Of a stretch of 64,000 nucleotides of DNA, positions 1 through 64,000 are shown piece by piece; within the stretch, counting starts at the first letter, position 1, and each line of letters starts with the position of its first letter. The notes under the pieces are model-generated. The model ran no database searches. It had not been told where the DNA came from and saw nothing but the letters and a program-made list of their open reading frames with translations. The stretch is from Prostheceraeus crozeri (taxonomy: Eukaryota; Platyhelminthes; Polycladida; Euryleptidae), in the NCBI GenBank assembly GCA_907163375.1, contig CAJQUW010000891.1:124001-188000 (forward strand), in the 5' to 3' direction. Made by a program: the position numbers and the translations under genes.

Positions 1-19
1 AGCCCTCATCCTGCAACTA

Positions 20-1547
20 CAGTAAAACCTGCTTGTAGTGGACCCTCTCCGTAATGGACACTCGTACGCAATGGACACTTTGTCCTGCATAATTTGCATT
101 TCTCATTGGAATGCCCCTTGCCATAGTGGACACCTGCTCAACGTGGACAATGGACAGCATTTTGTGACAATCTCCCTCAATAGGTGTGGACAAACACATC
201 ATCAAAGTGGTTAATTCTCAAGATGAGATTGCTGTGTATGGCAATCTCGTCTTAAGTTTTGTTATGAAAACACGATGATTGACACGAATTGACATTATTC
301 CCATCTCATGATAATTAAATTAACACATTGCCGCACTTGTAAACAGTCCAAACCAAGCAAAAGATAGATGATGTTGTCTGAAACTCTTCAAACTCGTCGG
401 CCACTCACGATGAGGTGACATAATCGCTTAATTGACTTTCATGATAAAAGATGTCTTAAGCAAATTAAGACATCAATCTTTAATTTTAAACCGTCGACAA
501 TCATTTAATGGAATTTAATGACGAAGAGAGTGTAGATATGATAATTAAGCTTCAAGAACGTTTTCGCATAATGCAGTTAAAGAGTTTGAAAGTGGCCAGA
601 CAAACTCATATTGACAATTTTTTTTAAACCACGATAGACAGTTATCTTCTGAACTTGCGTGCTTTTTTGTGAGAAGAAATCTCTAAATAAAACATGTTCA
701 ATTACACTGATCGATGTATTAAATGTTTGGTTTTAACGTCATGATAAAGGAAAGTGTGTAGATCATTATAATGCGTATATAAAGTGACCATTGACATAAT
801 TCACTGACCAGAAAATACACGTATATCAATTAACAAATTCGTATACACGTACCAAACAGCATAAATTATTCAAATATTTAAGTTTCTCATGATACAGAAG
901 CACGAATGGAGTTTACGGTGATCATATACAGTAACATAATATATGCATGATATTATATATTCTATTATGTATTTGCAAATAATTTCAGTATTTACATAAC
1001 ACTAACATACGCATGTGCAGAATATAACCACTATAAGTACTATCATATGATTAAAAAACGATAATAATAACGAGAAAGTGAGTATTGAAGTAAACGAAGA
1101 TGGACCCCTTTACATAATGGACACCTGTTCTCAATGGACACTTTGAGCTGCCAAAAATGGTGTCCATTAAATAGAGGGTTTACTGTATCAATTAACAAAT
1201 TCGTATACACGTACCAAACAGCATAAATTATTCAAATAATTAAGTTTCTCATGATACAGAAGTACGAATAGAGTTTACGGTGATCATATACAGTAACATA
1301 ATATATGCATGATATTATATATTCTATTATGTATTTGCAAATAATTTCAGTATTTACATAACACTAACATACGCATGTGCAGAATATAACCACTATAAGT
1401 ACTATCATATGATTAAAAAACGATAATAATAACGAGAAAGTGAGCATTGAAGTAAACGAAGATGGACCCCTTTACATAATGGACACCTGTTCTCAATGGA
1501 CACTTTGAGCTGCCAAAAATGGTGTCCATTAAATAGAGGGTTTACTG
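20..1547. mobile_element. Non-autonomous pogo/Tigger-like DNA transposon
   Basis: The left end starts CAGTAAAACC after a TA at 18-19, and the right end finishes GGTTTACTG before a TA at 1548-1549. Both subterminal regions carry repeated copies of TGGACAC or its complement, for example at 54-60, 73-79 and 128-134 on the left and around 1480-1530 on the right. TA-flanked CAGTA ends with a short repeated motif are typical of the pogo/Tigger group. No transposase reading frame lies inside, so this is a deletion derivative that would need a transposase from elsewhere. The family assignment is inferred from the ends only. Confidence 0.6.
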
Positions 1548-1549
1548 TA
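824..1549. repeat. 362-bp tandem duplication inside the Tigger-like element
   Basis: The segment at about 824-1187 is repeated at about 1186-1549 with a constant offset of 362 bases and only a handful of differences (for example ATATTTAAG against ATAATTAAG). Each copy ends with the complete right terminal repeat and a TA. The element therefore has two right ends in tandem. Unequal exchange or an aberrant transposition event could both produce this. Confidence 0.85.
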
Positions 1550-2010
1550 TTGTTACTCCAGTCCACGAGTATGCGTATTTCATGAAGCTAATCAAATTAA
1601 AATATCCGACAGATAAGGACAACAAATTTGACCACAAGCCGCAAAATTTTTTATGCCGTCATGCCTAGTTTAGCCCGGATACCGCATGTCACTTAGTTGA
1701 CCTAGTAGATACCGTCGCAATACCAAAATGTGAATTATAAACACAATGATGCACAGATCCTTGGCTGCGGATGTATCAGAATTCATAATATAAATGATAT
1801 AGAGACATGTACTTTTCGCTGTGCGTACAATTGAACTGATGAAATGACATTACTGAGCAAAACGTGAATGTTATCCATCTATTCTCGCCCAACACAGTGG
1901 TTTGATAACAACGGTGAAACAATTTAAATTCATTTTTCTCGCATGTGAACACATCAGTTGAATGCATTTTCTCATTGAAGTATGCATTTGTACTGATCTG
2001 ATATGTCATA
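1550..2010. other. Intergenic, nothing recognised
   Basis: AT-rich sequence. The reading frame on the minus strand across 1776-2213 has no recognisable motif and overlaps a dispersed repeat, so I do not treat it as a gene. Confidence 0.5.
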
Positions 2011-2191
2011 AGTGAACGGCAAAGCATGTGCTGTGAATTTTCTACAAACCAGAGGAATTTTGCACACAACGCTTTTGCGACGGTAGTGAGACTGCACTTA
2101 GGAGGAAGGGAAGATCGCTGACGATGCAACATACACTCGAGGGAGTCAACAATAAAAATGTGGGGGAGGGAGAATATAAGTAACGTCATAT
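2011..2191 (+). repeat. Dispersed ~180-bp repeat, copy 1
   Basis: This stretch matches 55747-55926 on the same strand at roughly 80-85% by eye, for example the shared AATTTTCTACAAA, TTTTGCGACGGT and GTGAGACTGCACTTAG words in the same order. In the second copy one frame is open and reads like a short zinc-ribbon-containing stretch. Here the frame is broken. It is probably a fragment of a transposon or a SINE-like unit of unknown family. Confidence 0.6.
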
Positions 2192-2760
2192 GCATTTCAT
2201 TACGGTGAGTCAAAAAATTGAATTTTCATAACATGAATGAAGTTGCATTTGATATTTGTGAACCTATAGGTGAGAACATATCTTTCAGTACGGAATTAAC
2301 CTAGTTGATGAGTGAGACGTTGGATTATGTGGCCTTTTCTTGGATTTGCTGTTAACCATGAATTAAGTCACTTCACACAGTTAATGGGATGATGAAGGGA
2401 ATGTGACTCTTTCATGAAATTTCTTTGATAGGTGATAGTAACTGTGGCTACTTTATGAAGATCACCAATTTGTACTTTGTGTTTCCACTGTTAGAGCTCT
2501 TCCACTAATAAGCGAAAGCAATTGACTAATTCGTTTTAATTCATTTGCTTCACATGATATAGTCAATATTCCATTTTCAGTTAACGATGATCAGGTAGTT
2601 GCAGTCCCATGTTTCTCCGACTTCCAGAAACTCTCACTTTTTTTCATTATACTTTTCGCTTTAACTTCGCTTAATGTAATTATATTCTTTCATCGACAAT
2701 TAAGTCTTGCGTATAGATGAATTTCAGCTTTCAGTCCAGGTGCTATATATCTAGGCCAAG

Positions 2761-3276
2761 GAGGTCTAGATATCTATAATTCTTTTCGACGGGCAATGTT
2801 TCCGGCAGATTAGAGCATTTTTTGCTGTTGTCACAGTATTAGGAATATAATAAATCCAACGTTTTATTTCAAGCGTTTTTACTGGTACATGGCATACTTG
2901 GACATAGGGAATGCCATTCAATTCAACATATTCTTGACCTCCAAATCCTTTTAGCTTCTGTTTTTTACTCTTTATTCTTTTTACCTTTCGAATTTCGATC
3001 TTTCACATGTATACTTGTTGGATCTGTTTTGAATGTAATTTACTAAAGAAAAAAGCCATTTATATTTGGCTTTGCACCCGCGAACACTGCATTCATTCAC
3101 CATCACGAATGAATGAAGTAACTTTGATAATGCAAGACAGCTTCCAAAACTGTTAATTGCTTTAGCATGCATAAGCAAGTAGAATTTAAACCATCCTATC
3201 TCTGTGACATGCCTTCGAATCTTTCGCACAGAAAGCGTCATTCTGTCTCCTGTACAATTATAGATATCTAGACCTC
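2761..3276. repeat. Small inverted-repeat element (MITE-like)
   Basis: A perfect 21-bp inverted repeat lies at 2761-2781 and 3256-3276, reading outward-in as GAGGTCTAGATATCTATAAT plus one T. TCTAGGCC or its complement sits just outside each arm. The interior has an unremarkable minus-strand open frame and no known protein motif. The true outer ends and any target duplication are unclear. The segment 2192-2760 to the left holds nothing I can name. Confidence 0.5.
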
Positions 3277-3434
3277 ATTGTCTAGGCCATGGACGAAAGC
3301 GGAGCACTTGTCAGGCATTTTGTGCTGTCTTCACAAACACATCAATGAAGGTTTGAATAGTAATTTACAACGCACGCAGAGTGAGAATAACAAAAATACA
3401 ACCAATATGCATAAACTTGATTTCTGAATGTGTA

Positions 3435-5035
3435 TTGTGTTTCAGTGAAACCTGGTCAGTTTCAGCGGGTTCGTGTAAATTCAATTATAGTTCTATAGAA
3501 GTCAATGCCAGTACAAATAATAAACAATACTGGGAAATTTCATGTTGGAAAACTTCTTTTGAATAATTTCATCAATATAGGCTGTAAATAACATTGATAT
3601 TATGTATGTGACAAGTCACACATAATTTATATTTCAAAATATCTTTCCTATGATTATTTGTTCTGTAGCAAGTCTCTTTAGCAAAATTGTTCAGTTAGGA
3701 ATGTTTTGTCAGTATGATTGGTTCCTAATTGGACCAATAATGAGACGAATTTGTAAAAATAACGATTTTCACTTCATCATTTCATTATTTTGGAAGCCCA
3801 CAATACGGCCATTACTGTTGGACTCGCACATAAGTCACGCGGCGGCTCCGTGCGAACGGCTCGCACGAAACAGAATATTGAGCGCGTTGTTGATGCCGTC
3901 GAACAGCAACCGGAGACTTCACAGCGTAGACTATCAGCGCAGCTAAACCTTTCTGTATCCACCATTAACCGGATTCTTCACGAACGCGGTTTTCATCCCT
4001 ATCGGCTGCGCCATCGTCACTCCCTTAACGATGAAGACTTTGAGTCTCGCGTTGACTTCGCATCGGAGATCCTTCAACACCTTGAACAAGATCCCGATAT
4101 CTTGAAGCGCATTATTTTCTGACGAAGCTAACTTTCATGTGAACGGCTGGAACTACCGGTTTTATGCTCAAGAAAATCCTGGATTTGTTACCGATATGCC
4201 ACTCAATTCGCCGAAAATCATTATGTGGTGCGGTGTCTCGTGGAAGCAGATTTTCGGTCTGTTTATCTTCAAGGACGAGAATGGTGCAGGAACCACAGTA
4301 AACGGATCAAACTATCGAGCAATGATCAAAGATTTCTTTCTTCCTCAATTGCAAAATAATGAATTTTTAAATGGTTCTCTGTTTTTCCAACAAGATGGAG
4401 CTACGCCGCACACCGCACGCGAAACTATCGACCTTCTGCGTGATGAGTTTTCCAACAATGTGATTTCTCGAAGAGGTGACATTCTTTGGCCAGCGCGTAG
4501 TCCGGATCTAACGCCTCTAGACTTCTGGCTGTGGGGAACGCTAAAACACAGAGTGTATTCCACAAATATTTGCGATGTGCACCATTTGGAGCAGCGTTTG
4601 CGAGAGGAAATCGACTCCATTTCGACTGAAGAGCGACAGGCAGCACTTCTCGCATTCAAGGCACGACTCCATACCGTGTTGGAAGTTAGCGGACGCCATG
4701 TTGAATAAAATAGCTTCTGTTGTTCCATTACTTTAAGCAATAAATTTTTACATTTAATTTCCATAGTTTTCATTGTTTTATTCATAAATCGTGACGATAA
4801 ATCGAACTCATAAATCATAATAAAAACGACGTTCATAAATCGAACGAAGGCTGAAGAGCGCTCTCCAAATGAGAGCGATATCTATGGTGAATGTGTCGAT
4901 AAAAGTAAATAAAAGCATACGGACATAAAATTACCAGGTATTGTCTTTCGTTTGCAAAAAGTTCCGGTTTAACATCTTCATCATGGGTCAAATGGGAATC
5001 GATTCAAATCAGCCAGGTTTGACTGAAACACCCTG
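3435..5035 (+). mobile_element. Mariner-like transposon with DD41D transposase, copy A (defective)
   Basis: The left end at 3435 follows a TA and reads TTGTGTTTCAGTGAAACCTGG. The right end, read inward from 5035, is CAGGGTGTTTCAGTCAAACC and is followed by a TA at 5036-5037. The ends match over about 20 bases with two differences and a 2-base gap at the tip. The transposase relic fills 3790-4708. The right TA abuts the inverted repeat of the MITE that starts at 5037, so this element inserted next to or into the tip of that MITE. Confidence 0.75.
3790..4708 (+). pseudogene. DD41D mariner-like transposase, frameshifted
   Basis: The protein is a Tc1/mariner-superfamily transposase. The N-terminal part (3790-4122) has a helix-turn-helix segment (QRRLSAQLNLSVSTINRIL). 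The catalytic core follows: IIFSDEANF carries the first Asp, FFQQDGATPHTA the second, and WPARSPDLTPLDFWLW the third. I count 41 residues between the second and third Asp, the spacing of the rosa-type DD41D group. Two bases appear to be missing at about 4120, so that FSDEAN reads as F-stop and the frame resumes at 4121-4139. No ATG precedes the conserved N-terminus: the frame at 3790 opens with TTG and is open upstream, so the original start is lost or lies further 5'. The copy cannot make an intact transposase. Confidence 0.85.
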
Positions 5036-5036
5036 T

Positions 5037-5114
5037 AGTTAGCCTCATCTCGTACAGAAGGGTCAAGGATTCTGATCAGATTTCTGTCCAGATGCTATAT
5101 TATAGAAGTCCATG
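5037..5114 (+). repeat. MITE terminal inverted repeat, left
   Basis: This 78-bp arm starts near AGCCTCATCTCGTA and ends AGAAGTCCATG. It pairs in inverted orientation with 12047-12125, and a third copy lies at 13523-13590. The internal block TTTCTGTCCAGATGC is identical in both arms. Removing the nested retroelement leaves a MITE of about 270 bp with ~78-bp arms. Its superfamily is unknown. Confidence 0.75.
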
Positions 5115-5149
5115 TCTAGGCACAGATGTCTAATGTCCTAAAATCCTAA

Positions 5150-6376
5150 ATGTCCAATTTAGATAAAACGATCGAATTCGTGCTAGAACAATCGCGCACT
5201 ATTATAGAAGAGACAGTACCGGCAAATGTTAAGGCTATCTCCTTGCCCTTACCAAACCGTTTGTCTTCTGGTGATGGCTTAAACAACAACGACATACACA
5301 TACATGCAGATCTTCTGGAATTGCAGGAAAAGTCATTTAATTCTCAGCATCAGGAAGAGCTAGCGGCTTTGACAGTCTGTGATAGTACATGCAATGCTCC
5401 CAGTCATGAACTGAGACATGGGAGTGAACAACTTGCAATCAGACGTGACAGAGATAGTCATGACCACCATACGATGCCCACCTGTACTTTCTCTTACTGC
5501 ATTTGTAATTCTGTTGAATCCAATGATTTATTGCAGTGTAGTAACTGTAAAGAATGGATACACTTAGAGTGTGTTGGACATCGACCACATCAGCGATCAG
5601 CAATACTCACGTTATTCTGCACTAATTGTCTGAATTCTAGAAAAGACTTGGAAAATGTATATCGACGGAATCCGTTTATGAAATTGCGGGTTACGGAATT
5701 ACGTCAAGAGCTAGAGCTAAGAAACATGCCTACAGAGGGAAAAGAAGTATTTTAATGGACAGACTGCTTTCAGTGACTAAAATTCACTCAGATTTTGTTC
5801 TACACAAGTCCAAGTCTGATTCTCTTTGTGATGTGAGTAACATTGATGCATCACCGGAGGTAGCCATCAGTAAAATACGTCAAGGCTTTACAAATCGTGG
5901 GCGAATTTTAAAGAGAGTTCCAAAAGCTAGTAGAATACAAGCTGCTACTTTGCTTACAAAATTATTGAATGACGTCATCAAATTTAATGATACAACATCA
6001 TGGGCGAAACTTTTTAGTTTTGCACGCCTGTGCCTGGCACAGCCAAAGAGAGCTGGGAAGAACGCAAAGTCATTGGCTTCGATTGTAGACCGACGTATAT
6101 CTGATTTTGACAGCTTAGTCTGTGATGATCAGATCAACCAGCGAAATCGGAAACAGCATAGACCAAGGAAAAATAAGACTGACCGTGAGAAGTTAGCTGC
6201 TTTGGTTTCCGAAAAGATCTCTGAGGGAGACATCAAAGGAGCTGTTAGAATTGCCTCTTCAGATAAAACTATGGCGCCGTTCAATGATGCGACAACTGAA
6301 AAATTAAAAGCAAAACATTTACCAGCTGCTGAACGTGAGCATGATATAATAACTGAGTCTGATGATGCGTCTGAAT
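5150..6376 (+). pseudogene. Retroelement ORF, 5' part: PHD finger and SAP-like segment
   Basis: The ATG at 5150 follows an in-frame TAA at 5147-5149, which fixes the start. Residues ~115-165 form a C4HC3 PHD finger: CICNS, LLQCSNCKEW, HLECVGH, then LFCTNC. PHD fingers usually bind histone tails. Residues ~175-205 (LRVTELRQELELRNMPTEGK) look like a SAP domain, a short DNA-binding helix pair. The frame shifts in the A run near 5740. The stop at 5753-5755 overlaps the next ATG as TAATG, but one extra A would continue the SAP pattern directly into that frame, so a 1-base deletion is likelier than a designed two-ORF junction. The second frame (5755 onward) continues with KVPKASR, LLTKLL and GAVRIASSDKTMAP, a pre-RT segment I have seen with this RT group. 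It is cut at 6376 by the hAT insertion. Confidence 0.7.
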
Positions 6377-9300
6377 CAGGGTTGGCAGGTTTTTCCCAGT
6401 GGTGGTAAATACCAGTGGTAAAAACCGGTAAGTACCGTCCTGGGAAAAACTGTGAAAATGGGAAAAAGTGGTCAATATTGGGAAAAACTTAAGTAAGAAG
6501 GCAAACATGAATGAAGTATGCAGTGCATCAATTTCTCATCAATATGCAGTTCAGGCTTACCTCTTTTGGTCTCTTCTAACATTACTAATAAATAAATAAA
6601 AACATATAAATTTTGTGTAATTGGTAAAATTACAGGTGACTTGTCCTACTTTTGAAATAAAAAAAACAAAACGAAATTCAAAATTTATTAATTGATTTTT
6701 TGAGTTAAAGCCAATAAGCTCATATGCTATATTACTCTATACATGCAAATATCACATCTAGCTCGCAGCTTCACGTTCCCTCAAATTCTATTAGTCATTC
6801 GCAATTCAGGAGGAAAATGCAGATATGCAAGTAGTGTAACGATAAGCCAATTCTTTGAATTATGACGCTATATAGTGTACCTGAAATAACGATGGGTAGG
6901 CCTACTCAATTGACGATTTACTTAGAATGCTATTAATTGAAAATTCATAATCTTTGATTACAGTTAAACATAGGGCCAAATCTTAATCAATTAATACAAT
7001 TTTCCATGCAAAAAGCAAAACGAAGTGAGTTACACAATCAATCTTTAATTACAGGACGAAACCTTGCCCATTACAAAACGATTTTCCATAGTCATATACT
7101 GTAAAACATAAGACGTAGGTTTTCACTACTTGAAAGAATGCATTCAAACACTAAATGCTAGTAATAAATTGAAAACTAGATAATCAAATATAGTCCTACT
7201 TGTTTACATGTGATTAACAATCCGCTATCAAAGATCCTTTCAAATACCGATTACATGACACCAATTTCGATGCTTTTTCCACACTCATTCTATTTCTGAG
7301 TTTTGTTTGCACAAGCCCCAATCCGGAGAAAAGTCGTTCAATTGACGCTGAACTGGCTGGCAGAAGCATCATTTTCAAAGCAAGATCACAGAAGTTGTCG
7401 GGTACCATTCTGGTCGACTTCAGGCATTTCCACCAGGAAATAGGATCCATGTTGCTTACACATTCATCTGAGAACAATGATTTGGGAAACGGCGAGTCTT
7501 GCGCATGTAATTTATATATAAGAGGTAAAGCCGTTGGTAATAATTCCTTCAATTTGGATCTGCTCCTTTCTTGATCCTCGGCTGAAAGCTGACGGCCGTT
7601 GTAGCGTGGATGTAACATGTTCGCTAAAATATGCGTGGAATCAATGGCTTGGTCAAGCCTTTTCTTTACAAATACTTTGTTTGTTGCTAATTCATCACAC
7701 TTATACAGGGAATTCCAAGTCTCACAAGCATCAGCAATATTGGCGTTGTCGCTTTGTAAGAAGTCCAACGAGCGGGAAATAGGGTATAACTTTTCGAACA
7801 CACTTTTCACTTCCCGATTGAAGTCGTTATCATTTATTGTAGTCGCTATTCTACGATCGATCAAAGTTTCATTTTCAGCAACGATCATAAGTAGAAACGG
7901 TCTGTTTGTCATATACGTTTGTATACAGGATAATTGACTGTTCCATCTGGTACATCCCGGTAGTTGAGGCTTGACGGCTCCTTGTGTCTTGTACTCTTCA
8001 AGCAAACTATTTGGGACATGATGGTTTCTGAAGAATTTATTGACATCTGTGATTCTATTCAACACATCAGTTGGCGAAACATCTTGACCGAGAAGGTTGA
8101 GTAGATGTGATGAACAACCGTAGACGAACAATGAATTGTCTTTGGCTTGTATTTCGTCTCTCATTACCTGCATTTTCTTCTCATTGTCCGTAACAACGCC
8201 AATCACAGTGCAGCCGAATTTCGAGAGAGCCAGTGAAATAGCTTCTTCTGCCAAAGAAGCGCAGTAAGCCCCGGTCTTTCGCGTGACTCCAACTTCAATA
8301 GAAGACAAGAAAAACGATGACTTGCCGTCATGAACACAATGTGCAATCACTGGTGAATTGTGGATATCGCTCCAACCATCTTGTACGAGGGTTACATATT
8401 TCCCGTCCAGTTCACTCTTGATGTTTCCTGTGATGGTATCGTAAGTCTTATCCAGTAATGTCGAAGAGAGTGCTTTTCGTTTGGGCGGTTGATATCCTGG
8501 TCTCAACATTTCAGTGAGACGAACAAACTCGGGATGTTCCGCAACATTAAACGGAATACTACAAGCGTAAAAGAAGTTAGCCACCTGTTGGTCCAATTTT
8601 TCTTTCATATTCTCTGATGTACGTGTTGCAAAATCAGAAATGCTACTTTGAATTCTTCTCTTTTTGAAAACTTGACATTCCGAATCGTCGTGTATTTGAG
8701 CACTCGGTTTAGAGGGAAGAGATTCATTGTCATTACTCGTATCACCACTACGCGAAGGATGGTCGACGTCGGCGGTAGTAGAATTTTTACATTTCTGAAG
8801 ATGTTTTCTGAGTCTGTCTGCCTTAGCGCTAACATCAGTTTGGCACGAACGGCATCTAGCACTTCGTATCCTCCCGTTTTCTTCGATGGTCTGAAAGTCT
8901 TTCCACACTGGGTCGGAAGGTCTTCCTCCAGTTCCAACAGACATAACCAAGTTCTATGTATAATTGACACGAACGCAGCACTGATATATTCAGCTTCTCC
9001 GAACAGTCTTCTTTACAACAGCAAAGGTACAGGCAGAATGAATATTTTGTTCATCTGTTCGATCACTATACTGTCGTCACTCGTCAACAGTTACCAATGG
9101 TGATAACGTGAAATCAGCGCTATTAATAGTCTCTGACAATCCCATAAAATCTTATCCTTCCATGCGTTAAGAGAGGATTGACAGCTGCACGCAGACATCA
9201 AATAGATGACGGACAACTCGAGCAGTTCCTAAGAATTGATTAAGGTCACGTTTGTAGAACTTACCATGCATATAAATCAGGCAGTTTTTCTCAATACGAA

Positions 9301-9600
9301 GTACGATCGATAAAACTATACATATAAAACCATACATATATGATCTCATCATACTTATCAATGAAAACTATGCTTAATGCGTTACTAATTATCTTCCTGA
9401 CATCATACATATACACAACATTCCATAAACCTAACAATAATAGGCATTTTTTCTAATCAACCACGTTCTCCCAATAATGTACCACTTTTTCCCAGTTTAC
9501 TACCAGTTTTTCCCGGTATTTACCACTTTTTCCCGGTTTTAACACTTTTTCCCACCTGCCGTGGGTAAAACTAGTTTTTCCCACAAAATTGCCAACCCTG
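6377..9600 (-). mobile_element. hAT transposon inserted in the retroelement ORF
   Basis: The left end CAGGGTTGGCA at 6377 and the inverted right end at 9600 match perfectly over 11 bp. A perfect 8-bp duplication, GTCTGAAT, flanks the element at 6369-6376 and 9601-9608. Both subterminal regions carry many copies of GGGAAAAA or TGGTAAATACC, likely transposase-binding sites. One long minus-strand transposase frame lies inside. The clean duplication and open frame suggest a fairly recent insertion. Outside the gene, 6420-7210 and 8971-9480 show only AT-rich non-coding sequence. Confidence 0.95.
7214..8950 (-). CDS. hAT-family transposase, 578 aa, uninterrupted
   Basis: The enzyme cuts and pastes the surrounding element. 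Residues ~12-55 form a BED-type zinc finger (VWKDF, CRSC, HLQKC). The catalytic core shows LVQDGWSD with the first Asp, VVTDNEKK with the second, and YGCSSHLLNL, a common hAT Cys/His motif. The C-terminal dimerisation region carries DPISWWK, then LLPASSASIERLFSGLG, whose Glu is the third acidic residue. The end of the protein (VSCNRYL) is at the usual place. Length is normal for a compact hAT transposase. The start at 8950 gives the whole BED finger; a second Met two codons in is equally possible. No stop or frameshift is visible, so it may be functional, although intron loss or subtle missense changes cannot be excluded. Confidence 0.9.
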   Translation of the reverse strand: MVMSVGTGGRPSDPVWKDFQTIEENGRIRSARCRSCQTDVSAKADRLRKHLQKCKNSTTADVDHPSRSGDTSNDNESLPSKPSAQIHDDSECQVFKKRRIQSSISDFATRTSENMKEKLDQQVANFFYACSIPFNVAEHPEFVRLTEMLRPGYQPPKRKALSSTLLDKTYDTITGNIKSELDGKYVTLVQDGWSDIHNSPVIAHCVHDGKSSFFLSSIEVGVTRKTGAYCASLAEEAISLALSKFGCTVIGVVTDNEKKMQVMRDEIQAKDNSLFVYGCSSHLLNLLGQDVSPTDVLNRITDVNKFFRNHHVPNSLLEEYKTQGAVKPQLPGCTRWNSQLSCIQTYMTNRPFLLMIVAENETLIDRRIATTINDNDFNREVKSVFEKLYPISRSLDFLQSDNANIADACETWNSLYKCDELATNKVFVKKRLDQAIDSTHILANMLHPRYNGRQLSAEDQERSRSKLKELLPTALPLIYKLHAQDSPFPKSLFSDECVSNMDPISWWKCLKSTRMVPDNFCDLALKMMLLPASSASIERLFSGLGLVQTKLRNRMSVEKASKLVSCNRYLKGSLIADC

Positions 9601-9608
9601 GTCTGAAT

Positions 9609-11811
9609 GCATGCCCCTATTGATGACCGTGGAGATTGTGAAAAGTGCAATACAAAAATTTCCGAATGGTTCTTCTGGAGGTCCGGACGGTTTTCGACCC
9701 CATCACCTGAAGGATCTTACTTCCAGTTGGCTTGGTGAACATTCATCCAGATTGCATGACGCCCTCTCCCGATTTTCGCAACTAGTTGTGAGTGGAAATA
9801 TTCCTCAAAATATATGTGCAATATTCTTTGGTGCATCTCTGTGTGCTTTAGCCAAGTCAGACGGTGGTGTTCGTCCTATTGCCGTTGGCTTCACTTTGCG
9901 TCGCATGATTGGTAAAATATGCAATCTCTCTGTAATTGATAGGATGGGTGATTTCCTTCGTCCTCGTCAACTTGGTTTTGGGACTCAGTTGGGGGCTGAA
10001 GCCGCTGTACACGCCGCCCGTGACTACATTTCTGGTTTGACAAGCGAAGAAGTAGTCTTGAAAATTGACTTCAAAAATGCCTTCAACTCTGTCCGACGAG
10101 ACGTAGTAATGAAATGTGTTAAGGAATCCATTCCAGAAATTTTTCACTTTGTTTATCAATGCTAATCTATGCGTCTAGTCTTCTATATATGGATGAAATA
10201 ATAGAATCAGCAGAAGGCGTGCAGCAAGGAGATCCACTCGGTCCGTTGCTATTTTGCTTGGCTATTCATGACCTTGTGAAAGATGGAGTATCAGATTTGA
10301 ATATTTGGTATCTTGATGATGGCACGATGGGTGGAAAAGTATCCGGTGTTCTATCAGATTTTGTCCGTATCCTTGAAAAAGGAAATAGTCTTGGATTGGT
10401 TGTCAATCCTCATAAATGTGAACTCATAGTCAGTGACATTGTCAAATGCAAAGATTCAATTGCTTCATTTCTTTCAATAGCTCCTGACATCAAGGTTTTG
10501 GAGGCGAAAGATGGCACTCTTTTAGGAGCACCAATTGGTGTAGATTCAATCAAACCAGCTATGCTGAAAAAATTAGAAGAATTAGATCGCCTGAATTCGC
10601 GTCTAATGGATTTAGATGCTCATGATGCCCTGTATTTGCTCAGACATTGTTTTGCGATTCCGAAGTTGCTGTATCTTTTGAGGACGACTCCCTGCTTCCA
10701 TCATCCTGACATATTGGATCGGTATGACTCTACTCTCCGTCATTCATTGGAAAATATTCTTAATTGTCGATTAAATGATTCGTCTTGGACTCAAGCGTCT
10801 TTACCGGTGGCAGTGGGGGGATTAGGTGTTCGAAGTGCTGCACAGCTATCATTACCTGCCTTCTTGGCTTCAGCGTGTAGTACTAGAACGCTCTGCTTTG
10901 CTCTTCTGCCCTATCATGATGAAGACTACTCAAGTCCTGTGTTTAATGAGGCATATGCTAAGTGGAAAGCTCTCGTGAACTTTGACTCATCAGATATTCC
11001 TGACAAACAGCGTCTTTGGGACAAACCAATTTTACAGAACATACACCAACGAATGATTGACTCCTTTAAGACTGTTGCTGGCAAAGCTCGCTTTCTTGCT
11101 GTGTCATCCAAGTATTCCAGTGTCTGGCTAAATGCTCTACCTGTAACATCACTTGGACTAAGACTGACTAATTCGCAATTACGAATTGCATGCGCGCTAC
11201 GATTGGGCATTCAAGTATGTCATCCGCATATTTGTGTGTGTGGGGAAGAAGTGGACCCCTCTGGTGTACATGGTTTGAGGTGTAAAAGAAGTGCTGGAAG
11301 ATCTGATCGTCATTATGAAGCAAATGACCTGATCCGACGAGCTCTTATTTCAGGAGGTGTCCCTGCCATACTTGAACCTCCGGGCGTTTCACGAACAGAC
11401 GGCAAGCGCCCCAACGGTTTAACAATGATTCCGTGGAAGGCTGGCAAATGTGCTGTATGGGATTTTACCTGCCGTGACACTTTGTCCCCAACTTATGTGG
11501 AATCCTCAGCTTCGGGCTCAGGAAAGGCGGCGACGGCAGCTGAACATCGTAAGCTTGCTAAATATTCGAACTTGTCGCCTACATATGAAGTCATTCCCAT
11601 ATGTATCGAAACTTTTGGGGCTTGGGGACCTTCTGCTATATCTTTCGTCCGTGAGGTTGGCAGGAGGGTTGAAGCGGCTACTGGGGATCCAAGATCCACA
11701 TCTTTTTTGATGCAGAGACTCAGCATGGCTGTTCAGAGGGGGAATGCTGCCTTTGTTCTGGCTACCTTACCATCTGCCAGGGACTTATTTGAAATTTTTG
11801 ATTTTTGTTAG
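9609..11811 (+). pseudogene. Retroelement ORF, 3' part: reverse transcriptase and restriction-like endonuclease
   Basis: The coding frame continues exactly from codon position 6376 across the hAT insertion, so the insertion broke an open frame. RT motifs: GGPDGFRPHHLKD, then LDFKNAFNSVRRD-like motif A at ~10065-10100, then motif B GVQQGDPLGPLLF, then motif C WYLDDG, then NPHKCELI. A stop at 10162 is bypassed by the next frame from 10159, which marks a small frame break. After the RT come CVCGEEVDPSGVHGLRC (Cys/His motif) and a domain with GKRPNGLT and VWDFT, matching a PD-(D/E)XK endonuclease in which the first Asp is Asn. The domain ends SMAVQRGNAAF. The 550-codon frame from 10159 is otherwise clean. 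Reverse transcription primed at a nicked target is the expected role. Confidence 0.75.
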
Positions 11812-12046
11812 ATCTTGTTCAATTAATTTTCGTAGGTGATAAGGACTTAATTTCTGAGCTAAGGTAGTTTGTGTTTGCAGATCATTTTCTTGTATTTTTG
11901 GTATGTACGCATTTCTCTTGAAATAAAATGATATAGGCACAGATGTAGGAGTCCATGGATTAATGGAAGACCAGAGATATCTGCACGAAACTATGCGTTC
12001 TACCGGGTCTACCATACTACACTGCTATGAATATCATCCCGGAAAC

Positions 12047-12125
12047 CATGGACTTCTATAATAATGCATCTGGACAGAAATCTGAACAGATATCATTGAC
12101 CCCTCTATACAAAATGAGGCTGACT
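12047..12125 (-). repeat. MITE terminal inverted repeat, right
   Basis: This is the inverted partner of 5037-5114, matching at about 85% by eye, including AGATTTCTGTCCAGATGC and TATAGAAGTCCATG when read on the minus strand. It closes the MITE into which the retroelement jumped. Between the retroelement's 3' duplication (11946) and this arm lie about 100 bp of MITE interior. Confidence 0.75.
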
Positions 12126-13522
12126 ATTTGAATCGATGTCATTCATGCAGAAGTTATGTGCATTGTATTCTTGTTATTCTTGCTCTGCGGGCGTTGTTAA
12201 TTAGTGTTTTTCAAATCATCAGCGATGTTTGTGGAGAAAGGAAAATGCTGAGCACATGCTCTGTGTTTGTGTACCGGTATAAGAATGACAGTAAATTTAA
12301 AGACTCTCCACCTACATTTCATTGCTTATCTTTGAAAAATAAGCCATAGAATCTATCGATAAAGAACAATGTGATTTACGCCGATGACCAAACCAAAATT
12401 ACTCTTCTTTGGTGGCAAAGTTAATACATTCTCACAATTTTCTTGCTCAGGAAGAAGAAGAAGAAATTTCAATCGATATGGAAGCATAGCCCTCAAATGT
12501 GAAATGAAAACTGACTTCGTTCGTCGCCTCAAATTAAACTAAAAAAATGTGTGAATACGAGTAAGACTATACTCGCACTTAATGAATTTCGGAGCGACAG
12601 AAATCTGATTGCAGTATATTCTCCTGATCTCATCCTTGCAGCGATCGAAGAATTCAACACAATAAAGATCATGAACTTTTTTTTATCTTATTTTACACAG
12701 TGATTTTAGACCCTACATGGATAATGCATATCTCATAGGATGGATCATGAAATTTCATTAAGTGATGCAAAAATAGTACATGTTTGCAGTGCTATTACAT
12801 TATCTTCTATCACACAATCGAAATGAGCACCCTGTATGGATATGCTATTTCTGAATAATATTTATAAAATAAAGAGCTCGATTCTATCCTGGTGCATGTT
12901 GCATCAATATTCTGAGCTTCTATGCGCCACTATGGCATTAAAGGCAAAGCAACAAGCAGATGTAGTGTTTTCTTTGGTGTTGGTTCTTCGAAAGTTCCCG
13001 AATGAATAAAGTCATTTCAGGAAGTAAAACCAATAACCAATCCACAAATCAACGTAGCACTTTGTGTTATTTGATGTGCTGCTTTACTTGGAAAAGGGAA
13101 GATTTGACCTAATATTGGTAAAAAAGTGTAAACCTGAAATGCCAGTTTGTTTCCAAAGGATTAATTATTTGACTTTGATTATTGATTAACTCTCTTTTAA
13201 GATCTTGCGTGTTCGTAAATAATTTCTGTAAATAGCACTCCAATGTTTTATTTAATTCAAAAAATAGTAGCCAGCAGATATGTGAATGACATTGATTGAT
13301 ACATGAATAAGTTTCCTCAGATAAGTCATTTGCCAATGTGCAAAAGGCGACTGAAAATTCTGATCAGAGTCTCACTAATGGGCAAAGTCAGACTGAAAAA
13401 GAGACTATAGAAATTATACTTCAAAATTGATGTAAATCGGCATGATCTTCCAGATATAGTTATACATTATCACGAAAATTAATCAACCGATACATGCCTA
13501 AATGCATCAATATGAAATACAA
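12126..13522. other. Intergenic, nothing recognised
   Basis: AT-rich sequence with short unconvincing open frames only. An ATCGATTCAAAT word at about 12126-12137 (minus strand) also occurs at 4999-5010 inside mariner copy A, which may be chance or a trace of another repeat. Confidence 0.5.
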
Positions 13523-13590
13523 TATCAGCCTCATCTCGTATACGTGCTAGTTTAGATATCTGTCCAGATGCTATATTACAGAAGTCCATG
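13523..13590 (+). repeat. Solo copy of the MITE terminal repeat
   Basis: It matches 5037-5114 in the same orientation (CAGCCTCATCTCGTA, then TCTGTCCAGATGCTATATTA, then GAAGTCCATG) with an internal deletion of about 9 bases. No inverted partner is visible nearby, so it is either a truncated MITE or a separate solo end. Confidence 0.7.
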
Positions 13591-14754
13591 CGGAAACGCG
13601 CGATTACCATAGTCTTCTAACATACAGCAGAAAACTCCCTAATAAGATTTCTCATACATTTATAACATAGATTCCATTTTGATAGCACAGTATGTTAAAA
13701 TTTTGCTCTAAATTTGAAATTAAGTGCTGTGGTTGGATTAGCTCTGTGTCTGACTTGACAGTCAGCAATGTAAGAAACCAAGAGGATTACCAAACCATCA
13801 AATGTATAGAGCGTGGAAGGCTGAAAAATTCGGAATGCCTCTGGTTAGTAACAATCCTGAGAAATACAATGCTTTTATAGGTATGTTATTTATTGTATTG
13901 TGCAGCATCTATCGGTAAATTAAATATACGTGGCATTTAACTTAGATTTAGATCACACAAATAACTGGGAAGAAAAGAACAAATCTTGATCAATTCTTGA
14001 ACAATCTTGATCAGTTCTTTGATTTATTTGTACCAGGCCAACGTAAAAATAATAGTATTAAAATGCTTGTGATACTAATAGAGAGCGAAAACATTTTGTC
14101 TAAGTTTCGCCAAATGAAGTCATATTTTAAAAGTCGGTCAATTTTGGATTGCATTACAATGTGAAATAGATCACGATGTGCAGCATATCAGTGGATATCA
14201 AGGGTTGATTTTCAACATTTAATATTTCCTGGGTGGTAGTTACCTCAGTTGCATGTTCATATTACTTGTAGTCGATCACTGGAGATTAATCCGTACCGTT
14301 CAAACTTGTATTGTAATGTAATTCGGACTGTAATAAGTATTGTAATGCTATTGCAATTGTATGGACTACGTGATTACCGTCTATTTATCTGTCAGTGACT
14401 GTTCGTCTTCCTCCACTTGCAGTCCTTGGTGGAAAGAGTTTACTTATTTTGCTGTCAACAGCTTGATGTTGCTCCAATGTACCAAGTTGTGAGCCAGACG
14501 AACAATTGATGTAGAAACTATTGATAAATAAAGCCACGAAATTAATGTTAAGCAAATCGAGAGCTAATGCTTTTCACCATGTATTTCTTCCACTCAACCA
14601 TAAAAAACATTGAGCTAAATGCACTTACATACAATTTTACTAAATCCGTGAGAGGAGCGACATTGCGAATCAGTTTTTTAAAATTAGTGCAAATAGCTAT
14701 GGGAGCTTGTTTGACTAGCAACTAATGTAGGTAAATGTGGTAGGTGCTATACGT
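13591..14754. other. Intergenic, nothing recognised
   Basis: No coding region, RNA gene or repeat could be supported in this AT-rich stretch. Confidence 0.5.
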
Positions 14755-14968
14755 TCTAATGATATAAGGAGAGCCAAAACTGCAATAGATGTTATTTGTT
14801 ATTATTTATATTTTTTCCCTATAGTCACCCAATATTTCGGCTGTCGCAGCCAGCTTGAGGGGAGGACAGTTGGCTGTGACAGCCGAAATATTGGGTGATT
14901 GTAGGAAAAAAGTATAAATAACAGTAAATAACATCTATTGCAGCTTTGGCTCTCTTTCTATCATTATA
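14755..14968. repeat. Foldback element with ~100-bp arms
   Basis: The arms at about 14755-14855 and 14868-14968 are near-perfect inverted copies around a 12-bp centre. Shared words include GAGAGCCAAA, CAATAGATGTTAT and CACCCAATATTTCGGCTGTC. Next to the centre, each arm carries a short hairpin GGCTG-NGA-CAGCC followed by GAAATATT (14872-14891 on +, 14852-14833 on -). The transcript would fold into a long hairpin. No TIR family could be assigned. Confidence 0.85.
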
Positions 14969-15169
14969 ATCATTTATGCTGCTAAAACGGAGCTTCATTC
15001 TGCTATACGTTCTGTTACGTGAAAACTATATTTTTCGATGAGATGGAATCTGACCTACCGTTTTATCCTGCGTGAAGCTCAAGTGCAATGAAGTATTAAT
15101 TTAGGTAAATATATTTATTACTACGTGATATTTTACAGTCCTAGACTTTTTCATTTGTATTTCATTCCT

Positions 15170-15593
15170 TTCGTGAAATTCAGGTGATCAGATTGTGATC
15201 AGTCATAAACAGTGCCAATTGCAGCAAGGATTTAGAAGTAGACTATACAGTACATCGATCATTGTGGGAAAGAGTATTAATACTCAATGATATCAATACA
15301 ATGCAGTGTTAAGTTTGGCAAAAATAGTGTTAGAAGTTATGGGACTAGCTTTTGGAACAAAGTGCCTGAGACATTACGACAAGTAAAGTGCGAAAGTCTG
15401 TCCATCATTGACTTTTTAAGATCATATTTACAGAAGCAGTCCGGTATTCAGACCTCAATTTACACCGCTTAACTTGCATGACTTTCAATGATTTTCTCCT
15501 TTTTTTTCTTCATGTTATCGTTTTTTGTGTGTTTTGTGTGTCACATGCATCCCAGATGTAGTGAAAAATATATAAATCTTGAATCTTGAAAAT
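15170..15593 (+). pseudogene. 3' end of a 5'-truncated LINE
   Basis: The open frame 15287-15472 reads VKFGKNSVRSYGTSFWNKVPETLRQVK, then FLRSYLQKQ (listed in pieces), the pattern seen at the very C-terminus of many LINE reverse transcriptases. It is followed by a T-rich 3' UTR and the short tandem tail CTTGAATCTTGAA at about 15579-15591, as left by CR1/L2/RTE-like LINEs. Only the last ~60 codons remain. Confidence 0.6.
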
Positions 15594-15715
15594 CTACAAA
15601 CCAACAGGTTTGCATCTACCTTTTTATTGCAACACCGTCGAACAGGTGCGCGAGATGTTTAAATCTGACTGCTGATAAAGAGCAGTGACTGTAGCCTAGC
15701 GAAATGTGATTGACA

Positions 15716-17141
15716 CCGGGTGTTTCAAAAGTTTTAGTACAAGAATTTTACTAATATTATATGAGTTTAATCGGTGTTGAATCAAGTCAAAAAGGTAGCC
15801 TAAACTATTCAGTCAATCTACATGACTGTGGAGGATGAGATGCTCGATAGCTATTCAGATAGTTTGAAATTCTTGAATTGTTGAATAAGATGTCTATGAT
15901 CGATTCAATATTAGAACACAGCAGCCGAATCAACGATGATTTTGAATTTTTGAATTTTGTGAATGAAAGTTGACGATGAAATTATCATCGTGAAATCATT
16001 CACAATGTATTCGCTTGAAGAGCAAGTCATGTGCTGTGCCTGGGCTCTCGCCTACGAAAATTCAGGCGAAAGTCAGCGAAAGTTTGAAGAGAAGTACGGA
16101 CGAAATCCTCCATCAAGATCACAGATTAATTATTGGAAATTGAAACTGTTGGAAACCGGTTCGTTATCGAAAGACAGACCAAGAACAGGGCGTCCTGTAA
16201 CGGCATCCGGTGATGATTCACTTGAACTCGTTCAAGACGAAATAAATGAAAATCCACAATCATCGATGCGCCAAATTGCTCGTGACAATGACATGTTCGT
16301 TACCTAAATAAATCTGGAATGAAGCCCTATAAGACCAGTTGTTGCCAATTGCGCTTTGATGGGGATGAGGACAGGCGCCTGCAATTCTGCGAAATAATGA
16401 TTGACCGATTTCGCGGAGATCCTTCATGGTCAAGAAAAATTGTCTTCTCTGATGAGTGCAATTTCTATCTGTCGGGAAGCATCAACAAACACAATACTCA
16501 TTATTGGGCAGCTGAAAATCCTCATTGGAAATTGCAGAGTAAGACTCATGCTACTCAGTACGTTACTGTGTGGGCAGCAATAGGATGGAATGGGCTAGTT
16601 GGTTTGGATATTTCGGAACAAACAATGACTGGGGACAGATACTGTGTGATTTTGACTGAACATGCTGTCCCTTACTTCTCCCGAAACATAAGTTCACATT
16701 ATCAGCAAGATGGCGCTTCTTCACATTACGCAGTGAAAGTGAGAGAAATTCTTGACACCAAGTTGAATGGTCGATAGATTGGACGTCGAGGCCCGATCGA
16801 GTGGCCTGCCAGGAGTCCCGACATAACTCCCTGTGACTTTTGGTGTTGGCCATATCTCAAATCTTTAGTGTTTGCCAGCAATAGACGCTACGAAAATCTT
16901 CAGTCCCAAAGATCAGCAATTGAAGACAAAATTCACGGAATTCCTTTGCGAATGTATCGAGACACCATGAGAGATTTTGAGAAGAGAGTGCATCTGTGTC
17001 GTGAATCACGAGGAAATGTTTTCGAGTAATGTGCTAGTATGTTTGAATTTCTCTATAATGTTATTATAAAGTTGATTCAACACCGATTAAACTCATAAAA
17101 TATTAGTAAAGTTCTTGTACTAAAACTTTTGAAACACTCTG
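15716..17141 (+). mobile_element. Mariner-like transposon with DD41D transposase, copy B (defective)
   Basis: Inverted repeats of about 65 bp lie at 15716-15782 and 17075-17141. Inward they read GTGTTTCAAAAGTTTTAGTA, CAAGAATTTTACTAATAT, GAGTTTAATCGGTGTTGAAT with few mismatches, and a TA follows the right end. The transposase relic occupies 15963-17029. The sequence differs from copy A, but the catalytic spacing is the same. Confidence 0.85.
15963..17029 (+). pseudogene. DD41D mariner-like transposase, frameshifted and with a nonsense codon
   Basis: The first frame (15963-16307) has MYSLEEQVMCCAWALAYENS and GSLSKDRPRTGRPVT, the N-terminal DNA-binding region and linker. A deletion of part of the second helix-turn-helix lies at 16300-16320, and the frame then changes. 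The second frame carries IVFSDECNFYLSG with the first Asp and YQQDGASSHYA with the second. A TAG at about 16775 sits where Trp is normal before IGRRGPIEWPARSPD, and the third Asp follows in ITPCDFW. There are 41 positions between the second and third Asp. The frame ends GNVFE at 17029. Several lesions make it non-functional. Confidence 0.85.
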
Positions 17142-17529
17142 TATTGAAATAATGATGACCGACCTCAGTTGTCCTGGAGGAACTTGGCTGCTTCACCCGG
17201 TTTGCATCAACAAGTTTGTCAAATCGATTGAATAATGCCATGAATTGCTGTGTTCATGACAATGTGAATTGTGTTATTTTGTTCATGATTGAAACGCTCT
17301 TTTAAAATCCAGTTCTAGGAACATCGAAATGATATTAATAATATGACAATGAGAATACGCTTTATGAACACACTTACAAGTAGCATGCCGGTGTCAATCA
17401 ATCTGACATAAAACTTTTCGATGTTTGCATTATTAATAAATATTTAACGCTGAACATAGCGTGCACCAAGCGCCTCAATAATATTTCACAATCATAATCT
17501 TAATTGACTCACAGCTCAAAAATCGGCTA
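17142..17529. other. Intergenic, nothing recognised
   Basis: No gene or repeat could be supported between the mariner copy and the RTE-type LINE. Confidence 0.5.
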
Positions 17530-20260
17530 GAGCAGTACACAAATAAAATGGAGACATCGAAATGCAACATCATCTCAGCTTACGCCCCACAGGCAGAAAG
17601 AAGTGAAGAAGAGAAAGAGGAGTTCTATGAAGAGTTCGAGAGACTGGTGCTTGCATGCAAACAAGAAGAAACACTGCTTATCGGAGGAGACATGAATGGA
17701 CATGGTGGTAAGAGAAATGACGGATTCCAGGGAACCCATGCAGGTTTCCCTGAGCATGGACTGGAGACAGAAATAAGGAAGGAGGTGGAGGGCTACTGGA
17801 AAGTTGCGAGAGCCTGGAATTGGTGCTGGTCAATACCTTCTACACAAAAGCGAGAGGGCATCTGATCACCTACCGAAGCGGTGCTCTAAGTGCTCAAATT
17901 GACCACATCATCCTAAGGAGAAGAGATCTAGAGAGAACGAAGGAATGCAAGGTTATACCTGGGGAAGCAGTAGTATCACAACACAGACTATTTGCCTGAA
18001 AATGAGGATGAAAGCCATAAGGAGGAGAACAGGGGTCAGACGGAGAGAGAGAGTGGATTTTGGAAACTGAAAGAGGAAATCAACAGAAACAAACACCTTC
18101 AAAGATAAAGTTTTGAGAAAGATCACGAGAGATGCTGAAACTTCAGAAAAGAAGGGGTTGAATATCAAAGAGGTCATGCAACAGACTGCTGAGGAAGTGT
18201 GCGGGAAAACAAAGGAAGGAAGACGGGAGATCGAAGAGATCTGGTTGTGGAATATGGACGTTCAAGAGAAAATTAGAGAAAAGAGGAAAGCTTTCAAAGA
18301 ATGGCAGAAGACTGGCAACAATAATGCTAAAGACAACTATGTATCAGCTAAGGCGCAAGCAAAGCGAGCAGTAGCGAAAGCCAAACACGAAGCATGGAAT
18401 GAATGGTTCGAGAAATTGGAAACTATTGAGGGGGAGAGAACTATCTACAGGATAGCAAAACAGAGAGCATCAAACAGAAAGGATATGGGTGAAATGACAG
18501 TAATAAGAGGTCAAGAAGGTGACATCATTTTGGAGAAAGAAAAGATCAAGCAGAGATGGAGAGACTACTTCAGAGTACTGCTGAATGTGGAAAATGAAAT
18601 GGTCTTGGAAGAAGTTGCGCCCACTGAAGGCCCAGTGCTGAACATCAGTGCTGATGAAGTCAAGATAGCCATGGATAAAATGAAGGCTGGCAAAGCACCA
18701 GGATGTTCAGGAGTCCCCATTGAATTCTTGAAGATGCTGGGAGAGGATGGCACGACACTTGTGTTCGAAATGCTCGAGATGGTTTGGAGAGAAGATAAAG
18801 TACCAACGGATTGGGCCAAGAGCGAAATTGTGCCGGTGTACAAACAGAAAGGAGATCCAAGGGAAAATATATTTCTGCGGATACTATAATATATTAAAAT
18901 ACAAATAATATTATATTATCCGCAGAAATATATTTTCCCTTGAATTACCCACTACCGGATACGAGGAGCATACCCTACCAACCATCAAGAAAGGAGATCC
19001 CCTTGAATGCACACACTATAGAAGAATCAAACTCTTAGAGCATCTTATGAAGGTGATGGAAAGGGTTCTGGACCAAAGACTGAGAGAAATTGTCGAAATA
19101 AATGATATGCAATTTGGCTTCAGCAAAGGCAAGGGTACCACCGATGCAGTCTTCGTTGTAAAGCAGCTGCAGGTGAAGCACCTTGAAAAGCAGAAAGACC
19201 TATTCCTAGCTTTCGTTGACTTAGAGAAAGCATATGACTGCGTACACAGAGAACTTGTATACTGGTGCCTTAGGCGAAGAAGGATTCCAGAAAGGCTTAT
19301 CAGGCTCGTCAAGGCGACGTATGAAAAGACCGAGACTGTAGTGAGGACACTGCATAGACCTATCGAACCGTTTGAAATCAAAATTGGACTTCATCAGGGA
19401 TCAGCACTCAGCCCCTTTTCATACTGGTGCTGGATACCATCAGCAAGAAATTCAGAGGAGGACTACCGTGGGAGCTGCTCTTTGCAGATGACCTGGCAGT
19501 GATAGCTGAAGGAAAAGAAGACTTGCAAGAAGAATGATTGAAGTGGCAAAATGAAATGGAAAAACAGGGGCTGAAAGTAAACACACAGAAAACGGAAATT
19601 ATGGTATGCAGCAGAAACCAAAGGAAAGCCAGAATTGTCGACAGGGATGGACAAGAGCTAAAGCAAGTCGAAGCTTTCAAATACCTGGGAGTGACCTTGA
19701 GTGAAACAGGAGGATCAGAGTTGGCGGTGAGGGCAAGAGTTAAAGCTGCGTGGAATAAATGGAGAGAAGTGAGCGGCGTTATAGAGGATGCCAAGGAAGC
19801 TGAAAGACAAGATCTACAAGACAGTCGTGAGACCGTTGCTTATGTATGGAGCGGAGGTGTGGGAGTTGAGGAAGAAGGAAACGATGATGCTGGAGACAAC
19901 AGAAATGAATGAAAATGCTGAGACGGATTAGAGGTGTTACGTTAAGAAGCAGACTGACGAGCGAACAGAGGGATGCTTGGAGTGACCAGCATCTGCGAAA
20001 AGACAAGAGCAACATGCTTGAGATGGTATAGACACTTCGTGAGGATGGAAGTCAACAATCCTGTTAAAGTGGTGAATGGAGTGGAGGTGAACGGTACCCG
20101 AAGGAGAGGACGTCCCTGCAGGCGTTGGCGCGATGATATCCAGGAAGATATGACCAAAATTGGACTCGAGGAGAGAGAGATGCCTACGGCAGAAGACGTT
20201 GGAGAAGCGTGACACAAGCCCCCGACCCGGCTAACTAGCTGGCACAGGAGGAGGAAGAAG
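17530..20260 (+). pseudogene. RTE-type LINE, 5'-truncated and decayed
   Basis: The first frame (17548) starts inside an apurinic-type endonuclease: IISAYAPQAERSEEE and LLIGGDMNGHGG. RT-linker text follows at 18113-18889 (WLWNMDVQEKIREKRKAFKE, IYRIAKQRASNRKDMG). RT proper has APGCSGVPIEFLKML, then DMQFGFSKGKGTTDAV and FVDLEKAYDCVHREL (motif A), LHQGSALSP (motif B), FADDLAVIAE (motif C, 19478-19507, in another frame) and KTEIMVCSRNQRK. Frame breaks occur near 17870, 17990, 18870, 19420 and 19535. The 3' end is purine-rich (GGAGGAGGAAGAAGAAGATG, 20247-20266), a simple tail. The best fit is the RTE/BovB group. The nuclease plus RT would have driven target-primed retrotransposition. Confidence 0.8.
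18859..18987. repeat. 129-bp insertion with hairpin and 13-bp target duplication
   Basis: AGAAAGGAGATCC occurs at 18846-18858 and again at 18988-19000, where the LINE needs it only once. The insert holds a hairpin with arms at about 18861-18893 and 18908-18939 (GGGAAAATATATTTCTGCGG and complement), then ~48 bp ending ACCAACCATCA. The 13-bp duplication is long for a cut-and-paste MITE and would fit a small retroposed RNA. That origin is inference. Confidence 0.75.
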
Positions 20261-20266
20261 AAGATG

Positions 20267-20997
20267 ATCGAAATCCGGTAAAAGCATCGATGACATTACC
20301 AAACATGATACAGATAATGGCTATTTACAAAATGTGATAAATGATTTCTTGAAACGCGTGCTTTTGGTAGAAGTAGTAAAAGGAAGAACTTTTGATATGT
20401 CATTCTTGTATCACTGATCGAGACAGTTCATGCAGTGTGTGCGAATCGGATTTAACTATTATCAGAAAATTTTTCACAACTTTTCGATCAACTTTTCTAT
20501 TTATTGCAGCTGGTTTGCTTTCATGAGATATAACGATAATACACAACGCTCTTCTTTCCGCGCTCTACCATTCTCTTCAACAAAATATCAGGCGGAGCGC
20601 TTTTAATTTGTAACGAAATGTGACATTTCGAAAAAAAAAAATTTTTTAGCAATTGTTTTTCTTGCTGAAAATGATGTTTCTAGCCTGTAATAAACGTTGT
20701 TGAATAAATAATTCTTTCGTTACATTTTCTCATATTATTCATTGGTATTATCACTTAAGAGGATAAAGGTTCAAAATGTGCATTCAAGTAGTGGTGTTCC
20801 CGACTTACCCTTTGCAAATAAATTTCCAATTGAAATGTGTAATGTAGGTTGAAGTCTCGATTTCGGATTTCCTCTTTATAGCTAGAATTAAATTATTTCT
20901 GCAGCTACAACCATCCTTGTAAATTTTGGCATTTGTCTTTTACATTCATGATGCATTTCCACAACACCATTTGTCATCCATATTTGTTTCGTTGTAG
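20267..20997. other. Region upstream of the kinase, nothing recognised
   Basis: No coding sequence is visible. A pyrimidine-rich tract ending TTTCGTTGTAG at 20987-20997 could be a splice acceptor for the first coding exon, implying a 5' untranslated exon further left. GAAATGTGACATTTC at 20617-20631 is a short palindrome of unknown meaning. No promoter element can be named with confidence. Confidence 0.35.
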
Positions 20998-21014
20998 TAT
21001 CAGCAAATGGCGAA

Positions 21015-21171
21015 ATGGAAGTCGAAACGTTGGATCAATTGTATGAGCGAATGCAAAACTTAAAAGGATGTAATTCAATAGCGAAGAAGCATCTGACGCC
21101 AAGTATCGTCTCAAAATACAAGGATAGAAAGACGAAAGCTGGCGGAACCTTGGCTTTGTGTGTTAACACAA
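21015..21171 (+). CDS. Phosphagen kinase (arginine kinase-like), first coding exon
   Basis: This encodes the first 52 codons of an ATP:guanidino kinase, which moves phosphate between ATP and a guanidino compound in the cytosol as an energy buffer. The frame reads METVE-type start, LDQLYERMQNLKG, then KKHLTPSIVSKYKDRKT, matching the N-terminal domain of arginine kinases (KKHLT is strongly conserved). The ATG at 21015 gives the usual N-terminal length; an ATG at 21007 is out of frame. The exon ends VNT plus one base before GTGAGT at 21172. That phase-1 junction pairs exactly with the acceptor at 23174. It is not part of any mobile element I can see. Confidence 0.8.
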
Positions 21172-23174
21172 GTGAGTCAGTTTCCATGTATGGCATTATG
21201 GATTCTATCCTTCGCTTAGTAATTGATAAGCATATTGCATGCTTTAACTTGGTGTGTGGTCAAATAGGAACGCCGGCACGAACTAAGGGCATGTTTTGCA
21301 TCGAATTCTCGCTCACTCACTCATGACCATAGCCTCTATGGAAGCCGTTGGTGCACCCATTGAAGCACAGAAGATCTCTATTTCTACCTGTCGTCGACTC
21401 CTCTCACGCGCCCGATTTCCGTTCCTCCAGACCACTCCAGAATTCTAGCAGGCAAAAAAGGAGGTCTGAGTCATTTGTAAGGACATATATCCGATCAATG
21501 AAAACGTATAGGTGAAATTGCGCTACATAGGTACACTGTAGAGGAGGCTCACCTGTGCGTTTTCTGAAATCGGATATGCCTGCATCTTGTCAGACACAGT
21601 TAAAATGCTTCTATTTCATTTTAGTCGGTATCCAAGAAATTATTTATAGCCTACGTTTGGCGAAAGCCCTGTTGCAGATTGCATCTCCAGAATTTCAGCA
21701 AGCAGTATTCAGCTTCGCCAAATAAACGACGAATTACTCAATGCAGATTAAATCGGTTACAAATTATGGCATGGTAGCGATGGACTTCTAATTCATGCTA
21801 TTGGCCAATCAGGGCAGCGAATGAAGATTTTGAGATGGAAAATGTAACGCATTTTTGATTCTGGTATTATGGAAGCGTGCTTAGGCTGTTGTATATCGAA
21901 TGTTTCATCAATCACAAAAAGCCATGAAATAAGGCAGAACACACGTCCATTCTATAATTCATATTGCTGATGCGCAAGATTATTTTAGCATGCTAGATCA
22001 ATGTAGTGACAGTGCAGGCGAAAGATGTTCTTCTTCCATCTATTCTGCAATTATGCATCACCTAGAAAACCTAGTGCGCAACAATTCAGTACTGTTTGTA
22101 GATACTGGAAAATCTCCCGGATGCATGATCCTGAACATAGATGATTGAAAATTTGATCATTCAGAAATGAAGAGACTATGTTAAAAAATGACTAAAAGAA
22201 AAAAAGAAATTTTCAATAGCCTATCGAATCTTAAGATTTTCTGATATACTGCAAGCCGAAAAAGGGTAGACAATATCTATGAGTGTGGTGTAGTTGCGCG
22301 TTTGGCCATGGCCGACCTATATATTTCATAAAAAACCACACAGCTCGATCTATCGGCTGGCTATCACCTCCCGCGATGTTCCTTGGTTAACACCAACAAT
22401 AGCGGTTCACTGGCGAGTTGAGTGTGCCATCAGGGTAAACCACAGAATAAGATTCATCTGCACGTGCCATCGGTTTCCTAGAAAGGAAGAATCATATCTA
22501 ACCTTAGTATCGAAATGGCACATCACAGAATTAGACAACTTGCTCCTTCTCGAATGGATAATTCGTGCATCGCTTGCTATTGGAAATGGCAAACAATGAG
22601 CTTTCAGTAGAGGAGCCACAGCCAGTGATAGAGGCGTGCGTGCTGTGATATCACTTCGCACACACCAAAACACACATTGTCTAGCTAAAATTCGATTCAG
22701 TGTATGCACTATACAGTGAGGAATGCCGAGGAGAGGATGTGAAAACATCAAGTGAACTAATTTTCGTACGCCTGCTACTTTTCGTAATAATGATCGGAAG
22801 GTATTCTCCTCTGATAAACAATTCTCCAATGTCTTCTATCATTTTCTGCTTGCCATGGTCATTCCCCCATTTCCATCTGACAAAATGCATTTTTCCGTGA
22901 GACGTAATACTGAAGCTAATGCAGCAATTGTCACCCAAACTAACCGAAAACAAATATAGGAAAAGTTCAGACAGGAAAAACTGATTTTATATTCGATTGT
23001 GATATATTAACACTTTCCATCCCCGGAAATACGGCTGAACGAAGTAATAATGTGTATTCAAAGTTGATTGACATATCAATGAACGCATTCAGTAAACCTC
23101 TGCTGCTGATAATAATTGATTTTATAGTGGTTTCAATATCATTCTATGTAATACTTAGTTCTATCACGTTTCAG
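21172..23174 (+). other. Kinase intron 1 (GT-AG, 2003 bp)
   Basis: Donor GTGAGT at 21172 and acceptor TCACGTTTCAG ending at 23174 give a phase-1 intron. Joining the exons yields a continuous N-terminal domain. The interior has no recognisable gene or transposon. Confidence 0.75.
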
Positions 23175-23926
23175 ATGCGTATAATGCTGGAGCTCTCCTT
23201 CCTCGATGTGCTGACATCGATTGTTACTCAGTTTTTATGGACTACTTCGATGCTGTGATCCGAGATTATCACAAAATATCCACCAATGCAATCACTCATC
23301 CTGCCTCTGATTTCGGCAATCTGAACAGTCTTCCTTTTTGTCATCTTGACCCTGCCAAAAAATATATTGTTTCCACGCGTGTCCGTGTCGGACGAACTGT
23401 TGAAGGATTTGCATTTGCGCCTTTGATTACCAAAGAGGATCGTATTAGATTGGAACAACAGATTGCCGACGCTTTAAAGAGCATGACTGGGGAACATGAA
23501 GGCATCTATTACCCACTGACAGGCATGCAGAAGCATGTGCAAAAACAGTTGATTGATGACCATTTTCTTTTTCGTGACGATGAGCATGTATTGAGAGATG
23601 CTGGAGGTTATCGGGATTGGCCCAGTGGTCGTGGTATTTTCCATAATAATGATAAAACCTTCCTTGTGTGGGTGAACGAAGAGGATCACATCCGAATTAT
23701 ATCTATGGAAAAAGGAGGCGATCTGACGAAGGTCTACAAGCGATTAATTCAGGGAATTCAAAAGATGGAGAAGCAATTAAAATTTGCTCGTGACCAGAAG
23801 CTAGGATTTCTGACATTTTGTCCTTCCAATCTTGGTACAACGATGCGTGCATCAGTTCACCTGCGGATACCATTCCTGTCACAGCTTCCAAACTTCAAGG
23901 ACATCTGCGAACAATATTCTTTACAG
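23175..23926 (+). CDS. Phosphagen kinase (arginine kinase-like), second coding exon
   Basis: It encodes ~250 residues: the end of the N-terminal domain (AGALLPRCADIDCYSVFMDY) and most of the catalytic domain. Diagnostic motifs are STRVRVGRT (nucleotide-phosphate Arg residues), YYPLTGM, LIDDHFLFRDDEH, WPSGRGIFHN, LVWVNEEDHIRIISM (catalytic Glu in NEEDH), LGFLTFCPSNLGTTMRASVH (reactive Cys and Arg). The exon ends EQYSLQ before GTAATT at 23927, in phase 0, exactly where the final exon of arginine kinases would begin. The guanidino-specificity loop differs from the SGVGIYAP form of arthropod enzymes, so arginine is likely but not certain as substrate. No stop or frameshift is seen. The final ~100 residues are not found in the window. 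Confidence 0.92.
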
Positions 23927-24027
23927 GTAATTTTGCCTATATTTAATCGTCGTTTTCTGTATAAGTACAGTTTCGACAAATAAAGGCTTCAGAGATAAGT
24001 AGGAACAGAATGATTAGATATTGATTT

Positions 24028-24229
24028 GCATCCTCAGTTGAAAAATGGAAGCAGACCTGAATAGCTGCTACTTCATCCAATATCAGGAATCATCAGCAGG
24101 CCTAGTTTACATTTCACAGCATCAACATAACTCCCCATTTAAAGTTGCAGCAATGCCCGGGTAAATTTGAGATTTGCAATTAGCATGTGAGTGAAATTTC
24201 GACGGGCATTCATTAAAGATCACTTTAAA
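24028..24229 (+). repeat. ~200-bp inverted repeat, left copy
   Basis: It matches 30104-30304 in inverted orientation over its whole length at above 90% by eye, for example GACGGGCATTCATTAAAGAT and TTACCCGGGCATTGCTGCAA or their complements. It begins 100 bp after the kinase exon, so it lies in the next intron. Outside the repeat the two flanks diverge at once. Confidence 0.9.
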
Positions 24230-25324
24230 TAAGTTGAAAATAAAAGCAAAAAAATAAGTAGGAACAGATGTGAGAAATGGACCGCTATCCCGTTTGTATT
24301 TAGTAGCTCATCATCCGAGACACGGGTAGGGGGAATTCGTGTCGATTAAAATACATCATAACCGTAGCTTTAAAAATCGAGAGTGTCTAGTATCCCAATA
24401 TTCTATTTCTCAGTCACATGTACAGTATTCACTTCCGTAAATTGAATTTAAAAAGTGAGTAGAGGCAGGCGTGTACAAATATTTAAGGTATCATTATCAA
24501 TATCCTATGTCAATGTTTGATTAAGTTTGATATGAACAATTGGGTTGTTGATCCCTCTGATCCACAATTGCTGTTGATGATATTACGGGCAAATATTTTT
24601 TACGGGGAATTTTTTGTTTTTTCGGAGACCCAATTTTTTCACCATTTTTGGAGCCATGTAGCTCCGTTCTACATGCCAGTTACCGATTGAAATTCATACA
24701 AGATTTCCTCTATACCAAGGTTATGATGCATGCAAAGTTTGGTTGAGTAGCGAATATGCAAAAAAAGTTGCAGCTGCGTGAATATTCAAATTTTGAGAAT
24801 TTCCAAATTTTTGAAAAAATCAAATTTCTAAAAAGTAGCTCTAGATCCCGTTATATCCAAAATTGGAAGCTAATATTTCAGATTTGATGTTTTCTAATGC
24901 ATAGCAAGCATATGTCCGAAAATCAGCATAATCGGGGACAGTTCCAGACACTTCCACATGCCATTGGGTGAATCGTCGTGGTGACAGATGCATGTGCAAA
25001 TTGTGCATATATGCACACAATATTTTTTGTTATATTTGGCATAGCTTCATTTCAAATATTTGCTATCTAAGGACGTTTATAAATTTTAGTCTATGTAGAT
25101 TTTTGTAACCCCGAGGATGGACGTTGTAACAGACCGAAGTACCGGTTATATTATTAAATGGTTATCGAAGTGTATTTTGTGTTTTTAACAACTGACGAAA
25201 AGTAACTATATAGACAAGTGGAGCACCACTATTTAAAAGTCAATAAGATCGATTGCAATATTTTATTAAACAGCACTTGCCTAAGTAACAATTTGCTACC
25301 AACCTTTATATATATCTATATATA
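24230..25324. other. Intron or intergenic, nothing recognised
   Basis: Homopolymer-rich sequence (24590-24860) resembling non-coding repeat DNA, with no open frame of interest. A TATATATATCTATATATA run precedes the TIR element at 25325. Confidence 0.45.
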
Positions 25325-26757
25325 CAGGGTTTTCGCGATCCCCTTGCGGATTTTTGCTGGGAATATTACGGTGGATACCACTGCGCATTAAACAAAGTTT
25401 TTGGATAAATGAACTATATGCAAGTAAGCCATCACTTGACGGCAATTGGCGCACTATCAATGACTAAGATTGAGTTTTATTTCATAAGATATAAAATCAC
25501 TCATATAGACTGGAGCGTATTGGCTGCTTTGCTGGATGTTAACTTTGAATTTCTGACTGTTTTATAACTTTTACTAGCTGGTCTCTTCCTAGAGGTGACT
25601 GAGATTGCCTCAGTTGCCACTGTTGTGATTACATGATCGTTGGAAAGTCAGACGTACTGAAAATTCCGACATCGACAAAGAGACATCCTCTTCAGCAAGA
25701 GCATCGATTCTTTGGAAAAGCTGATAATGGAAACTCCTTCCAAGGCTCCGAGAAAATGTGTGAATGATCATAGGACGCGGAGACTTTCTGATGTCAAGAG
25801 GTATTAATATTGTTGTAGCTTTCGAAGATGATTCCATCAATTTGCAAAGGTTGAATGAACAAAAAGTCAAATTTTCTCTATTTCCCGAGCGCAAGTACTC
25901 ATGGAAAGTTGATCAAACATTCGAAGCATACAGTTTCACGGTAAGCTATTTTAAACCTGAAGTTAATCGACTTCAATTTTATCTTTAGATGATTGAAGTA
26001 AACTTAGATACAGGATCCTATATTTCATCTTCAGTATCAGTTTAAGTGATCAGACAACATTCTCCATGGGAGTGCCAACCTCACGAGCTCTCGCTTGATT
26101 GACGCGAAACCGACGCAATCATCTTTGATCTGTGGTCTTCTGTCTCATTCCACCTTTCGATTGGATAAGTTGCCAAGTAATGGAGGAAACAGTCAATGTA
26201 AGAACGACACAGGGGCATTTTATTGATCAAAGTACTTCCAGTCAAGACACAGCTGCGAAATCGAACACAGATGCACCAGTAGGATGGGACAGACGTGACC
26301 ACTTAGGGCTCTTGAAAGACGTGAGCTCTAGACACAATATAGACATCAAAATTGAATAATCGTTGAGTTGGTCGGGATGAGAAAACTCCCACTTCCTGTT
26401 CTCCAAAGAGCCTAGACATTCCATTGTTGGACTTCTTGGTATGGAGCCAGATGCAAAATGTGCACCGTACCCAAACATTTGTATTAATTGAGACGAGAAC
26501 TAATATTATTTACTGGACAACATTAACACAGATTAAGTAAAGAAGGGGTTAATTAATTATCGTGCTTAAAGACACTTTGTCATGCGCCGTGAGCTTTGCA
26601 TACTCTGTGATATAGGTCATATGGAACTCGTTTTATTGTTTTGAGGTAAAGGTATTCAGTTAACTTCGACTTTTGGTTCTTTAAACATTGTTAAAATCTA
26701 TGTAATGTCGCATAATAACAACTTGTAAAAATCCGCAAGAATATATCGAACACCCTG
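25325..26757. mobile_element. 1.43-kb TIR element of unknown family, TA-flanked
   Basis: The left end reads CAGGGTTTTCG after a TA and the right end, inward, CAGGGTGTTCG before a TA. Both then share TTGCGGATTTTT about 10-20 bases in. TA targets and CAGGGTGTT ends resemble mariner-type elements in this window. Internal open frames (25764-25988 on +, 25610-25894 on -) show no catalytic motif I recognise, so it may be non-autonomous or too decayed. The + frame ends at a plausible splice donor (ACGGTAAGC at ~25939), which I note without claiming a gene. Confidence 0.6.
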
Positions 26758-26824
26758 TATATACGGTTCTTTGATATGCAATCTATAGTTGCGTAGAGTG
26801 CTCAATGGGTGTCAGAGCTTTGAT

Positions 26825-27777
26825 AAATGAAAAAATGATGTTTTGCACTACTCCGAGTAGGCTATACTTGGAGTTTCACAAGAGACTCCTTCGAAACAAA
26901 GGCGCGGAAATATCATTTGGTTTAACCCACCGTTGAGTCAAAATGTGAAAACAGATACTGGACACAAATTCCTCTCATTAGTGAATAAGCACTTTCCTCC
27001 CAACCATAAATATCGAACTCTTTTCAACAGAAACAATATAAAAGTAAGCTATAGCTGCATGACTAATATGAGAAATACTATCAAACAGCATAACAGCAAG
27101 ATATTGAATACAAACAATAACGAAAGCAACTCAAACAGCAGCGAAACTAACCAAGCGCAATCCAGTGAGCAACAATGCAATTGCAGGAAAAAGAATGAAT
27201 GACCTCTCGAATAAAAATGTTTGAAAGAATGCGTTGTGTATAAAGCGACGGTAACAACAGAAGATGGCAAAGATCATCCATGCATCGGTCAAACAGAAAA
27301 CTGCTTCAAAACGGATTTCGCAATCACAAAAAGTCTTTCACGAACATCAGATATGAAAACGAAACTTCATTGTCGAAATTTATTCAGAAATTGAAGAACA
27401 ACAACAAAAATTATAACATCAAGTGGGAAATAATTTCTGAAACATCACCGTATAAATGTGGTTCAAGAAAATGTAGTCTGTGTCTGATGGAAAATTCTAA
27501 CATAAAAAACTAATAATTTGATCAACAAAAAAATGTGAAGTTATATCTACATATTGACATAGAAGAAAATATTTACTGTCAACTATTCGCTGATCAGTGA
27601 AATATCATTGCCACATTCTTCTTGCCAATTTTATATTTTGAAAAACCTACCTATAAGTTACCATGTTCATATTGCTTTTTTGTTTCATGTTAACTGCACT
27701 ATGACGATCGCATGTAGCGTGAAACTCTAAGTATACTTGGAGTAGTCCAAAACATCATTTTTTTGATTTTTCATTTA
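26825..27777 (+). mobile_element. Inverted-repeat-flanked Penelope-like fragment
   Basis: Arms of about 55 bp at 26825-26879 and 27719-27777 are inverted copies (AAAATGATGTTTTG, ACTACTCC, AGTTTCAC). Between them, 26905-27513 encodes a decayed piece with IIWFNPPLSQNVKT, LVNKHFPPNHKYRTLFN, KVSYSCMTNM, CNCRKK, then ECVVYKATV, FRNHKKSF and CGSRKCSLCL. This matches the minus-strand Penelope-type module at 28945-29938. Several stops and a frame change near 27200-27290 make it a pseudogene. Penelope-like elements often carry terminal repeats in odd orientations, so the arms may belong to the element. Confidence 0.65.
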
Positions 27778-27912
27778 TGTTATATTATTGGAAAAATTAA
27801 GGAAGTGTAACAGTGGCACGCGATTTTCTTCATTGTGCCAAGCAGAAAAATATCACATGCTAACAAAATACAGCAGCAGCATGCTAAACAAAAGGAATGA
27901 AATAATATCAAC

Positions 27913-28945
27913 CTAACGACATAAGAAAAAGTCTTTGCGCTCCCTTTCTAGTTTAGAAGCACTAGGTGGTAACTGATAAAAAGGAGTTGCAGAAAAGCCC
28001 TTGCCGCACATAGCTATGTGTTTAATAACTTTCAATATAGAGTACTTCGGGTCAGACATCTGCTGGCGATGAAGTGTCATACGCTTTCTAAATGTGTCGC
28101 CAGTCTGTCCTTTATAGTATTGATGACATTTGCGACATTCGAGCTCATACACAATATTAGAGGATCAGCATGAAATGTTTTGATGTATGTTGAAGTGCTT
28201 TTGACCATCTTTGGTATGGAAAGAAATGGAAGAACCAGGCGTAATGATGTCACAAGTTTTACAACGGGAATCATTGCAACGCTGGACGCCACGAATGGTA
28301 TTTCTGTTCTTTTTTGATAATATGGAGATCAGCGACTTAGGTTGACGGTAAGTTGATCGAATTTCAGAATCCTTAAATGAGTCAATGTATTGGAGAGAAT
28401 TGAAAATCGGTTTTATCACATTTTGAAAGACATTCGGATTGTTCTTATTGTATGTTCTTACAAATGGAATACGTCTCTTTTCACGCTTGTTATCATTTTC
28501 ACTTTTCATATTGACAGATTCAGCCCTAAATATGGCATCTTTAATAAGGGGCAACAGGTAATGTAGTTGTTGCAATCGTACCTTTATTTCATTGTAACGC
28601 AGTTTTCTGTTTTCACGATTGGATACAATGCGTTTTATTCTGTATGCAAGATTATATGGGATATTGCGAATCACGTGGCGAGGATGCGAGGAGTGAAATG
28701 GGACGTAATTCATCGTATCGGTTGGTTTACGAAAAATGTCGGTGTGAATTCTTGAAAAGCTTATATACTTAAACGTCCAGAAAATTAATTTCCTTTACCT
28801 TGGTTTCCGTGGTAAATTTAATCGATTGATGTAGATCCCGAGTAACATCTAGAAACTGATGAAATTCCCCGTAATCCTTTTTCCAGATAAGGAAACAGTC
28901 ATTGAGATACCGCAGCCACGAATTCGGATGTTCAGACTTAGATGT
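27913..28945 (-). pseudogene. Penelope-like element: RT tail and GIY-YIG endonuclease
   Basis: Read on the minus strand from 28945: NSWLRYLNDCFLIWKKD is RT motif C with Asn where YIDD has Asp. Next come EFHQFLDV, IKFTTETKV and INFLDV, a stop at 28769-28771 with a frame change, then FHSSHPRHVIRNIPYNLA (28713 onward), CNDSRCKTCDII, and finally ELECRKCHQYYKGQTGDTFR (27913-28152), the GIY-YIG-type nuclease start. This order (RT, linker, C-terminal GIY-YIG) is the canonical Penelope layout. Motif C damage and frame breaks make it dead. The fingers and palm before motif C are missing. Confidence 0.75.
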
Positions 28946-30010
28946 TATAATATAAAATTTCTCACTCAAACATAAATTGCAGAATCTGCTGCCACAAGAA
29001 TATGGTTTAGTGTGTTGCACTATACTCCATCTGATGTCACAGCTTTTGTTCTTGTTTTTAAGAGACCATAAAAACTTTGATAATGATGTTCCGCTCATGT
29101 ATCTTTGATATATGAATGATTTTTTATGATTTCGATATCGCGTCTTAAAGTCACCTTCGCACATGCCGTAGTAGATTTTCTCGTCCGATTCACATGACAC
29201 TGTTGCTTTGTAAATTATACACTTCTCTAAACAGCTTCCATTCAATGGGCATTCACTTTTGTTTCTGCAGTTACAGTTCTGATTCTCATTTTCACCTGCT
29301 TGTATTGGTTGAGATTTGCTCAAAATTTTAGAGTCGAGACTTTTGATTACATTTTTCATGTTGTTGACGCAACTGTAACTTAGTTTCATGTTGTTCTTGT
29401 TAAAAAGTTTGTGGTATTTGTTATGTGGAGGAAAATGCTTTCTGATCAAATTTAGTAATCGTCGCCCAATGTCAGGTTTTACATTGGCGCTTAATGGTGA
29501 GTTGAACCATATTAAATTCCTTCTTCGCATTTCTTTTGATTCAGGTGTTGGATTGTAGGTTAAATTATGAACATAATCACTATCTTTCAATGCCCTTTGG
29601 CAAATTGGCGCTGCTTTGTAGAACTCTTCTTCATTGCAGGATAATTTTGATATTCTTCTTTCTATCATTTTTGGGATTTGCTTTAGGATTATTGGAGGGT
29701 GATTTGACTTTTTGTGAATGTATAAAGGCGCACTGTTTTGTTTTATGTATGGGCGGTAGGTTCCATTTTGTAAGTTGAAGTAAATGTCTAGAAAATCCGC
29801 TGATTTCATGCTGCATTCCGTTGTAAATTTTAAAATTTTGGTTTTGGAAGATTTTGATGAAATCTTTCCTACAACGGTCACTTTGTGGTCCTGAACTTTT
29901 TGGAATGAGCGCGAAGCCATCATCTTGGTAAAGTCCAATGTTGTTAACTCCTAATCGTTCTGTGAGTTTGTCGAGTAAAAATAAGCCCACAGGTTCGCAA
30001 ATTAATTCAA
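28946..30010 (-). pseudogene. Second Penelope-type module fused upstream
   Basis: On the minus strand this begins PVGLFLLDKL and IGLYQDDGFALIPKSSGP (motif C-like YQDDG), has a frame change near 29830, and continues FTTECSMKSADFLDIYFN, CNEEEFYKAAP, RRRNLIWFNSPLSANVKP, YSCVNNMKN, CNCRNKSECPLNGSC, IIYKATV, YYGMCEGDFKTRYRNHKKSF (a GIY-YIG-like stretch) and CGSRFCNLCLSEKFYI. It then runs without a break into the other RT fragment at 28945. Two distinct Penelope-like RT types are therefore joined in one open frame (28769-29938, 389 codons). The 5' RT motifs are absent. Confidence 0.7.
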
Positions 30011-30103
30011 TATTTAATTATTCTATTTGCATTGTGTTTACCAATAGTAGCATTTATTAATTATTTCAGACGCAATAACTTAGACGATTTGCCAGTAGTG
30101 TGT

Positions 30104-30304
30104 TTAAAGTGATCTTTAATGAATGCCCGTCGAAATTTCACTCACATGCTAATTGCAAATCTCAAATTTACCCGGGCATTGCTGCAACTTTAAATGGGGA
30201 GTTATGTCAATGCTGAGAAATGCAAACTAGGCCTGCTGATGATTCCTGATTTTGGATGAAATAGCAGCTATTCAGGTCTGCTTCCATTTTTCAACTGAGG
30301 ATGC
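30104..30304 (-). repeat. ~200-bp inverted repeat, right copy
   Basis: This is the inverted partner of 24028-24229. It lies about 100 bp beyond the 5' end of the Penelope module. Together the copies enclose 6.3 kb and could be ends of one element, or two independent insertions of one short repeat. Confidence 0.9.
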
Positions 30305-30839
30305 AGCTCAAAATTTAATTATTCCATTTGCATGATACATTGTATGATTTTATATATGTATATCATATATGTATACAAATATATATTATATATATACGAT
30401 GTATATTGATTTTCAGGTGTTCAACTTCAGACCATGGAACATGCATAGATGCAGGCTGTTCTGTTGTCAACGTTATCTGACACAAATTGGATTTTGGTGT
30501 ACAAAAACTCAGAAGCACTCACTCTATGATCCCACAAATTTGCAGACTTCTCCCATTTTTCAACCACCTCGCTAAAATCTATGAATGCAATTAATAAAAA
30601 GCACAAGACGCAGTATACGATGGGGTTAGCAATTAATACTGAAGCTCATCGCACATGGGAAGTCTGAAATGTGAACAATTTCAGCATTAAGTACCACATC
30701 AACAGCAAGCAAAAATTAGGAATCACAGAGTCTCTCGTTATTTTGCACGAGAATTCCGACGTACGTTCGCAAAAAGATTTTATTTCCACCCTTTACTTGC
30801 CTTGGTAGCCTTATGTTTTGCTTCTTCTCATATCTAGGT
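30305..30839. other. Intergenic, nothing recognised
   Basis: It contains a TATATA-rich patch near 30350-30400 and no supportable gene. Confidence 0.5.
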
Positions 30840-31640
30840 TGTTTCATCATCATCATCATCATCCTTTCGTGCCACTGCTGGCAGATGGTCTCCACTTCCT
30901 CCTCCAGCATTTTCCATCTTTCTTTCTGAATCCACTTGATTCTGCTCTTCTCAATATCGTCTCTCCATCTTCTCCTTGGCTTTCTCCTTCGCCTTGGTCT
31001 TCCTAGCGGTGTCCATTCCGTTAGGCCTACTATCTTGACTCACTTGTTGTTGTTCATTCTGGCTAGGTGTACTGCCCAGTGTCCCTTTATCGTTCTGATT
31101 TTACTCGTTATGTCAATGATTCTCGTCCTTTCTCTGATGTTCTCGTTCCGTATTTTGTCCTTCCTCGAGATGTTCAGTATTCCTCTTCCAATACTTCTTT
31201 GTGACACAGCCAGCTTCCATTCTTGTCGCTTTGTCAGTGTCCCCGTTTTGCACCATACGTCACTGTGGCAGTATGACCGTATCAAACAACCTTCGTTTCA
31301 GGCATATTGGGATGCTCCTGTGTTTGGGTAGTTAGCGGTTTTGTCCGAACCTTCTCCAACCAGTATTTATTCTGTTATCTATTTATCTGCCAATTTCGTT
31401 ATTTACTGTTAACCATCTTCCAAGGTATTCATTTACTTCTTCTAATATTTCTCCATCAATTTGAATTCCTTGTCGTGCTGTTCGCTTTGCTATTTCATTG
31501 CACATAACTTTTGTTTTCTTCTTGTTCATTTTCATGCCATCTTTCTTTCCTTCTTCGTTTAATGATGCTATGATTCTCTGCAGGTCTTCTTCTGTATTCG
31601 CTAATAGTATTATGTCATCAGCAAATCTGATATAGTAGTG
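30840..31640 (-). pseudogene. 3' half of a LINE reverse transcriptase (RTE-like)
   Basis: On the minus strand, IRFADDIILLANTEEDLQRI near 31630-31570 is RT motif C, then MNKKKTKVMC. The 31040-31285 frame gives TLTKRQEWKLAVSQRSIGRG, NEEI-like and GHWAVHLARM, the C-terminal region of such LINEs, then RPRRRRKPRRRW and WKMLEEEVE. The 3' end is a simple (ATG)n tail, seen as CATCATCATCATCATCATC at 30847-30866. Stops and frame changes are frequent, and the 5' part is missing. Confidence 0.75.
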
Positions 31641-31945
31641 TAGCAGAAATAATAACAGAAAGGGTTTGCGGAATGAAGATGCTTAGTCACCTCTGCAATA
31701 GTTGGCATAGAAAAAATGATTTTTTAAATCAAACTCTGACAATAAATGGAGAATATCGGGTTTCCCAAAAGTCACGCAAAGCTTTAAAATGTTGTCACTA
31801 ACTTAAGTTTAACAATAAAGGTTTCGGATTTTTTGTGCAGTGTGATTCAACTTATAGGATTTTATACGGCATACCCATCTAATTTCTTCACCGCATTTCG
31901 TCATGATGTTCATACTTATTGAACGAATGTTATTATAGTAGCATT
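31641..31945. other. Intergenic, nothing recognised
   Basis: No gene or repeat could be supported here. Confidence 0.45.
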
Positions 31946-33760
31946 TTATCGCATCAAGACTTCAAGGCCACTGAAATATGACGATTGCACGATGGCGGAA
32001 AGGAAGATTAACAGTAGGTGGAACACAATAGTTCTGATTTCAAGTTCTTCTTGAATTGTGACATAGAGTTGGAAAGTATGAGATGGAGAGGAAGTTGTTT
32101 CCAGACACAGACTACAGCGATGGGAAAGGTCCGAGCGCCGACTGTCTTTAAGCGAGAGCATGGTAAGACGAGGTCACGGAAGACAGCGGAACGGAGACAA
32201 CTTCTGGACTCCTTGCTGGAAACAAGCGAAAGATGAGAAGATAGATAGTGTGAGGCCTCACCGTGGAGACACTTGAAGGCTAAGACGCAGATTTTGAAAA
32301 TCCTTTCGCGAATCGGCAGCCATAGTAAGCGGCACAAGAGTGGAGTGACGTGATCGTATGGCCATGAGCTGAAGATGAGACGCGCGCTGGCGTTCAGAAC
32401 AGATTGGAGTCTATGGAGAAGACGTCAGGGAGACCATAGAGAGGGCTGTTACAGAAATCAATACGTCAGTGAACCAGAGAAGCAACCAATGTGGTCAGTA
32501 CATTCTCTGTCATGCAACTGTAGAGTGAGAGAAGCTGACGTAGAGTACTGAAACACCTCTGGACAGTGGAGGAGATGAAGGGCGCATGCTAAGGCAGTGA
32601 TCAAGCGGCACACCAAGATTACGGATCTGAGGAGTTGAACTGATGGGAAGGTTGTCAATGATGATTAGAGATTGGGGAAGTAGGTGCGATGCCGACTGGA
32701 GGAGAACCACATGATGTCTGTCATCTCATTATTTAACATGAGACGATTGGTTTTGAGCCACGAAAACACAGCAGATACACATTGAGGCTTCTAATGTTCA
32801 AGAAATCGGAATCGGATGGGGACAAGAGCCGTATATCTGAATGTAATCGGCAAAAACATGTTAAGACAGGCCAGGCCCTCAGATCACAAGAAGCCGAATT
32901 CACAGCAGTAGGATCAGAGTAAGTGGCATGGTGAGTGATGCGTTTTACTCTCCTTTCAAGGCGCCTAGCGTGTTTCTTCGCCAGTTTGCATTCGTCGTCG
33001 AACCAGGGATCAGAAGGTCGATGATGACAGCGAACCGTTTCGCGGGAAAGGAGGACACCAAGCACCGAGTTCAATTCAGAGTCAAAGAGAGTATCTATGT
33101 GATCCACGTCATTGGACTGGTTTGGGAAAGATGAGGTAGAGAGTTGTCAGGGTCTGGACGTGATCGAACGATATACGGGAACAGGTCGAGGCAGTGAGGC
33201 AGACCACTTCAGCAAACGATCGGAAGCGGCCGGATCAAGGATGTCGACATGTGGCAAAGGAAAGTCGGATTTTGAGGCAACGATATCTAGACTAAACCAT
33301 GGTCAAGTAGAAAGCTAGGGAGAGCCGTAGCATGTACATCACCTGCTTTTCAATGTGAATGTTTAAGTCACCAGTGAGAAAGAACTGCTCGTTCGAGATA
33401 ATGAGTCCGTCTAGAATTATGGATAATTCCGAAAACACTATAGATGAGACAGGTCCTGTTCTATAAATGGGAATGATGATGCAAGATGTGGAGCGAGATG
33501 TGAGTCTGAAAACGAGGCATTCGAAGGATGTGAGATTTGGAGAGTTCAGAAGCGTCACCTTGATACTATGAGAGGCTATCACAGCAATGCCGCCATTTGT
33601 TCGGAGAGAGTTGGTACATTTGCGAGGACGAGGTCCGTCAAGGACAGTGAAACCAGTAGATCGAATGAATTGAAGGCTGATTGAGCTAGAGTCATGTCAG
33701 GTCTCTGCCAGGAAAAGCACGTGGTGCAATGATGATAGTGTGTTCCCTAAAAAACCGTGT
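31946..33760 (-). pseudogene. CR1/L2-like LINE with large internal RT deletion
   Basis: Read on the minus strand, endonuclease text comes first (33582 down): SIKVTLLNSPNLTSFECLVF, IPIYRTGP and FFLTGDLNIH. A linker follows at 33107-32930 (SRETVRCHHRPSDPWFDDEC, KHARRLERRVKR). The central RT motifs, including the catalytic Asp pair, are missing near 32900. The remainder has LPISSTPQIRNLGVPLDHCL and, at 32337-32008, CRLLWLPIRERIFKICVLAF, FKCLHGEA, SRLKTVGARTF and MSQFKKNLKSELLCSTYC. This is the C-terminal signature of CR1/L2-type LINEs. The copy is dead. Confidence 0.8.
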
Positions 33761-34932
33761 GGTCCCGATATATATTCTTCAAATAAAGTGCACTTGAAAC
33801 ACATCCCACTCAGCTAAATGCTGTAGACAGGTGTTGAATGCATCATCATGTGTCTTACCGCAGTCTCTCAAGAATAGATTTGCAGCAGATTCGTAGACGC
33901 ATAGGACAGATGCTTCTGACAGCTTCATGCCTGAAATGTGAGAGCGTGGAACGACGGCTGTGCACATTGTCAGTGTTTGGATTTGGTCACGAATTCGTGT
34001 CGGGACACGAATTTGTCGACAGTGGGCACGAATACACGAAAAATGAGTGTGGGCACGAAAAGTGGACCTCCTGAAATTTGTGCCCATCTTTTTCTGAGAA
34101 TCATCTGAATTTCTGTATTAATAGCTGTATGCTTCATGCATTAATTCATTGTATGCATGAAATAACTTATTTCGTTGCTGATTCTGGGAATCAAATCCCT
34201 TTCAAATTTTTTTCAAAAAAAATAAAATGAAATAAACAGGTATACGTCATTCGATCGAGCTATATTTACTATTCAGCGTAGTTCAGGGAACCATCAAAAC
34301 ACCATTGTTTCATTTACGCACAGAAGAAAACCAATCAGAAAATGATGACTGGGTAATTTAAGACTCTAATTAAAGCTAATTCGATGCTATAGCCTACTCT
34401 TCGAATTTGGTGGCAGTATTTGAGCATATAGTGCATACGTTTAAGGAATTACCATGAGATTGGTGTTATAATTAATTCTTTCTTCATTCAACATGTCAAT
34501 AAGGTTTTACCATAATTTTTTCTTGATAATTGATGCTGCCAATGAGTAGTAGGTCTGTGTCGATAATCTGAAGCTCAACTGAATATCTCAAATTCAGAAA
34601 AGAAATTATTAACACAATAATCCATGAATATAATGTATTTTTGATTGACACCGGGCGCCTAGATCCTCCCGCTATTTGAAGTCTAGTTCCATTCAGATTG
34701 TAAAGGCCTATGACATGAGACTTATCTTCCAGATGCAGTTCGGCTCCTTCAGCTCCGTTATTGTCGAAGAAGTTGTCCATCATGACGCGTTTCGTAATCG
34801 TTTCTCGATAGTGGGCTACTGGCTCGAGCGCTCTCACTGAAATATTGTCACGTCTTTTGAAAGAGGACCGCCATTTCCAGCCATAGTATTCGCAAAACGA
34901 ATTATATCAATTGTTTTCAATCCGAACCCTAA
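33761..34932. other. Mostly unassigned, one possible relic
   Basis: CACGAATTCGTG-like words recur at 33988-34056 (GGGCACGAATACACGAAAAA and similar), a small cluster of short repeats. The minus frame 34496-34837 (113 codons) reads RETITKRVMMDNFFDNNGAE, LHLEDKSHVIGLYNLNGTRL, then a hydrophobic stretch IVLIISFLNL. It could be a decayed coding segment but I do not recognise it. Confidence 0.3.
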
Positions 34933-34946
34933 AGCTTCGTTTATAC

Positions 34947-35157
34947 TTATGCTGTACAGCATGTTGTATGACGCATATGCTGTACAGCATGTTCCAGATG
35001 CTGTACAGCAGAAAATAGTGACATGCTGTACGACAAATGCTGTACAGCATGTTTGACGGAATCTATAAAGTTTGCTTGACTGGTTGTTGAATAGTACTCT
35101 GACATATTTCTCAGATGACCATCATCTCCATCTTCAACGCTGTCCTGAGTGTCGTTC
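34947..35157 (-). CDS. MADF-domain protein, exon 2
   Basis: An acceptor CTTGTTTCAG ends at 35158 and the frame continues in the correct phase after exon 1: RNDTQDSVEDGDDGHLRN (acidic) and MSEYYSTTSQANFIDSVK. The frame then runs into the palindrome repeats of the element end (VQHL repeated) and stops at 34947. That tail looks like translation of terminal repeat DNA, so the original stop may have been lost. The acidic tail followed by a short helix is typical of the protein-interaction region of MADF proteins. Confidence 0.65.
34950..35049. promoter_or_regulatory. Array of four TGCTGTACAGCA palindromes
   Basis: The perfect 12-bp palindrome TGCTGTACAGCA occurs at 34950-34961, 34978-34989, 34999-35010 and 35038-35049, with a half-site near 35024. 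A one-mismatch copy lies near the other end at 36140-36151, among further GCTGT and ACAGCA words. Repeated palindromes next to both ends are likely binding sites for the element's own MADF protein. Confidence 0.6.
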
Positions 35158-35359
35158 CTGAAACAAGAGATTAATGATAAATGAAAGTACATAACACATA
35201 AAGGAACATTGCACCAAAAACATGATGCCTAGATAGGCCTATTCCAGCGACTCAACAGTATGTTGTACACGCACTATACATTGAACTCTGGTAGCTATGT
35301 AAAATGGTATTAGACAAAGAATAAATGTCAACAAATCGAATAGCAGGCTTGATAATTAC

Positions 35360-35721
35360 CTTCTGTCATTGTTTGAGATCTCGAGATTGGATTCCGCATT
35401 CCTACGCTGCAAAACTTTCTCCAAGAATTTCATCTTCTCGTAGAGCCTCCACTTCGGCTGATGTCCACCTGCATCACCACTTCTCTTCTTGGCGTTTCTT
35501 CTTGATCTCACAAAGCTATCTCGTAGTGATCGCCATCGGGCTTTCACAGTTGATGGCTCTACACCAAGACTTTGGCCAATGACGTTCCAAGAATTATTGG
35601 ATTTTACTAAGTCCTTATAGTCAGGTAGGCTCATATCCCAAAGATGGTCACAATCCCGAACATATTCAATCAATTGGTCGTCGTTCATTGTTGTTGTCGT
35701 ACTGTAGAAAGAATCTTGCAA
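35360..35721 (-). CDS. MADF-domain protein, exon 1
   Basis: The frame starts MQDSFYSTTTTMNDD; the Met 12 codons in (35688) is also possible. The MADF domain covers residues ~13-100: QLIEYVRDCDHLWDMSLPDY, SNNSWNVIGQSLG, STVKARWRSLRDSFVRSRR. The conserved Trp and basic helices typical of this Myb/SANT-like fold are present. KRSGDAGGHQPKWRLYEKM and FLEKVLQRR follow. The exon ends in AAGGTAATT with the GT at 35359-35358. Such proteins bind transposon ends and carry the transposase into the nucleus. No frame lesion is seen. Confidence 0.75.
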
Positions 35722-36303
35722 TGATTCCTACACGACATGGCGTACAGCTATATTTCATCTTGACTGTCACTCAACCAGCAATAGTGTCCAGCATAGAAAT
35801 TGACAACAATAAAACCTCTAGAATGGAAATTAAGCTTCATGCAATGCACAATAACGGCACATAAATCGCACGCATTTTCACTTAGATGCACCTGCCAACG
35901 TCTGTATCATTGGGTTAGAATCAGTCACATGAGTAAATCGAAGCTTTTAATTGGTTCTTCATGCCCCAACTTAGTTCCCTCGGATGTGCCGCGACCTTGA
36001 GTCAATTTCCTTTCTAGCGAACTTCAGATAAACAGTTTATTTCTATGGTGTCCAGTGACGAATTCATCCTATTACGCATATGTTGTTGATACAAATTGAT
36101 CATTGTGCTGTGAAACATAGAAATAGAACTTTTACAGCACGCTGTACAGCAAATAATTTGTCGGCAGACAGCAGTTTTATGCTGTTGACAGCAGATGATG
36201 TTGCAACAAATTGACCATTATGTTGCACAGCAAAAATGTACAGCATTTGCAGCTTTGCTATACAGCACATAATTTACCGAACAGCAAAAGTATAAATGAA
36301 CCT

Positions 36304-38258
36304 TATAAGCGAACTTTATCCGTAGAATACTTAATTAACTCCCGCTCTTGGCTGCCGATTAGAGATTGTGGGTTGCCAGGATTCGGATTGATAGAAGTTT
36401 TGACATGTCTTCTCAGTGTAGTCTCGAGAAAGCCGTATTACCTGGAGGCTTTATAGATTGATATTCTGCTAACTGTAATTGCCTTCTTAGCAGCACCAAT
36501 GCGTGTTTACCGATCTACCGAAAGCCAAGTAATGAAAAAATACTTGCTTTTCAGTAAACTAGCTAAATATCTAGCAGGTGTATTTTGATCTAGGTTGATT
36601 TGCATTGATTTTCTAACTTGCAGCAAATGTTCAGTCAATACTTAGTTGTCTGTCGGCATTGTATCATAATAAGTTGAGAAAATGTTGACTTTACCACGAT
36701 GTGTATGCATGAACAGTGAATTTTTTGTCACATCCATGGTTATCTATATAAAGAATATCGTGTAACATCACTTCCGCCGTACAATTTTTGATCATTCTAA
36801 CATGAGTGGCGTAGTCCTACATATTACCTACATACTACATATTAGATTTCCATACGTAAAGTGTAGAATATAGGATTTCTTTAAGTAAGAAAATTATTTG
36901 ATCAAATTAAATACCTCCAAAATAGAGGTGCCTCCTAATTAGACGAGTTTACCCTACAAAGATGCGCGGGTCTCATCAGCAAACTGATCAATTGCCTACA
37001 TTTCGTTTCGGTTCCTTTAGCATCTTGAGCGATCAGCTGCAGGCGAACCCTTGACCAAAGGCATGCCCAACAAAGCCTATAAAAGGCTTGAAGTAGTACA
37101 AACAAACTTAAAAGCCAACATTGCAAAATGAACAGAGAATCAGAGATGATAAAAAACGAAAAGACTCATGTCAGGAAGATATGACGAGACTTCGAAAAGT
37201 CTGAAGGATACGGATGCAAATCTGGAGGTTCTTTTGAATAAAGTGTCGAAACTAATGGATGAGAAAAATCTGGAATCAGGCAGACTATTTCAAAAGTTCA
37301 TGAAAAGAAGGATCAGTGTTGACCTTCAGTGACGATGATAATACTGTTCCTAATAAGAAATGATTTTTATGAACTTTTCCACGTAATATTCGTACTGCGA
37401 ATATTGCTCGCACTTGTAGCTAAATACAAAGTGCACTTCTAGGCATTTCGGCATATTTTAAGTTGACCTGTTTCTATTGCATGTACATTGTGCATGTATA
37501 TGCAGTAAATGTGCATTTACAGGCTCAAAAAACAATATGAAGATTATCAATTCAATTACAATGCGATTCATAGTCATGTATGTGAAGCAGTTAAGTTCTT
37601 TCAGCTGGTGGCACTGCATGGCCCTGAAATTCCTGAAAATTCTCAATCCGACCACTGCATTGCTAAGCGGTGCGCGCTGTTATGGTGAGGATTGTCCATA
37701 GAATAGGGATTGCCTCTCTCCACTCGATGCTGATGACCTTCATCGATGAATTTCACAGAGAAAATTAACTTTCTTTTGATTTGATACCATTTGATATGAG
37801 GGACCACACTATCATCATTGTACCAAGCACGTGAACAGCCTGATCGCGGATAACAGATGTGACATCATCTACTTTCCCATTGACATTGAGGAAACCAAGG
37901 GTGAGTGAGAGATGAATAGGAAACCGGTGACGATCAGCACGTGGGAGAGGTTGCACAGCCGAAGGAGAGAGCGAGGCAGGTATCTGATGAGAGCCGGGAT
38001 CGCAGTTGTATGAAGTACATGATGACGCCCGTAGATTTGCGTGCGTCTATCAGCATGAGAGGCGTCCTTTTTAAATATACCCAGGAACCACAGGTTGCGC
38101 CCGACCAAGCGAGATATGGGGAAATCACTGGAACGTGGTCGCAGCCGAAGCAGGTCTGTTGATGAGCAACACGAAGGTAGAGACATGCAGCAGTCGATTA
38201 CATGCAGGTAAAGGAAAATAGGGGAAAACAGCAAGTGAGAATGCGCATCGGAAAGTTA
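36304..38258. other. Intergenic, mostly unassigned
   Basis: At about 37172-37334 on the + strand one frame reads SLKDTDANLEVLLNKVSKLM, then EKNLESGRLFQKFMKRR, a short helical stretch with heptad-like spacing and no recognised family; upstream it is interrupted. Minus-strand frames at 37869-38234 overlap each other and carry no motif. Nothing else is supported. Confidence 0.35.
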
Positions 38259-40254
38259 CCGTATCTGCTCTTTTTATAGCCGGGTCTCTTTTAACAGCCG
38301 GGTCTCTATTAATAGCCGGGTCATCTGCAAGGTAATGAAATAATAGCCTGGTCTCTAATAATAACCGGGTATTGAATGTTCTTTGGTGTATGATAGCGGA
38401 GTGTCAAAACTACCTACCGGCATAAACAATGAATACAGTCGCATCGATCGTGCATCACCGTGTGAATACGGTAGTCAGCGTTACTTGTCTTCAGATGTTC
38501 CCATTATAAATGAGTCACTGAAGTCACTGCTTTCCGCTAAGATACGGTACGTGTAAGCTAGTCATTTCTCCACTCGTCTCTTATCGGGCAAGTCGTCAAC
38601 ATGTGTACAAAACAGAAACGAAGAGATTTCACAATGAAAACTAAGTTATCAGCGTTAGATTATTTGAAACACCACAGTGTGGAGAACACTGCCAAAACAT
38701 TCAAAGTGGACACTAAGCAAATCAGAAATTGGAGAAAGTGCGAGGATGAAATTCGTCAATGGTCTGTTTCAGGTGGTAAAGCGTTGAAACGTCGACGTCT
38801 TGAAGGCGGTGGCCGTAAAGTGGGTAACTCGATTTTGGAGGAGAAGTTGAAGAACTTGATCATTTCAAGGCGAGCAGAGAGACTTCGAGTTTCCCGAAAA
38901 TCAATCCAAAGGGAAGCTTTAAGACTACATTCTGATCTGAAAGAAAATATGTGCGACGATTTACAAGCGTTTTCTGCAAGTGACGGATGGCTCCAAAAGT
39001 TTTTACTACGGAACGGTTTCTGTCTTCGTATTCGAACAACTATTAGTTCGAAGCCGCCGTCTGATTGTTTAGAAAGTGACTAACTTCATACTGTATCTTC
39101 GAAAGATGGTAATCGAGAACAAATATTCTCAAAATTCTATCTACATCATGGACGAGACACCTGTCTGGATTGAACCAGTGGCAAGACAACTATCGCGACC
39201 AAAGGCGCGAAGGATGTACCGATTATGTCGACCGGACATCAAAAGATCAGAATAACAGTGATTCTAACCGCGCGAGCAGATGGCAGCAAGTGTAAACCCT
39301 ATGTTTTAATCCCAAGGCGTCGTGCCATTCCAGAACTAGAAAAAATTCGGGGTGTAGTTTTCAACTACAGCGGTGCCAGTTGGATGAATGATGAGATGAC
39401 GAGTGACTATCTACGAAATGTTATTGGACAGTTTCACTTCGGCAAAAGACTTCTGGTTTGGGATAGTTTTCGGTGCCATATTTCTCAGGCTACCAAAAAC
39501 GTATTACGAAAAATGAACATACAAACAGCGGTTATTCCTAGCGGTTGTACGGCCCTTATCCAGGCACCAAACGTTTCCTGGAATAGATCATTTAAAGTAT
39601 CAGTTCAAAAATCGTATGAAGACTGGATTTCAAAAAGTGATCACAGTATTACGAAGAATGGAAATCTGAAACCTCCAACATTCGGTGAATTTGCGATTTG
39701 GATTGACGAAGCATGGCAGGCAATACCTGTTAAACAAATTCAAGATTCCATGAAACAATGTGGTGTCACAAATGCAACTGATGGAAGCGAGGATCACCTC
39801 ATTGAGTGTCTAAAGCCTGGTAAACCATGTGGTGAAGGCGGTCTTCATCTTCTTAAATCCAAATTTGAAAGTAGCCTGAACGATCTTCAAGTTGAGATAG
39901 ACGCCCCGGTGAGCGATTCAGATGACGAAGTTGACAGTGATTGGTGTGATTCAGACGAATCTAACTGATTTCTTAGTTTCACTGCAGAATTCATCAGATG
40001 TAAATGTAGATTGTTCAAAGTTATTATGTTTCCTTTTTTATTAAGCTGCAAGATAATGATCTTAAACATGTGAATTTTTGTTTTTCTTATAAATCGAAAT
40101 TCTTCTCGGAAATTATGAATTTGGAAATTTTCACACAAATTATACAACGTAAATAATAGCCTGGTCTCTTTTAACGGCCGGATCTCCAATAATAGCCGGG
40201 TGGTACACTAAACAATGAAATAATAGCCGGGGGCTATTATTTGAGCATATACGG
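38259..40254 (+). mobile_element. pogo/Tigger-type transposon (defective)
   Basis: The ends are CCGTATCTGCTC at 38259 and its inverted partner at 40254, each next to a TA (38257-38258 and 40255-40256). Subterminal repeats of TAGCCGGGT with a TCTC spacer occur about four times on the left (38277-38372) and three times on the right (40155-40232). The transposase relic lies between them. Confidence 0.85.
38601..39968 (+). pseudogene. pogo/Tigger (DDE_1) transposase, frameshifted
   Basis: The first frame (38601-39083) has an N-terminal helix-turn-helix (SALDYLKHHSVENTAKTFKV and TKQIRNWRKCEDEI), then a CENP-B-like second DNA-binding part (SRKSIQREALRLHSDL, SASDGWLQKFLLRNGF). Frame changes follow near 39083 and 39190. 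IYIMDETPVWIEP near 39140-39175 carries the first Asp. The long frame 39225-39968 has MSTGHQKIRITVILTARADG, WMNDEMTSDYL and LLVWDSFRCHIS with the second Asp. IQAPNVSWNRSFK stands where LQPLDVSVNKPFK is usual, so the third catalytic Asp is Asn. An acidic tail (SDSDDEVDSDWC) ends the protein. It is inactive by frameshift and by the Asn. Confidence 0.85.
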
Positions 40255-40634
40255 TAATTGTACGGGAACCGTAGATGGACTCGGGTCATTTCGGCGACTC
40301 AGGATGATAGATTTGGAGAATAGGAATAGGAAGCGCAGAGTAAGGGAGTTTGTAGATATAAAAACAGCGAAAGTGGCAGTTGAGACGGTGAGGGCGATGA
40401 AAGTTAAATTCGTGATGAACGAAGCAGCGAGACGGCGACCGCCTCTCACCGACGCTAGGAGTTTTCATAGAATGCATGAAAGAATCACAGCTACTGCACC
40501 TTGTACTAATGATAGAAACTTTTTTTCTTCTGGTGCAAAACACATTTGCCAATATGGCTAATTACTTGGTTGATGCTGGTTTTACGTCGATTGCTAAAGG
40601 CTCGTGTGGGCATGCATCTGTTCTCTTGAACCTT
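40255..40634. other. Intergenic, nothing recognised
   Basis: The + strand frame at 40241-40561 starts inside the Tigger end and carries no known motif. Confidence 0.4.
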
Positions 40635-41605
40635 TTATAAGCAATCTGAATCTTCATTGTGTTGATCTAGAGATATACTTTGGGTTGTCCTAGTAAGAGG
40701 AGGACGCAAGGGGCAGTGGTTCCGTCTTGTTGACTCACGAAAAAGGAAGCAGCTACGTAAAGGATGGTCCGTAACTGCAGCTACTTGTGAGAAAAGCCTC
40801 GGACAGTAGGATCTTGCAGTGTCCGTTAAGGGGGGGTTGAGACACATCTCCGACGAAACGAAGGGCCCTTCTTTCTAATATGACGAGTTTTTCCGAAAGA
40901 TACGAGGGCATGTTGCATATAGCAGGATAGCAGTATAACAGCAGAGACCGGATAAATGCGTTATAGGCTTTCAATATAATGCCGGTTGGGCATGCAGATA
41001 TGCGCATGAAACGCAGCACGAAGAGTCATTTCGAAGCCTTTAGGGTAATGTTTTTGATGTGCAAGTTCCATCGCATGTCGTGGGATAGAATCACGCCGAG
41101 CAGCTTCATGGACTTGACTGAAGGCAGATGTTCATACGTGGTAACTCGCTCGGGATGGAAATGAAGGGCTTTCTTGGTGATGAAGTCCATCACAGCACAT
41201 TTTCCAGGATTGACAGGGAGCCCGATGTTGTAAGACCAGCTTATGATATTGTCCCATTCCGGCTGTTGGGAATCGTCAGCGGGATGACGAATGAAATGGA
41301 GTACAGTGACGTCGTCAGCATACTTAGGCATTGTGCTGTTCGGACATCGAGGTGAAAGGCTGTCAAGAGCCATGCAAAAGAGAAGGGGACCGATGACACT
41401 GCCCTGAGGGACGCCAGAAGTCACTTCGGTCCAGTTCGAGAGTGACGAGTTCACGCGGGTCCTCTGCTTTCTGTTGCTCAAAAAGCTCGTTATCCATTGC
41501 ACAGCCTGGCTCGGAAGTTGAATGTTACCATGGCCTCTATGATAACAGAATGTGGAAGCTTGTCAAAAGCTCGACTGAAATCCACTGAAAGTAGTCGCAA
41601 TACAC
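40635..41605 (-). pseudogene. Jockey/CR1-superfamily LINE fragment
   Basis: On the minus strand, SVDFSRAFDKLPHSVI near 41600-41550 is RT motif A in another frame. The 41502-41026 frame gives WITSFLSNRKQRTRVN, then GVPQGSVIGPLLF (motif B), KYADDVTVLHF (motif C), VNPGKCAVMDF, and MKLLGVILSHDMRWNLHI. The next frame (41019-40753) has RSLLLYCYPAICNMPSYLSE and LERRALRFVGDV. It is 5'-truncated and broken at about 41022, so no working enzyme. Confidence 0.85.
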
Positions 41606-41838
41606 TGTAGGCTATCATTTAGAAGAAGTTGTATGGATACCATGATCTCCAAAAAAGCTGAGCTGACTCAACACCTTTTTACTTTCACGAGATCATTCAC
41701 TGATCGTAAGTTATCTGATCAGATTATTGTTAGGGATATGCTGATCAGTGGCCTGTTTGTAACAGTCCATGTCAAACCCTTGATGTCTAACTGCACACCA
41801 TCATAGCATTAAGCTATGCGGTGATGTTTAGCGTGCTT
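41606..41838. other. Short unassigned spacer
   Basis: Nothing recognised between the LINE fragment and the Gypsy LTR. The short repeats of TGATCAG near 41700-41750 are not explained. Confidence 0.4.
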
Positions 41839-41951
41839 TGTGTGAATGTTACCAAGATTAATGTTAATTACAAATTCAAACTTTGTGAAGTATCAACTAT
41901 ATGCTGACGCACAAATAGAGTATCTGAAAATACTTACCTTCGCGTTTTACA
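41839..41951 (+). repeat. Gypsy 5' LTR
   Basis: The 113-bp repeat begins TGTGTGAATGTTACC and ends CGCGTTTTACA. It differs from the 3' LTR at seven visible positions, so insertion was not very recent. No clear short target duplication is seen. Confidence 0.9.
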
Positions 41952-41999
41952 ATTGGTGAGCCCGACATTCAAATGAAGAAGACTGAAGAATCATCCGAT

Positions 42000-42990
42000 G
42001 CAATCAGTGCCGTCACAACAGTTAAGCTTCCTGTGTTTTCAACGGTTTTTTCCTGGTTTGAAGATATTCCTTCTTGAAAAGTTCACGATAACTCCAGCTG
42101 AGCGCACTCAAAGAATCCTGGATATTACAAAGCGTAGCAATGCTGATCAATCTCCTCGTGAACTCTGGAACGAAATCCAATGTTTAGTTCGTCTCCTTGA
42201 AATCGACCCAATAACTTAAAAGCATTCACGCCTGAATTTAGAGCGTCAAATTTGGTTGCGAACACTTCTTGAGTCCATTCGATCACTACTCAGAGACGCA
42301 GACGAATCATCTATCGATTCTCTTATTGAAAAATCTGAATCTCTGTCGATTGCGAATAAATCCGCACGATTCAACGCTGTCAAGACGTCTCAAAGTTGTA
42401 TAAATTATTGATGAACTATCTGGACGATCATTTCTAGTCGACACTGGTGCACACTGCTCAATCATTCCTGTATCCTCCTCAGAAATACCGTATCAAGATC
42501 CGAATGCTCCCGCCCTCGTAGCAGCTAATGGATCGAAGCTTACACTTTTCAAGAGGTAGCACTACGGTTCGAAGGACACACTTACAAGTGGCAGTTTGTG
42601 TTCGACAATCGTTATCGGGTGCTGATTTCTTGGCACACAATCAACTCCTTGACGTGGCTCGTCGTCGTCTTATCAATATTGAGACATTTGCAGCACTTCA
42701 GATAGAACCTGTTTTGCTCGATGACATTAACAGCATTTCCCCACGGATCGTGGGTCACTACGGTCATTTATTCACTGAGTTTGCGGACGTGTTCCGAGCA
42801 GAGCTTAAACAGAATCCCGGTGTCGCGCGAAGCATTGTATCAAGCATTATATTAAAACCAATGGACCTCCGGTTCACTCACGCTTTCGACGTCTTCTACC
42901 AAACAAGCCTATAGCAAAGGAACATTTCGCCGAAATGGAAAAGATGGGGATACGCACAGTCGGCCAGTACATGGGCACCCCTCTTCATAC
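42000..42990 (+). pseudogene. Gypsy Gag relic, protease and RT start
   Basis: The frames at 42000-42410 are Gag-like (FTITPAERTQRILDITKR). The aspartic protease follows at about 42430-42540 with FLVDTGAHCSIIPVSSSE, whose DTG is the catalytic triad. From 42528 the next frame has GADFLAHNQLLDVARRRLIN and FADVFRAELKQNPGV, the connector to RT. Further frame breaks follow at 42900. RT is cut at about 42990 by the nested LINE. Confidence 0.75.
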
Positions 42991-45900
42991 TTACTTTACT
43001 TTATGCGGCATATTCATTGCTGAACTTCGGCCGACCCATTGGAGATGGCACGCCACAGTTTTCGCTCACGCGTTGCGCAGTTCAATTCGTACATGTTGAG
43101 TCCGGTTCATTTCATGATGTTGTTGACATACTGCGTCCTGGGCCTTCCTCTGCGCCGGCTGCCCTCCATGTTGCCTTGCAGGACAGTTCTCGTCAAAAGG
43201 CATCCTCCCTCCCTGCATTGATGACCGTAGAAGGAGAGTTTCCTTTTCCGAACGTGTCGAAGTAACATAGGAGTAGTGGCCAGTTGCTCGAAGATGCTGG
43301 CATTCGTTCGGTGCTCTCTGTAATTTATGCGCAACATTCTCCTCCAGAACCACATTTCGGCAGCTTCGATGTGTTTCTCGTCTGCAGTTTTCACCGTCCA
43401 TCCTTCCGCTCCATATGATAGAATTGGCCACACAAGCGTCTTCACTAATTTCATCTTGAGCTTTGTTGGTAGTCCATAGCTTGTTCAGTCTGGTCATCTT
43501 TGCCTTAGCCATAGCTATTCTCACACGGACGTCTTCTGTGCAACTTCCATCATTTTTCTTGATAGAGCCAAGATATTTGAAACGATCAACCTCTGCAACA
43601 GTCTCAGCCCCAACTGTGATTGTGCTATCTTCGTCACGTGTTGAACCGACTCGCATTACCCTTTGTCTTTCTTGCATTTAGCTTCAGCGACCTCTCAATT
43701 CCTGCGGCATTTACCTGGTCAACCATCTCCTGCATTTCACTCATGTTCTTGGCTATCAAAGTTGTGTCATCGGCATACCTGACATTGCCTATTTGTCTGC
43801 CTCCGATATTGATGCCAGCGTTCGTAAAATCGGTTTCTCTCATGATTAGCTCAGTATACAAACTGAAAAGATGCGGTGATAGAATACATCCTTGACGCAC
43901 ACCCTTTTTGATTGGAAATTGCTTGGTTCGGTCTCCGTTCCAACGAATAACTCCTTGCTGATTGCAGTAGAGGGACTTTATCAGGTTGACGAGGTGATCA
44001 GGGAATCCAAAAGTAGACATCATATCCCAGAGCTGACCGTGGCTCACGCTGTCAAAAGTCTTGGAATAATCAATGAAAGTTATAACCGCTCCACATGACA
44101 TGTCATTAACCTTTTCAATAATGACTTGTAGGGTTGCCAACATGTTTGCGGTGCCTCTGCCAATTCGAAACCCTGCTTGTTCATCTGGGAGTTCCTGTTC
44201 GATCTTCATGCGCAGGCGGTCCAGCAGTATATTGAGGAGGACTTTGCTAGCATGCGATATAAGCGCAATGGTGCGATAATTGCCACACTCTTTGGGATTG
44301 CCAGTCTTGTTCAGTAATACGAGTTCTTGCTCTTTCCAATTGTCTGGCCAACGTTCCGTTTCCCAAATCCTCACGCAAAGCTTGTGAAGACTTTTTGTGG
44401 CAAAGTCTCCAGCGAACTTGACGAATTCCGCAGGCACATTGTCACGACCTGCAGTCTTGCACATTTTCAGTTTCTTTACCGCGTTCTGGACTTCTGCAAG
44501 CAGCGGAACAGGTTCCTTTTCTGCTGGAGGCGTAGTAACCAGCTCCTGATGAAAAACCGGTGAATTTGAACCGAAAAGCTGCTTAGCGTATTTTTCCCAA
44601 CGCTTTAGAACCTGGTTAGGTTCTATGAGGGTTAGACCTGTGGAGTCATTAATTACACTTTGTTTTTCAGTAACTGCTGGTTCAGTAAGTGCGGAGATTT
44701 TTCGAAAAAGCGCTTTGCCTTTGTGCATTCTATCGAACTCGTCGATTTCAGCGCACTGTCGTTCTAGCCAGGTTTTCTTGTCTTTACGCAGGCTTTTCTT
44801 TATCTTCTTGTTCAGCTTTTTAATCAAAAGGCTATCTGAAACACGCCGGGCTTCTCTTCGTTCCTGAATTAACTTGAGAGTCTCATTGCCAATCCAAGAA
44901 TCAGTTACTTTCCGCCTCGGGGCACGTCCTATGACATCGGTTGCAACCTCTTTTAAGGTATCAGTTATGTTTGACCAGAGATCATTCGGCTCCATCTCCG
45001 TAGTATCTGTCTCCAATAGCGCTGCAAATTGGTTGTTCGTTTCTGTTACGTATTGATCCCGGAACTCCGAATCATTCAGTTTATTCAAGTTGAAACGGAA
45101 TGGTTGACTACTTCTTTTCACACTGAATGCTTTCAATTGAACCTTTGAACGGTATCACAGTCTGCACTTGGTTTAGTTCTGGCATCAAGTACATTGTTGC
45201 GCCATTTCTTATTTGTCATCATATAATCGATTTGATTCCGGGTGCTTTGGTCTGGAGATGTCCACGTGAATCGTCGACGCTTGTGGTGGCTAAACTGCGT
45301 ATTCAAAATGCAAAGATTGTTTGCTGTAGAGAAATCTGCTAACCGTTGACCTCTCTCGTTTCGAATTCCCAAACCGAAGCGACCAATTCCAGTAGACGGT
45401 TCGGCTCCTTCACCAACCTTCGCATTGGCTGGGTTTTTGCCCATCGCTGGGCGATTTGCCCATCAGGATGCAGATCTCTCGACTCTTTACTTGTTCAACT
45501 GCTGATTGCAATTTCTCGTAGAAGAGGTCAACAACTTCATCATCGTGACTAGTTGTAGGTGCATAAACCTGTATTACTGTTGTGGGCACACGCTTGGTGC
45601 AAAACTTCACAACGAGTATTTGGTCCGAGATGGGGTTGAAACTAGTCACACTTTTCCGGGCTTTAACTTGCACTATAATTGCTACACCACTTAGGCCAGT
45701 TCGCTCCTCTGTACCACTGTACATGATAGTGCTATCCAAACAATCGAATTTACCACTTCCGCTCCACCGCGTTTCTGAGATTCCCAGAACATCCAGATTC
45801 AATACTTCGAGTTCTTTGATCAGGGCATAGAGTTTTCCTGTATCCTTCATAGTACGTACATTCCAAGTACCAATCGCTAGCTGTTTCTCTTTCAACTTCT

Positions 45901-46525
45901 TCTTTGTTTTCTTCTTATACTTGTGCTTGACAGTAGTTTGCTGACGGTCGGGTCCTACCTGTCTTCCATAGGGATGCCTACCGTACGAGGGATCAACGAG
46001 CATGGTCGAGTTCCCATGAACGTCGTTTACGTGATAACTGTAGTTGTGATTCATCTCCATAGGGTTCAGTGGCAAGATACTGCTGTGGTTTGCCATTGCC
46101 TTCCGCAGCCGTTTGAAGAGTCGGGTTCTCTGAGGGGCAGGTTTCGGAGAGTACGAAAACCGAACAAACCAGTACAACTTGCCGATGGATGCCATCAGAC
46201 GCAGAGGTTTGACCGACCAGGTCGCCGTCAGATACTGAGCAGAAGCTCCCTGGATTTGTTGTGGTTGAGTCGGAGGTTAAGCTGGTAGTTACTGATGCTT
46301 GTGGCTCTTCGATCTTCGTCGCCGCTGGTCTTCACCTTGGTTATTTAGACCAAGGCTCTTCTGGACTTTAACCGGTCCGACTCGGTGGGTTGTTTGGTTA
46401 CTATCGATGTATTCCAGGAGGCAAGACCTGTATCCCGATAGCACGACCTGCAGGAGCCACCGAGCAGGCAGTCCGAAAGGGGTTTACACCTGGACCTTTA
46501 GGACTCGTGGACGTGACAACCCAGT
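42990..46525 (-). mobile_element. Nearly full-length LINE inserted in Gypsy RT
   Basis: The Gypsy text breaks off at CACCCCTCTTCATAC (42986-43000) and resumes at TACCCCTTCATATG (46523-46536), so the CCCCT-TCATA words look like an imperfect target duplication. The LINE is on the minus strand and ends in an AAAGTAAAGTAAGTA tail at about 43011-42996. It encodes one long polyprotein split into a few frames, described next. About 300 bp beyond its first Met (46195) is probably its 5' UTR. Confidence 0.8.
43066..46195 (-). pseudogene. LINE endonuclease-reverse transcriptase, few frameshifts
   Basis: Minus strand. The N-terminus (46195-45410) has a basic run KKKTKKKLKEK, then the nuclease: IGTWNVRTMKDTGKLYALI, VLGISETRWSGSG, VIQVYAPTT. 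A 19-base local duplication at about 45424-45462 breaks the GDFN motif and shifts the frame. The nuclease resumes in 45133-45444 (IGRFGLGIRNERGQRLADF, RFTWTSPD, QIDYMM), but the catalytic SDH end reads CDTVQR. RT is one clean 500-codon frame (43634-45136): GRDNVPAEFVKF, GNYRTIALISHASKVLLN, FIDYSKTFDSVSH (motif A), GVRQGCILSPHLF (B), VRYADDTTLIA (C). The C-terminus runs through 43677-43066 (FKYLGSIKKNDGS; WPILSYGAEGWTVKTADEKH; RRRGRPRTQYVNNIM). RTE-like overall; exact clade uncertain. Confidence 0.85.
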
Positions 46526-47083
46526 ACCCCTTCATATGATTCCGAATTCTGATGGTTCTTATCGTCCATGTGGAGATTACCGTCGATTGAACACGTAAAC
46601 GGAAGCGGATCATTACCCAACTCCCAGCATCACATACATCACATCCAACCTTCACAGACGGAGCTACTGTGTTTTCCAAACTGGACCTTCTGAAAGGTTA
46701 TTTCCAGGTTCCGGTAAACCCAGCAGATACACCAAAAACTGCCATAATCAAGCCGTTTGTGACATATGTATTCCATTATTCAACTCAGACATTCTGGTGC
46801 GACATTTCAGCGCATGATGGATATAATATTTGGCAACTTGCCTTTCTGCATCGTGTACATTGATGACATCCTGGTATTTTCTAGAACACATGATGATCGC
46901 AGAGCCCATTTGCAACAGATTCTTCAACTATTTCGTGAAAATGGGCTTGTTGTTCGCTCTAACAAGTGTATTGTACAAGTTGTTGGCGCTTCTGAAATTG
47001 ATTTTTTAGGCCATAACATCGACTGTAATGGAATTCGTTCTCCTTCATGTAGGGTCGACGTTGAAATTCTACGCAATTCTTAA
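46526..47083 (+). pseudogene. Gypsy reverse transcriptase, central part
   Basis: It resumes PLHMIPNSDGSYRPCGDYRR. One frame later come FSKLDLLKGYFQVPVNPAD (motif A), TPKTAIIKPFVTYVFHYST, a short lesion where FGLRNAG is expected, GATFQRMMD, then CIVYIDDILVFSRTHDDRR (catalytic YIDD) and ENGLVVRSNKCIVQ, DFLGHNIDCNGI. Frameshifts lie near 46600 and 46800. The text decays after about 47070. Confidence 0.85.
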
Positions 47084-47695
47084 TCAAGGCGCGGTACCTA
47101 AATATAGTAAGGGAAGTGCAACCCAATTGTTCCCGGATTCGCTTTATGTCAGAGAGGCACTACGTCGACAGTAGCAGATGGCTGACGTTCAGACAAGACT
47201 GATCAGATGATGAGCGTTCTCCAATGAATGCAGAGTAATGCATCTGACTCGAAAACCCAGATTCGGTAGAATTCCATAATTTGTTTTTACGTGATTGATG
47301 TGACGCTATGTTGAGTACTGCAGATGAGATCATAACTACGCCTTTCGTCCGAAGGGAATATACTGAAAAGATGACAGTCGTCACGCAAGGTAGGTCAACA
47401 CCTGATATAAAATGAAAGTAGTCACTGAGAAAGAAATGAGAAGCACTACACAAGACATTTTAATGTATCAAAATTTCAAACATGTGAGTGGCTGACCGGC
47501 CGTGAGAAACACAGGAAACTGTTGGCCTTGCCTCCTTTTTTCTCGAGATAATGTGGTCTCAGCTCCTTGAGTAAGGCGGTTAAGCGACATGAGCAATCAC
47601 TTCTCCTGTGCACATTCACTTGGCTTTAAATAATGTTCGGGATGTTGTTATTAAAAATTCATTTAAATTCATGTAATAGTATTCCAATACCGATT
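47084..47695. other. Unidentified segment replacing part of Gypsy pol
   Basis: Gypsy similarity stops near 47080 and returns at about 47695, so the RT thumb/connector is missing and ~600 bp of unrelated sequence is present. No TIRs, direct repeats or protein motifs were found at its edges. Confidence 0.45.
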
Positions 47696-48558
47696 GAAGG
47701 CCTATGGTCATGGAGCACGCGAAGCCACTGGATGCTATTTCAAGCAAGGCGAAAGTCTTCCAATGGGGACAAAGTCAACAATTGGCGTTCGAAGTTTCAA
47801 AGAAAGCTTTGGCCAACGCAGCTGTTCTCGTTCATCCACTTCCGAATGCGCCTCTTATTCTATCGACTGATGCCAGCAATATTGCCATCGGTGCAGTTCT
47901 CGAGCAAGTTTTGAAATATCAACACCAACCGATTACATTTTTCAGCAGGAAGCTTCGACAACCAGAATTGAAATACAATACATTTGATCGCAAACTTCTC
48001 GCCGTATACTTTTCAATTCGACATTTCAAGCACTTCCTCGATGATGTAGAATTCAGCATCAGAACCGATCATAGACCACTAGTGCAGGCTCCTGTCAGCC
48101 TGGTCAGCTAGGCAGCAACGGCAACTATCAGTCATAGCCGAAATGAACTGCACAGTTGAATATCTTCCGAGAAAGTCTAACCCAGTTGCAGATGCTTTAT
48201 CTCCCGTTGAAATTTCATCAATACATGCTGGAATTGATTACCCTGTAATGGCTTCTGAAACTCGAGCTTATCAAACTTCTATTACCGGGTTGAAATGGAA
48301 AGAAGCCCTTTTCGGTGATGTGGCCCTTCTATGTGACATAAGTACAGGTAGACCACGGCCATTGGTTCCCAAGAAATTTAGAAGAGAAGTCTTCGATTTA
48401 ATTCACGGAAATTCTCAACCATCTATTCGCTCATCTGTAAGACTAATCACATCGAAATTTGTGTGGCACTCTATAAAGCGCAATATTCGTCATTGGTCAC
48501 GTGCATGTCTTAATTGTCAAAGAAGCAAAGTGACTCGTCATACTGAATCAGGTACAGG
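47696..48558 (+). pseudogene. Gypsy RNase H and integrase zinc-binding region
   Basis: The frame 47704-48111 has AFEVSKKALANAAVLVHPLP, LILSTDASNIAIGAVLEQ (RNase H catalytic Asp), PITFFSRKLRQPELKYNTFD, LLAVYFSIRHFKHFL and IRTDHRPLVQA. A stop at 48109-48111 and a frame change follow. The frame 48143-48595 has VEYLPRKSNPVADALSPVE, then the integrase HHCC-type zinc finger (IHGNSQPSIRS, then CLNCQRSKVTRH). The integrase core is missing; only RRRFGHIHVD at about 49100-49130 follows the MITE. Confidence 0.85.
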
Positions 48559-49077
48559 CACAAAATTAGATTGTTTAATCGTATCACTTTGCTAGAAGTG
48601 CAAACTGATTCAAACAGATGGCACATGAAGGAACTTGATAAGTGGGCAAAAAGACATTTTTAATACCTTACAGAGATAGGAAAAATAGTCGTGCGTCGCT
48701 TGCGGGTTGCTCTGATTCCTTCAAAATGCTCCGATCGCCACGATTCCTTCAGATTCGAAGAATTCAGATCATTGCGCAAAAGTTTTCTCGATAAAGTTGG
48801 GTCCTCCGATCATTTCAAAAAAAGTTATCAGACGCATGAAAAAACGTTCACAAACTTCACTGTAGAACTTGACATCGTCTGTGTCTCTGCTGTGTGATCC
48901 GGTTGATAACAGTCACTGAAACTTTGCACAATTTGGCGTGTTTAATGTTGAACTGGCTGCTGATTGTTCGATTGCTATGGCATTTAGTCTGGAGATTGTG
49001 CCATTTCATTAACGTTACATGTTCCAATGTTTCCTTTCTAGTCAAACGGAAGAAGAGACGACCTATCTAATTCTGTG
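48559..49077. mobile_element. 519-bp MITE in the Gypsy integrase, hAT-like ends
   Basis: It is flanked by a perfect 8-bp duplication GGTACAGG at 48551-48558 and 49078-49085. Ends are CACAAAATTAGAT and, inverted, CACAGAATTAGAT. Removing it joins the integrase text on both sides. An 8-bp duplication with CA...TG ends suggests hAT mobilisation. There is no coding capacity. Confidence 0.9.
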
Positions 49078-49133
49078 GGTACAGGTGACTTTCCACAACC
49101 TAGACGACGTTTTGGACACATCCACGTGGATAA

Positions 49134-49246
49134 TGTGTGAATGTTACCAAGATTAATACAAATTACAAATTCAAACTTTGCGAAGTATCAACTATATGCT
49201 GACGTACAAATAGAGCATCTGAAAATACTTATCTTCGCGTTTTACA
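49134..49246 (+). repeat. Gypsy 3' LTR
   Basis: It has the same 113-bp length and ends as the 5' LTR. The segment between the integrase remnant (ending about 49130) and the LTR is only a few bases, so most of the integrase and the polypurine region were deleted. Confidence 0.9.
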
Positions 49247-49565
49247 TGTTCAGCACCAGATTTAAAACAGTCGGATGAGACTTCTGGAGTGTTTTGAAGT
49301 CGTGTCACTGCATCATTCCAGCAAGCGGACGAATTGTCGCGAGAGCATCACGATTGATTAAAACCTGATAAATCCTGATGAATTGAGACCACTGATTTTG
49401 CTTTTATGTTTGAAGTCGATAATTGACCATCGAATATATGCATTCGTGCAACTCTTCAATAGTCAGCTTAAGAGCAATAGTTCTACGACCGTTCAATGAC
49501 ATTTGAATTACGACATGCTGATGCCCCATCCACCCTAATTTCCATCATGGAGACTATTCTAACCC
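49247..49565. other. Intergenic, nothing recognised
   Basis: No gene or repeat could be supported between the Gypsy LTR and the next element. Confidence 0.45.
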
Positions 49566-49573
49566 ATTGCATC

Positions 49574-50794
49574 CACAGAATTAAATATACAAGGTGGCCA
49601 TAAAGTCGCGCACCAAAATTTTAATTGTTCTTATGGATCTCTAAATGACTTGAGGAAAACATGAATTAGTTGTGAACAAGAAATTTATACCTACAAATGT
49701 TCAAAATGCTGCCCTTCAGCAGCCAGGCATAAATCAAGCCGATGGTGAAAGTTATCAAACACCCGATTGAGAAAACTTGAATCACCGTTGATTTGCTGAC
49801 AGGCATTCCGAATTCGAGTTCTCAAATGATCCAGGTCATTCTCTCGACGATTTCTTGACCTTCTCCAATTGAGTCTAGCTGGGGCAGAAGTTCTTCTTGC
49901 AGCATTTTGAGATACCTGCTGCCGTCAAGCGTTGAGTCAAAAAAGAAGGGTCCTTAAACATGGTCCTTCCACAAACCGCACCAGACCATCAGTTTCACTC
50001 CACTATGTTCTCTTGTGGCTTGCATCCAGTGTGGATTCTCCCGCGCATAGTAGCGACAGTTTTGCTTGTTCACTTCACCATTCAGGTAGAAGTTAGCCTC
50101 ATCGCTGAAGAGAACTTTCTGATGCACCATGTCAGGATCTTCATCCAGTTGGTTTTTAAACCATGTCGACATTTCCAAGTGTCGGTCCGAATCGTCTTCG
50201 TGCAACATTTGGAGAATCTGAAGCTTGTATGGATGGAAATGCTCTTCTTTGACTGTCTTCTGCATCGTGGATCGGGGAACGTTGATTTCACGAGATGATC
50301 TGCGCATGGACTTCTTTGGACTCTGTTGTTCAACTTTATCAAGAATGGCTGTTCTTGTCTCATCAGATATTCTTGGACGTCCACTTCGCTCTTTGTCATG
50401 AACACTACCTGTCTCTTTGAACTTCAAGAGTAACCGGCCGACTGAAGATTGACTAACATTCATTCCTTCATGCTTTGAATTGAACGTTTCAGCAACAGAC
50501 CTGTTTGTTGCACCCTCTCGCCCACAAAGTAAGACAATTTCAATTCTGTGTTCAATTGTCAAAGACATGCTCGCTAGTTCAGATTAAGAAGCCATTGTTA
50601 CTTCCATTTATTCGATTTCAGAGTAAAAAACATGTCATCATCGGTACGTTGTCATCTACATCGAATTACGTTCATTCACGAAATGAAGAGAGCAAATTGT
50701 CATTCTTTAAAGGTGTGATTGTTTCTAGCTAGAGTCTATGTCAAATATGGCTTGGTGCGAGACTTTATGGCCGCCTTGTATATTTAATTCTGTG
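49574..50794 (-). mobile_element. Mariner-like element with extended ends and 8-bp duplication
   Basis: The inner mariner ends are CAAGGTGGCCATAAAGTC (49590) and CAAGGCGGCCATAAAGTC inverted from 50778, next to TA sites. The inverted repeat continues outward past the TAs through CACAGAATTAAATATA on both sides. The whole is flanked by a perfect 8-bp duplication ATTGCATC (49566-49573 and 50795-50802). Mariners duplicate only TA, so the outer ends look like those of the hAT-like MITE at 48559-49077. Confidence 0.85.
49954..50568 (-). pseudogene. Mariner-like transposase, internally deleted
   Basis: On the minus strand, MSLTIEHRIEIVLLCGREGA and RSVAETFNSKH start the DNA-binding region; RLLLKFKETGSVHDKERSGR and PRISDETRTAI give the linker. 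SSREINVPRSTMQKTVKEE is the second helix-turn-helix. KVLFSDEANFYLNGEVNKQN has the first catalytic Asp, then HSGVKLMVWCGLWKDHV. The frame ends at 49954; PFFFDSTLDGSRYLKMLQEE continues in another frame, but the segment with the second and third acidic residues is missing. It is inactive. Confidence 0.85.
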
Positions 50795-50802
50795 ATTGCA
50801 TC

Positions 50803-51237
50803 ACTTGTCATACAGTGTTACGTATAAGATTTGTGAATCAGCAAAATGCTAGATTTCGACATTACACGCTTGACAGATCATCATACAAATTTGATTTCAA
50901 GTGCAGTGCAGCAACATACCCAACTCTATTCCTCTTAACACATTCATAATGAAGTCTTATGAAGAAATTATTGAGTTTATAAATAGATAAGGCCACTAAA
51001 GTCATTTTGATAAAATTAAAAACTAATTCTTGCACATTGCATTTCGTCCACTCTTATTCAAGTGCAAACATGGACTAACTGTAAAATACAAAATCTGAAA
51101 TCATATACTTCTATAGTAATAAATCTATGAATAAAATTGGGAGCATGCAAACCTATAATCTAGTAGACTTAATAGATATGAAAATAGCAATTGAGTAAAT
51201 AACCTAGATATTAGAAGAAGCAAAACAGAAATTAAAG
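50803..51237. other. Intergenic, nothing recognised
   Basis: AT-rich, with no supportable gene. Confidence 0.45.
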
Positions 51238-51790
51238 CTACCAAGGTAAGTGAAGGGTGGAAATAAAATCTTTTTGCGAACACAAGTCGGGATTCTCGCG
51301 CAAAATGACGAGAGATTCTGTGATTCCTAATGTGTGTTTGTTGTTGATATGGTACTTAATACTAAAATTATTCAAAGCAGTTTGTCTTTCGTTGTTACAC
51401 ACTTGCAAATGTCTTGTGATGCTGTTAGCTGGAATTGCAGTGGACGTCTTCCTAACGTACTTGCTTCCACAGGTACAATGAAATTGATGAATTACATTTG
51501 ATGTGGAGAAGAGCGGCAATCTATCCTTCAGAGAGGGTATAGGAATCCTTCGTGTAGTAAAAATCACTTGCAAACGAGCACTAGGAAATACACTGAATGC
51601 TTTGTTGAAGCTATTTCTAAAAGTCAACGCACTTTTATCTCCAATGAATGGAAGTCTTAAGAATATTTTCTTTTCAGGTCCATAAACATCTTCTCTCACT
51701 GACAACTCTTTTATTGAATACTTATCGAAAAATGACTCAGGATACCCATTTAATCGAAGTGTTCTTCTTATGAAATTCTTCTTTCAAGGT
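51238..51790 (-). pseudogene. Penelope-like element C-terminal fragment
   Basis: On the minus strand, upstream text RRTLRLNGYPESFFDKYSIK leads into the 51705-51238 frame: KKIFLRLPFIGDKSAL, LQVIFTTRRIPIPSLKDRLP, TSNVIHQFHCTCGSKYV. This is the linker and start of a GIY-YIG nuclease as in Penelope-like elements. The GIY-YIG core is mutated (YVRKTSTA where YIGRT is normal). RT is missing. Confidence 0.75.
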
Positions 51791-54700
51791 ATCAGAGGAA
51801 CAAATTCTATGCGCCGGGCTGTGATTCAGCCGTGCATTCTTTGCTGGGGGCTATTCTATTAGATCAAACTGAATAGTTGTCTAAGAAAATAGCTGCCTGC
51901 TTGAAAATGAAAGGATGGTGCTCCGAATAGCTATATATAATTTCTCTTGGTGACTTCTCCGATTACTTCTTCACAAAATCTTGCTGAACGCGGGTACATT
52001 AATCAGATTTCCGAAATTTCAATGAAATATTTCAACAGCATGTGCAGGAAATTTGTTCATGACATCTCAGATGCCTAATTTCTGAGACTTATTAGAAGAA
52101 AAATCGCAAAAATGAGCTAACAGCGCGGTGGTCTAGCACATGAATTTAACGCATAACCATGCATTCTCACGCGTCCTTACTCCCAATGAACATAAATATA
52201 GACACATGCTGTGCTTTATCTGCATTGTTCTGACAATCCGTTCTCTAAAATTTGATAACGCTTGATGACAGTCTACTTTTGAAAAAGAGGCAACATTTGC
52301 CAGATTGTGCCACGAGACGTAATTTATCCGGTATTGGTTCTTCATTATAACTTTGACTCGTCTACAAGCTGTAGGAAGTAATAAAACCGAATTGCGATGT
52401 AATGATCTTATTTAATTTTTATAACAAACATTTTTCGGCTCACACGCCCTTATCAATGTTATCAAATGATCCGAAGGCCGCATTCGACTCCAGAGATGCG
52501 GAATGGGAGTCCTTGAAGAAAGTCACCGACTGCGTGTTGTAACTTTTATGACTGTTCTTTGCTATCTTCGGTATATAGGCCTATTGCTTTTTAAAATTGT
52601 AGTAGCATATTTTCTATCATTATTGAGCCTTGATTCTGACTGCCACCTAGAAATTATTGTACCGAAAATTTATCTAGATGTTCGTTCAAGTAAGGAATAG
52701 AGCCCGCTATGCACACGTATTTGACTTACAAATTTACATTAGCCTGAATCATTTGGTTGCATTAGCAGAAAGGTGTTCTTTATGTATCTCTACTGATTCG
52801 CCAGTTTTTGTCGTCTGCTGCGAGCTTACATGTGCAGTTTACGGAGGTTCTTCTCATTCCGCTCTTAATTCTTTAATAATTCATGAGACACAACACCTTT
52901 TTCCATAAAACTACCAGAACGTAGTTTACCGTAAACGTAGTTCTATCTCGAAATGTTTATTTTTAATAGCATGACGACATTGTCTTTATTTCTTTGCTTC
53001 TATAACAAATCGGTTATTGATCAGCTTATGTTTTTCAAACTTCCTCTTTTACTCACTTTGTTTTTTTGTTCACTTAACCTAGTTGTTTATTGACCATGTC
53101 GATCCTACTTCATTTTGCTGAGGGATTGTTTTAAGGGTACAATTTTTGCATTAATGTTCCTTTAAAGGAAACACATTTGTATAAAAATTCAATAACTACA
53201 TGTAGACTAAAGAAAGCATAGCCTTATTAAAATGTTGAGATAAAATCTTAATACGGTAGGACCTTAAAATTGTGGAAAGTTATCAATCACCACCACTTGG
53301 TTTGCTTTTCATTCAATATGATCTTCGCATTTTATTAATCACTGACATCATAATCATATTTTATTTATCAAGACCTCACGCTTGATGTTCTATAGTCACG
53401 AGATGTCTAATAAGGTATAAAAATATATTGACATCGGCAACCACTCATTACGAGGAGGCGCACTTGGAAACACTGATTACACCCTTCCACCAAAATCTTG
53501 ATAAAGGATCTTTCTAAGAATGGATATTCAAACGATTCTTGCTTAACTTTCAGCATTTTCATTAGTTACATACCAATCAAATTATTATCAATTTTTGACG
53601 TTTCAATTTATTTTTTGTTCGTTTCTGATTGCATCATCGATCGATTTTCTTTAGATTTTAATCATGTCTTTAACTTGTATAGCAATGAATAATGCATGGA
53701 CATATTGCTGCAATGATTGTAGTAGCAAGTAAAATCATTACTGATCAGTTATGACTTAGTCCATGACTGCTTTGAGTAAAGGAAATAGATTATCAAAAAT
53801 TTTACAGAAACGGTCCACAATTCTCCGAAAGAACATTTCTGAATCGATTTTCGCAAAGCATTTATAGAATGTACAGAATCCACATCAATAGCCATTGATG
53901 CTACTTGATGCCGTAAGTGATTTCAATCGCTAGCAGCTGATATTGCAGCTGTTATTGACGGTTGGTTATTCTTGTGGTAGTCTTGTAATTCTTTAGTCTC
54001 TTCTTGACTGGGTCCAGAATCTTCTTTCAACAGATTCCCTGTATGAATGAATGAGCGCATTAGAGTACTGGATAATTGCTTACAACTTGTTTCACGGTTT
54101 TATTCAGATGTCAACCGTCATTAATCAAATCTGCCAAAGTCACTGGCCTCCACTCTTACACATGGTATGGGAGTGGAACGTCCATTGGATAAATTACATT
54201 AATCATAGATATGTCACTGCCCACAGTCAATTCTCCACGCTTTGGGAGTTGTGTATCCCGAGTTCTATATCCAGGATTGCTGTGGGGATCAAAATTTGAG
54301 TCCGCACCTCACCCCACACCATACCCATAGGATAAGACATCTACTTTATATTCTATTTCCTTCATACAGAGCAGCTGATGTCCAATATTTCAATCTCAGC
54401 AGAATTTAGAACTTTGCGCGATCTGGTGGCCTCCTTTGATTAATTTATTGTAAGACAATGGTTTCCACTACAATTTACTTTCTGTCACCTTATCAGCTCA
54501 TGTAGATGGATATTATTTCTGTAACATAATCGAACTCAGACATATGCATTTGTTTTGAATTGACTCTTCAATGATAACCAGCAAGGCCGTCAGACAGCGG
54601 GTTCCAATTGATATAATTTGTACATGGCCAAAAGAATCGGTCCAGGAGAGATGGCTTCATGTAACAAACTGTCCCAGGTCTCATAAAAGTATGTAGAGTC

Positions 54701-55746
54701 AGCCGTATCACTCAGGATATAATATTCATCATAAGCAACTATTATACTGCTGTTTTTCTTCGTAATCACATGGTCAATAAGTTTCATGCAGGCAAATTGA
54801 GATACTTATTTACTACCTTTCGACGAACGAGTCAAAAGAAATTGCTATGTCTTGACTTTTACTATCTTTAAGCACGTTTTGGGTACCGATCTTTACCTAA
54901 TCAGAACACACCGGTGCGTTGCTGGAGTAAGGACCGTTGTTGGTAAGGCAGACGTGGGCTACTCGTTAGACGAGTTATATATAGAGATAGGAAAAGCAGA
55001 AAAAGATGAGATCACAGTATCAATTGAAGTTTTTGGATGACCTGTCAGTGGTATAGCGTGATACCGGGGGTAACCAAAGTTTTTAGTTACATCAGTATGT
55101 TTGCCGTTGACTGTTACTTCACTGATGCCATTTAGGAAACCGTTTTAGCTCAGTGAAACTGAAACGAAATTCAGTCATAGCGAAGGCGATATTTTTTAGT
55201 AAGGGTAGATGTTCATTTTTATCAATTTGTACTGAAATGGAAGCTTTAGAATAAGCGTACACTAGGAAGTAGAACTATTGAAAATGGGTGCTATATGGTG
55301 TAGAAGATAAATGAATTTGAGCTTAAATGGATGATCATGGGTTTACACTCCTGAATTCAAAGAAAATCGTAGGCCTATGTGGCGCCGAATTAGAAGATGA
55401 TGGAAGGGGAAACCATCGCCCTACACCATTGACACGAAATCTTAGGGACAAGACGAATTCATACATCACTACAACCGTAAATAAGCGCTTAGTGGAAAAG
55501 TTTCAGAATATCCGGTACTTCTATTCTTTCCCCCGACATTTTCCAATTTTTCCAAATTCATCAAATTTCGTCAAACTTAGTGACATTGGATTTGGAATAG
55601 ACTTGATCTGTCACTGAGTGACAGTGCAACACCATTGAGAAGTCTTACTTGAACTCTGGGATGAAGGATTGGTCTCTTGGATACTCAGCTAGAGTGCAAG
55701 ATATAGCTGTGAATGTGATCATGAACTTCGTGGAATTGTTGTCTAC
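51791..55746. other. Large gene-poor interval
   Basis: Short open frames (53498, 54051, 54590 minus, 54852) have no recognised motif. A stem-loop motif lies at 52432-52456 on the minus strand (entered separately). Nothing else could be supported. Confidence 0.4.
52432..52456 (-). ncRNA. Hammerhead-like stem-loop motif, degenerate
   Basis: On the minus strand, TTGATAAG is followed by GGC-GTGTGA-GCC and then GAAAAATG. The shape (TGATRA, stem-loop, GAAA) matches the hammerhead-type core seen in Penelope-like elements, and a Penelope fragment lies in the same orientation at 51238-51790. Two core positions deviate, so self-cleavage is doubtful. Confidence 0.3.
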
Positions 55747-55926
55747 AGTGAACGACAAAGCGAATGCTGTAAATTTTCTACAAATCAGAGGAATATTGCA
55801 CGCTCAACGGTTTTGCGACGGTGGTGAGACTGCACTTAGAAGCAAGAGAAGATCGTTAAAGATGCAACACTCGCGGGTGTCAGCAACAGAAATGTGGGAG
55901 GGGGGAAGAATATAAGTACCGCATAT
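55747..55926 (+). repeat. Dispersed ~180-bp repeat, copy 2
   Basis: It matches 2011-2191. One frame is open here (from 55649): NAVNFLQIRGILHAQRFCDG, then ETALRSKRRSLKMQH. The GILH...R.C pattern faintly resembles the N-terminus of Merlin/ISXO2-type transposases, but this is weak. Confidence 0.55.
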
Positions 55927-56317
55927 CTTACTGATATCACCCTACTTTACTTATAAATGACTGAGATATTCATACATTCATACTTGTATAATCGAATTTG
56001 TTCAGAATTTTGATGTGCTTCTATAACACCACAAGGGGACAAGTTGCACCACCGACATGTCGGCTACAAAATAGTAGGCTTATAGATTGAAAAGCGTTTA
56101 ATGTAGATCTTCGCGCACGCCTAAAACATTGCTACATGACAGACATCCTCTATTTTGATAGTCATGTGCAGTCGAAATAATGAATATTGAAAAATAGCTT
56201 CGGGACACAACATTTCAAGTTTCTGTGGAATGACCCGTGTATCGTGTATTTTAAACGCAAAGTGTAAAAGAGGTATTTTATTAGGACCGCTTTTTTAAGT
56301 TTCAAATATGCAGGAGG
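55927..56317. other. Intergenic, nothing recognised
   Basis: No supportable feature. Confidence 0.45.
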
Positions 56318-57060
56318 CTAGTGATCAATCGCATTTATCACGCATGCATAATTTTGTATCATACAATCACTATGAATCAAAGTGATATGATCTACATGTC
56401 CAATGCAATGCATAAGTGATTTATACAGGTACAGATAAGATTCGGTCTCCATGGGGAGGTAGGAGTTCATGTCACGTGAAGATGTTTTAAAATCGCGTTT
56501 CGTATGGTATTTCCTTTCGTTGCTTCTTAGGATATGACCAAAATACTCGATCTTCCTCCGCTTCACGATATTCAGCAATTTTCGTGTTTCATTCGCTTTT
56601 TTATGTACTTCTTCATTGCTTAGTTTTCTCTTCCAACTGATATTGAACATTCTTCTACAACACCACATCTCAAATGCTTCTAGTCTTTTCTCCAAACCTT
56701 TATTCAATGTCCATGTTTCTACACCATATAGCAAGACAGACCATACATAGCAAACTATAATCCTTTTCCTGGTTGAAATTCCGATTTTCGAATTCGATAG
56801 GAACTTTCTAAGCTTTAAGAATTGCGTTTTCGCCATTGCTTTTCTATGCCTCATCTCTCTCTCACATCTCGCGTCATTATTGATCTCACTGTCCAAATAG
56901 CAAAAGTGCTTCACATTCTCCACTAGCTCGTCATTGATCTTCAGCTGCATTTGTTTGCAGTACACTACTCCATTTGGTAACGTCCGTTGTGGTATCTTGC
57001 TATCAACCATTGACTTTGTCTTCTTAGCGTTCAGTCGTAGTCCATGTTCCTCACTGGATT
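56318..57060 (-). pseudogene. LINE reverse transcriptase C-terminal fragment
   Basis: On the minus strand, LNAKKTKSMVD-like text begins just before 57010 and continues VENVKHFCYLDSEINND, RKAMAKTQFLKLRKFLSNSK, RIIVCYVWSVLLYGVETWTL, LEKRLEAFEMWCCRRMFNIS, VKRRKIEYFGHILRS. This is the post-RT region of RTE/CR1-like LINEs. The RT core and nuclease are absent. Confidence 0.8.
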
Positions 57061-57303
57061 ATAAGGTAAAAAACCAATCGGTGCCATGTAACCCGATTCT
57101 ATCTGTTTCATGACTGTGATCCGCGGTAAATCCGACCCTATATCCTTTTATTTTTAGTTTTAGAAACACTCACATGCCGTATAATCGCATAACTATAGTT
57201 TTCCGAAGATACGGCCCAGTGCTACAAATATCTATTTTTACATCTTCACCTTTTCAAATTTTGAGCTCATGTTGTTGAATAGTTTCTTTTTATATTATGT
57301 GCC

Positions 57304-57332
57304 CTGATGATAACGACGCTTAGTCGTTGAAA
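57304..57332 (+). ncRNA. Hammerhead-like stem-loop motif
   Basis: CTGATGA (57304-57310), one T, a 6-bp stem AACGAC/GTCGTT with loop GCTTA, then GAAA (57329-57332). CUGAUGA, stem II and GAAA are the hammerhead core. The extra T before the stem and unconvincing outer stems argue against an active ribozyme. Confidence 0.35.
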
Positions 57333-57839
57333 TATATTGGCGCAAAAATATACATTATAATATAACAACAGCATTACTTCAATTTACAGTACAGCAGATA
57401 CAGTAGATCTACTGTGACTTACTGATCCACTCCATTCATTCTGCACAATTATTTTCTGGTCTAGGCTAGGCAGTCTCCAACGATCCATGTCAGTGACATG
57501 ACACTGCGCATTTTCTACTTATTTATACACAAATTGTTGATTGTGCAGTGTAGGCATGTTAGAATTATCCTTGGCTCTTTCTTTGCTGTGCGGAATTTCT
57601 GTGATAGACACAGTAGTAAAACATCATAGTGATAGATATTTCACATGCTCAGTTAAGGTAGGTTTATAGTTCCTGAGTTCTCTGACGCAGGTTGAGTTGC
57701 AAACTTCATTTCGACGGCGGAGGCTTGAAATTTGTGACGAAGAATTGACGCCAAATGTGCTTATAGTCTATTTCACTGACGTAGGTGCATCATTTTGATA
57801 GTATGACTCGGAACGACGACTTCATTCCACTCCTGACTT

Positions 57840-58450
57840 TCAGTTTTTATACGATATTTCTAAAGAGAAAGAGAAGATGGTGCATGAGATCTATTAATAC
57901 TAACAGGAACTGGTGCAGGTCATTATGTCAGCGAGCTGAGATTAGATGACAGTGAAACTCATTTTCATTATTTTCGCATCGCAAGACGAAAATTCAATGA
58001 CGAGTTGCTGCGCGCAATTGAACCGGAGGTACAGAAGGGATTCAACCATCAGCTACCAGCAAATACTGTGACTCGATTGGCGATTGCCCATTCGTTTTCT
58101 TGCAACTGGTGATTCATTTACTTCACTTGATCACTGTTTCAAAAGTCACAAGACGACCATTAGCCAAACTATATATGACACATGTAAAACTCTAGAAAGA
58201 TGAGTGAGGTTTATGTCGGTATTCCTTCCTCTAAAGATTGGGAAAAGATTGGCGAAGTTTTTTTTTTCACTTTGGAGCTTTCCTAATTGTGCTAGTGCAA
58301 TGGACGGCAAACATATTGCTATCAAAGCACCAGACACTAGTGAAAGCGACTTCCATAATTACGAACATTAACATTCAATTGTGCTTTTAGCTTGTATCGA
58401 CGCCAAATACACATTTATCACTCATCCTCATCATCCAAATGATTTCTTGA
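57840..58450 (+). pseudogene. Harbinger DDE transposase, decayed
   Basis: The clearest text (58285-58430) is NCASAMDGKHIAIKAPDTSE, FHNYEH, then HSIVLLACIDAKYTF after a stop. GA-DGKHI and the SIVL-A-VDA-Y run are hallmarks of the PIF/Harbinger transposase around its first catalytic Asp. Earlier sequence (57900-58100) is in changing frames. The last part of the enzyme is missing. It is inactive. Confidence 0.7.
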
Positions 58451-58592
58451 GTTCTATTTTTCAAGGGTGCGGCTCATTTGTTTTCCAAATAAACTCTTTT
58501 GTTTTTTCCTAGGTTGTCCTGTAATTTGTTCTGTTACCATACTCGTGCTATCATTAGGATGATTTTCCAAATCATCATTTGAATCGTCATGA

Positions 58593-58901
58593 TCATACAG
58601 GGCACCAACGATAATATAAGTTATGATTTACAAAATGCCATATTCTAATGATCACATAATAGGCAACAGCAACTTCATATGGCTCTTTTCCCATGAATGG
58701 AAGGGGAATAAAAATTGAACCTTTAACTGTGTCACCTGTACATCTTATACCAACAAGAGAGGACTCATTCAGAAATGACAATCGGCTCATGCATCTCCAT
58801 GCATTATTTTTCTTTGGACCAGCTGCACCACTGAATCTTTTCTGATTTTCTTCTCTTAGTTGTTTACGGTAAACAAACAACTTCTCCATCGAGTCTTGCA
58901 C
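58593..58901 (-). pseudogene. Harbinger MADF gene, 3' part
   Basis: Minus strand: KLFVYRKQLREENQKRFSGA, KKNNAWRCMSRLSFLNESSL. This is the second half of an MADF-type protein (final basic helix and the W...L.FL segment). Its first half lies beyond the Tc1 insertion at about 60270-60147, reading EELLIDCVEQYPLYGIYNRR, NFKTLKS, then a shifted frame with QEIDATLN. The gene is broken by the insertion and by frameshift. Confidence 0.7.
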
Positions 58902-58907
58902 TTACTA

Positions 58908-60146
58908 CAGAGTTGATCATTAAAAAGGGACCACCTAAATTGTGTCAAAATTCAATCAATTCTTCTGCCTTTCAGTCTCATTTTACATTGATAAGCCATA
59001 CACAATTGTGTTCTCAGCTTTTCAATGAGCAACTATTCATTTGAATTTTCAATACGTTATTGTTTAAGGTGGACAGAGGTCAAAATGTGAAAATCGCCAA
59101 TGTTAGAAATCTCAAATTTCCAATATGGAAACATTTGGTGAGAGGGTGGTGCTTGAGCATTCTTTTGATGCATTGCTCATCGAAATCGGACAAGTTTTCG
59201 AACAGATCGGATGATTATTCGCTTGGTGAGAAACTATTCTTCTCTGTCTTCAGCCGAGTTAGGGAGTTCACTTCGACAGTCGACGGTTTATGCCACAAGA
59301 GTGGACGTCGCCAGAAAAGTGAGCACTTCAAAGCCGTAAGAGACTATCAGGGATCGAATTGACCGCCAACCACAATAGCTTGAGACTGAAGTGGCATTCT
59401 CAGTTTGAATCGAGTTGTTTGGAGTAATGAAGATTCCGTCTGATTCAGAAGTCGCGATGGCCCTTTGAGAGTTTGGATGAAGTCAGGTGACGCGATTCCT
59501 GATGATTTGACATTATCTGTGAATCAAGGAGGTGGAAGAGTGTTGATTAGACTGCGACATAGATAAATGGCCGATCTGAACTCCATATCCAAAGGACAAT
59601 GCATTCTTCCATTGTCCACTCAATTGGGTGATCTTTCCTTCGACTGGATTTACATGCACGACAACACCACTTGTCACAGGAGTTGTGTAACTAATTCATT
59701 CAAAACTCAAGTCGGCATACGAACTTTAAAGTGGCCGGCTTGATCACCAGACCTCAATCCAATCGAAAATGTCGAGTCTACTGAACCGAGGTGTGAGGCG
59801 ATCAATTCTTCCTGGGGATGGTCTTTCTCGACTTGAAGTTTTGCAAAGACAAGAGTGGGCGAGATTAGATGAAGAAGCAACCAACCGCCTGATCAAAAGC
59901 ATGCACTCCCGGATTCGACAAGTGATTGAACTTTCTGGTGAGGTTGCGATTTATTAGTGACCACCAGCGAACGCACCATGGGCCTTTTAAGGGCGAGCTG
60001 GCTCTACAGAGCGACTGAACAACATATAAAATTTCATTTCAATCTTTATTTTCATTTATCTGCCAAATATGTATCTGTAATTCACATAACTTTATTAAAT
60101 GAAACAAATTTTAGGTGGTCCACATTTTATGATCACTGGCAGAGGT
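58908..60146 (+). mobile_element. Tc1-type (DD34E) transposon, decayed
   Basis: Ends of about 35 bp share GATCAT, then GGACCACCTAAA when read inward from 58908 and from 60146. Near 59640-59790 the + strand reads WIYMHDNTTCHRSC and LKWPA-stop-SPDLNPIENV, with 34 residues between Asp and Glu, the Tc1 signature. Stops and frameshifts are frequent. It lies within the Harbinger MADF gene. Confidence 0.8.
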
Positions 60147-60492
60147 ATTTAACGTTGCATCGATTTCTTGGCATGAATTCTCACACTTTTCAATGTCTTA
60201 AAGTTTCGTCGATTATATATTCCATAAAGTGGATATTGCTCTACACAATCGATCAAAAGTTCTTCAAAGTTTGACTCCGTCGACGTTTATCGGATTTCTA
60301 CCTGCGCCAAGCTATGAAGTTAAGTTATGTTAACTTCAACAAATCGATCTTGCGCTGCGTCATTAGCTCATGGAATTCAATATCTATGGCTGCGCTGCCG
60401 CAATAACCTACGTCGACGTTTTGTCACTTTCATAGATTTTCACCCAACGCAGGTTGCTTTGGCGCAGGCTGAAGCTGACTATAAACGCACCT

Positions 60493-62402
60493 TTGATCTC
60501 GATCATAAACACACATTTCCAAACTAAGGGCGCAGGATATGTCGTTGTCACATAATCATCATGTCCCGCGTCTGCATCCGGCACAGGAGAAAAATAATAA
60601 ATGATAATAGATAATGAAATAATAAACCTGTGATATTTTATCAACTTATGACTAAATCGTTTCTCGATTATCAGGACAATCATATTAACTTAATGCAAAT
60701 AATACTACACGCTATACGAAGAACAATTGACTCTATTCGCTTCGAAAACTATATTTTAATGCATATTGGCGAATCAGGAAGATCTCTGAGGTAAAGGATA
60801 AATGGACATCGACACGATATTAATCACAAAGATGATACCAAAGTAGTATCTTTCCATTCCATTCAACGTAACCATGACGATTCTGAAATGAAAATATCAA
60901 TTCTGAAACAACTTAACGGAGAAGATAAACGAAGAAGAATCAAAGAACTAAAATTCATGACAAATGCACGTCAATTCATGACAGACTGGCCACATGCCAT
61001 TGGTTAGCATGCAACATGTCCTTCAAAGGTCTCTGATCTTTGAATTAGAAAATCTAGGGATAGGCCAAGTTTTTATTTTGATAGAAAATATAAAAATGTA
61101 CAAATTAGACAAATTATGTTAATCTCCGGTACGTATTTCATTGACCACAGGTCAATGTCATCAGGAAGTATTATTTGCTATTAAAATAAATACTTGGCCT
61201 ATTCCCAGATTTTCTAATTCTTTTATAATGCACGTCAGGGCATTTTTTATATGCTCATCTTTGAGCTTAAATCTCCGATGTCTAATGTGCTATGATCAAC
61301 AATGTGTCTCTAGAAAGTGCTATGACTTACCATTTTTGTGCCTCATAGACTGTATCTCCTAATAATTTTCTTGTGCCTTGAGGTTCGTACTATGTAGCAA
61401 CTACACATTTTGAAAAATTCCCACAGTTTGAATAATAATAATACAGTTTGAAAATAATACAGCCCTATAGATGGGGCGATAATGCCATATGACCCGAGGG
61501 CTCCGTACACTTCGACGCTGGGCGGAGTTCACCTCTTTCAAAAATTTTGTCAGGATTTTCTTCAGTCCGATAGACACAGCTACACCTATTAAGTTGCCAG
61601 TAGAGCTTCAATGATGCTTCGTCCAACCACCGAATTAAACGATGAATGTTTCATATCATGAGCCACCTACAGGTACGTTTCCGTAAATTGCAGTTATCTA
61701 TCAGCATCACCGTCTTTGGAAGCATGAAAAATCGTGGAATGTATTGGATAAAGTTTCTCTTGCGCTGCCATCTGAGGACACTGCTTGGATTGATCACTGC
61801 TTCACTGGCTAATTGTCGACTTGACTTTTGTGCTGATTTCTCTATACTGACTGATAGGACCAACTTGTTGCCTTAAGCATCTGATCTCCCTTAAGCATCC
61901 AAGCACGATCTCCCTGACGTTGAATGACAGTGTTTTCTGCGTCCTTTTCATTCAACTCGATATAGAGCTCCCCAGATGACCTACGGGCAGTAGCTGCAGA
62001 ATTACTATTACAGGTGTAGGAGTATCTGACTCCACACTTTCGTCAGCTAAAACGTCATATTCACATAACAATGACTCCACCATCGGTGTCATTGTGTCCG
62101 CGCTACATTGAGATCAGCTTACGAGAATCGCAATAATCGCTTCGCGATATCTTGCCTGTGGACTTATGCATCAATTATTTAATTTGCCGGTATACATTAT
62201 ACTGGTACACTAATGTGTGTCACATTTTGAATTGCTTTATAAATATGTTATATCGTTATAAAGTGTACCAGATTATTACATAGTTGTAGAATCGTATTTC
62301 AGAATCCCTTCTATATCTGATAAAATTTGTTCCCAGGGAAAATCTTGATAGAAAGGGATTTTATCACGGATATCTGTGGTCCTAATAATCTGGCATCCTT
62401 TA
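60493..62402. other. Intergenic, nothing recognised
   Basis: No supportable gene or transposon. Near 61428-61470 the word ACAGTTTGAA repeats twice with AATAATA runs. Confidence 0.45.
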
Positions 62403-62541
62403 TAACGGATAGAGGATAGCTATACGATTCTCTGACATAGCTCGTGAAATTATTTGATATATCCCTCGGGCTAAAGCCCTCGGGATTCATCAAATAATTT
62501 CCCTCTCTATATCCCAGAGAATCGCATAGCCATCCTCTATC
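62403..62541. repeat. Foldback element with ~66-bp arms
   Basis: The arms (about 62403-62470 and 62475-62541) match over GGATAGAGGAT, CGATTCTCTG, GAAATTATTTGAT and CCCTCGGGCT, around a CTAAAG centre. The hairpin would be long and nearly perfect. No coding content. Confidence 0.85.
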
Positions 62542-64000
62542 CATTACATAAAATTGCCGATTTAGATATATCTATGAAGACATTGGGCACTCTATACGGC
62601 ATGGATAAGTTAGTAATTAAATTGAAATATATTTCTATGGATGCTAAAAGTTGAATGGACGCCTAGATATGTAGCCTCCAGGACATTTCACGAGCAAACT
62701 TATTTGAAATTAACTGCCAACGGTAGGCGCATATATTTGAGCTGAATAGATTATCACTTGACTGCTAATTCGTCACTGAGATGGTGCAATTTGTTACTGT
62801 ATTGAGCCTGGTTGCAGAAATGGACATTCAAAACAGTCGAATTCTGGGATTGCATTTCACAGGTTTCCTCTCGATCGTAAAGAATGAAGAGGCATAGTTG
62901 CACCGAATGCCCCATGAAATTTCTCCGACAAAATATACTTACTTTCCTTTGCTCTGTTCATTTTCATGTTAACGAATTTTTCAAACCAGTGAAGAAAAAA
63001 ACGCCGATCAAAGGTACTTGAAAAACGTCTCACTCGAAGACGATTAAAGTCTGTTGCAGCACCATCAATTTTTCCGAATTGTCCAAAGTACTGCTATTAT
63101 TATAGCGTATGATGAAAGTTCGTCCGAACAGGAACTCCAAAGTACTTGACCACTAGCCAGTCTACGACAGTGCATTCGGTTAATACCTCAGGCGAGGCAA
63201 GACTTCATAAGGAAATCGCAATTTGCAATTATTAGAAATACAACTGCAGAAACAAGAATCCGCTACCACATTTCTTGAATTGTAAGAGAAACTGTCATCA
63301 TGCGAATCCTTGCCATCAGGTTTTACGAATTGTTGTTACATTTACTGTTTGATACCACTCACAACTTCAAAAAATTATATAATTTTGAACAGTGAAAAAA
63401 TCTGCCTGCCCACCGTTTAATGACAATGATATATATTTTTATCCGTCTTTTTCTCAATTGACTTATATGACATTGAGAGGAAACTTTCTATGAAACTTGC
63501 ATATATTAAAGGAAAAGGAAATGAGAACCGATGACATCCAACGTATTTCCGTGATGCTGGCAGAATCTTTGGTTCATGAATCGACTTGTAATGCAATCGA
63601 ATACTATGCGTCTCACAAAAGCAAACCTTGGCTTAATACGCTGAAATGTTTTAGATTTATTCTCTACGCTTGGAATATTTTAAATTTATAGTACGAACTC
63701 CAAGGAAGGACTTTGAGAAAAAAAATGCATCTTTGTCACCTGCGAAAAGCCATGCGAGCGAAAATTTGCAGTTTTTTTATTCAGATGAAGCAAAGAACAG
63801 CTCGCACTTTATACGTATTTGGATAGAAATTTCTCAAGCAACCGAGCTAATGTGTTGCGCAGTTGTAGAAATTTGTTATTTTCTGAAAGAATTGTATGTT
63901 GACAGGATGCGTACAATCTGACTTAGTATTTGAAAATGTCTTGACTAAAAAGCATGTTTTGTTGATAGGGGAGAGTCAAGAATGATTTGATGTTATCTTA
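62542..64000. other. Intergenic, nothing recognised
   Basis: Short open frames at 63497 and 63670 carry no known motif and have no splice context I can support. Confidence 0.4.

Follow-up and report, generated by a model that had tools for sequence, protein, structure and literature searches.

A 64,000-nucleotide stretch of a contig from the polyclad flatworm Prostheceraeus crozeri, hereafter the window, contained a retrotransposon copy with a restriction-like endonuclease (RLE) whose protein began with a PHD finger followed by a SAP domain. This PHD-SAP front end is a new architectural variant of the RLE retrotransposon, and it is backed by two families. The window element belongs to a multi-copy family of RLE-type non-LTR retrotransposons, and it is probably a defunct copy, truncated at its 5' end, of an element that was active until recently and had a single open reading frame for PHD, SAP, a conserved middle region, reverse transcriptase (RT), a thumb/linker, a CCHC knuckle, and RLE.

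Alignment with sister copies placed the window copy at positions 5145–11933 on the forward strand, truncated at the 5' end and interrupted by a hAT element. The preceding 15 nt (5130–5144) were absent from the sister copies, six of whose alignments began at 5145, and were assigned as junction filler. The N-terminal coding part (5150–5752, frame 2) contained the PHD finger (aa 117–160) and the start of SAP (aa 176–198), and the remainder of SAP and the middle region were found in frame 1 (5737–6375), the frameshift falling within SAP. The N-terminal half of the RT was located in frame 2 (9602–10162) by Pfam and by alignment to the frame of the sister copy L113; frame 1 (10138–11808) then encoded the C-terminal half of the RT with a WYLDDG motif, the thumb/linker, a CX1CX9HX3C knuckle, and the RLE with a KRPN motif. 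The stop codon and the 3' untranslated region occupied 11809–11933, with the terminus AAATAAAA and then TGATA. All of these pieces lay on the forward strand. The four coding pieces, the first of them aligned over 5150–5743, showed 95–98% protein identity with the intact sister frame, and the nuclease motif was KRPN in the window copy, whereas KRPD was present in all six aligned relatives (N for the D of RPD). The order of frames was thus 2, 1, hAT, 2, 1, and the initial annotation, which had described one frame-continuous coding region, did not hold for this copy, with its two frameshifts and 3,224-bp insertion.

The nested hAT DNA transposon (6377–9600, reverse strand) had short terminal inverted repeats, was bordered by an 8-bp duplication, GTCTGAAT, at 6369–6376 and 9601–9608, and encoded a hAT transposase at 7214–8953 on the reverse strand (DUF659, E 4.6e-17; Dimer_Tnp_hAT, E 4.4e-8). 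Fourteen of the 20 fetched sister copies matched both flanking pieces with an 8-nt overlap, which indicated an empty hAT site in these copies. The whole retroelement was itself situated within a small palindromic, MITE-like repeat (5036–12126), its insertion target, whose arms (5036–5114 and 12047–12126) are inverted repeats of 87.5% identity. The inverted repeat at 5071–5114/12047–12090 was considered as a part of the element and rejected, as it lies outside the duplication of the element and has a further partial copy at 13554–13590.

In the Pfam search, the PHD finger was detected in the window piece with an E-value of 4.3e-6 and 27.1 bits (cut-off 24), and with 21.0 bits in the intact sister L113 and 13.6 bits in the second family, both below the cut-off. 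The window piece had the C4HC3 pattern of a PHD finger, all eight ligands were kept in both PHD-SAP families, and the best PDB matches of the window N-terminus were PHD fingers, including those of CXXC1, ING1, and PHF2 (E 3.5e-7 to 8.3e-5). For SAP, with a cut-off of 23.9, two relatives scored above it with 26.3 (L113) and 30.1 bits, whereas the window piece, which is frameshifted, reached 19.8 bits. RVT_1 was found in both RT halves of the window copy (E 3.2e-7, 30.7 bits, and E 5.9e-6, 26.6 bits; cut-off 29.6) and reached 65.8 bits in L113, which carried PHD, SAP, RT, CCHC knuckle, and RLE in one intact frame of 1,143 aa. Of the 14 families that the Pfam search reported at E-values up to 1, none was an endonuclease/exonuclease/phosphatase (APE) family. 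The matches obtained in NCBIfam were all weak and mainly with group II intron RTs, and a PDB search with a single window piece gave nothing significant.

Six proteins were aligned end to end, the others having 54% and 39% identity with the first, and the RT motifs were common to all. A C-terminal pattern, CX1CX9HX3CX8RHX20EX10RPDX15D, was found with identical spacing in all six, and its CCHC knuckle and PD-(D/E)XK-like arrangement place these proteins, by motif, in the RLE-type (R2) group. The RLE stretch of the six-protein profile scored below zero (−3.7 bits) against R2, so the nuclease assignment rests on motif spacing and position. The PHD finger, SAP-like segment, YLDD reverse transcriptase, Cys/His motif, and PD-(D/E)XK-like nuclease named in the initial annotation were accordingly all recovered, the last two by motif, and its statement that an apurinic-type nuclease is absent agreed with the Pfam result. 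The residue preceding the His ligand of the PHD finger was Trp in the window family (KEWIH) and Leu in the second family (KDLFH). In H3K4me3 readers, the Trp before the PHD histidine is part of the methyl-lysine cage; a conserved methyl-lysine cage was therefore not supported.

The element was bordered by a 13-bp direct repeat, TAGGCACAGATGT, with its left copy at 5117–5129 and its right copy at 11934–11946. When 120-bp stretches of the window were paired at random up to 20,000 times, pairs closer than 400 bp being skipped, eight pairs shared an exact 13-mer. With the window copy counted, there were 21 own flank pairs; exact repeats of at least 9 bp adjoined the ends in 10 of them, versus 2 of 420 mismatched pairs, and the other 11 own pairs had no duplication of that length. 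These two controls rejected a chance origin, and the 13 bp are a target-site duplication, as first annotated; comparable repeats of 9–14 bp end about half of the copies. The clear duplications, 9–14 bp long, were unrelated to one another in sequence. Two of the ten, in L114 and L119, were weaker and lay some distance from the ends; L130 showed a repeat of 9–10 bp in separate inspections of its flanks, yet was scored as a miss in the 21-pair count. By eye, the window copy and its 20 sisters all had different flanks, and insertion at a single site, like that of R2 in 28S rDNA, was not found.

The very short leader noted at first proved to be an effect of 5' truncation, since two sister copies, L115 and L124, started at the same base approximately 300 nt upstream of the start of the window copy. 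As these two copies had different flanks, their common start is probably the true 5' end. At the 3' end, similarity ended at positions 2326–2333 of the 3' piece, at AAATAAAA, in 14 of 20 copies; in the others it ended at 2323 (L120), at 2307–2312 (L114, L122, L125, and L126), or at 2111 (L119), and beyond this point each copy had a different short stretch. A run of at least six A residues occurred within the first 65 nt past the end of similarity in 8 of 20 copies, partly overlapping the duplication in three of them (L121, L128, and L131). In the second family, of which 9 of the 11 loci were covered here, similarity likewise ended at several points, some of them with an A run behind. Such variable 3' ends and A runs are consistent with reverse transcription from polyadenylated RNAs that have no fixed 3' end. 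The combination of an RT without LTRs, target-site duplications, and 5' truncation is that of a non-LTR retrotransposon.

The genome assembly (2.05 Gb in 14,165 contigs) gave at least 80 match rows for the RT-RLE part, the window included; this count is a lower bound, as 77 of 8,539 candidates were scored. Besides the window, at least 21 rows showed 93–98% identity, and 20 of these 21 close copies were fetched with their flanks. At least 58 rows were more distant, mostly at 52–59% or 44–49% identity with a few pieces at 65–81%. From this group, we examined 11 loci at 56–58% as the second family (L099–L103, L105–L109, and L112) and four elements at 44–47% (L133–L136). The search for full-length copies proposed with the initial annotation thus yielded the intact L113, and the insertion sites of the copies were unrelated. 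Long open frames were also present in L101 (1,049 aa, cut by the end of the locus) and in L133–L136 (1,021–1,056 aa), and these frames suggest recent activity. When viral contigs were searched with the RT-RLE protein, three stretches matched a pattern and none of them was a relative; a back-translated RPD motif gave 76 loci in viral contigs, and tblastn of the window pieces (including the C-terminal but not the N-terminal half of the RT) against 82 loci gave no match at E 0.01.

PHD and SAP were present in 10 of the 20 close copies, namely the 10 in which the alignment reached that far, the other 10 beginning downstream. In the second PHD-SAP family, 54% identical to the first, both domains were found in 5 of 11 loci, SAP without PHD in one (L099), and neither domain in five (L103, L105, L106, L108, and L112); the longest frames of L103, L106, and L112 began further downstream, which would be compatible with truncation. 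All four elements L133–L136 shared with the PHD-SAP family a collinear middle region, RT, linker, knuckle, and RLE, with 39% identity to L113 across the aligned protein and 52–56% among themselves, but had two N-terminal Cys/His fingers in place of PHD-SAP and gave no PHD or SAP match. Their Pfam zinc-finger matches were weak (E 0.06–0.3). The occurrence of PHD-SAP in two families and of zinc fingers in four related ones marks the N-terminus as an exchanged module. Within the fully supported clade that these elements formed in the RT tree, the two rows with PHD-SAP paired (93/84) and the four zinc-finger rows fell on the other side (97/99). Unnamed reverse transcriptase proteins that combine a WYLDDG RT with an RLE seem to be common in databases of animals and some plants, so the zinc-finger relatives may have a wide distribution. 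The RT tree alone gives no order for the exchange; replacement of zinc fingers by PHD-SAP would be the likelier direction, since zinc fingers have been reported from R2, from Utopia, and from a number of FoTeR proteins (PMC7650587, PMC4640811, PMC12857005).

To compare the two PHD-SAP families, substitutions were counted between one sequence of each. Synonymous sites were saturated over the regions counted (pS 0.75–0.95; 0.77–0.95 in PHD and SAP), whereas pN was 0.33 in PHD and SAP, 0.28 in the RT, and 0.20 in the knuckle and RLE. This pattern indicates that the PHD-SAP N-terminus is under purifying selection, weaker than that on the RT and RLE.

As PHD-SAP occupies the site of the zinc fingers of its relatives and of R2, where such domains serve DNA recognition, we consider a possible swap of the targeting mode. 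Tentatively, and somewhat less likely than not, PHD-SAP would replace the reading of a DNA sequence, with PHD directed to nucleosomes and SAP to AT-rich or scaffold DNA, resulting in dispersed insertion, and the choice of target may then be guided by chromatin. The wider reading, that an RLE lineage exchanged its zinc-finger recognition module for a PHD-SAP chromatin reader and so moved from DNA-sequence targeting to chromatin-guided dispersed insertion, is conceivable but rather unlikely.

Close to an even call is the view that the element falls within a described RLE clade, most likely HERO, as one of its ordinary members, and that its N-terminus has a Repbase entry but no paper. HERO elements, compared here by description, combine an RLE with many families that are not target-specific (PMC4640811), as in the window family with its mutually unrelated flanks. 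In the RT tree, which took in R2, L1, and other LINEs and left out HERO, NeSL, R4, CRE, and Dualen, our elements formed their own clade (100/100) without resolution against R2, L1, and other LINEs. The branch carrying this clade was long, at 1.97 changes per site, which argues against ordinary membership; long branches were flagged by the program. In the literature covered, outside which lay Repbase and most subscription papers, none of the papers listed described PHD or SAP on an RLE element, which is weak evidence in the same direction. A further possibility, plausible though short of probable, is that PHD-SAP serves the RNA-protein particle or a site for protein partners, as in nuclear import or protein contacts, and has no part in the choice of insertion site. 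The Trp that is not kept in the second family would suit such a role, whereas the position of PHD-SAP, that of N-terminal fingers which are DNA-recognition domains in R2 (PMC13188248), speaks for target recognition. The reading of PHD-SAP as a fragment of a host gene, or as a segment that adjoins the element by chance, which the division of the window copy into four frame pieces might suggest, was rejected as extremely improbable, because the segment had the identical frame and place in the intact sister, in the 10 close copies aligned that far, and in the second family, and because its amino acids were kept while synonymous sites were saturated.

Within one genome, these related elements carry either of two exchangeable front ends on a common RT-endonuclease body. 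They are a natural pair for the question of whether insertion specificity in RLE elements is set by the N-terminus, and of whether target-primed reverse transcription can be steered by a histone reader. Since R2 proteins are under development for transgene insertion, a relative that reads chromatin would have practical value.

In comparison with known elements, the six-protein profile matched R2 proteins best in the PDB, with an E-value of 1e-14 over the RT and thumb, followed by group II intron RTs and L1; the solved R2 relatives matched were 9nl2, 9nl3, R2Tg (9dou), and R2Bm (8gh6). In R2, a single protein unites RT, thumb, CCHC knuckle, and RLE with nucleic-acid-binding domains at its N-terminus (PMC7650587, PMC5678591), as does that of the window family with its own N-terminal module. 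The likeness to R2-type elements drawn in the initial annotation from the RT and C-terminal nuclease is upheld by this domain list, and the enzymatic steps would be expected to follow an R2-like mode of action. R2 has ZnF/Myb domains, an F/YADD motif, and insertion at one rDNA site, whereas the window family has PHD-SAP, WYLDDG, and mutually unrelated flanks. The N-terminal domains of R2 vary and are described as DNA-recognition domains, and the main text of that source names neither PHD nor SAP (PMC13188248). Our six aligned proteins also had the RH and the GxW that are known from RLE LINEs (PMC5678591). The spacing of the SLACS/CRE pattern (PMC12857005) was near to that of the six proteins, which departed from it in having X9 for X7-8, X8 for X9-10, and X15 for X12-14; the published pattern also has a terminal K and Y. 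Several FoTeR proteins carry C2H2 fingers (PMC12857005), and the described members of the CRE clade (SLACS, CRE1/2, MoTeR, and FoTeR) are site-specific or telomere-associated, whereas the window family is dispersed. CR1/L2 elements share with the window family a PHD finger in a non-LTR retrotransposon; theirs is in ORF1, for which general genome targeting has been suggested (PMC4120745), and their endonuclease is of the APE type and their ORF1 mostly separate, with a single ORF apparently in some subgroups, whereas the window family is of the RLE type.

Beyond the shared 3′ end, the point at which similarity among copies of the element stops, the window copy and its sister copies in the same genome carried a short tail that differed from copy to copy; it occupied 11917–11933 in the window copy and followed the 3′ end in sister copies L113, L115, L118, L121, L122, L124, L128, and L131. 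In copies whose tail end was marked by the target-site duplication, the tail was 3–56 nt long, and a run of at least six A residues accompanied it in 8 of the 20 sister copies. These variable tails may be flanking sequence brought along by read-through RNAs, or may reflect untemplated addition. The insertion target of the element was a palindromic MITE-like repeat, parts of which lay at 4920–5116 and 11947–12126, and a partial further copy was located downstream at 13554–13590.

A Tc/mariner-like transposase stretch (3763–4708) was split over two frames, the first matching HTH_Tnp_Tc3_2 in Pfam (E = 2e-9) and the second giving no above-cut-off Pfam match; this stretch is probably decayed. Fragments of a DDE_1 transposase (39174–39968, E = 3e-17) and an integrase H2C2 zinc-binding domain (48083–48595, E = 3e-11) were also detected. 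Among 10 further ORFs scanned in the window, the sole recognised host-like gene was an ATP:guanido phosphotransferase coding stretch, arginine- or creatine-kinase-like (23159–23983, E = 9e-57).

Another LINE was found on the minus strand at 43634–46273 (RVT_1, E = 6e-36), and its weak endonuclease/exonuclease/phosphatase match (E = 3e-4, under its own cut-off) makes it probably APE-type. A further LINE RT remnant (41026–41562, minus strand) showed weak similarity to the RT of the element (32% over 80 amino acids).
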